Positions 1 to 34,811 of a stretch of DNA of 34,811 nt are shown here, in pieces; the first letter of the stretch is position 1; every line of letters begins with the position of its first letter. The DNA is taken from NCBI GenBank assembly GCA_026400555.1, contig JAPLOW010000042.1, forward strand, positions 1 through 34,811, read 5' to 3'. Source of the DNA: Hyphomicrobiales bacterium (lineage in GTDB: Bacteria; Pseudomonadota; Alphaproteobacteria; Rhizobiales; Beijerinckiaceae). A program made the translations under genes and the position numbers. A model generated the notes under the pieces. The model did not search any database. It saw nothing but the letters and a program-made list of their open reading frames with translations, and was not told the DNA's origin.

Positions 1-690
1 CGTCAGCAGATTGCCGCCATACTGGAACATGTTGATCCAGAACTTCTCGGCAATGCCCTGGCCGCCTCCGGACAGGCGCATGCTCCAGCCGGATACAGTC
101 GCCTTGCCGGATGCGTCGCGTTTGGTGAGCTTCTCGGCAAACTCGGTGTACTCTTCCATCGTGGCGGGGGGCCGCGTCAGGCCGGCTGCCTTGAACATCT
201 CGGTGTTGTAGAACAACGCGCCCTGCCCGCGGAACAGGGGCACGCCATAGACCGCCCCGCCGAAGCTGGCGCTCGCGCGGAAGAACGGATCGAAGTTCTT
301 GGGGTCGCTGACGAAGGCCGCGACATTGGCCGGCGCCTTTGGCAGCAGATCGTTGCTCAGGTAGCGGCTTGCGGTCGATGGCGGCAACTCTATGATCAGA
401 TTGCCGGCGCCGCCGGATGACAGGCCGAGCGCCACGCGCTTTTCATGCTCGCGCAGCGGAATCGCCTCGATCGAGACCTGGAGGTTCGGGAATTTGGCCT
501 TCATGCCCTCCGCGACATGGCGGTAGAACGGCTCCATTTCGGGATAGCCGCTCCAGACCGTGATCTTCTGCGCGCTCGCCGGCCCGGCGCCGGCCAGCAG
601 CGCCAGCCCGAGCGTCACGCCGGCAATGCCGAGCGTCGTCTTCAACGGCATGCGGACGCGCTTGACTGCTGCAGATTCTGAACTCGACAT
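1..690 (-). CDS. ABC sugar transporter solute-binding protein (family 1), 3' part cut by window edge
   Basis: The reading frame is open from ATG at 690 to base 1 (230 codons), so the C-terminal half lies outside the window. Residues 1-40 form a signal peptide: basic residues, a Leu/Ala/Gly core, and an ASA cleavage site before QKITVW. The mature start (KITVWSG), the FYNTEMF segment and the spacing of aromatic residues fit family 1 extracellular solute-binding proteins, which capture sugars in the periplasm for an ABC importer. The start is supported by GGGGGAG upstream; Met14 is an alternative. It follows the ceramidase-like gene after 109 bases on the same strand, so the permease and ATPase genes are probably just beyond the left edge. 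The nagA/nagB context suggests an amino sugar or N-acylated derivative as ligand, which is inference. Confidence 0.85.
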   Translation of the reverse strand, partial: MSSSESAAVKRVRMPLKTTLGIAGVTLGLALLAGAGPASAQKITVWSGYPEMEPFYRHVAEGMKAKFPNLQVSIEAIPLREHEKRVALGLSSGGAGNLIIELPPSTASRYLSNDLLPKAPANVAAFVSDPKNFDPFFRASASFGGAVYGVPLFRGQGALFYNTEMFKAAGLTRPPATMEEYTEFAEKLTKRDASGKATVSGWSMRLSGGGQGIAEKFWINMFQYGGNLLT

Positions 691-799
691 GATGATGGCT
701 CCCCCGTGGGCGCACGAGGCGCTGACCGCATCGTGCATGCAGCCGAATGGCTGTCAATGCGCGCGCAGGGCATGCTGGGTGCGCGCTGCGAGGGGCGCC
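691..799 (-). other. Intergenic segment with two small inverted repeats between hydrolase and binding-protein genes
   Basis: This 109-base gap holds CAGCC-gaat-GGCTG at 740-753 and GCGCGCA/TGCGCGC arms at 761-786 around a 12-base loop. No T-run follows either one, so neither is a convincing intrinsic terminator. Hairpins in front of a binding-protein gene can separate its expression level from upstream enzyme genes; that role here is inference. A weak separate promoter for the binding protein cannot be excluded. Confidence 0.3.
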
Positions 800-2050
800 T
801 TATCTTCCAAACAGACCACAGGCGGCGGCGCAGAGCGCCTCGGCGGAGCCGGCGGCAAAGCCGGCCGGCATGCCGTAATAGCGGTGCGCCTCGTCGACCT
901 CGTAGCCGCCGAACGCATACTCAGCAGCAGGCGGAATATAGCCCGGATTGCCCTCGGCAAAGCCCAGCACAAGGGCCGGGCGGCCGCCCAGCGCCATGCG
1001 GATCGCCAGCGCCGTCTCGGCGAAGATTTCTCCCGGCAGCCCGACGATCGCAAGGCCGGCCCAATCCAGCATGCTGACGCGGGCCGGCCATGGCGCCAGG
1101 TCGTCACATGCCGGCCCTTCGGCCCAGCGGATCCAGTGATCCAGCATCAGCGCCCGCATTGGCTCGGCCTGCAGGCGCTCACCGCGCCAGAGTCGGGCAA
1201 GCTCCTGCGGCGGCAGGCTTTCGCGCCGCGCGAGGTCAAGACTGAGATGGCAGTCGCGGGCCATGACAGTTGTGCCGCCGTCCACCGGCTGCATGGCCGC
1301 AGCCAGCGCGGCGTCGGCGATGCGCGCCCCGATCCCCTCCGCAGCGGCAAAGCTGCGCGAGCGATTGGCTGCCAGCGAGATCGAGGCCTGCGCCGAATGG
1401 CCGGTGTTCGCGTCTCCGCAGCAGCCTGTTGCAAAGATGGCCATCGCTCCGGGCCAGGCGGCTTCAAGCTGCGCCCGGACGACGTGCGGGTAGTCGGCTG
1501 TCCAGAGCCTGTTATCCGCACCAAGCACGACCGGATGGCAGGCATAGGAGGTGATGGCCGCCAGCACGCGGCCATCGAGGGCCTCGATGCGAACCACCGG
1601 CAGCGACCGGTCGAGCGGGCCATCAGCATGGCGGCGGTTGCGGGCAACATCCGGGTCCGCGCCATGACCGGTGAGGATGCGCGCCGGAACCGCCCCGGCC
1701 GCAGCCCGGTCGATGGCGCTGACGCAGGCCGCCTCGAGCCGGTCGAGATAGGACGGGTCCGCCTCGGCCCCGCCGCGCCCGACCATTGAGGCAGGCCCGC
1801 CATGGGTATGGAGCGCCGACAGCACCACCTTGTGCGCGGGCAGGCCGCAACGCTCCCGGATACGCCGGCTCATCTGCTCATGCAGGCCAAGGACATCCGC
1901 CACGACGAGGGCTGTGTCGTTGACCACGACCGCTCTCACCGTGAGCGGATCGTGCGCGCCGAGCGCTGGCTCCGTTCGGGCTCCGAAACCCGACATCGCG
2001 AGGCCTGCCGGCGGCGTGATGTCGATGCAGCAGACCCCGGCGCTGATCAT
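800..2050 (-). CDS. Neutral/alkaline ceramidase-like hydrolase
   Basis: This 416-residue protein resembles the N-terminal catalytic domain of neutral/alkaline non-lysosomal ceramidases, zinc amidases that release a fatty acid from N-acylsphingosine. Visible landmarks are the GVCCIDITPP start, the HTHGGP metal-site motif (His81, His83), NRR near 138, YACHPVVLG (His172), TADYPHV near 185 and ATGCCGDANTG near 207. It lacks the C-terminal immunoglobulin-like domain that takes true ceramidases to about 650-700 residues, and it has no signal peptide, so it is probably cytoplasmic. The ATG overlaps the nagA stop codon in an ATGA arrangement, implying translational coupling. The amino-sugar operon context makes an N-acyl amino-sugar or related amide a more likely substrate than ceramide, but this is inference. 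Family assignment is solid; substrate is unknown. Confidence 0.8.
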   Translation of the reverse strand: MISAGVCCIDITPPAGLAMSGFGARTEPALGAHDPLTVRAVVVNDTALVVADVLGLHEQMSRRIRERCGLPAHKVVLSALHTHGGPASMVGRGGAEADPSYLDRLEAACVSAIDRAAAGAVPARILTGHGADPDVARNRRHADGPLDRSLPVVRIEALDGRVLAAITSYACHPVVLGADNRLWTADYPHVVRAQLEAAWPGAMAIFATGCCGDANTGHSAQASISLAANRSRSFAAAEGIGARIADAALAAAMQPVDGGTTVMARDCHLSLDLARRESLPPQELARLWRGERLQAEPMRALMLDHWIRWAEGPACDDLAPWPARVSMLDWAGLAIVGLPGEIFAETALAIRMALGGRPALVLGFAEGNPGYIPPAAEYAFGGYEVDEAHRYYGMPAGFAAGSAEALCAAACGLFGR

Positions 2051-3210
2051 GCGGCAGGCCCGGCCGCTCTGAAGACCTGCTCTGCGGCCGCAAAGGTGGC
2101 GACGATGTCGAGAAGCTCTGATCCAGGTGTCCAGTCAAACAGGATCAGGTCCGCCGGGTGCCCGACCGCGAGCCGGCCGCGTCCTGCAGCGAAGCGCCCC
2201 GGATTGACGGTGGCCAGACTTAAGCTTTCGGCCAATGACAGACCCGCCATCCGGGCCGCGATGGCAACGTTGCGGCACAGCGGCAGCGCCGCTCCGGCCA
2301 GATAAGGCGTGCCGGCCACACTGATGCGGCCCTCGGCGCTCAGTTCGACCCTGCCCCCGACCGCCTGCTCGTAGGTTCCAGCCGGCAGACCGCCGAGTGC
2401 GGTCAGGTCGGACACCAGGACCGCGCGCTCCAGCCCCTTGGACCTCAGCATGGCCTTGAAGGTTTCCGCAGGCAGGTGAAATCCGTCGGCGATGAAGGTT
2501 GCCGTCAGGCGGTCCTCGGCCAATTGCGACCAGATCATGTTGGGATGGCGCGGCAGCATCGCCGCCGCGCCATTGCCCAGATGCGTCGACATCCGCGCGC
2601 CTGCGGTGACGGCGCCTTCGATCTGCGCCGGCGTCGCCGCGGTGTGGCCGATGGCAACATGGATGCCCTGGTCTGTGGCATGCCTGATAAAGCCGGATGC
2701 GCCTGCATGATGCGGCGACAGGGTGATCATCCCCACCAGACCGCCGGACGCCGCCTGCCATTCCGCCAGCTCTTGGACATCAGGCGGGCGCACGTGCTCT
2801 GCCGGATGCGCCCCACGGGGGCCATCCTCGGGGGCAATGAACGGACCTTCGACATGAACGAACGGGATGGCATGCGCCGCGCCTGGCGAGACAGTCCGCG
2901 CCTCGGCGATGGCGACAAGACCTGCAATCAGCGCTTCCTTCGAAGCGGTGATCAGGGTTGGCAGAAAGGTCGTCACACCGACCTTGTGCAAATGCGCCAC
3001 CAGCTCGATGACCTTGCCGGGTGTCACGGCGCCGTCATTAAGGTCGATCCCGTGAAAGCCGTTGACCTGCAGATCGACGAGACCCGGCGCGATGAAGGGC
3101 GCGTCCGGGGCCTGGCAAGACGCGATGGCGACGATCCGCCCGGCATCGATCTCGACCGTAACCCCTTCGCCGGTCGCAGGATCGCGTCCGGTCACGCGCA
3201 GGCCGGTCAC
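2047..3210 (-). CDS. nagA: N-acetylglucosamine-6-phosphate deacetylase
   Basis: This 387-residue amidohydrolase removes acetate from N-acetylglucosamine 6-phosphate to give glucosamine 6-phosphate in the cytoplasm. The N-terminal metal motif reads DLQVNG, the Gln-x-Asn variant of E. coli-type single-metal NagA rather than His-x-His. HVEGPFI (Glu121), GHTAATP (His189), STHLGNG (His210) and LVSDLTALGG (Asp268, the expected catalytic acid/base) are all present and in order. Length fits the family. The start is GTG at 3210, sharing GTGA with the stop of the upstream SIS gene, and the stop overlaps the ceramidase-like ATG. It works directly upstream of NagB in the pathway. Confidence 0.94.
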   Translation of the reverse strand: MTGLRVTGRDPATGEGVTVEIDAGRIVAIASCQAPDAPFIAPGLVDLQVNGFHGIDLNDGAVTPGKVIELVAHLHKVGVTTFLPTLITASKEALIAGLVAIAEARTVSPGAAHAIPFVHVEGPFIAPEDGPRGAHPAEHVRPPDVQELAEWQAASGGLVGMITLSPHHAGASGFIRHATDQGIHVAIGHTAATPAQIEGAVTAGARMSTHLGNGAAAMLPRHPNMIWSQLAEDRLTATFIADGFHLPAETFKAMLRSKGLERAVLVSDLTALGGLPAGTYEQAVGGRVELSAEGRISVAGTPYLAGAALPLCRNVAIAARMAGLSLAESLSLATVNPGRFAAGRGRLAVGHPADLILFDWTPGSELLDIVATFAAAEQVFRAAGPAA

Positions 3211-3980
3211 AGCCGCCGGACCCTCTGGCGGAAGCGTCCAACGAAGCGTGCATTGGCCTCGTCGCCGCCCGGCGCATTGCCTGAGCGCCAGACCGGGGGC
3301 TCGATGCCGCGGTCCGCCAGCTTCGCCACCGTCCGGATCACGAGGCAGTTGAGTGCGAAGGCGTTGGCGAAGGTCGAGGCTGCGGCAATCCGCTCGCTCA
3401 ATCCCGGTACGGTGACGATCGCGTCGCCAATGGCGACCTTGGTGTCGATGGCGATATCGACGACATCGTGCAGGTTCTGCCGGGTCGGGTGGCGGGCCGG
3501 ATGGTCTGGCGCAGTCTGCGCTGCATGCTGACGCGACGAGACCCCGATCAGAAAGCAGCCTCGCCGCCGCGCCTCGAGCGCTGCATCGATCAGGGCCGCA
3601 TTGATGCCGTAGGCGTTGACCAGGATCAGCAGATCCTCGCTGCCCAGGCCCCAGTCACTGATCACGATCTTGCCATAGCCCGGCATGCGCTCGATCGCCA
3701 TCGAACGCAGGGCGCCGCCCGAGAGCAGCGTGCCTTCGTCGAGGATGGCGCTAACATGCATCAGGCCGCCGGCGCGGAAGAATATCTCCTGAGCCGCAAG
3801 GTTCGAGTGTCCGCCCGGCCCGTAGATGTGAACCAGCCGGTCGGCCGCGATCTGGCCGGCAATCCTGTCGGCGGCGCTGTCCATCGCTGCAGCTTCCTCA
3901 GCGAGGACAGACGCCATGAGCGCGTGGACATTGGCAAGGTAGTCGGCGCACAGGGCCCCGGAATCAATCGGATCAGGCAT
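3207..3980 (-). CDS. SIS-domain sugar isomerase (UPF0309-like)
   Basis: The protein has a sugar-isomerase (SIS) domain of the UPF0309 type. The phosphosugar-binding loop is visible in YGPGGHSNLAAQEIFFRAGGL, and further family landmarks are RMPGYGK, LLILVNAYGINAA, a conserved HPARHPT segment, GDAIVTVPGL and the C-terminal GIEPPVWRS. The open frame runs upstream to 4067, but the extra 29 residues are unlike the family. ATG at 3980 gives the expected start (MPDPIDSG), about 257 residues, and overlaps the nagB stop by a few bases. The gene sits between nagB and nagA, so it probably isomerises or binds a phosphorylated amino sugar; no experimental reaction can be assigned from the sequence. Confidence 0.85.
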   Translation of the reverse strand: MPDPIDSGALCADYLANVHALMASVLAEEAAAMDSAADRIAGQIAADRLVHIYGPGGHSNLAAQEIFFRAGGLMHVSAILDEGTLLSGGALRSMAIERMPGYGKIVISDWGLGSEDLLILVNAYGINAALIDAALEARRRGCFLIGVSSRQHAAQTAPDHPARHPTRQNLHDVVDIAIDTKVAIGDAIVTVPGLSERIAAASTFANAFALNCLVIRTVAKLADRGIEPPVWRSGNAPGGDEANARFVGRFRQRVRRL

Positions 3981-4758
3981 CGGGGTCGGCCTCACGGTCG
4001 ATATACAAGGTACAGGCTGGATGCTGGCGCAGAATGCTTGCCGGACATGCAGTCGTGACCGGGCCATGGAGCGTTGCGGCGACGGCGGCGCGCTTGAGGG
4101 GTCCCGGCACGACGCAGATCATCTGTCCGGCGCGCAAAAGGCGCGGGATGGTCAAGGTCAGCGCATGGGTCGGGACCTGATCGAAGCGGACGAAGCAGCC
4201 GTCATCCACCTGCTGCCGCCGGCAGATCTCGTCGAGTTCGACGATCTTCACGTCATGGGGATCATTGAAGTCGGCAACGGGCGGATCGTTGAAGGCGATG
4301 TGACCGTTGACGCCGATGCCGAGGCAGACGATGTCGATCGGGGCCTCATCAAGCAACCGGGCATAGTGCCGCGCGGCCTCCTCCGGTGCGCCCCCGGGGA
4401 CCAGCCGGTGGACCGCCGCGAATGGCGCATGGCTGAACAGGTGCAGATCGAGCCAGCCGGCGAAGCTCTGCGGTGCGCCCGGCGCAAGCCCGAGATACTC
4501 GTCCATGGGGAAGGCCGTGACCCGGCGCCAGTCGACATCCGGCTGGCGGACCAGCGCAGCCAGAGCTTCGGCCTGGCTTGGCGCAGCGGCGAACACCATG
4601 CGAACCGCGCCCTGCACGGCGAGGAAACGGCGGATGGCCTCGGCGGTGTCGATTGCGGCGGCGAGGCCCATGTCGGCACGCGACCCGTAAGACCTCACGG
4701 CAAGACGGCCCACCTCACGCTGGTTGACCGCCAAGATCGGATTGATGAGGGCCGCCAT
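3973..4758 (-). CDS. nagB: Glucosamine-6-phosphate deaminase
   Basis: This 261-residue protein belongs to the NagB/6-phosphogluconolactonase fold and converts glucosamine 6-phosphate to fructose 6-phosphate and ammonia. MDEYLGL near 85-91 contains the proton-transfer Asp86. LGIGVNGHIAFNDPP near 146-160 carries the ring-opening His153; Asn occupies the position that is Asp in E. coli NagB, a variant common in other deaminase-like subgroups. VPGPLKRAAV and CPASILRQHP complete the C-terminal signature. ATG at 4758 has GGAG seven bases upstream. It is the first gene of the amino-sugar operon, followed by the SIS gene, nagA, the ceramidase-like gene and the ABC binding protein. An alternative name in the same family is a NagB-like isomerase. 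Confidence 0.9.
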   Translation of the reverse strand: MAALINPILAVNQREVGRLAVRSYGSRADMGLAAAIDTAEAIRRFLAVQGAVRMVFAAAPSQAEALAALVRQPDVDWRRVTAFPMDEYLGLAPGAPQSFAGWLDLHLFSHAPFAAVHRLVPGGAPEEAARHYARLLDEAPIDIVCLGIGVNGHIAFNDPPVADFNDPHDVKIVELDEICRRQQVDDGCFVRFDQVPTHALTLTIPRLLRAGQMICVVPGPLKRAAVAATLHGPVTTACPASILRQHPACTLYIDREADPDA

Positions 4759-4806
4759 GGGGATGCTCCGGACAGGCGGCAGGAACGCACGTCGTTGACA
4801 GGCGAA

Positions 4807-4835
4807 ATCCTTCCGGCAACCACAGCGGATGTCAA
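4807..4835 (-). promoter_or_regulatory. Candidate promoter of the nagB operon
   Basis: On the minus strand a perfect TTGACA lies at 4830-4835, followed 17 bases later by AAGGAT at 4807-4812, about 50 bases upstream of nagB. The -35 matches the sigma-70 consensus exactly; the -10 is weak. A second TTGACA on the plus strand at 4795-4800 makes a widely spaced inverted pair with it, which could be an operator or chance. No other promoter-like element stands out in the 99-base gap. Confidence 0.35.
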
Positions 4836-4857
4836 GCCGCCGTCGGCGCAGCCTCCA

Positions 4858-5697
4858 TCAGAGCGGAGCGGCAGGCGGGCTGCGGACATGCTCCAAAGCC
4901 TCGCTGCTCCCGGTCCTTGGCCGCACCACAGTGACGATCCGCGCGAGCGCGGACCAGTCATAGTGGAAGAATTCAACAAAGGGCGTGCGGCCACCCTCAA
5001 CCGTATGGATGAGACCATCCGCAAACCATGCCACGATCGCAGCATGGCCGCCAAAGCCGTCGCCAAGTTCGCTGGTCCAGACCAACACATCGCCGGGGAC
5101 CGGAGCTGTCTGCGGCGTTTCCCAGCCGAGCCAACGCGCCTTCTCGACCAGCATGGACGCGTCCGCAATCCCCGGCTCGCCCAGACACCAGGCCACGAAA
5201 GCAGTGCTCCAGTCCTGTGGTTGGGACCGTCCTGCCGCGGCCAGGTAACGCTCGCAATAGGAGCCGCAACCGGGCGCCCCGATCTCCTGCGCGCCGTCCT
5301 CGATTTCGGCAAGGGCGGCCTGAAGGGCACGCCAGCCGGCTGCGCCGACGCCGGGCGGCCATGCGCCGAGCGCAGCTGATGGCGGCGGCAGACAGGTGTT
5401 GGGAGCTTCGAGCTTGTCCCCGAGAGCCAGCCCAAGCCCGAATCGGGTATTGGGGCCAACCACGCCATCGACCTTGAGCGGCCTGCCGTCGCCACCGATC
5501 CCCTTGACCTGGAAACGGCGCACTGCGGCTTCCATCTCGCGGTCGAACAATCCGTGCGGAGGATTGGGTGGCAGATAGCCGAGCGTGGCCAGGTCAAGGG
5601 CAAGCCTGCGTACCCCATCGCCCGACATGCCAGCTTTGAGATTTGCGGATGTGGCGACGCGTGTTCTCGGCATTTCAGACATGATGGGGGTCAACAT
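4858..5697 (-). CDS. Peptidoglycan-binding protein with CHAP/NlpC-like peptidase domain, catalytic Cys replaced by Ser
   Basis: The 279-residue protein has an N-terminal PG_binding_1 repeat (about 18-95, with GVRRLALDLATLGYLP, then AAVRRFQ and VDGVVGPNT). A C-terminal domain (about 120-265) resembles the TIGR02594-type papain-fold peptidases. In that group the catalytic centre reads W-C-A-A-F-V-x-W-C; here it reads WSTAFVAWC, so the expected nucleophile is Ser164 while the second Cys171 remains. The partner His is present in GGHAAIVAW (His218), and HTVEGG follows. No clear signal peptide is seen. ATG at 5697 has AGGAG eight bases upstream. It could be a non-catalytic wall-binding protein or use Ser; the codon is AGC, so a single sequencing error is possible but not implied. 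Confidence 0.75.
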   Translation of the reverse strand: MLTPIMSEMPRTRVATSANLKAGMSGDGVRRLALDLATLGYLPPNPPHGLFDREMEAAVRRFQVKGIGGDGRPLKVDGVVGPNTRFGLGLALGDKLEAPNTCLPPPSAALGAWPPGVGAAGWRALQAALAEIEDGAQEIGAPGCGSYCERYLAAAGRSQPQDWSTAFVAWCLGEPGIADASMLVEKARWLGWETPQTAPVPGDVLVWTSELGDGFGGHAAIVAWFADGLIHTVEGGRTPFVEFFHYDWSALARIVTVVRPRTGSSEALEHVRSPPAAPL

Positions 5698-5866
5698 CTG
5701 TCAAACTCCTCGTCCCGGGCATGCGCAAGGAGCCGTAATGGGGTTGCCAACCACGGAGGTTGCGCTCTTCCATGGCCTTTGCAGAATATCGGGCCCGCTG
5801 CGCCAAGGCGCGTGAGGAAACCGTGAAGCGCCCGTCAGAGCCGGGAGCGGCCGTGGCATCGCTCAT
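5675..5866 (-). CDS. Possible small protein with RFTVSSRAL motif
   Basis: This 63-residue frame starts at an ATG that shares ATGA with the stop of the small membrane-protein gene, and ends 23 bases inside the peptidase-like gene. That layout is typical of co-translated genes. The ribosome site is poor. It contains RFTVSSRALAQR, which recurs at two other places in the window with mainly synonymous base changes. I do not recognise a family. It may be a genuine small protein or the residue of a repeated element. Confidence 0.35.
   Translation of the reverse strand: MSDATAAPGSDGRFTVSSRALAQRARYSAKAMEERNLRGWQPHYGSLRMPGTRSLTDVDPHHV
5808..5826 (-). repeat. Short dispersed repeat, copy A
   Basis: The 19 bases here are identical to those at 6694-6712 and closely similar to 11794-11809. 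Read on the minus strand the core is TCACG-N6-TCACG, a direct repeat with one-helix-turn spacing. It also translates as FTVSSRAL in a possible 63-residue frame. Downstream bases (GCGCAGCGGG) are partly shared with the other copies. Confidence 0.7.
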
Positions 5867-6144
5867 GGTGCGCGCCCCGTGCCCGGCGGGACCATCGGCG
5901 GGCCCGCGTGTCCGGCAGGTCGATTCTCCTGCAGCGCATGCAGCAGCCTTCTGATGTTGAGCAGCAGGAGAAGGCAGTGAAGCGCGAGGATCGGCGCCAG
6001 GCCGAGCAAAGCGCCATAGGCGATGAACAGGCTGTTGGCTGCAATCGCGGCGATCCGCAGCGAAATCATCTGGCGGCATGAGAAGGCCGTCACCGTGGCT
6101 GCAGCCGCGAGAAAGCCAATCATCTCGATTGCGACAGGGATCAT
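5863..6144 (-). CDS. Small inner-membrane protein (YgjV-like)
   Basis: From ATG at 6144 the protein has 93 residues with about three hydrophobic segments: AIEMIGFLAAAATVTAF, ISLRIAAIAANSLFIAYGAL, and LAPILALHCLLLLLNIRRLLHAL. The pattern of a Ser/Cys-containing first helix, then a LRI-x6-N-x-LFIAYG segment and an LLxLNxRRL end resembles small YgjV-type membrane proteins. Related segments also precede cyclic-nucleotide-binding domains in some alphaproteobacteria. The frame is open to 6171, but the upstream ATG lacks a ribosome site, whereas AGGAG lies nine bases before 6144. Function is unknown. It is flanked by a small secreted protein and the peptidase-like gene on the same strand. Confidence 0.65.
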   Translation of the reverse strand: MIPVAIEMIGFLAAAATVTAFSCRQMISLRIAAIAANSLFIAYGALLGLAPILALHCLLLLLNIRRLLHALQENRPAGHAGPPMVPPGTGRAP

Positions 6145-6219
6145 GACGCGGAACTCCTGCTGGCGGACCATGGAGGGGATGTCATGGTCGGGACGTCACG
6201 ACGGCAGCGGCCATCAGCG

Positions 6220-6516
6220 TCAAGGCTGGTTCTCCTGATCGGTCAGCAGATCGAGCACGACCACGAAGAGCGCCGAGACCTGACGCGGCTGTCCCAGGGC
6301 GCAATGGCGGCCGAGCAGCGTGTTGACGGCCTCAAACGGAAGCGCCTCATCGGATGACAACGAGCCCGTCCGGACCATCACCTCAGTGTGATGGCTGACA
6401 TGCTCGCGCCAGGCCTGACAGGCGGCGACCTCATGTGTCAGGTCGCGTTTGCCGGCGTGCTGCGCTCCCGTCGGGGCGGCGGTCAGCAGGGAAAGAACAA
6501 GGATCAAGCCACGCAT
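6220..6516 (-). CDS. Small secreted protein, unknown function
   Basis: ATG at 6516 gives a 98-residue protein beginning with a signal peptide (MRGLILVLSLLTAAPTGAQ, probable cleavage after GAQ or near it). The mature part is about 78 residues with two Cys (ACQAW and RHCALG), which could form one disulfide in the periplasm. AGGAG is nine bases upstream of this ATG. The frame is open further upstream to 6606, but those residues look like noise and would bury the signal peptide. No family is recognised. It lies 75 bases upstream of the small membrane protein and probably shares its transcript. Confidence 0.6.
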   Translation of the reverse strand: MRGLILVLSLLTAAPTGAQHAGKRDLTHEVAACQAWREHVSHHTEVMVRTGSLSSDEALPFEAVNTLLGRHCALGQPRQVSALFVVVLDLLTDQENQP

Positions 6517-6693
6517 GGAACGGGTCTCCTGTTTCGCGAATCCGATCCAGCACAAGCGAGCGCCATGGCGTCGCACGGCCAGGGCACGTCGTGCCCGACC
6601 AAACATGATCGGAGTTCGGGTTGCGGTTTCACTCAGGCGGCGACAACAGCGTCATCCGCCGCATCACCATTCAACCGCATCCCGCCGCGCAGT

Positions 6694-6712
6694 GCGCGTG
6701 AGGAAACCGTGA
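6694..6712 (-). repeat. Short dispersed repeat, copy B
   Basis: These 19 bases match copy A exactly. The copy lies in the 229-base gap between the subtilase end and the small secreted protein start. On the minus strand it translates as GRITVSSRALRGG, but the frame is closed by TGA six codons before the ATC and has no start codon, so this copy is unlikely to be expressed as protein. Nothing else notable is seen in the gap. Confidence 0.7.
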
Positions 6713-6745
6713 TTCTGCCGTTACGTCAGGATGCGGATGCGGCGA

Positions 6746-8851
6746 TCAGCCGGCAAGAGCCTGTCCCAGGCGGACAGGGCGCTCGGCGTCCTCGGCCTGA
6801 CTCACCGGCGCCGTGAGCGGCTGGACCTGCGACAAGGGCAACGCGCTGTCCAGATGCGCAAGCGCAATCCGCCTGGCGTAAAGCGGCGCGGCCATGCTTG
6901 TGCCGGAGAGGCGGATTGCCGAGCCACTGCGTGTGCCGGCCGCGAGCGAGCCGCGCAAGGCTGTGGAGGCATCAGCCGGCATCGAGACGCCGACGGCGCC
7001 GGGAGCACCGGGAACCGGACTCAGCGGCCCAGCCGAGGCGTACGCCGTCGCGCGGCCCGTATCGGCATAATGTGACGATACGACCGTGACCTGATCGTGC
7101 GTGGCGAGGCCGTTCACGGTTCCGAAGCGACGCACGAATGCGCCCGGCGGGTTCTCGATGCGCGCCGGCGCACCGTCTGGCGTCTGGCGTTCGTCGGCCA
7201 GTTCATCAAAGTAGCTCTGCTTGCCGCCGCGCACATAGCCGAACGGGTCGTTGTCGCGCTGGATGCGGCAGGAGACCGGACCAGTCGGCGCAGCGCCTCC
7301 CGTCCGCGTCAACGACACTGACCACTGGCCCGCCGGCGCCGCCGGCAGGGTCTGGTCGCGCGGCTCGGTCGATGCCAGCGCGATGCGCGCCCGCGTCCAG
7401 GCTGCATTGAAGGGCGCAATGTCGACCTGCCCGACCACCGCGCCGGACAGCGACAGGTCGGCCGCCACAAGCGCACCGCCCGGACCAGCCGTGAACGCAA
7501 GGCTCGCGCTCGCTGTGACCGCACGGCCCTGCGGATCGGTCAAGGACAGGCGGTAGCTGGAAGGGGCGCCTGAGGCCGGCGCCCAGATCTCCAGATAGCT
7601 TGAGGTGGCGTCGTTCGGCTGCAGCCGCCACGGGATCTCGAACGGTCGCCCGACCAGGAGGTCCCCCGGCGCGATCTCTCCCAGCATGGCATCAGCCCAA
7701 CTGTTGCCCGCCGGCATGACCAGCGTCGTCGGCTTGTTCTGCGCCTTCCGCGCCGCGACCATCTGGGCGATCGCGCCTTCCAGCGGATCGGACCCGTCAT
7801 GGGGACCGCCGGTGAAGCCGTAGCTGAGGTTGATCACCAGCGGCAGCTCCGCGCTTGCGTCGCCGAGATAGGCCAGCGCAATATCATCGGCGCGCGCGAA
7901 GATGTAGTGCAACGCAGCCAGCACCGCGCCGTCCTTGCGGTAGCCGGTGGTGTCGATTGTGACCGACGCAGGCAACTGCACGGCAATGACGCGCAGCAGG
8001 TCGAGATCAGCGCCATCATTGCGCCGGCCGGCCGCGGCGTCGAGCACATGCGCGCCGTGCGAGGCGACATGGCCGAGCGTCGCCGGGGCGCCGTCCGTCT
8101 CTTCCAGCGCGCCGGCATGGTGGTAGATCGCATCCTCGTCAGGTCCGTGCGTCGCCCGCAGCGCGTCGATGTCCGTCCGCGTGAACTGCTTGCCGAACAG
8201 CAGGTTTCCATTCGTGGTCGCGGATTGCAGCCAGCAGAACTCGACGCGGGTGCTGTCACCCACCTCGTTCAACAGATTGCGGTGGGCAAAGGGGATGCCA
8301 TCATCGATCACCGCCATGACCGTCAGCCGGACGCGCGGGCGTGCGCCCGTACGGTTGACCCTGGCAAGCACGCGCGGATCGGGCGCGATCGCGGTTGAGC
8401 CACGGACCGCGGGCGAAACCGTGCCGGTCACGAGCGGCGCATTCAGCGCAAAGTTCGGCTGCGTCCGGTTGGTCGAGGCAAGGATCGGTCCCGTCAGGAT
8501 GGCAAGCTGGCGGTTTACGATGCCCGCATCCAGCGGACCCCGCCCCAGCGGATCGCCGAAATCAAGCAGCACCGGCCAGGGGACCGCAGTCCGCGCGCGA
8601 CGCGACAGACCCGTCCAGAGCACGGGCAGCAAGACGCGGCCCGTCCCACCATCGGTTGGCTGATCGGCAAGGTCTTCGGGCGCGGCGCCCGGCGGCAAAG
8701 TCATGATCGCGGGGACGAAACGGGCCACCGCGAGCGGAACGGCCAATGCCGCATAGGCGCTGCCCTGCCCATAGGTCCAGGCCTCATAGGCCCCCGTGAG
8801 CCGCGGCTCCGCGCTGCCGCCGCCGGCGGAATTGCCTCCATCGGTGATCAT
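6746..8851 (-). CDS. Subtilisin-like (S8) serine protease with large insertion
   Basis: The 701-residue protein carries the complete S8 triad: Asp183 in MAVIDDGIPFAH, His265 in ASHGAHVLDAAAG, and Ser652 in LSGTSMAAP, with the oxyanion Asn383 in MPAGNS. The stretch INLSYGFTGGPHDGSDP near 340 is the usual substrate-binding region. About 270 residues separate Asn383 from Ser652, well above the typical spacing; much of this looks beta-rich (SYRLSLTDPQGRAV and similar) and is probably an inserted domain. About 180 residues precede the catalytic Asp and no signal peptide is visible, so the enzyme may stay in the cytoplasm. AAGGAG is nine bases before ATG 8851. It is 38 bases downstream of the PAP2-fold gene in the same unit. 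The target is unknown. Confidence 0.88.
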   Translation of the reverse strand: MITDGGNSAGGGSAEPRLTGAYEAWTYGQGSAYAALAVPLAVARFVPAIMTLPPGAAPEDLADQPTDGGTGRVLLPVLWTGLSRRARTAVPWPVLLDFGDPLGRGPLDAGIVNRQLAILTGPILASTNRTQPNFALNAPLVTGTVSPAVRGSTAIAPDPRVLARVNRTGARPRVRLTVMAVIDDGIPFAHRNLLNEVGDSTRVEFCWLQSATTNGNLLFGKQFTRTDIDALRATHGPDEDAIYHHAGALEETDGAPATLGHVASHGAHVLDAAAGRRNDGADLDLLRVIAVQLPASVTIDTTGYRKDGAVLAALHYIFARADDIALAYLGDASAELPLVINLSYGFTGGPHDGSDPLEGAIAQMVAARKAQNKPTTLVMPAGNSWADAMLGEIAPGDLLVGRPFEIPWRLQPNDATSSYLEIWAPASGAPSSYRLSLTDPQGRAVTASASLAFTAGPGGALVAADLSLSGAVVGQVDIAPFNAAWTRARIALASTEPRDQTLPAAPAGQWSVSLTRTGGAAPTGPVSCRIQRDNDPFGYVRGGKQSYFDELADERQTPDGAPARIENPPGAFVRRFGTVNGLATHDQVTVVSSHYADTGRATAYASAGPLSPVPGAPGAVGVSMPADASTALRGSLAAGTRSGSAIRLSGTSMAAPLYARRIALAHLDSALPLSQVQPLTAPVSQAEDAERPVRLGQALAG

Positions 8852-8889
8852 CGCCCGGTGCTCCTTCCGTCAGGGATGCGCGCCGCAGG

Positions 8890-10035
8890 TCACAAGGCGT
8901 GCTCTTCGACGACCTTGCGCCAGAGCCAGGCAAACAGCGGGCCGGATGGCACAGCGACGCCCGTCGCGGCGCGGGTCAGCCCATGGTTGGCCGGATTGCC
9001 GGCGCCTCCCGTCACCGCGGGGATGAACTGGGTCAGCTGGAAATCGCTGTCTGTGGGATCGTAGTCGCGCGGCACGACGGGACCGCCCCGGCAGCGCGCC
9101 AGGATCAATTGGCCGACCGCCTCGCCGAGCGCAGCGCCGGCCCAGGTGTCGACCGGGAAATGCACGCCTGCGACGGTGCGGTTTACCGCGATGCGCTCCG
9201 CCTGCTTGTAGAGCAGCTTCACGAGCTTGTCCTTGACCGGGAAGCGCCGCTTTGCCGGCGGCAAGGCATCAAGGTGCTCCAGGAGCCCTGACAGGACAGT
9301 CGCGACGGCGAAAGCCTCGGTCGCATGTCCACTCGGGAACGAACTGTGTGCCGGCGTCGGAATCATCGGCAACACGCTGGCGCCGCGCTTGTCGGGCCTG
9401 AGCGCCGGCAGATGGTTCTTGGCCACCAGCACAAGATGCGAGGCGATCACCTGGGTGATGGCGATCAATTCGAATGTGCGGGGGTTGGCATCGCCGTTCA
9501 GGCCGATGATGCCCGCGAAATAGTCCGTCGGAAAGCCGACCTGTGTCAGCACCTCGGCCGCACGATCAGCGCGCTGATCACTGTAGGAGCGCAAATGCTT
9601 CAGTTGCAGGCGGAACAGGTCCGGGCTTGGCCTCTTGAGTGTGACGAGGATCTTCCGGCGATAGCTCAGCGCGAAGCCCGTGCCACCGGATGGCAGGCTG
9701 GCGCGCCAATCGAGGCTCTTGATGGTGTCTGTGAGATAGAGCGACGCCCTGACCCACGGCGCCCATTGCGCCAGATTGGCGGCCGGACCTAAGGGCATAT
9801 CATTGTAGGGGAAGACAGTGGCGCCCTGGACATCGTCCGGGTCGGCGACATGCCGGATCGACATACCGGAAACGATCAGCCCTCCGGCCAGCAGCGGATT
9901 GACGCTGCCACCCGGAATGAACGGCGCGACCCCGGTTCCGGATGTTCCGCTCGTCCCCGAGGTGCCGCTCGTGCCCGAAGTCCCGCTTGTTCCGGACGTG
10001 CCGCTCGTCCCGCTTGTCCCGCTCAAACTCGACAT
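8890..10035 (-). CDS. PAP2 / vanadium-haloperoxidase-fold protein with (GTS)9 N-terminus
   Basis: The 381-residue protein has all three acid-phosphatase/haloperoxidase motifs: K-x6-RP at 206-214, PSGH at 234-237, and NR-x5-H-x3-D at 285-296, where Asn replaces the more common Ser. His237 and His292 are the expected catalytic residues. No obvious transmembrane helices are seen, unlike membrane lipid phosphatases, so the soluble haloperoxidase-like or acid-phosphatase branch is more likely; the sequence alone does not decide between them. Residues 6-35 are nine Gly-Thr-Ser triplets plus GTG, with varied codons. AGGAGG stands just before ATG 10035. It lies 15 bases after the regulator gene and 38 before the subtilase, implying one transcript. 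Confidence 0.82.
   Translation of the reverse strand: MSSLSGTSGTSGTSGTSGTSGTSGTSGTSGTSGTGVAPFIPGGSVNPLLAGGLIVSGMSIRHVADPDDVQGATVFPYNDMPLGPAANLAQWAPWVRASLYLTDTIKSLDWRASLPSGGTGFALSYRRKILVTLKRPSPDLFRLQLKHLRSYSDQRADRAAEVLTQVGFPTDYFAGIIGLNGDANPRTFELIAITQVIASHLVLVAKNHLPALRPDKRGASVLPMIPTPAHSSFPSGHATEAFAVATVLSGLLEHLDALPPAKRRFPVKDKLVKLLYKQAERIAVNRTVAGVHFPVDTWAGAALGEAVGQLILARCRGGPVVPRDYDPTDSDFQLTQFIPAVTGGAGNPANHGLTRAATGVAVPSGPLFAWLWRKVVEEHAL
9940..10020 (-). repeat. Nine-base tandem repeat encoding Gly-Thr-Ser triplets
   Basis: About nine consecutive 9-base units encode GTS near the start of the PAP2-fold protein. The units differ at third codon positions (Gly as GGG, GGC or GGA; Ser as AGC, TCC or TCG). 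This means the array is not a fresh slippage product and the peptide appears to have been kept. Gly at every third residue is collagen-like in period, although there is no proline. Confidence 0.9.
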
Positions 10036-10050
10036 CTGTCCTCCTTCACG

Positions 10051-11694
10051 TCATGGAATTCCGGCTGCGCGGAACGCTGCGGCCGCCTTGCGGCCGAACA
10101 GGTAATTTCCGGCTGGGTGGGTGCTCAGGTAGCGCTCGACCGTGAAGTCGGGATTGACCTTGATGAGCTTTGCTCCTGCGGCACGGAGCTCGTCCCCGCG
10201 ATCGAGCTGATGCAGCGCCACGATCTTGCTTCGCAGCGACGATGTGTGCCGGTCATTCAGCTGCAGCGAACTGTCCGCGAAGGCCAGCGCATTCACATAG
10301 TCATCGTTCGCGATGTAGGCCGTTGCGCTGAGTGACTCGTAATAGTACCGGAAGGGATCGACCGGCGAGAGCCGGCGGGCTCTTTCGGTATCCTGCACGG
10401 CCAGCGCGCCCTGATCGCGGAAGGCGTGCAGCGTGCCGCGCAGAATGAGCGAAAGCGACTCATTCGGGTTGATCTGCAGAGCTGCGCTGAAGCGACGTTC
10501 CGCCGTCTGGAGGTCCTTGATCAGGTTGTTCTGCGCCAGTCCATCAATGGACAGGCACAGCGTGTTGTCGGGAGCCAGATCGAGCGCATGGGCAGCATTG
10601 TCGATGCCGCGGCGCGTGTCAGCGTCGACATCAATGCTCCAGCCGTTGAAGACACTCAAGGTGTACCACTTGGCGAGCCATGCGTAGACCTCCGGCGCGT
10701 GCGGCGCGCGGCGCGCGGCCTCCTCGAGCAACTCGCGCGAGCGCGCAAGATCACGCAGGGTTGACCGGCTCATCAGCTTCACGCCAGCAACAACCAGCCG
10801 GTGGTCCTCGATCTCTCCGACAGCGCGGCTTGCCACATGCTGCAGCGCCTCGTCGGCTATCGCCGCACCCACGGCGCCGACCAGCGTAGCGATACCGTCT
10901 TGCGCTGCTTCAAGGAATGTGGCGGCCGAGGCGGCGAACTGGCGGGTCCACAGGATGCGGCCGGTTCGAACGTCAAGGAAGTCGGCGTCGATCACCAGGT
11001 CCGCGCCACTGCGCCTCAAGCTGCCCACGACACAGTAATCCGGCTGCAGCCGATCGCGCACCTGGCGGATGTCGATAACGCCCTGCTGGGCGATCTCGCG
11101 GCAGGACAGATGCGAGATCACACCGAGAAGGCGCGAGCGGCTGAGCGAGCGGCACATTTCCTCCGCCAGCCAATCGCCGAACGTCACCTCCGCCAGATCG
11201 CTGCTCACGGCCCTGAATGGCAGAACCGCGACGAGCGGAAGGATGGCCGGTCCGCCGCGCAAGGACAGGCTGAAGAGAGCATCGAGTTGCGATGGATTCT
11301 GGCGGATGGCCGACGCCCATTGCACAAATCCGGTCTCCCGGATGTCGAGCCCTTCGAGGAAGGGCCCCAGCTTGGGATGGCCGACGAAATTGATCCGCGC
11401 CAGATCGAGCGAGACCTCGGCATTGGTGCTCGTGATCAGTTCGGAGAAACTGTCGCCCATCACGAGCTTGATGTCGGCGAGGGCACGCCTGAGGCTCTGC
11501 CGGCCGGTGTCGTAGCAGGCGACGCCCCACAGTGTCTCCTGCAGGAAGGAACGGGTCCGCCGGCCAAACGGCGCAGTCGCGAGCAAAGCAAACAGCGCCT
11601 TCTGCTTCGCGCCGGTGATTTCGAAGCCACCCGCCGCGCTCGAGCGAACCGAGCACGCGCCGAACAGATTGATGTCGAGAAGCTTGCTCTCCAT
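10051..11694 (-). CDS. SARP-type winged-helix transcriptional regulator with TolB-like and TPR regions
   Basis: ATG at 11694 (GAGGG eight bases upstream) gives about 547 residues; the frame extends five codons further to a TTG. The first ~100 residues (LLDINLFGACSV, then KQKALFALLA, LWG, RQSLRRALADIK) match the OmpR-like winged helix of SARP/BTAD regulators. A central segment beginning AVLPFRAVSSD and including DWLAEEMCRSLSR and YCVVGSLRRSGADLVIDADFLDVRTGRILW is the TolB/CadC-associated domain seen in TPR-adenylate-cyclase-like proteins. The C-terminal half (about 300-520) contains helical TPR-like repeats such as ALQINPNESLSLILRG. No membrane segment or receiver domain is seen. It is the first gene of a unit with the PAP2-fold enzyme and subtilase and probably regulates them; that is inference from position. 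Confidence 0.8.
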   Translation of the reverse strand: MESKLLDINLFGACSVRSSAAGGFEITGAKQKALFALLATAPFGRRTRSFLQETLWGVACYDTGRQSLRRALADIKLVMGDSFSELITSTNAEVSLDLARINFVGHPKLGPFLEGLDIRETGFVQWASAIRQNPSQLDALFSLSLRGGPAILPLVAVLPFRAVSSDLAEVTFGDWLAEEMCRSLSRSRLLGVISHLSCREIAQQGVIDIRQVRDRLQPDYCVVGSLRRSGADLVIDADFLDVRTGRILWTRQFAASAATFLEAAQDGIATLVGAVGAAIADEALQHVASRAVGEIEDHRLVVAGVKLMSRSTLRDLARSRELLEEAARRAPHAPEVYAWLAKWYTLSVFNGWSIDVDADTRRGIDNAAHALDLAPDNTLCLSIDGLAQNNLIKDLQTAERRFSAALQINPNESLSLILRGTLHAFRDQGALAVQDTERARRLSPVDPFRYYYESLSATAYIANDDYVNALAFADSSLQLNDRHTSSLRSKIVALHQLDRGDELRAAGAKLIKVNPDFTVERYLSTHPAGNYLFGRKAAAAFRAAGIP

Positions 11695-11793
11695 CCAGCC
11701 GACCCTCAACAGACCCCCGGAGCGCTCTTGGCCAGCAGGCCAGATTTGACTGAGCGTAAACTAGTCCCATTCCTGGCATGACGCCAAGGCGTT

Positions 11794-11809
11794 TCACGCT
11801 TTTCTCACG
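11794..11809 (+). repeat. Short dispersed repeat, copy C
   Basis: TCACGCTTTTCTCACG matches 14 of 16 bases of the minus-strand core of copies A and B and lies in the 150-base gap between the regulator and the small plus-strand ORF. In a 63-codon frame starting at 11778 it reads RRFTLFSRALRQR. Differences from copy A fall mostly at synonymous positions. No ribosome site precedes the 11778 ATG. Confidence 0.6.
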
Positions 11810-11844
11810 GGCGCTCAGGCAACGCAGCGCGTATCCTTGCGGAC

Positions 11845-12060
11845 ATGGCAAGGGGCAAGAAACGCATGCCAACAACCATGGCGGTTACGCCCTCACCACC
11901 GGTGCGGGATGTAGCCGACTTTCATCTGCGCTGGACGGAGTTCAGGCCCGTCGTCCTGTGCCTGGCTGACGACGACCATCTCACGCCCGAAGAGCGTGAC
12001 GTGCTGATCTGGCTCGTCCGCCTGGCCGACCGGGTCGGGGCGAATGACCTGACGTCGTAA
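11845..12060 (+). CDS. Small acidic protein, unknown function
   Basis: The frame gives 71 residues from ATG 11845, or 64 from ATG 11866, which has AAGGGG ten bases upstream and is my preferred start. The C-terminal half (CLADDDHLTPEERDVLIWLV, then RLADRVG) looks like a folded, charged helical region and is compositionally sensible, unlike shadow frames nearby. I do not recognise a named family. It is divergent from the regulator operon and faces the solute-binding pseudogene. It could be controlled from the same intergenic region as the regulator. Confidence 0.5.
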   Translation: MARGKKRMPTTMAVTPSPPVRDVADFHLRWTEFRPVVLCLADDDHLTPEERDVLIWLVRLADRVGANDLTS

Positions 12061-12180
12061 GATCGCTGTCGAACGGCATTCGCTTTTCCCCCTTTCGGGA
12101 GCGCAGGCCGCCTGCATCCTGACGGTGTTCGTCGGGCGCAGCGTCCAGTTCGGGGCGAGGAGGGCGTCTAGGGAAAAGTG

Positions 12181-12207
12181 CGCTCACGGACCGGCGGTCC
12201 ATGAGCG
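12181..12207 (-). terminator. Probable intrinsic terminator after the solute-binding pseudogene
   Basis: The inverted repeat is CGCTCA-c-GGACC around GGC with GGTCC-a-TGAGCG, that is 11 pairs with one mismatch. It begins eight bases after the pseudogene stop. On the minus strand the hairpin is followed by CACTTTTCCC, a short T-run. The position and stem support termination; the weak T-tract lowers confidence. Confidence 0.55.
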
Positions 12208-12215
12208 CCTGCACC

Positions 12216-13261
12216 TCAGGGCTTTTTCATCTGCAGCACATTGGGTTCCTCGTCATGGCGGGCAACAGAGGAAACCTTGTCCTTGCAACCCGCCCAGATC
12301 ACGTTGAGCGCCACGACGGGACTGGTGGCCTCGTCATTGACCGCGATCTCCATGGCCTCGATCTCCATGGCCTTGTGCTTGTCATCGTCGACGGTCGTGA
12401 TCGCCTTCTGGATGATGCCGTCGAGCTTGGCGTTCGAATACATGGTGCGGTTGTTGCCGCCGAGCGCCGTGCAGACAGCGCCGTCATGCGGCAGGCGGTC
12501 CGCCGTGCAATGCGCCGTGATGCCGAAGCCGTCGGGATCGCCGGCTTCGGTCAGCAGTTTCCTGGCGCCTTCGGGATCGAACGCCTCCGGCTGCGGCCTT
12601 GGGTGATGCCCCAGGTGCCTTCGGCAGACAGCTGACCGGCGGCGGAGCCCTGCGAATGCATCACACGCTCGACAATGGCCTGCCGGTTGATGGCCATCGA
12701 CATCGCCTTCCGGACCCGAATGTCTTTCATCGGGTTCTTGGTCATGGGCTTGCCGTCCGCGTGCGTGATCGTCGGCGACTGATCGCGGGCAAACTCCGGA
12801 TAGATCATGACGTTATACACCGGCGGCGTCTGGAAAACGGCGATGGCGGCGTTGCGCTTCATCTGCTCCACCTCGACCTAGATGATGCCCGTTATGGAGA
12901 GCATCACCCTGCCGGTCGGGCCTTGCGCGTTCGGCATCCGCTCGATCGGGTCCGTGACATCTTCGGCGGCGACATCCGCACCATTGTGGACCTTCACGCC
13001 CGGGCGCACCTTGAATTCCCAGGTGTTGTCGTCGATCAGCTTCCAGGACGTGGCAAGCGACGGGGTGGGCTCAAGCGTCTTATCGCGCGGGACCAGGGTG
13101 CCGCAGATATTGCGGAGGACCGAAACGGTGTTGCCCGTCGACCCGACATGCGGGTCAAGCGTGTCCGTGCCCGACCTCAGACCGATCGAAAGCGTCTGGG
13201 CGCTGACAGTCGTCGTGAGGGACGCTGCCAGCAGGCCAAAAGCCAGAACATATGCCTTCAG
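12216..13261 (-). pseudogene. Family 5 (peptide/nickel-type) ABC solute-binding protein pseudogene
   Basis: The remnant keeps recognisable parts of a DppA-like protein: a signal peptide (VLAFGLLAASLTTTVSA), SGTDTLDPH, TWEFKVRPGVKVHNG, DIRVRKAMSMAINRQAIVERV, PEAFDPEGARKLL and YSNAKLDGIIQKA. Lesions are clear. The expected initiator position (CTG at 13259-13261) is not ATG. An in-frame TAG lies at 12878-12880. About 90-100 residues are missing in frame just after it. One base is missing near 12600-12604, shifting the frame before PEAF. A further large segment is missing near 12455-12475. Only about 348 codons remain where the family has about 520. A 15-base tandem duplication (MEIEAMEI) lies near 12350-12380. 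No permease or ATPase genes adjoin it. Confidence 0.88.
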
Positions 13262-13274
13262 AGAGGACGGTTGA

Positions 13275-13293
13275 ACCGGAGAGCCTTTCCGGT
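13275..13293 (-). other. Small inverted repeat between aldo/keto reductase and pseudogene
   Basis: ACCGGA and TCCGGT form a 6-bp stem around a 7-base loop, 33 bases after the aldo/keto reductase stop. There is no T-run on the minus strand, so a terminator role is doubtful; it could be a transcript-stabilising hairpin. Confidence 0.3.
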
Positions 13294-13325
13294 GAGAGGT
13301 TGATGGGGGCTGACGTCTGGTGGTC

Positions 13326-14303
13326 TCAGGTCATGGGCGCAGGGCCGAAGACATAAGGGGCTTCCAGGCTGGCAATCTCATCCACCGAGAGCGCGATCTC
13401 TGTCGCGGCTGCGGCCTCGGCGATGTATTCCGGTTTGGTTGCGCCGATGATCGGCGCGCTCACAACCGGTTTGTGCAGGAGCCATGCCAGAGCGATCTGG
13501 GTCGGCCTGACCCCGCGCTGCTGCGCGAGCGCCACCACCTGATCGACAACGTCGAAATCGGTCGGACGGTACAGGCCGCGTGCCGCCTTGTCGGTCTTCG
13601 CGCGCTCGGTCTCGCCGCCGCCGTCCCGCGACCGGTTGCCAGCGAGGAAGCCGCGGGCAAGCGGGCTGTAGGGTATGGCCCCTACACCCTCCTCGGCGCA
13701 GAGCCGCAGCATCTCCCGCTCCTCCTCGCGCTGGACGAGGTTGTAGAGGTTCTGCATCGCGATCGGGCGGGCGAGGTTGTAGCGGTCTGCCAGCGCAATC
13801 ATCTGCGCAAACTTGTAGGCCGGCATGGTGGAGCCGCCGATGTAGCGGACCTTTCCCGCTTTCACCATGTCGTCGAGCGCGCGCATGGTCTCCACCAGCG
13901 GCGTGTGGGAATCGAGCCTGTGGACCTGAAGCAGATCGACATAGTCCGTCTTCAGCCGCTTCAGCGCCGCATCAATGCTCTTCATCAGATGCTTGCGTCC
14001 GAGGCCGCCGTCGTTCGGCTTGCCGCTCATGGGAATGCCGATCTTGGTCGAAATCACCAGATCATCGCGCGGCACCATCGGGATGAGCTCGCTGCCCATC
14101 ACGCTTTCGCTGTCACCGTGATTGTAGACATCCGCCGTGTCGAAGAACGTAATACCGGCATCGAGCGCCGCCCTGAAGAAGGGCCTGCTGCCGGCCGCAT
14201 CAAAGGCGCCCCACTCCCGGCGGCCTGCCGCGCCCCAGGAGTTGCCGCCGAGACAGATTGCGCTGATGGTGAGGCCGCTGCGGCCAAGCTGGACATATTT
14301 CAT
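13326..14303 (-). CDS. Aldo/keto reductase
   Basis: From ATG 14303 the protein has 325 residues and begins MKYVQLGRSGL, the standard opening of the family; the frame is open to a GTG at 14354 but those residues are not family-like. The catalytic set is visible: Asp and Tyr in FFDTADVY, Lys in ISTKIG, His in LLQVHRLD. The later GSTMPAYKF, PIAMQNLYNLVQREEE and AIPYSPLARGFLAG segments are typical of AKRs that use NADPH to reduce aldehydes and ketones. It follows the frameshifted GNAT gene after 51 bases. The substrate is not predictable from the sequence. Confidence 0.9.
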   Translation of the reverse strand: MKYVQLGRSGLTISAICLGGNSWGAAGRREWGAFDAAGSRPFFRAALDAGITFFDTADVYNHGDSESVMGSELIPMVPRDDLVISTKIGIPMSGKPNDGGLGRKHLMKSIDAALKRLKTDYVDLLQVHRLDSHTPLVETMRALDDMVKAGKVRYIGGSTMPAYKFAQMIALADRYNLARPIAMQNLYNLVQREEEREMLRLCAEEGVGAIPYSPLARGFLAGNRSRDGGGETERAKTDKAARGLYRPTDFDVVDQVVALAQQRGVRPTQIALAWLLHKPVVSAPIIGATKPEYIAEAAAATEIALSVDEIASLEAPYVFGPAPMT

Positions 14304-14354
14304 CGGGATCAACGTCTCTCTGGTAATGACTGCGTCATGCCGGTGTCGGAACAC

Positions 14355-15202
14355 TTAGCCGGCTGTGGCAGACTGGGCTGCGAAAAGGTGGTGAGGGATT
14401 GCAAAGGGTGTTCTGGCTCGCTCGGGACCGTACACCATCAGCGGGATGGGGTTCAGCACAGCGAAGCCCTGTTCCTCAAGCTCCTGATGGTAGACGGCGC
14501 GGTGACCGTGAGCGACGCCAAGGCTGTCGCAGCGGATAGCGCCATCCGTTCTTGCGAGCAAGGCAGCGGTCAATGTGATGGCGGTTGCGGCTTCGGACGC
14601 CACCACAGGGCCGATGATGGTCTGCCCGGTGCGCGCCGAAGCCAGGGCAAAGCCCAGGACCCCGGAAGCATCGGAGACAACCAGCGACAGATCGGGAAAG
14701 CGCTCGATCTGGTCGGGCAAAAGGATAGCGCGATCAGCGCCATATGAGGCGCGGTCAAGGGTGAGCACGGCCGGCAGATCGCGCCCGCAAGCGGACGCAC
14801 CTCGATGCCAGGCTCGGCATGCGTGACGCCGGCCGAAGCAGCATCGCCGCCGCCCCGGTCGCTGAGCAGCGCGCCTTTTTCCTGAAAGCCGAGCCGCCGG
14901 TAGAGGGTCACGGCCTTCGGAACGGCAAACAGTGCAATGATCGACCGGCCCATCCGGCCGGCCTCTCGCAGGGCCGCGCGGGTGACGACAGCGCCGAGAC
15001 CCTGCCCGCGATGCGCTTGGGCGACGAAAAGCATGCCGAAGAACGCCTTTCCCGGTGGCCCCGGGAGCAGCAGACCGGCTGCAGCAGGCTGCCCGTCGAT
15101 GTGGCAGCCGATCCCGGTTCCAAACGAGAGCCGGCAGCGCCAATCCGCAACCGTATGGCCCCAGCCGGCATCCGCCGGCAGGGCGGCGCCGGAAGCCAGC
15201 AT
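14355..15202 (-). pseudogene. GNAT N-acetyltransferase, disrupted by frameshift
   Basis: The 5' part from ATG 15202 encodes a GNAT domain: FFGMLFVAQAHRGQGLGAVVTRAAL is the acetyl-CoA-binding motif, followed by TLYRRLGFQEKG. Near 14780-14785 the frame must shift to continue into DLPAVLTLDRASYGADRAILL and IGPVVASEAATAITLTAALL, the C-terminal acetyltransferase-like domain that accompanies this GNAT type, ending at 14355. The local sequence GGGCGCGATC looks like a two-base GC insertion. Without a shift the protein would end in an unrelated tail. The ATG overlaps the upstream transaminase stop by one base (TGATG). It may be a true pseudogene or a sequencing error; the two neighbouring broken genes favour decay. 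Confidence 0.75.
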
Positions 15203-16341
15203 CAGGCGGCGAAGGCCTCGGCGCGGCCGAAGTTCTTCACCCCCATCTCGGCGAAACATTCCGCAATCGCGTCCATCGCGCGGCTGATGTCATCCGGCGT
15301 CACGATGCCGATATTGGCGATGCGGAAGGTGTTGGCCGCGGCGAGGCGCCCTGGAAAGATGATGAACCCACGCTTCTTCATCCCGCTGTAAAGGGCGCCG
15401 AACGAGTAGTTCGGGTCATCGGGGTCGTGGAAGGTGGAGACGATCGGTGAGGCATGCGCATCGTCCACGAGCGTGTGGAAGCCCATCTGGCGCATCCCGT
15501 CAACGAGGCGACGCGAACTCGCCCGGTAGCGCGCCTGGCGGCCTGCGACACCGCCCTCTTCCTCATGCTCCTTGCAGGCTTCGGCGAAGGCCAACAGCAG
15601 ATGCGTCGCAGGGGTGAACCGGAAGCCGCCGGTGCGCTCGAAATGCTGGTTCTGGTCCCACAGATCAAGTGTCAGCGAGTGGCAGTTGCCCTTGCATTCC
15701 TCGAGAACGGCCTTCTTGGCGATGACGAACGCGAGGCCAGGCGGAGCCTGCATGCCCTTGTTGGCCGAGAAGATGACGGCGTCATAACCCAGCTTCCTGG
15801 CGTCGAGGTCGATGATGCCGAAGGAGGCCACCGCATCGATCAGCAGGCCCTTGCCGTAGGCCTTGCAGACCTGCGCGATGTCCTCGATCGGATTGAGGAT
15901 GCCCGTCGACGTCTCGCAATGGACGACCATCACATGGGTGATGGCGGGGTCGGCATTGATGGCGTCCTCGAACTGCTTGCGCGTCGGCGGCGTGAAGGGC
16001 TGCGTGCGAAACGAGGTGTAGTTGATCCGCAAATGCTGGCAGATGTCGACGATGCGGTCGCCATAGACCCCGTTCGTGTGGACCAGCAGCTTGCCATCGC
16101 GCGGGACGAAGGTCCCGATCGTCGCTTCCGTGCCATAGGTACCCGAACCCACCAGTGGAACCATGGTGTGGCTGCCCTGCCCGTTGACGATCTTAAGCAG
16201 ATACTTGGCGATCGCTGCCACTTTTTCGGCCATGACCTCTTCGCCCGATGCATAGTCGTGCAGCATCGCCTGCTTGGTGCGCAGGGAAATCGAGCAGGGT
16301 CCCGGGGTCAGGAGCAGTGGTTCTTCCGAGATATCGAGCAT
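15202..16341 (-). CDS. phnW: 2-aminoethylphosphonate:pyruvate transaminase-like aminotransferase
   Basis: This 379-residue class V PLP aminotransferase begins LLLTPGPCSISLRTKQAML, the PhnW-type opening. Other landmarks are GSGTYGTEATIG, HCETSTGILNPI, LLIDAVASFG (Asp169 for the pyridine ring), SANKGMQAPPG (Lys195, Schiff base) and RFTPATHLLLAF. PhnW converts 2-aminoethylphosphonate and pyruvate to phosphonoacetaldehyde and alanine. No phosphonatase (phnX), phnA/phnY or phosphonate transporter is seen nearby, so a different amine is possible. The frame runs upstream to 16500, but GGAG nine bases before ATG 16341 and family length support this start. It is coupled to the GNAT gene and overlaps the transporter remnant by 34 bases. 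Confidence 0.8.
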   Translation of the reverse strand: MLDISEEPLLLTPGPCSISLRTKQAMLHDYASGEEVMAEKVAAIAKYLLKIVNGQGSHTMVPLVGSGTYGTEATIGTFVPRDGKLLVHTNGVYGDRIVDICQHLRINYTSFRTQPFTPPTRKQFEDAINADPAITHVMVVHCETSTGILNPIEDIAQVCKAYGKGLLIDAVASFGIIDLDARKLGYDAVIFSANKGMQAPPGLAFVIAKKAVLEECKGNCHSLTLDLWDQNQHFERTGGFRFTPATHLLLAFAEACKEHEEEGGVAGRQARYRASSRRLVDGMRQMGFHTLVDDAHASPIVSTFHDPDDPNYSFGALYSGMKKRGFIIFPGRLAAANTFRIANIGIVTPDDISRAMDAIAECFAEMGVKNFGRAEAFAA

Positions 16342-16817
16342 GGCAGGTCTCCGTTCTGGGGGGTGGCGGCCGGGGCCGGGAAAGGTTCGGACAGCGGATC
16401 GGCCGGTGGCGCCTGGGTGATGGGTCGTGCGATCCGCGCTTCGTGGCGGGTGATGAAGAGGGTCGAGCAGATGATGATGGCTGCCCCGAGCAGAGTCCAC
16501 CGGTCGGGAAGCTTGACGAACAGCAAATATCCGGCGCTCGCATCGAAGATCAGCCGCGTGTCGTCGATCGGCGCAAGGGCGGAGGCTTCAGCGGTGCGGA
16601 TCGCGATGATGTTGACATACTGTCCGAGCGGACCGAAGACCCCGATGAGGATGAGCGCAAGAAGCTCGCCGCCCTCCGGCGCCCGCCAGGCCCGGCCCGG
16701 CGGACACGACGTGGCGACAAGCGCCACGTCGGCCATGACTGCGAGCGGCGGCTCTTGGCGGGCCAGCAGCCTGGTGACAAGCCAGGCCGCGCATGGGGGC
16801 AGACCCCGCATGTCCAC
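16308..16817 (-). pseudogene. Remnant of DMT/EamA-family transporter (C-terminal half)
   Basis: Residues such as LVTRLLARQEPPLAVM, LIGVFGPLGQYVNI, AEASALAPIDDTRLIF and DRWTLLGAAIIICSTLFITRHEA match the second half of drug/metabolite (EamA) exporters, which normally have about 300 residues and ten helices. The frame upstream is closed by TAA at 16863-16865 and no N-terminal half is present. A middle stretch (ADVALVATSCPPGRAW) does not look like the expected hydrophobic helix, which hints at compensating frameshifts. A functional transporter is unlikely. Its stop falls inside the phnW-like start region, so the two were probably once co-transcribed. Confidence 0.7.
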
Positions 16818-16952
16818 CGCGGGTCGCGATTTTCCCTGTGTCGTTGTCGCGGCTGCCGTGCTTTATTCGCACGGTCCGGACAGTTGGCTGCGCGAGATCC
16901 TCGATCCGCCGCTGGACGCTGCCGGCCAGGATCAACAAGGCGGACCATCATC

Positions 16953-18020
16953 ATGCGTGTCGGAATCATCGGAGCAAGCTTTGCAAGAGCGGCCTATCTG
17001 CCTGCCTTCGCCCATGTCCCGGGCGCCGAGGTCATCGCCATCGCCAGCGCCCGCCGTGAGAGCGCCGACGCGGCGGCCAAGGCATTCGCCGTTCCCCATG
17101 CCTATGGCGAGTGGCGGACGATGCTGGCCAACCATGCCTTCGACCTTGTCTGCATTGCGACGCCGACCGTCACCCATGCCACGATGACGCTCGCTGCACT
17201 GGAGGCTGGAGCGCATGTCCTGTGCGAGAAGCCGACTGCGATGGATGCAGTCGAGGCGAAAACCATGCTCGACAAGGCGGAATCGCTCGGGCGGATGCAC
17301 ATGATCGATCATGAGCTGCGCTTCAATCCAAACCGCAGGAAGTTGCGCGAGCTGATTGGCCAGGGGGCCATCGGCGCCGTGCGCCACGTCAACATCAGCA
17401 ATATCGGCAATGCCTGGGGCGACCCGCGCTCGAGGGCTGCCGGCGACTGGTGGTCGATGGAGGACCAGGGCGGCGGACGGCTGGGCGCGAACGGCTCCCA
17501 TCAGGTCGATCTTCTGCGCTGGCTGCTGGGCGAGGTCGCAGCCGTCAGCGGCGAAGTGCGGACGCTCGTTCCGGACAGGTTCGACAAGTCCACCGGAGTG
17601 CCGTGGCGGGCCGATGCGGATGATGTCGCATCCTTCACGCTCGAAATGCGGTCGGGCGCTGTCGTCGATGTCTTCATGAGCGCAGCCGCCCGTCACGGCG
17701 TTGACAACAGCACGCAGATCTTCGGTTCGGACGGTACGATCACGCTGTCGAACAGCACCGAGAAGCTGATGGTCGCGAAGGCCGGTGGCAGCTTCGAAGA
17801 CATGAGCGAGCCAGATCCAAACGCGGCGCTGGCCGGGATCAATCCCGGGATCTGGAATGTGTCGGTTGTCGGCCTCCTTCAGGAATTTGCAGCGGCGATG
17901 CGCGAACGACGCCCCCTTCGGGAGGGCGCGACTTTCCATGACGGCTGGCGCAACCAGCTCGTTCTGGATTGCATCCGCACGTCTTCGCGCCAACGGCGCT
18001 GGGTCGACGTTCCGATCTGA
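16953..18020 (+). CDS. Gfo/Idh/MocA-family oxidoreductase
   Basis: The 355-residue protein has an N-terminal Rossmann fold (VGIIGASFARAAYLPAF), ATPTVTHATMTLAALEAG, and the CEKPTAM motif with Glu-Lys-Pro at 92-94 that positions NAD(P) and the catalytic Lys. GGGRLGANGSHQVDLLRWLLG contains the conserved active-site His. The dinucleotide loop is GASFAR rather than the canonical GxGxxG, a mild variant. Family members oxidise or reduce sugars, inositols and similar alcohols. ATG 16953 is chosen because the frame upstream is shadow sequence; AAGG lies upstream. It is the first of two plus-strand genes and is separated from the RraA-like gene by 178 bases, so they may have separate promoters. Confidence 0.9.
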   Translation: MRVGIIGASFARAAYLPAFAHVPGAEVIAIASARRESADAAAKAFAVPHAYGEWRTMLANHAFDLVCIATPTVTHATMTLAALEAGAHVLCEKPTAMDAVEAKTMLDKAESLGRMHMIDHELRFNPNRRKLRELIGQGAIGAVRHVNISNIGNAWGDPRSRAAGDWWSMEDQGGGRLGANGSHQVDLLRWLLGEVAAVSGEVRTLVPDRFDKSTGVPWRADADDVASFTLEMRSGAVVDVFMSAAARHGVDNSTQIFGSDGTITLSNSTEKLMVAKAGGSFEDMSEPDPNAALAGINPGIWNVSVVGLLQEFAAAMRERRPLREGATFHDGWRNQLVLDCIRTSSRQRRWVDVPI

Positions 18021-18067
18021 CCGGGGGCATCAGCAACGTCCGAGGGCGACCTCGCGCACGACAGTGA

Positions 18068-18082
18068 CGCCACACGCTGGCG
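18068..18082 (+). terminator. Weak candidate terminator after the oxidoreductase
   Basis: CGCCA-CACGC-TGGCG forms a 5-bp stem followed by GCTCTTTC. It lies 48 bases after the oxidoreductase stop. The short stem and interrupted T-run make this only a possibility. Confidence 0.25.
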
Positions 18083-18136
18083 GCTCTTTCACGGGCGTCA
18101 ATGACATCGCACGCCAAATGCGCGCTGGCGCAGCGA

Positions 18137-18155
18137 TTGTCTGCTTGTTAGACAA
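18137..18155 (+). promoter_or_regulatory. FadR/GntR-type operator candidate upstream of the RraA-like gene
   Basis: TTGTTAGACAA at 18145-18155 is an 11-bp TTGT-N3-ACAA palindrome matching the TNGTNNNACNA pattern known for FadR-subfamily GntR repressors. A further TTGTCT at 18137-18142 pairs with AGACAA at 18150-18155, giving nested arms. It ends 43 bases before the start codon, a suitable place for repression. A second TTGT-N3-ACAA site is at 29056-29066. No GntR gene is in the window. Confidence 0.5.
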
Positions 18156-18198
18156 ACTGGATCGGGTTCATCAAACCACTTGGCATGAGGGCAGGACC

Positions 18199-18924
18199 AT
18201 GGCGCAGCACACTCCGTTCACAGCAGCCGTCCGGGGCCGCCTGCTGCAGGCAGCGGTACCGACGGTTGTGTCCCTGCTCTGGCGCAAGGGCTTCCGGAAC
18301 ACGTTCATGTTCGGTCCGAAGCCGCTCAACCCCTCTGCCGTGAAATTCGCTGGACCAGCCTATACGGTGCGCACCATTCCGGTGCGCGAAGATCTGGTCG
18401 AACAGCAGGGCGCGGGTGCGCGGCCAAACCTGCAGGCGCAATCGGTCGCCGAAATCAGTGCCGGCCAGGTCCTGGCCGTTGCCATGGATGGCGAGACGCG
18501 CACGGCCTTCATGGGCGACATCATGACGACCCATCTTCTCGTCAAGGGCGTCAGCGGCATCGTGCTGGACGGCGGGGTGTCCGACGCTGCCGCGATCGCC
18601 TCCATCCCCATTCCGCTGTTCTGCACCGGCAATGCCGCAACGCCGGTAACATCGCACCGCTTCGTCATAGACCTCAACGTGCCCGTGGGCATCGCCGGTG
18701 TGCCGGTGATGCCCGGCGACATCCTGATGGGAGACGGCAACGGAGTCGTGGCGATCCCGGCCCATCTGGTCGAGGAAATCGCCACGGCCGCGGCCGAGCG
18801 TGAAATCCTCGAGGAGTTCGTGGTCGGAAAGGTCAGGCAGGGGGCGCCGCTCGCCGGCACCTACCCGCCGAACGAAGCCACGCTGGGCGAGTATCGGGAC
18901 TGGCTGAAGGCCCGCGAGGGATAA
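18199..18924 (+). CDS. RraA-like protein (aldolase/regulator fold)
   Basis: From ATG 18199 the protein has 241 residues. SLLWRKGFRNTFMFGPKPL, FAGPAYTVRTIPVREDL, FMGDIMTTHLLVKGVSGIVLDGG and VPVMPGDILMGDGNGVVAIP match the RraA / 4-hydroxy-4-methyl-2-oxoglutarate aldolase fold. Aldolase members retro-cleave hydroxy-oxo acids with a divalent metal held by an Asp next to a substrate-binding Arg (R-D). Here the pair is Ser128-Asp129 (GGVSDA), so the Arg is missing and standard aldolase chemistry is in doubt. GAGG lies eight bases upstream. The frame is open to 17857 but that stretch overlaps the previous gene and is not family-like. It faces the hydroxyacid dehydrogenase gene end to end with 13 bases between. 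Confidence 0.85.
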   Translation: MAQHTPFTAAVRGRLLQAAVPTVVSLLWRKGFRNTFMFGPKPLNPSAVKFAGPAYTVRTIPVREDLVEQQGAGARPNLQAQSVAEISAGQVLAVAMDGETRTAFMGDIMTTHLLVKGVSGIVLDGGVSDAAAIASIPIPLFCTGNAATPVTSHRFVIDLNVPVGIAGVPVMPGDILMGDGNGVVAIPAHLVEEIATAAAEREILEEFVVGKVRQGAPLAGTYPPNEATLGEYRDWLKAREG

Positions 18925-18937
18925 GGCTCCCGCCGCG

Positions 18938-19993
18938 TCAGGCCTGCCCGGCAGCCCATTCAGCCTGAAAGTGCCCGTTCTGCGCAAGCAGGCGAAGGTT
19001 GACGCAACTTCTCAGCCGCCCTTTCTGCAAGAACTCGACGATGGCCAGCATCGAGAGGCGACGCATGTCGGCCAGGCTTTCCGGCGAATAGAAGGCGGCA
19101 TGCGGCGTCAGCAGCAAACGGCCCTCTAGCCATGCCTCGCTGGCTGACCAGGCCGCGATCAGCGGATGGGCCCTGTCCAGGGGTTCGCGTGGCAGGACGT
19201 CAAGCGCGGCGGCGCACAGATGGCCGCTCGAAAGGGCACGCTGCACGGCGTCGAGATCAACGATGCCGCCGCGCGCGGTATTGATCAGGATGCCTCCGGG
19301 CTTCATCGCCGACAGGTTTCGGTCATCGAAGAGACCAGCCGTCTCGTCGGTCAGCGGGCAGTGGATCGACACGATGTCCGATCGGCCCAGCAGAGCGTCC
19401 AGTTTGTCGGCCCGCCCGAGGCCAAGGCCCAGCTCGTGGCCTGCTGGAAGATAGGGGTCATGGAAGACGACATTCAGCCCAAATGCGCGGGCCCGCAGGG
19501 CCATCGCCGTGCCGATCCGCCCGAGACCGACAAGGCCCAGCGTCTGGTCACCGAGCCGCCGCACCGGCGGCAGCGCAAGCGCCAGGGTCGACCAGGCGTC
19601 ATCCCGCACCAGCAGCCGGTTGTTGTAGGCCGTCACGCCCCGCGTCAGCGACAGCAGCAGCGCCATGGCATGGTCGGCAACCTCGCGCGTGCCATAATCC
19701 GGCGTGTTGCAAACCGGAATGCCGCGCCGCGCCGCAGCGGCGATGTCGATGTGGTTGAAGCCGACGCCGTCCTGGGCGATGATCCGCACATGCTCCATGG
19801 CCTCGATATGCGCTGCCGGCAGCAGATGCCGGCTCCGGCAATTGAGAACGGCGTCCGCCCGCCGTAGGGCGTCCTTGCCAACCTCGCCGGAACCGGGCCG
19901 CATGATTTCGAACGCGACATCAGGGCCGGCAACTGACCGTTCGATGTCAGGATCTTCCGCGAATTGCGGATCAATGATCAGGATATGTGGCAT
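18938..19993 (-). CDS. D-isomer-specific 2-hydroxyacid dehydrogenase
   Basis: ATG 19993 gives 351 residues (the frame continues to a TTG at 20014). The NAD-binding motif is GLVGLGRIG (about 153-161). The catalytic set is Arg241 in NTARGGIVD, Glu270 in DVLPREPLD, and His298 in LTPHAAF. NTPDYGTREVADHAMALLLSLTRG is the usual pre-Rossmann segment. Such enzymes interconvert D-2-hydroxy acids and 2-oxo acids with NAD(P)H; CtBP-like and glyoxylate/hydroxypyruvate reductases are the nearest look-alikes. It is the last gene of the hyu/dpp-like operon, a few bases beyond hyuB, so it probably handles a hydroxy or oxo acid produced by the pathway. Confidence 0.9.
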   Translation of the reverse strand: MPHILIIDPQFAEDPDIERSVAGPDVAFEIMRPGSGEVGKDALRRADAVLNCRSRHLLPAAHIEAMEHVRIIAQDGVGFNHIDIAAAARRGIPVCNTPDYGTREVADHAMALLLSLTRGVTAYNNRLLVRDDAWSTLALALPPVRRLGDQTLGLVGLGRIGTAMALRARAFGLNVVFHDPYLPAGHELGLGLGRADKLDALLGRSDIVSIHCPLTDETAGLFDDRNLSAMKPGGILINTARGGIVDLDAVQRALSSGHLCAAALDVLPREPLDRAHPLIAAWSASEAWLEGRLLLTPHAAFYSPESLADMRRLSMLAIVEFLQKGRLRSCVNLRLLAQNGHFQAEWAAGQA

Positions 19994-20020
19994 GCTCCGC
20001 CGTCTCTCGCGCAAAATCCG

Positions 20021-22048
20021 CTAGCCTGCCACATCCATGGCCTCCACATGGGCCGCCAGGGCCTCGATCTCGGCAGACAGACGCCTGCGCGCCGCATCGA
20101 TATCGCCAATCACCTCATGCAGCGGCACGACACCCACTTTCGGCAGGTCGGGGATGACGCGCTCGAACAGTTCGCGGCGCCGCTGCGGCCTGACATTGGA
20201 GCCAAGACGCATGAAGAGCGCGTTGATCCTGAGCATGCTGGCATCGTCAAAAACCTGCTCCCATGCATCGCGCTCGGGGCCGAAGTCGAAGTCGGGCGGC
20301 GGTCCCCGCAGCGCGCGCATGCTCGTGCGCAATGCGTCGGTCGCTGCCCGGTCCAGACCTGAACCGGTGATGATCACGCCATAGTCACGCCGTGCAGCCT
20401 CGCGGCTGACATAGCCCACCTCGACGTCGCGCAAGACATCGTCCTCGGGCCGGTCCAGCGGATCGCCATAGCCGCCGCCGCCGGGCGTCATGATCGTGAC
20501 CACGTCGCCGGGATCGGGATAGAAGATGTCGAGCTTGCCCAGTTCGCGTTCCTTCGGCGTGCCGAGGTTAACGACGACGCGGGCCTTCTCCGCCGGGCGC
20601 CCCCCGGCCATGCCCCAAGGGCGGAACACGAAACGCTCCATGCCGCGTCCCAGCACGGCGGAGCCATAGCGTGCGATCCGCACCGAGAACACCACGCCGG
20701 TGCCACCGCGCCAGCGCCCGGCCCCGCCCGAATCCTGACGCAGGGCATATTCGACGATGGTTGCCTCGGCCTCCTCCTCGGTCTTCTCGATCGGCGTGTT
20801 GCGCTGGTTGGCAAGGGAGGAATCGCGCCCGTCGACACCGTCCGCGCCGAGCCGGGCGCCGGTGCCGCCAACAAGCGACTGCAGCACCATGACGTGGCGC
20901 GCGCCGGTGCGGGCATCCTGCTCCACAAGGACAGACGGGATCATGATGCCGCCGCTGGGCGCTGGCATCAGGCCCGGCCGGGCGATCGACATGGCGCCGA
21001 CCAGCGCTTCGTTAAGGCGGATCGCCGTGGCGCTGCGCACGCCGACCGCCGCGCCGGGCTCCGGGTTGACCACCGTGCCCACCGGCGCAGTCACGGTGAT
21101 GTTGTTGAACAGCCCATGGTTCAACGGCACCGTCTTGTCGTGGCTGTAGATGAAATGCATCAGCTTCAAGGTGAGCCAGGGATGGCGCTGCCCACCGGTC
21201 GGAATGTTGTAGGCTGCCAGTACCTGCGGATCGGTTCCGGAGAAGTCGAGATGAACGCGGCCGTCCTTTGCGGTGAGCTCGCACCGCACCCGCACAGGGA
21301 CTTTCGAATTGAAATCATCGTCCAGCAGATCCCAGAAGGCATAGGTTCCATCCGGAAGCTGCTTCTGGACCGCAAGGGCCTTGGAGGCCGCCACCTCGGC
21401 GAGGTCGTCCTGCGCATCCAGGAAGGTCTGCAGCCCGTGCTGCGCGATCAGCCCGTGCACGCGCTTTTCGCCGACCTGCAAGGCGGCCAGCATGGCTTTG
21501 ATGTCCCCGAGATTGACTTCCGGCGTCCGGCAGTTGGCGGTGTAGAGGCGGATGACATCCTCGTTCATGACGCCGGCCTTCACCAGCTTGACCGGCGGAA
21601 TCTGAAATCCTTCCTGATAAAGATCCGAGAAACGGGGCGAAATGCTCGACGGCACGCCGCCGCCGATATCGGCCGAGTGGATGAAGTCCCAGGCATGGGC
21701 GACGATGCGTCCTTCATGGAAGATCGGCCGGATCAGATGCAGATCCGGCATGTGGGTCGCGAGGCCCTCGCTCTCAAACGGATGGTTGGTGAGAATCACG
21801 TCGCCCGGCTCGAGATGGTCGATGCGCGACAGTGCCGGCCCGACATTGCTGTCCAGGAAACCGGAAACACCCATGACTTTCGGATAGGCGAAGAACCGGC
21901 CTTCGGGCGTCGCGAGCGCCGTGCCGAAGTCGCCGGCCTCCTTGACATAGGTCGTGCGGGCCGTGCGCTGCAACGTGATCGCCATCTCCTCGGCGATAGC
22001 CGTCACCTTGTGGAAGAAGATTTCAACCAGGATGGGATCAAGCTTCAT
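20021..22048 (-). CDS. hyuB: Hydantoinase B / oxoprolinase beta-type subunit
   Basis: The 675-residue protein starts LDPILVEIFFHKVTAIAEEMAITLQRTARTTYVKE, the HyuB signature, and contains GDVILTNHPFESEGLATHMPD, GVRSATAIRLNEALVGAM, RYGSAVLGRGMERF and GGGGYGDPLDRP. HyuB works with HyuA to open cyclic amides (hydantoins, 5-oxoproline) or carboxylate related substrates, using ATP. Its length is above the ~570 common in the family, with roughly 100 extra residues after the GGGGYGDP motif. The ATG overlaps the hyuA stop as ATGA. Substrate identity is not evident; the linked peptide-type importer suggests an imported cyclic amino-acid derivative. Confidence 0.92.
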   Translation of the reverse strand: MKLDPILVEIFFHKVTAIAEEMAITLQRTARTTYVKEAGDFGTALATPEGRFFAYPKVMGVSGFLDSNVGPALSRIDHLEPGDVILTNHPFESEGLATHMPDLHLIRPIFHEGRIVAHAWDFIHSADIGGGVPSSISPRFSDLYQEGFQIPPVKLVKAGVMNEDVIRLYTANCRTPEVNLGDIKAMLAALQVGEKRVHGLIAQHGLQTFLDAQDDLAEVAASKALAVQKQLPDGTYAFWDLLDDDFNSKVPVRVRCELTAKDGRVHLDFSGTDPQVLAAYNIPTGGQRHPWLTLKLMHFIYSHDKTVPLNHGLFNNITVTAPVGTVVNPEPGAAVGVRSATAIRLNEALVGAMSIARPGLMPAPSGGIMIPSVLVEQDARTGARHVMVLQSLVGGTGARLGADGVDGRDSSLANQRNTPIEKTEEEAEATIVEYALRQDSGGAGRWRGGTGVVFSVRIARYGSAVLGRGMERFVFRPWGMAGGRPAEKARVVVNLGTPKERELGKLDIFYPDPGDVVTIMTPGGGGYGDPLDRPEDDVLRDVEVGYVSREAARRDYGVIITGSGLDRAATDALRTSMRALRGPPPDFDFGPERDAWEQVFDDASMLRINALFMRLGSNVRPQRRRELFERVIPDLPKVGVVPLHEVIGDIDAARRRLSAEIEALAAHVEAMDVAG

Positions 22049-24123
22049 GGCGCGACCTCCCGCGTGATGCTGAGCGCGCCGAGGCGATCGGCGTCCGCGC
22101 GCCAGCCAGGCAGGATGAAGGTCGTGGTGTCGAGTTGTTCGACGATGGCGGGCCCCGCAATCCTCGCGCCGGCTCCGATGTCGCGCCGGGCGTAGACCGC
22201 CGTGTTCACAGGCTGGCCCTTGTGCCAGACGCTCCGATGCGTAAACGGCTCGGGCAGCGACGGGGGGACTTCCGGCAAGGCGACGGCCGGGACCTTGCCG
22301 ATGACGCCAACCCGTACTGTTGCCGTCTGAAGGGGAACCTTGCTCTCGCGAAAGCCGTAAAGCCGCTCATGCTCGATGTGAAACAGGTCACAGACCGTCG
22401 TGTCGTCGATTCCGTCGCGCGGGCCTCGCGGCAGGAACACCTCCAGCTCGTAGGCCTGCCCGAGATAACGCAGATTGAACGAGACTGCGACCTCCGTCTC
22501 GCCGACGATCTCGCCTTCCGTCGCAATCCACGCCCGTGCTTCGGCTTCCAACGCCGCAATCGCGTCCGAGACAGCGTCCCAACCATTGCGCGCGCCGGCA
22601 TTGGGACCGATCAGCCTGCGCACTGTGCGGACGTAGTCGCGCCGGACGTCGGCCAGAATGGCCCCGAGCGCACAGAAAGTCCCTGGCGCCGTCGGAATGG
22701 TCACGGATGTGAGCTGCGCCTCCTCTGCAAGAAGATTGCCGTGTGTCGGACCGGCGCCACCATAGGCCACGAGCGAGAACTGACGCGGGTCGACTCCTGC
22801 CGTCGCCAGCAGTTTGGTGATCTCGGTGCCCATCTTGGCGCTCGCGACCCTGAGCGCGGATTCCGCTGCCGCAATGGCCCGGTTCTCTCCGGCGAGGCCG
22901 ATGCGGTCCGCAACCGCCTCCAGTGCGACGCGCGCGGCCTTGGTATCCAGAACCATGCGGCCACCCAGGAAGGTGGTGGGGTCGATGATGCCGAGCGTGA
23001 CATAACAGTCCGTCAGGGTCGGCTCCTTTCCGCCGCGGCCATAGCAGACCGGGCCCGGATCGGCCCCTGCCGACAATGGCCCGATCTTGAGCAGACCCTG
23101 CGCATCCACCCACACGACCGAGCCTCCTCCGGCGCCGATCGCGCCGACATTGACCACCGGCATGATCAACGGGAAATCGCCGACGAAGGTGGCCGTCGTG
23201 AACTCCGGCGCTCCGGTCTGGCATACGGCGATGTCCGCAGAGGTTCCGCCCATGTCGAAGGTGATCAGCCGCGTCTTGCCCGTGGCATTTCCCAGACGGG
23301 TTGATGCGACGACACCCGAGGCGGGACCAGACAGCACCGTGTCGATGGGGCGGGCCCGGGCTGTCTCGAGGCTGAGCGTCCCGCCATTGTTTGCGGTGAT
23401 GTAGACCGGCGCCGTCACGCCAAGGCCATCGACACGGGCCTTCAGGCGGTCGAAGTATCGTGTCATGAGCGGGTGAATATAGGCGTTCAGTCCTGCCACC
23501 AGGCCGCGCTCATACTCGCGCACCTCCGGCCAGATCAACCCTGACTCGGTCACCAGAACGCCGGGCAGCCGCTGGCGCAATGCGGCCCCGAGCGCAGCCT
23601 CCAGCGACGCATCGCGGTAGGCGTTCAGCAGCACGATGGCGACGGCCTCGACCTTTGCGGCCGCCAGCCGTTGGGCAAGGCCGGCCACTTCCTCCAGGTC
23701 CAGAGGCTTCAGGATTGATCCGTCGGACCTCATGCGGGCGTCGATTTCGAAGACGAGGTCGCGCGGCACAAGCGGCACCTCGCGCGGCTCGGTGAAGTCG
23801 TAGGAACTGGGAAGCCTGAGCCGCGCGATCTCGAGAAGATCGCGGTTGCCCTTTGAGACGACGAGCGCCATGCGCGCGCCGCGCCGTTGGATGATCGCAT
23901 TCAGGCCGATCGTCGTTCCATGCACGATCAACTCGATATCGCCGGGCGCGATGGCATGGGTCGCCAGCATCGCCGCAATACCGGATTCGACGGCCGCGGA
24001 CGGATCGCCCGGGACGCTCGGCTCCTTGTGGAAACGAAGGCCGCGGCCGCCCATGTCCGCGAGGACGAAATCCGTGAACGTTCCGCCGACATCGATGCCG
24101 ATGCGGTATTTCGACCTGCTCAT
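22045..24123 (-). CDS. hyuA: Hydantoinase A / oxoprolinase alpha-type subunit
   Basis: The 692-residue protein opens YRIGIDVGGTFTDFVLAD, the ATP-binding start of HyuA. TFDMGGTSADIAVCQ, GGGSVVWVDAQGLLKIGPLSAGADPGPVCYGRGG and SLVAYGGAGPTHG are the other hallmark segments. It pairs with the adjacent HyuB as an ATP-dependent cyclic-amide hydrolase or related enzyme. Start ATG 24123 lies 77 bases after the solute-binding gene stop, with a strong hairpin between. Full length fits the family. Confidence 0.93.
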   Translation of the reverse strand: MSRSKYRIGIDVGGTFTDFVLADMGGRGLRFHKEPSVPGDPSAAVESGIAAMLATHAIAPGDIELIVHGTTIGLNAIIQRRGARMALVVSKGNRDLLEIARLRLPSSYDFTEPREVPLVPRDLVFEIDARMRSDGSILKPLDLEEVAGLAQRLAAAKVEAVAIVLLNAYRDASLEAALGAALRQRLPGVLVTESGLIWPEVREYERGLVAGLNAYIHPLMTRYFDRLKARVDGLGVTAPVYITANNGGTLSLETARARPIDTVLSGPASGVVASTRLGNATGKTRLITFDMGGTSADIAVCQTGAPEFTTATFVGDFPLIMPVVNVGAIGAGGGSVVWVDAQGLLKIGPLSAGADPGPVCYGRGGKEPTLTDCYVTLGIIDPTTFLGGRMVLDTKAARVALEAVADRIGLAGENRAIAAAESALRVASAKMGTEITKLLATAGVDPRQFSLVAYGGAGPTHGNLLAEEAQLTSVTIPTAPGTFCALGAILADVRRDYVRTVRRLIGPNAGARNGWDAVSDAIAALEAEARAWIATEGEIVGETEVAVSFNLRYLGQAYELEVFLPRGPRDGIDDTTVCDLFHIEHERLYGFRESKVPLQTATVRVGVIGKVPAVALPEVPPSLPEPFTHRSVWHKGQPVNTAVYARRDIGAGARIAGPAIVEQLDTTTFILPGWRADADRLGALSITREVAP

Positions 24124-24158
24124 TGGACGTGCGCCCGGTTCATTGGAGTGCTAAGCGG

Positions 24159-24183
24159 CATGCCGGGCGCGCGGCCCGGCATG
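24159..24183 (-). other. Strong intercistronic hairpin between solute-binding gene and hyuA
   Basis: CATGCCGGGC and GCCCGGCATG form a perfect 10-bp stem around GCGCG, 17 bases after the stop of the solute-binding gene. There is no T-run. Hairpins just after a binding-protein gene commonly protect its message from 3' exonucleases and lower expression of genes downstream; that role here is inferred from position. It could also act as a partial terminator. Confidence 0.7.
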
Positions 24184-24200
24184 AACGACGGAAATCGCAA

Positions 24201-25784
24201 TCAGTTCATCGTGACCCAGCGGATCTCCAGCCAGTTGTCGGGCCTCACCGGCGTCGAGACATTCTTGCGCATGGCGTAGACCAGCACCTGATTGTAGAGC
24301 GACACGAAGAACACGTCGTCCGTGATCTTCTTGTAAAGCGCCTTCATCATCGCCTCGCGCTTCCTGGGATCCATCTCGTCACGCGCCGCCGCGATCTCCT
24401 TGTCGAGGGCCGGATCGGCGACGTTGGAGTAGTTGTAGATGCCCTCCCCCTTCTTGTCGTCGCGGGTCATCAGCATGGTCTCAAGCGAGTACATGCCGTC
24501 GAAGTAGGGGGAGTTGAAGCCCATCATGTACATCGACGTGTCGCGGTCCCAGATCTTGGGGAAGTAGCGGGCGCGGGGCATGGCGTTGAGCGTCGGCTTC
24601 AGCCCGATCTGCGACATCATCGTCGCCATCGTCTTGCAGACCTGCTCGTCATTCACGTAGCGGTCATTCGGGCAATCGAAGGTGAACCCGAAGCCGTTCG
24701 GATAGCCCGCTTCGGCGAGCAATTGCCGCGCCCTCTCGCGATTGGTGGTCACGGTCCTGTCAAGCGCCGGATCATAGCCGACATTGCCCGGCGCGAGGAT
24801 CTGCGTGGTCGGGCTCGCCAGTCCGCGCATCACCGTGCGCACGACGGCGTCGCGGTCAACGGCCAGGTTGATGGCCTGGCGGACACGAACATCCTTGAAC
24901 GGATTCCGGTCAGTGTCGGCATATTTGAGCTTGTCGCTTTTGAGGTCGAAGCCGAAGAAAATTGTGCGGAATTCGTCAACCTTCGCAATCTTGAGGTCGG
25001 CGTTCTGCTGTAGCCGCGCCACATCCTGGGCCGGAACATCGATGACGATGTCGAGTTCTCCCGACAGCAGCGCCGCGACCCGCGTCGGGTCGGACGCGAT
25101 CGGCGTCCAGACCACTTCGGTGATGTCACCATCAAGCGGACCCCAGTACTGTGGGACGCGCTGCAGCACGGTCTTCGAATCCGGCGCACGGCTGGCCAAC
25201 CTGTATGGACCGGTGCCATTGGCATTGAGGGCGGTGTAGCTCTCCTGCTTGTCCTTGAGGTTCTGCGGCGTCAGCGCATTGTTCTTCTCCGACCACAGCT
25301 TGCTCATGATCGGCACGTAGAGAAGCTTGTCCGGCAGGAGTTGATCGGGCCGCGGGCTCACGATATCGAAAGTCAGATCGTCGACCGGCGTCACTGTCAG
25401 GCCAGCGACGTAGGAGGCAAACTGCGAGGTTGCGCCCTGCGCCCGCAGGATGGTGAAGGCGACGTCAGCCGAACTCAGCGCCGAACCGTCGTGGAACTTC
25501 ACGCCCGGCCTCAGCTTGAAGCGCCATGTTGTCGGGTTCGTCTGGGTCCAGCTTTCGGCGAGCGCCGGCGCCTTGTTGAGGGCCTTGTCACGCGTGATCA
25601 GCGGCTCGTAGATCATCGACAGCAGTGTGATTGTCGTCTGGATGTTCTGCGCCTGGGGATCCATCGTACCGGCATCGGCCTGCGCGCCGATCCGCAGCGT
25701 CTTCGTCCAGGCCGGGCCCGATGACACAAGCAATCCTGTGCTCAGGATGATTCCCGCCAGGCCGCGCCATGTTGGCTTCAACAT
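24201..25784 (-). CDS. ABC peptide-type solute-binding protein (family 5)
   Basis: This 527-residue periplasmic protein starts with a signal peptide (GLAGIILSTGLLVSSGPAW, cleavage near AWTKT). Family landmarks include AGTMDPQAQNIQ, TWRFKLRPGVKFHDGS, DVRVRQAINLAVDRDAVV, ARQLLAEAGYPNGFGF and YSNVADPALDKEIAAARDE. Family 5 proteins bind di/oligopeptides, opines, nickel or related ligands. AAAGGAG is an excellent ribosome site seven bases before ATG 25784, consistent with the high output needed for a binding protein. It follows the dppC-like gene after 55 bases. The hydantoinase genes downstream suggest a cyclic amide or modified amino acid as ligand, an inference. Confidence 0.92.
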   Translation of the reverse strand: MLKPTWRGLAGIILSTGLLVSSGPAWTKTLRIGAQADAGTMDPQAQNIQTTITLLSMIYEPLITRDKALNKAPALAESWTQTNPTTWRFKLRPGVKFHDGSALSSADVAFTILRAQGATSQFASYVAGLTVTPVDDLTFDIVSPRPDQLLPDKLLYVPIMSKLWSEKNNALTPQNLKDKQESYTALNANGTGPYRLASRAPDSKTVLQRVPQYWGPLDGDITEVVWTPIASDPTRVAALLSGELDIVIDVPAQDVARLQQNADLKIAKVDEFRTIFFGFDLKSDKLKYADTDRNPFKDVRVRQAINLAVDRDAVVRTVMRGLASPTTQILAPGNVGYDPALDRTVTTNRERARQLLAEAGYPNGFGFTFDCPNDRYVNDEQVCKTMATMMSQIGLKPTLNAMPRARYFPKIWDRDTSMYMMGFNSPYFDGMYSLETMLMTRDDKKGEGIYNYSNVADPALDKEIAAARDEMDPRKREAMMKALYKKITDDVFFVSLYNQVLVYAMRKNVSTPVRPDNWLEIRWVTMN

Positions 25785-25839
25785 TGGTGATCTCCTTTGG
25801 TGTGTTGCGTCGCGCGATGCGACCGTTTCTCAAGTCCAG

Positions 25840-26796
25840 TCATTTCAGGCTTGGATTCAGCGCGTCCCTCAGAAAGTCGCCCAGCAGGTTCACGGCCAGC
25901 ACCAGAAACAGCAGGGCAAAGCCCGGAAACATGGCCAGCCACCATTCGCCCGACAGCAGATAGCCGTTGCCGACCCGGATGAGCGTTCCGAGCGAGGGCT
26001 GCGTCGGGGGAACGCCAAGGCCAACGAAGGACAGCGTCGCCTCCAGAATGATCGCGACCGCCAGCTGGATGGTCGCGATGACGAAGACCGGCGTGGCGAC
26101 ATTGGGAAGAATATGCCGGAACAGGATAAAGCCGGTCGGCTGACCCATCATCCGGGCCGCGAGCACGTAATTGTGCCGGCTCACCACAAGCGTGGAGCCC
26201 CGCACGGTCCGCGCATACTGCACCCAGCCGGAGAGGGCGATGGCGACAATGATGATCGAAATCGCGTGTCTTTGATGCGCCTGCTCTCCGAAGGCAGACC
26301 GCAGAAGACCGTCGAACAGAACAGCGACCAGCATGGCCGGGAAGGTGAGCTGGACATCGGCAACCCGCATGATCAGGCTGTCGATCCAGCCGCCATAGAA
26401 GCCGGCAATCAGCCCGAGCGACACGCCGATCGCGACCGACAGCGCTACCGCCGCGACGCTGACGAACAGCGAGACCCGCAGGCCGTAGATGATCGCGGAC
26501 AGGACATCGCGGCCCTGGTCGTCGGCGCCAAGCACGAACCGCCAGCTCCCGCCCTCCAGCCAGGCGGGTGGACGGAAAGCATCGGCGAAGTCGAGCGTCG
26601 ACAGATCGAACACTGGATGCGGCGCCACCAGCGAGGGAAAGCTGGCCGCAAGGACGTAGAGGCTGACCACGACTAACGCGAACAGGGCAACGGGAGAACT
26701 CCTGAAATCCCGCGCCAGATCACTGTCTATCCAACGGCGCGCAGCGTCCGACAGGCGTCCCCAGCGGCTGCGGGCGGATGTGGACAGGGCGCTCAA
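25840..26796 (-). CDS. ABC peptide-type permease (DppC-like)
   Basis: The 318-residue membrane protein has an N-terminal helix (FALVVVSLYVLAA), then the extracytoplasmic FVLGADDQGRDVLSAIIYG of DppC/OppC, and the EAA loop ARMMGQPTGFILFRHILPN. Several further helices end at NLLGDFLRDALNPSLK. The frame is open far upstream (27453), but that sequence shadows dppB. The likely start is TTG 26796, which shares TTGA with the dppB stop and has a run of G residues just upstream. It pairs with the DppB-like permease to form the membrane channel. Confidence 0.9.
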   Translation of the reverse strand: MSALSTSARSRWGRLSDAARRWIDSDLARDFRSSPVALFALVVVSLYVLAASFPSLVAPHPVFDLSTLDFADAFRPPAWLEGGSWRFVLGADDQGRDVLSAIIYGLRVSLFVSVAAVALSVAIGVSLGLIAGFYGGWIDSLIMRVADVQLTFPAMLVAVLFDGLLRSAFGEQAHQRHAISIIIVAIALSGWVQYARTVRGSTLVVSRHNYVLAARMMGQPTGFILFRHILPNVATPVFVIATIQLAVAIILEATLSFVGLGVPPTQPSLGTLIRVGNGYLLSGEWWLAMFPGFALLFLVLAVNLLGDFLRDALNPSLK

Positions 26797-27779
26797 GCGA
26801 TGCCCCCCTTGTCCGAGAGCCGGATGCGCGGATCGATTGCGACATAAAGCAGGTCGGTCAGGAAATTGATCGTGACGAACACCAGCGCGATGAAGACAAG
26901 AAAGGCGGAGAGCACCGGAATATCGGCCGCCGCGACGGACTGCAGGAACAGCAGGCCGAGCCCCGGCCATTGAAACACCGTCTCGGTCACCACCGCGAAG
27001 CCAATAATGGAGCCGAGCTGAAGGCCGACAACGGTGACCACGGGCACAAGGGTGTTGGCGAGCGCGTGGCGCAGGTTCACGGCCCTGCCTGGCAGCCCGC
27101 GGGCGCGGGCAAAGCGGACAAAGTCGGTCCGCAAGGCCTCGATCATCTGCGCCCGCACCAGCCGCATGATCATGGCGATCTGGAAGACCGAAATCGTGAT
27201 CGCAGGCATCAGAATCGCCTTGAGCCCGCTGATGGTCAGCAGACCTGTGGTCCACAGCGAGCCGAGGCGGACGGTTTCGCCACGCCCGAACGAGGGCAGC
27301 CAGCCCAGTGTCACGCTGAAGATGAAGATCAGCAGCATGCCCATGAAGAATGACGGCATCGAGATGCCGACGAGCGATGCGGCCATGGTGAGCCGGCTGA
27401 GCAGCCCATCCGGACGGAGCGCGGTGTAGACGCCTGCCGGAATGCCGATGCACAGGGCGATGGCCATGCCGACCAGCGCAAGCTCCATGGTCGCCGGCAC
27501 CCGTTCAGCGAGCACGCGCAGCACCGGCTGCCCCAGCCGGTAGCTCAGCCCGAAATCGCCTCGGAGCATGCTCACGACATAATCGATGAACTGCAGCGGC
27601 AGTGGTCCATCGAGACCCATCTGCCGCCGCAACTCGTCGCGCTGCAACCCGGTCGAATTCGCGCCCAGGATGGCGACGACCGGATCGCCCAAGAAGCGGA
27701 ACATGAGAAAGGCGAGCAGGCTGACCGCGGCCAGCACAAGAACGGTCTGCCCGAGGCGCTGGCTCAGATACACGATCAT
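26793..27779 (-). CDS. ABC peptide-type permease (DppB-like)
   Basis: The 328-residue protein opens MIVYLSQRLGQTVLVLAAVSLLAFLMFRFLGDPV, typical of DppB, and has about six helices. ELALVGMAIALCIGIPAGVYTAL and the EAA loop ARARGLPGRAVNLRHALANTLVPV contact the ATPases. Its ATG overlaps the upstream aminotransferase stop as ATGA, and its own stop overlaps the dppC-like TTG. The encoded importer needs ATP-binding subunits; those are about 1.5 kb upstream, beyond the aminotransferase and a regulatory gap. Confidence 0.93.
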   Translation of the reverse strand: MIVYLSQRLGQTVLVLAAVSLLAFLMFRFLGDPVVAILGANSTGLQRDELRRQMGLDGPLPLQFIDYVVSMLRGDFGLSYRLGQPVLRVLAERVPATMELALVGMAIALCIGIPAGVYTALRPDGLLSRLTMAASLVGISMPSFFMGMLLIFIFSVTLGWLPSFGRGETVRLGSLWTTGLLTISGLKAILMPAITISVFQIAMIMRLVRAQMIEALRTDFVRFARARGLPGRAVNLRHALANTLVPVVTVVGLQLGSIIGFAVVTETVFQWPGLGLLFLQSVAAADIPVLSAFLVFIALVFVTINFLTDLLYVAIDPRIRLSDKGGIA

Positions 27780-28999
27780 GCGGAAGCCCGCCCGGCCGCA
27801 AGCCCCGCCTCGGCCAGGCCCTCGAAATCGCCGGCTTCGTTGTAGGCCTGAACCGAGATCCTCAGATGCAGCGCGCCGCCCGCGGTCGTGATGGCGGTCT
27901 CAAAGCCGTGTCGGTCGTACAGCCAGTCATGAACGCGCGCGGATGCCTCGCGCGTCGCCGGCAGGTCGCCCGGCAGGCGCAAGGCCGCCATCGCCGGCGC
28001 AAGCGCCGGACTGCAGGTCGCAGGCATTCCCGTCATCTGGCTGATCGACCCCGCGATCGTGGCCGCCAGCGCGCGGTTGCGCTGCCGGAGGCGCGGGCCT
28101 CCCAGCTTCGCATGAAAGCGGATGGCGGCCGGGATGGCCAGCCAGGCCGAGGCGTCGCGCGTTCCGGTTTTGTCGAACTCGGCGGTGAAGCCCTGTCCGT
28201 AGGCATGCGAGATCGCCAATGGATGAATGGTGGCGGCCGGCGCGCGCGAGACGGCGACAAAGCCGGCGCCCTTGGGCGCACACAGCCATTTGTGGCAGTT
28301 GCCGACATACCAGTCGGCGCCGATGGCGTCGATGTCGAGATCAACCAGCCCGGGCGCGTGGGCGCCATCGACCAGCACGGGGATGCCGCGCTCCCTGCCA
28401 AGTGCCGCGATCGCCTCAACCGGAAAGATCGTTGCGGATCCCGACGTAACATGGTCGATGACGATGAGACGCGTGCGCTGGGTCAAGCCGGCCCGGATCG
28501 CCTCGACGATTTCATCTGCCTCGCGCACCGGCAGGGGCACATTGACCTCGCGCAGCACAGCCCCTGTCCTGCTCGCCACGTAGCGGACCGCGTTCCGCAG
28601 CGCATTGTAAACATGGTCTGTCGTCAGGATCTCGTCATCCGGTGCGAAGTCGAGGCTCCGCAGCACCGCACTGGCGCCCGACGTGGCGTTGTCGACAAAA
28701 GCAAGACGATCAGGCTCTGTTCCGAGGAACGCGGCAAGCTCGGTGGCCGCGGCGCGCAGCAGGCCGGGCAGCTCGTTCATGAAGAACCGGGGCGGGTTGG
28801 ACTCCATACGTCGCTGCCAGCCCCGTTGCTCCCCCAGGACAGACAAAGGCGTGGCGCCGTAGCCGCCATGATTGAGGTGGCACACATTCGGATCGAGGCC
28901 CCACAGGCTCAACAGATGTCGGCCATAGCGCGACGCGTCCTCCTCACCGCACGGCGATGCGTCCTTCCGCTGCGGTTCGTGACTGGCGGTCGCTGTCAT
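27776..28999 (-). CDS. Class V aminotransferase-fold enzyme (isopenicillin-N-epimerase-like)
   Basis: The 407-residue PLP enzyme contains HLNHGGYGATPLSVL, FVDNATSGASAVLRSL, VLVDGAHAPGLVDLDID (Asp211, His214) and VGNCHKWLCAPKGAGF (Lys237 for the Schiff base). These match the isopenicillin-N-epimerase / cysteine-desulfurase-like branch of class V. Members include epimerases, lyases and aminotransferases, so the reaction is open. No Cys-containing desulfurase loop is evident. It is the first gene after the 235-base regulatory gap and is coupled to dppB, so it probably acts on the imported compound. The ribosome site before ATG 28999 is weak. Confidence 0.88.
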   Translation of the reverse strand: MTATASHEPQRKDASPCGEEDASRYGRHLLSLWGLDPNVCHLNHGGYGATPLSVLGEQRGWQRRMESNPPRFFMNELPGLLRAAATELAAFLGTEPDRLAFVDNATSGASAVLRSLDFAPDDEILTTDHVYNALRNAVRYVASRTGAVLREVNVPLPVREADEIVEAIRAGLTQRTRLIVIDHVTSGSATIFPVEAIAALGRERGIPVLVDGAHAPGLVDLDIDAIGADWYVGNCHKWLCAPKGAGFVAVSRAPAATIHPLAISHAYGQGFTAEFDKTGTRDASAWLAIPAAIRFHAKLGGPRLRQRNRALAATIAGSISQMTGMPATCSPALAPAMAALRLPGDLPATREASARVHDWLYDRHGFETAITTAGGALHLRISVQAYNEAGDFEGLAEAGLAAGRASA

Positions 29000-29234
29000 G
29001 TGGCACCGCGCCCGATGCTACGGCAAACCGCTGATGATGCCCTTGAAACCATGGTTTGTATTACAATCAGACAAGGCTGGAGCGTGCAAGACCGTTATCG
29101 GTCTGGCGGATCTTTTTGGCCGGCAGCGTTGTCGGGGTCGAGGGGGTGCGCGCTTTCTGTGGGCAGCGTTCCACGTTATGATGATCACTCATTTTTTTGC
29201 CGTCGACGGTGTCTGCATCTCGATGCTGGATGAA
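29000..29234 (-). promoter_or_regulatory. Regulatory gap upstream of the class V aminotransferase/dpp/hyu operon
   Basis: No gene is seen here. On the minus strand TTGCAC and TGTAAT 18 bases apart form a weak sigma-70-like promoter about 60-90 bases upstream of the start codon, overlapping the TTGTATTACAA operator. AAACCATGGTTT (29046-29057) is a perfect 12-bp palindrome abutting it. AGACCG-ttat-CGGTCT (29089-29104) is a third inverted repeat. There is a T7 run on the plus strand near 29190 with no good stem before it. Confidence 0.5.
29056..29066 (-). promoter_or_regulatory. FadR/GntR-type operator candidate
   Basis: TTGTATTACAA is a perfect TTGT-N3-ACAA palindrome fitting TNGTNNNACNA. It lies 57 bases upstream of the class V aminotransferase ATG, at or near the candidate -10. 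The half-sites are identical to those upstream of the RraA-like gene, suggesting one regulator for both transcripts. Confidence 0.55.
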
Positions 29235-30240
29235 CTAGCCGCCTCCAAAGGCGGCGAGAGGCATCAACGCGGCGGCTTCCCCGGCGCGGAGGCAGGCAAC
29301 ATCATGTGTGCCAGGCACGCGCTGGATGAGGGTCGGCATCTCGGTCTGGCACCTGGCGATCGCGATGGGACAGCGCCCGGAGAAGCGGCATCCAGGAGGC
29401 GGATTCATCGGGCTTGGCACATCGCCTTGCAGAATGATGCGCCGGCGCCCGCGTTCGACGGCGGGGTCCGGTACGGGGACTGCGGACAGCAGGGCCCGGG
29501 TGTAAGGATGCACCGGCGCCTTGTAGATGGCCGCCTTGTCGCCGGTTTCGATGATCTGGCCCATGTACATCACCGCAACGCGATGGGAGATGTGTTTTAT
29601 CACGTTCAGCCCGTGGGCGATGAACAGGTAAGAAAGCCCCAGCTTCTCCTGCAGGTCCTGCAGGAGGTTGACGATCTGGGCCTGGATCGAGACGTCGAGG
29701 GCGGAGACCGGCTCGTCGCAGACCAGCAGGGCCGGGTCGGTCGCGAGCGCACGGGCGAGCACGGCGCGTGCGGAAACCGGCCCGCATGCACCGGGCTGAG
29801 CCCCACGAGGTCCAGGAGCTCGCGGACGCGCTGCTGAACCGCGGTCTCTCCGCTGCGCAGACCGTGAAGGCGAACCGGCTCAGCAATCGCCTCGCCGACG
29901 CTCATCCGCGGATTCAGGCTGGCATAGGGATCCTGAAAGATCAGCTGGATGCGCCGGCGCAGCAGGCGGTCTGGCGCGGCCGCGGCGCCGCCGGCCGCCT
30001 GGCCATCGAACATCACCTTGCCCGCCGTCGGACGCACCAGGCCAAGAATCGCGCGGCCGACAGTGGTCTTGCCGCAACCCGACTCGCCGACAAGGCCCAG
30101 AGTTTCGCCGCGCCGGATCAGGAAACTCACGCCGTCCACCGCCTTGACGGTGCCGATATGCCGCTCGAAGACAACGCCGCGCTTGACCGGAAAATGGACT
30201 TCAAGGCCTTCGACCGCAAGCAGGATACCCGAATCCACGA

Positions 30241-30244
<4 letters not shown>
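29235..30244 (-). pseudogene. DppF-like ABC ATPase, broken by an out-of-frame deletion that removes the signature motif
   Basis: The N-terminal frame (TTG 30244, or GTG 30238 with AAGGA nine bases upstream) encodes Walker A GESGCGKT at 53-60 and the Q-loop FQDPYASLNPRMSVGEAI, and reads correctly to AGRFPH (His159). The other frame resumes at [28 protein letters not shown] (Walker B and D-loop) and ends with the oligopeptide C-terminal domain [11 protein letters not shown]. The expected E-F-S-G-G-Q-R-Q-R stretch between them is absent. Only about five bases separate the two parts at 29762-29768, so roughly 25 bases are missing by family spacing. The result is a truncated, frameshifted protein lacking the ABC signature. 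TTGA overlap with dppD shows it was co-translated. Confidence 0.85.
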
Positions 30245-31262
<1,018 letters not shown>

Positions 31263-31266
<4 letters not shown>

Positions 31267-32234
31267 GACGGGCCATTCTTTCGGTGAAAGGCAATGAGCG
31301 CACGGACGCCGTCGGCCAAAGGCACCGATGGCTGGAATCCGGCGTCCCTGACGATCCGGCTGATGTCGACCGGGGGGCGATCATCCTGTGGTCGCAAGCC
31401 GAGATCAATGGCCCCGGTCTCGTCGGACGTGGCCAAGCCTTCGGCACGGAACATCGCCGCAAGATCATGCAGGCCGACAGCGTCGCCAGACGCGATGTTG
31501 TAGATGACATCGTTCAGGCGCGGCGCCGCAAGCAGGGCTGCAACCGCGCTGCCGACATCGCCCCCATGCACCCAGTCACGCCGGACATTGGGGCCGGACA
31601 ACCTCACCGGCGCACCGCCATGGGCCGTCGCCAGCGCAAGCCTGTGAATCAGGCTGGTGCGCGCCGCCTTCCGGCTTTCCGTGGCGCGCTCGTGCTCGCC
31701 GTAGACGGCTGCAACGCGGACCGCGCAGACCGACATCTGCCCCGACGCGGCGACACGATGGGCCAGCCCTTCGCAGGCCAGCTTGGTTACGGCATAAAGC
31801 GATGACGGGGCGGCGGGGAGCGGGTCGGTCTCCCGCAGACGGTCTGGATAGACCATCTGACCGCTGTAGACGCCGGAGCTGGAGAACAGGACCATGCGGG
31901 TTGTGCTGCCGGTTGCGAGGGCGGCCGCAACCACATTGGCAGCACCGCCCGTGTTGACCGCCATGATTCTGGCCGCATCCCGGATTTCCTCGTCCGGATC
32001 TGGCGTGATGGCGGCCGCGTGCACGACCAGCGTCGGCCGCCACGCCTGCATGACCGCCCGAACCGCCTCCACATTGCAGACGTCCAGCGGCAGACGATCG
32101 ATCCGGTGATCTGCAAGGTCGCCCGGCGCAGGCGCAACATCAGTTGCCACGATGCGTTCGTGACCTGCCGCGACCAGCGCCTCCAGGATGTGCGCCCCGA
32201 CAAAGCCGGATGCGCCTGTGACCAGAACGGTCAT
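31263..32234 (-). CDS. NAD-dependent epimerase/dehydratase (extended SDR)
   Basis: The 323-residue protein has the extended-SDR dinucleotide motif VTGASGFVG at 5-13, the catalytic SSSGVYSG near 118-125 and YAVTK (Tyr147, Lys151). RRDWVHGGDVGSAVAALL is the usual C-terminal substrate-domain segment. It resembles UDP-glucose 4-epimerase-like and sugar-acid dehydrogenase members; without sugar-nucleotide genes nearby an oxidation of a polyol or hydroxy acid is as likely. It is coupled by ATGA overlaps to the Gfo/Idh gene upstream and dppD downstream. Confidence 0.88.
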
Positions 32235-33265
32235 GTCAGCATCTCCAGTCCATGGCGGGCATGGAAGTCAGGCAGCGCCACCGTTCGTCCGGTCTCGTGC
32301 GCCTCGATCGCGGCGAAGCAGAGCGACAGGCTGCGCAGATGGTCGCAGCCGTCACATGGAGCGGGCCCTTTCGCTGCAACCGCGTCGATGAAGGCGTCGA
32401 GCAGGGCCCGGCTGTCGTCGATGAAGGCCCGCGCGTCGGGCAGCTGGACCGGTGTGAGCGCGGCGTCGCCCTTCCGCGCCATCGCGAGATCGGAGAAAAG
32501 CTGACGCTGGATGATCACGCCATCAGCGCAATCGGTCCGCCATTCGAACTGCAACGCGTCCCAGCCACCTGACCATGTGCCGAAATAGCTGGCCTCAAGC
32601 CCGCCTTCAAAGCCGATCAGGCACGCGACATTGGCGTCGTGGGCATACATGCTCCACGGCGGATTGAAGCTGCGGCACGTTACCGTTTCAGGTTCTCGGC
32701 CATAGGCGAAGCGCAGCAGGTCGAGATGATGGATCGACTGCTCCAGCATCATCGGGTGGCGCATGGTCAGCGGATAACGGTTGAGACCGGGACGCAGGCC
32801 GTCCCGGTTGCGCTGATAGGTGAACTGTCCGAACCCCGGTCGGCCGAGCGTGCCGCCGGCAACCAGATCGCGGATTGCGCGGCTCACCGGCAAGTACCGG
32901 AAGTTCAGCCCCACCGTGAGCGGCAATTGCGCGCGCTCCATCAGCCGGACGATCGCGGCGGCTTCTGCAAGGTTGGCCGCAAGCGGTTTTTCCGCCAGGA
33001 GCGGCAGCCCGGCAGCGGCGATGGCCTCCGCCTGGGCAAGATGGCCATCGGGCGGGGTCACCAGCAGCACCGCCTCAGCGCCTGACCGGCGCAGCCCTGT
33101 TTCGAGATCGGCGAAAAGGGGCACGGCCTGATGACGGGTGGCGAACGCATCACGCCGCGCGGGATCGATGTCCACCGCGCCGCACAGCGCGGCAGCGGGA
33201 TGCGCAGCGACGATGTCGGCCCACATGCCACCGCGATTGCCAAGCCCGACCAGAAGGAATTTCAC
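32231..33265 (-). CDS. Gfo/Idh/MocA-family oxidoreductase
   Basis: The 344-residue protein opens MKFLLVGLGNRGGMW with a clear GxGxxG loop and has VTPPDGHLAQAEAIAAAG, AEKPLAANLAEA (Glu-Lys-Pro at 92-94) and MLEQSIHHLDLLRFAYG with the active-site His. The start is GTG at 33265, 15 bases after the aminotransferase stop; no stronger ATG is nearby. It belongs to the same family as the gene at 16953 but shares little sequence with it. Probable substrate is a polyol or sugar-like compound, not predictable here. Confidence 0.88.
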   Translation of the reverse strand: MKFLLVGLGNRGGMWADIVAAHPAAALCGAVDIDPARRDAFATRHQAVPLFADLETGLRRSGAEAVLLVTPPDGHLAQAEAIAAAGLPLLAEKPLAANLAEAAAIVRLMERAQLPLTVGLNFRYLPVSRAIRDLVAGGTLGRPGFGQFTYQRNRDGLRPGLNRYPLTMRHPMMLEQSIHHLDLLRFAYGREPETVTCRSFNPPWSMYAHDANVACLIGFEGGLEASYFGTWSGGWDALQFEWRTDCADGVIIQRQLFSDLAMARKGDAALTPVQLPDARAFIDDSRALLDAFIDAVAAKGPAPCDGCDHLRSLSLCFAAIEAHETGRTVALPDFHARHGLEMLT

Positions 33266-33280
33266 TGTGTCTGTTCCGCC

Positions 33281-34456
33281 CTATCCAACAAACAGGCGGT
33301 CTTTCACCGCCTCGATCCGACGGACCGCTTCCTCCATGCGCGCCAGCGGCTGAAGGAGGCTGATCCGGATGTGCTTGCCTTCCGGATCTGCAAACATGGT
33401 GCCGGGGAAGACGAGTACGCGTGCTTCCCTGAGCAGCATCTCGCAGAAGTCGGGAGCCGAGCGCCCGCTCGCCGAGACGTTGGTGTAGACATAGAACGCG
33501 CCGCCAGGGTGCCCGTAGGTGAAGCCAAGCCGGTCGAGAGCCTGCATCATGAAAGTGCGACGCTCGGCATAGGCCTTGACCATGGCGTCGACCGGCTCCT
33601 GAGGCCCGGTCAGCGCGGCCAACGCGGCGAACTGCGACGGCGTCGCGGCATTGATCGAGAGCGTGTGGCGCGGCTCGACCAGTCGGCGCACCACATCGCG
33701 CGGCGCAGCAACGTAGCCCACCCGCCAGCCGGTCATGGCGTAGGATTTGGAGAAGCCATTGAGCGTGATCGTGCGGTCCCGCATTCCGGGCAGCGTCGCG
33801 ATCGACAGGTGCTCGGAGCCGTCGAAGATGATCTTCGCGTAGATCTCGTCGGACATGACAATGATGTCCCGGGCGATCGCGATCCGCGCGATCTCACGCA
33901 CCATGTCCGGCGGTGTCACGGCGCCGGTCGGATTGTTCGGCGTGATCAGGACCAGCACCTTGGTCCGGGGCGTGATCTGCGCCTCGACCTCAGCCGGCAC
34001 CAGCGCATAATCGTCGTCCTCGCGCGTGGGCACCTCGACAACGACGCCGCCGCACATTGTCACCGCGGTGTCATACGAGGTGAAGCGCGGCGCGGGCAGC
34101 AAGACCTCGTCGCCTTTCTCGATCAGGGCGAGCATGCACAGCATCACCGCCTCCTGGGTTCCCGCCGTGACGATGATCTCGTCAGACGCGTAGTCGAGGC
34201 CGTATTCGCCTTTTAGCGAAGCCGAAATCGCCTCCCTGAGCTTCGGCAAGCCGGCGGGATGGGTGTAGTGGTGCTCATTGGCGTCGATGGCCTTCTTGGC
34301 CGCATCAACGATATGTGCGGGCGTGTGGAAGTCCGGGTCGCCGCGCCCGAGCGCGATCACGTCCGGCAGCGTCGCCGCCAGTTCGAGCATGCGCGTGCGG
34401 AACGACACATCCTCTTCATGCGCACGGTCGGACAAGGCCTTCAGCAAACGGCTCAT
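33281..34456 (-). CDS. Class I/II pyridoxal-phosphate aminotransferase
   Basis: The 391-residue enzyme is a fold-type I aminotransferase: LGRGDPDFHTP, YTHPAGLPKLREAI, VTAGTQEAVML, TPNNPTGAVTP (Asn175), MSDEIYAKIIFDG (Asp203, Tyr206) and NGFSKSYAMTGWRVGY (Lys237). The Arg in the C-terminal HIRISLLQP segment is the expected carboxylate contact. It fits the aspartate/aromatic-type AT group that transfers amino groups between amino acids and 2-oxo acids. ATG overlaps the upstream amidohydrolase stop. In this operon it could remove the amino group of an imported compound. Confidence 0.92.
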   Translation of the reverse strand: MSRLLKALSDRAHEEDVSFRTRMLELAATLPDVIALGRGDPDFHTPAHIVDAAKKAIDANEHHYTHPAGLPKLREAISASLKGEYGLDYASDEIIVTAGTQEAVMLCMLALIEKGDEVLLPAPRFTSYDTAVTMCGGVVVEVPTREDDDYALVPAEVEAQITPRTKVLVLITPNNPTGAVTPPDMVREIARIAIARDIIVMSDEIYAKIIFDGSEHLSIATLPGMRDRTITLNGFSKSYAMTGWRVGYVAAPRDVVRRLVEPRHTLSINAATPSQFAALAALTGPQEPVDAMVKAYAERRTFMMQALDRLGFTYGHPGGAFYVYTNVSASGRSAPDFCEMLLREARVLVFPGTMFADPEGKHIRISLLQPLARMEEAVRRIEAVKDRLFVG

Positions 34457-34811
34457 AGATGTCTCCTGCCTTCGACGAAGGTCATCGAGACCTTCGCGAT
34501 ATCGTGAATGTCCGCCAGCGGATTGCCCGCGACAACGATGACGTCGGCAAGCTTGCCCACTTCCAGCGTTCCGATCTTGCCATCGAGCTTGTGGATCCTT
34601 GCCGGCACGACCGTGGCGGACCGGATGGCGTCATAGGCGTCACGCTTGACGCCAAGCTTGATCATGAAATCAAGCTCGGGCGCGATGACATCATGCTGCA
34701 CGGCCGGGCTGCCGCAGTCGGTTCCGAAGGCGATCGGGACGCCGGCCTTCGCGGCCGCGACATTCCCGGCATAGCGCGCCGGATCGGCCGCCATGCGCTG
34801 ACGTTCGGCCA
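34453..34811 (-). CDS. Amidohydrolase, C-terminal part (5' end beyond window)
   Basis: The frame is open through the right edge; only the last ~118 residues are present. AGVPIAFGTDCGSPAVQHDV carries the metal-ligand Asp of the amidohydrolase fold. RSATVVPARIHKLDGKIGTLEVGKLADVIVVAGNPLADI is the standard C-terminal ending of imidazolonepropionase-like / Xaa-Pro-dipeptidase-like amidohydrolases. The stop overlaps the aminotransferase ATG as ATGA, so it is an earlier gene in the same operon. The reaction is probably hydrolysis of an amide, lactam or peptide bond. Confidence 0.85.
   Translation of the reverse strand, partial: AERQRMAADPARYAGNVAAAKAGVPIAFGTDCGSPAVQHDVIAPELDFMIKLGVKRDAYDAIRSATVVPARIHKLDGKIGTLEVGKLADVIVVAGNPLADIHDIAKVSMTFVEGRRHL

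Follow-up and report, generated by a model that had tools for sequence, protein, structure and literature searches.

Bacterial gasdermins are protease-gated effectors whose genes lie beside interchangeable protease genes, and the Csp germination proteases of Clostridia (CspA, CspB and CspC) act on a partner zymogen. Multi-copy peptide precursors repeat an identical peptide and are served by a separate protease, and borosins are enzyme-fused RiPP precursors. The three-gene cassette described here, which lies in a 34,811-nucleotide stretch of DNA (the window; Table 1), resembles each of these in part: an effector gene adjoins interchangeable protease genes, as in the gasdermin loci; one protein carries a repeated identical peptide and a separate protease is encoded, as for multi-copy and RiPP precursors such as borosins; and the subtilase shares with the Csp proteases a common core, an N-terminal extension and an insertion rich in beta structure, located between Asn383 and Ser652. 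The PAP2 protein has the fold and three catalytic motifs of class A (PAP2) acid phosphatases such as P. aeruginosa 7f17, and shares superfamily and motifs with vanadium haloperoxidases, to which the structural match is weaker.

The cassette nevertheless departs from all of them. Compared with gasdermin systems, it has a PAP2 enzyme, a repeat head and no defence-family match save one weak match of the regulator; compared with the precursors, it has no spacers, units of 2–4 residues, a conserved PAP2 active site and no export signal that could be seen. The subtilase matches the Csp structures (Foldseek E about 1e-20, target TM 0.58–0.68) at about 14% identity, and sits in a putative operon with the PAP2 and TPR regulator genes. 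With 381 residues against 217 in 7f17, the PAP2 protein has an extra N-terminal part, a uniform repeat head and no visible signal peptide. No description of the cassette was recognised among titles and abstract openings of the open-access literature searched, and the view of the preliminary description that this is an undescribed three-gene unit also survived the co-occurrence test given below. In PMC5006271, 'PAP2' belongs to a sample name and is irrelevant to the cassette.

Table 1 Features of the cassette and its upstream flank in the window.
Feature	Position	Strand	Details
Terminator-like hairpin	12208-12180	minus	upstream of regulator; 13 pairs, T-rich tail
Regulator ORF	10051-11694	minus	547 aa; SARP/HilA-like N-terminus, FlgO/TolB-like middle, TPR C-terminus
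Regulator-PAP2 intergenic gap	10036-10050	minus	15 bases; AAGGAGG ribosome-binding-like sequence ahead of PAP2 start, read by eye
PAP2 ORF	8890-10035	minus	381 aa
Repeat head (SGT)x10	9934-10023	minus	PAP2 residues 5-34; synonymous codons mixed
PAP2 catalytic motifs K-x6-RP, PSGH, R-x5-H-x3-D	9148-9420	minus	PAP2 residues 206-296
PAP2-subtilase intergenic gap	8852-8889	minus	38 bases
Subtilase ORF	6746-8851	minus	701 aa

The three ORFs, all on the minus strand, and the exact lengths of both gaps were verified; the gap lengths are as previously described. Gap lengths together with conservation suggest that the three genes would be read as a single transcript. A scan of 6400-12300 returned no minus-strand sigma-70-like promoter anywhere in the interval and no minus-strand terminator-like site between the genes; the total count of terminator-like sites was not above that in shuffled sequences. 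Insulation of the cassette may come from the single hairpin that lies upstream, before the regulator gene. On a crude measure of hydropathy, all three proteins lack an N-terminal hydrophobic segment (best 19-residue means near the N-terminus of 0.16, 0.27 and 0.83), which agrees with the earlier report of a subtilase without a signal peptide.

We surveyed 99 PAP2 loci, the window included. Regulator and subtilase genes both lie beside PAP2 in 97 of these; in the remaining two, the contig ends within the locus. The three genes are thus found together elsewhere with their order kept, the regulator sharing the strand of PAP2 in 92 and the subtilase in 96 of the 97, and most gaps being 60 bases or shorter; 95 of the 97 loci form 36 groups at 60% identity. 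Identity matrices correlate at 0.95 for PAP2 and subtilase and at 0.87 for PAP2 and regulator (null maxima <0.2), values that in part reflect shared ancestry. Among plasmid regions with wide flanks, seven of eight hold PAP2, the regulator and an S8 gene. As judged from these sequences, the cassette is conserved, widespread and patchily distributed.

The window PAP2 protein belongs to the PAP2 superfamily by its Pfam match (E=1.6e-11), its motifs (K206-x6-R213-P, PSGH237 and R286-x5-H292-x3-D296) and its fold matches. Residues K206, R213, H237, R286, H292 and D296 are invariant in all 63 aligned sequences, and at the Gly position of PSGH 36 of them have Ala and 27 have Gly. In a search with the AlphaFold2 model (mean pLDDT 86.9), acid phosphatase 7f17 was the top Foldseek match and vanadium haloperoxidases ranked below the acid phosphatases, at E values of 9e-3 and above; sequence-profile matches include bromoperoxidases. 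Class A acid phosphatases are therefore the nearest solved folds to the predicted model, ahead of haloperoxidases, which corrects the earlier label 'PAP2/haloperoxidase-fold' in this respect.

Membership of the window subtilase in peptidase family S8 is indicated by its Pfam match (E=2.6e-6) and by D183, H265, N383 and S652 (triad and oxyanion Asn), present in 58/58 aligned sequences. Foldseek matched it to CspA, CspB and CspC (E=2e-19 to 2e-21), whereas the NCBIfam Csp models scored far under their cut-offs (19.5 bits vs 1250 and 17.1 vs 675), so that the protein is Csp-like by predicted structure only and not a Csp by curated model. The main branch has this Csp-like S8 in the protease place. 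Four loci whose heads are (NK)n/(NR)n have another type of S8 there, and five genomes whose heads are GNT/GNA/SNT have Peptidase_A4. Across these gene neighbourhoods, the protease family is interchangeable between branches. In the A4 partners, the Gln is kept, and the position aligned with what we take to be the catalytic Glu of aspergillopepsin II is Gln in 5/5; they lack the Gln and Glu pair of glutamic peptidases and may bind without cutting. For three headed PAP2 genes that do have a regulator, no recognised protease lies nearby (L204, plus L282 and L285, whose heads are weak), and in L281 an M24 peptidase is the sole peptidase near the headed PAP2. One subtilase relative with no PAP2 in view (G122, L074) sits at a contig end.

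For the TPR part of the 'SARP/TPR regulator' proposed earlier, Pfam TPR_19 matches residues 315–342, under its cut-off, and as many as 13 of the 19 relatives match TPR models, with FlgO in six. For the SARP part, no Pfam DNA-binding match was found in the window regulator, Trans_reg_C occurs in only one of the 19 relatives, and the NCBIfam HilA/EilA match (4.2e-10, best stretch residues 155–387) is sub-threshold at 38.6 bits vs 589; the SARP-like label rests on alignment, and one plasmid relative is annotated SARP. Across branches, the N-terminus is either SARP-like or a nucleotide cyclase. This interchangeability of the N-terminal domain, like that of the protease, went unnoticed in the preliminary description.

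A low-complexity head had also been noted there, and it is present as (SGT)x10; its role as the defining feature of the cassette had been missed. AlphaFold2 predicts the head to be disordered (pLDDT <50 for residues 1–42). A perfect tandem repeat stands at the N-terminal end of 97 of the 99 PAP2 ORFs, against 2 of 901 other genes of the loci, with a period of three residues in 86 and four in 11; period-2 heads, such as (NK)n/(NR)n, are also found. The unit varies by lineage (SGT, GGF, NGL, TAM, HAS, SGGL), nearly always containing Gly (TAM and HAS do not) and sometimes charged (DAR, NK, AGR). It can differ even between relatives whose PAP2 enzymes are about 90% identical, different units accompany regulators that are 93% identical, and the two headed copies in each of six genomes have different units (two of these heads are weak). 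In the one genome searched (G418), (GNT)3 occurs only at the PAP2 head.

At the DNA level, all ten units of the window head are distinct, and adjacent identical units across heads number 49/796, against 42.7 expected from shuffled codons; some heads (L147, L153, L117) contain recently duplicated DNA units. In the 97 heads, pS is 0.73, close to saturation, against a pN of only 0.05 (pN/pS 0.065): uniformity is selected, and the residues of the unit are free to change. Such strong purifying selection for uniformity, with a changeable unit, fits neither motif recognition nor ordinary low-complexity drift. The head also tracks the regulator: in one set of PAP2 genes, it is present in 13/14 regulator-adjacent PAP2 genes (two heads weak) and in 0/11 judged PAP2 relatives without a regulator, and L290 has a regulator-family gene with a headless PAP2. 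Among 40 regulator-family regions, only the four with PAP2 (L260–L263) have heads, none being called in the other 36 (no genes were called in L259 and just four in L272). Subtilase relatives outside the cassette have no headed neighbours in L315, L316, L317 and L320; L318 and L319 have no gene calls.

The earlier suggestion of a maturation pair, with the protease acting on the PAP2 protein, is still our best guess. Its specific form, a protease-controlled phosphatase with the head as handle, we would put at a little under an even chance. The disordered head would be a handle with many sites, gripped and trimmed by the partner protease so as to turn the enzyme on or off, or to release it where it is bound; a uniform head would be of value here, since equivalent sites that recur make a graded, register-independent substrate. 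In the regulator, the TPR and FlgO/TolB-like part would act as a sensor, possibly of the head or of pieces cut from it, and the operon would be controlled by the SARP-like DNA-binding domain; in other lineages, cyclic nucleotide and a Crp-family regulator would take that role. Partners in 97/99 loci, mostly on the same strand and at short distance, correlated identity matrices, a protease place filled by different families, the tracking of regulator by head and the excess of pS over pN support the handle, as may the resemblance, by analogy, to the zymogen-acting Csp proteases. Counted against it are cleft segments with little or no change across unit switches, the A4 Gln substitution, headed loci without a recognised protease and the headless L290. 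A broader claim, which we consider possible but doubtful, is that the cassette needs a repeat of arbitrary but uniform sequence, and that what its mechanism reads is uniformity and not sequence, the enzyme, an exchangeable protease and an exchangeable signalling output being built around that mechanism.

A strict lock and key between unit and subtilase was not supported. Across the recent switches GGF/GGL, GGI/GGV, GGI/GGT, SGV/TGL and SGGL/SGGI, the predicted cleft segments (presumed from homology to subtilisin) show little or no change, which argues against it. By inspection, unit-linked column changes did not single out the cleft in 17 different-unit and 17 same-unit sister pairs, drawn by PAP2 body identity, the former being more divergent overall.

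Uniformity kept with the residue free to change would also suit a homotypic assembly, in which the repeat makes PAP2 molecules self-associate, by poly-glycine-II-like or other period-3 packing or as a condensate, storing inactive enzyme until the protease dissolves the store. The dominant period of three, the Gly in nearly all units and the differing units in the six two-copy genomes, as insulation would need, favour this; however, two different units per genome are also expected by chance, units of period 4 or 2, without Gly or with charge are hard to pack one way, and the head is unstructured in the AlphaFold2 model, although assembly would not be visible in a monomer prediction. We regard it as unlikely, if a serious contender. 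Safeguarding is less probable still: PAP2 would be harmful if uncontrolled, and the protease would remove it, antitoxin-like, with the head as initiation site. The near-constant pairing of enzyme and protease, on plasmids too, and the replaceable protease type are in its favour, but a degron does not require uniformity, no toxin-antitoxin or defence model matched at its cut-off, and PAP2 toxicity is purely supposed.

Likewise improbable to us is a multi-copy precursor, whose head the protease would cut into identical short peptides; these would serve as a signal or a product, and the TPR regulator would sense them. Fungal alpha-factor precursors and enzyme-fused RiPP precursors are precedents, and the sameness of the copies, a unit particular to each lineage, synonymous sites close to saturation and the adjoining protease and regulator fit. 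Yet the 2–4-residue units have no spacer or processing site between them, nearly all relatives lack an export signal by crude hydropathy, a mere carrier would not need the conserved active site, and TPR regulators sharing 93% identity are paired with different units. That the genes are ordinary neighbours, co-located by chance or shared ancestry, with a functionless, slippage-prone tail, is very improbable: low-complexity tails are common in general and a few heads have recently duplicated units, but the locus counts, the low pN/pS in heads and the near-chance number of identical adjacent units, which slippage should raise, largely contradict it.

A protease or regulator that reads uniformity would represent a novel form of molecular recognition, whereas heads that drive assembly would amount to a library of short repeat peptides supplied by nature. 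Cultured Alphaproteobacteria (Marivita, Bosea, Bradyrhizobium, Phaeobacter) have the cassette often enough to allow tests, for which the unit switches seen in nature provide experiments already made and the relatives with neither head nor regulator provide controls.

A defence cassette, also proposed earlier, found no backing among the scanned cassette proteins: PAP2 and subtilase matched no PADLOC family and the regulator only Mem_04, weakly (E=0.034), and there was no match to a PHROGs family. A phage or virus origin was set aside, with no phage record and 14 viral-contig matches that were short or weak and to PAP2. The proposed search for extra partners yielded no fourth gene common to all loci. 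The only recurrent flanking family annotated is Crp-like, a Crp-family gene being present in 15 loci, and the regulator is of the cyclase type in all 14 of these that were typed.

Comparison across genomes showed a conserved cassette made up of a regulator, a PAP2 protein and a protease partner. In the window, the three ORFs are confirmed at their positions, on one strand and separated by exactly 15 and 38 bases, within a draft genome of 3.8 Mb that is 85% complete. Pfam supported the PAP2 and Peptidase_S8 assignments, and crude hydropathy found no N-terminal hydrophobic segment in any of the three proteins, in line with the lack of a signal peptide stated for the subtilase in the preliminary description. 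Its further label, haloperoxidase fold, was refined: in Foldseek searches with the PAP2 model, class A acid phosphatases ranked top (E 8e-6), followed by a B. subtilis PgpB-type phosphatase, LpxE, glucose-6-phosphatase and haloperoxidases. The AlphaFold2 model of this protein has a well-modelled body (most blocks >90) preceded by residues 1–42 at <50. The subtilase model (mean pLDDT 89.5) matched CspA, CspB and CspC with E values near 1e-20.

Coordinates of the features discussed
Feature	Molecule	Position	Strand
Regulator	window	10051-11694	minus
PAP2 protein, head (SGT)x10 at residues 5-34	window	8890-10035	minus
Csp-like S8 subtilase	window	6746-8851	minus
Apparent broken second transporter copy	window	12551-12871 (ORF 12551-12862); also 12216-12443	
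Peptide-binding transporter protein	window	24201-25784	
Amino-sugar-use-like gene run	window	2047-4758	
CHAP/peptidoglycan-binding protein (Pfam)	window	4858-5697	
PAP2 region of locus L116	fetched locus	6575-7870	
Broken PAP2 relative, L314	Bosea sp. NBC_00550 plasmid	3617-4758	

Because our first search used the PAP2 protein alone, loci were selected independently of their neighbours. Across 297 genomes of the same order, PAP2 relatives at E <1e-30 occurred in 18 genomes (19 loci including the window), and subtilase relatives were co-located with them; five further genomes held a subtilase relative with no such PAP2 in view; of these, one sits at a contig end and the remaining four are weak. 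The same trio recurred with mostly different flanks across 20 fetched regions, two of which are pieces of one genome and one of which has the subtilase at a contig end. A profile scan of named genomes yielded at least 502 relatives, of which the best 80 were added. Both regulator and subtilase then lay beside PAP2 in 97 of 99 loci, bearing out the expected co-occurrence; in the other two (L057 and L130) a contig end interrupts the locus. The regulator shares the PAP2 strand in 92/97 loci and the subtilase in 96/97, with intergenic gaps mostly ≤60 bases. Close relatives are frequent in this set, with 95 loci forming 36 groups at 60% PAP2 identity (the PAP2 of L075 is 97% identical to that of the window), and the identity matrices of the three proteins correlate (r 0.95, 0.87 and 0.86), which partly reflects shared ancestry.

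Named hosts are chiefly Alphaproteobacteria, with Hydrogenophaga, other Comamonadaceae and one gammaproteobacterial MAG. One record is titled Oceanobacillus sp. HTM 045 (L152); its contig has 69% GC, far above the usual Oceanobacillus value, and is probably a contaminant or carries the wrong label. With a cut-off of E 1e-15, PAP2 matches occurred in 21 of 398 phylum genomes, weak ones included. Among 72,556 plasmid records, 104 matched PAP2, many only as generic PAP2. Seven of eight plasmid regions retrieved with 4-kb flanks carried PAP2, regulator and an S8 gene (five Csp-like, two of another S8 type), the eighth being broken. The Bosea plasmid bearing the broken relative L314 also holds an intact cassette. 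On the P. inhibens M647 plasmid (L309), the annotated PAP2 gene is shorter than its counterparts in sister strains, and a 'hypothetical protein' follows it in place of the S8 peptidase; this cassette is possibly decaying.

A perfect tandem repeat, the head, opens 97 of the 99 PAP2 ORFs, with period 3 in 86 and period 4 in 11. L080 has an imperfect nine-residue repeat instead, and visual inspection suggests that the L116 repeat is read in a different frame, apparently through a frameshift or sequencing error nearby. Among the units are GGF (18 loci), GGI (13), GGL (11), GGV (8) and GGA (6), along with SGT, NGL, TAM, HAS, QGL, SGGA and SGGL. Near-start repeats of at least five copies, sought over 250 residues in PAP2 genes and 120 in all others, were found in 99/102 PAP2 proteins, 0/102 regulators, 0/96 subtilases and 2/901 other genes (both PAKKAA-type) across the window and 118 loci. 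Copy number in the (NSF) Phaeobacter plasmid regions is 4, 5 or 6, with five copies in nine of 11.

Codon comparison showed a signature of selection on the head. Over 97 heads, mean pS was 0.727 and mean pN 0.047, with pS exceeding pN in every one; the head boundary rule (each unit needed two or more matching residues) lowers pN somewhat and leaves synonymous divergence untouched. Identical neighbouring DNA units numbered 49 of 796, where codon shuffling predicts 42.7, and fresh slippage is therefore not the explanation of head uniformity. Recent re-expansion is visible in a few heads (L147, L153) and offers a plausible route for the unit switches seen between PAP2 bodies 88–94% identical (SGGL/SGGI, GGI/GGV, GGF/GGL, GGI/GGT, SGV/TGL).

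In more divergent branches, all 18 loci fetched after the phylum search, several from organisms already in the named-genome set, carried a head and a nearby regulator-family gene, and 13 a Csp-like subtilase; their heads include (DAR)n, (GNT)n, (TQQ)n, (AGR)n, (GNQ)n and the dipeptide (NK)n. A further search together with the plasmid regions gave heads in 13 of 14 regulator-adjacent loci (weak in L282 and L285, absent in L290) and 12 more distant PAP2 relatives in which no regulator was found. All 11 of the latter that could be judged are headless, the flank being cut by a contig end in three (L289, L296, L297); the twelfth is the broken L314, whose N-terminus is outside the head count. Several of the 11 start with a signal-peptide-like sequence.

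Both partners of PAP2 vary. Loci without the Csp-like subtilase usually have a different protease fold downstream: another S8 type in L208, L209, L300 and L312, whose heads are (NK)n or (NR)n, or Peptidase_A4 in L205 (the same locus as L262), L207, L260, L261 and L280, with GNT, GNA or SNT heads. All five A4 proteins retain Gln at its active-site position and also have Gln at the aspergillopepsin Glu position. An M24 peptidase following the L281 PAP2 is possibly unrelated to the cassette, and no recognised protease was found in the fetched loci L204, L282 and L285. Gene content showed a protease partner that is interchangeable between branches.

The regulators likewise showed an interchangeable N-terminus, of two kinds, on a common FlgO/TolB-like and TPR body. 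Two profiles built from our own alignment typed 132 regulators, a set in which some organisms occur more than once, as 94 SARP-like, 32 class III cyclase and six untyped; Pfam recognised Guanylate_cyc in 8/19 first-set regulators and a DNA-binding model in only 1/19. A Crp-family cNMP-binding gene lies near the cassette in 15 loci, most from Comamonadaceae (L129, L130, L131, L132, L135, L136, L146, L147, L148, L153, L154, L068, L071, L195 and L199), and all 14 typed regulators of these loci have the cyclase-type N-terminus. The pattern is consistent with a sensor that acts in one of two ways, by direct transcription or through a cyclic nucleotide with Crp.

We infer that the protease would act on the PAP2 protein via the head, under the control of the regulator. 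Alternatively, the head may drive assembly or be released as a peptide, or the protease may degrade the PAP2 protein. Predicted subtilase cleft segments change little or not at all when the unit has recently switched, which argues against a strict substrate code between head unit and subtilase. The folds of the cassette proteins are already known. NCBIfam had no model reaching its cut-off for them, PHROGs gave no match, and PADLOC, which bears on the defence role proposed earlier, returned one weak regulator match and nothing else. In the open-access literature searched we recognised no description of the gene combination or of a uniform, arbitrary head; one may exist elsewhere.

Immediately upstream of the window cassette lies what looks like a broken second copy of the peptide-binding transporter protein, with whose sequence its ORF clusters. 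Beyond the subtilase, the amino-sugar-use-like run contains NagA-like and SIS-like genes by eye and Glucosamine_iso by Pfam, and is followed by the CHAP/peptidoglycan-binding protein.
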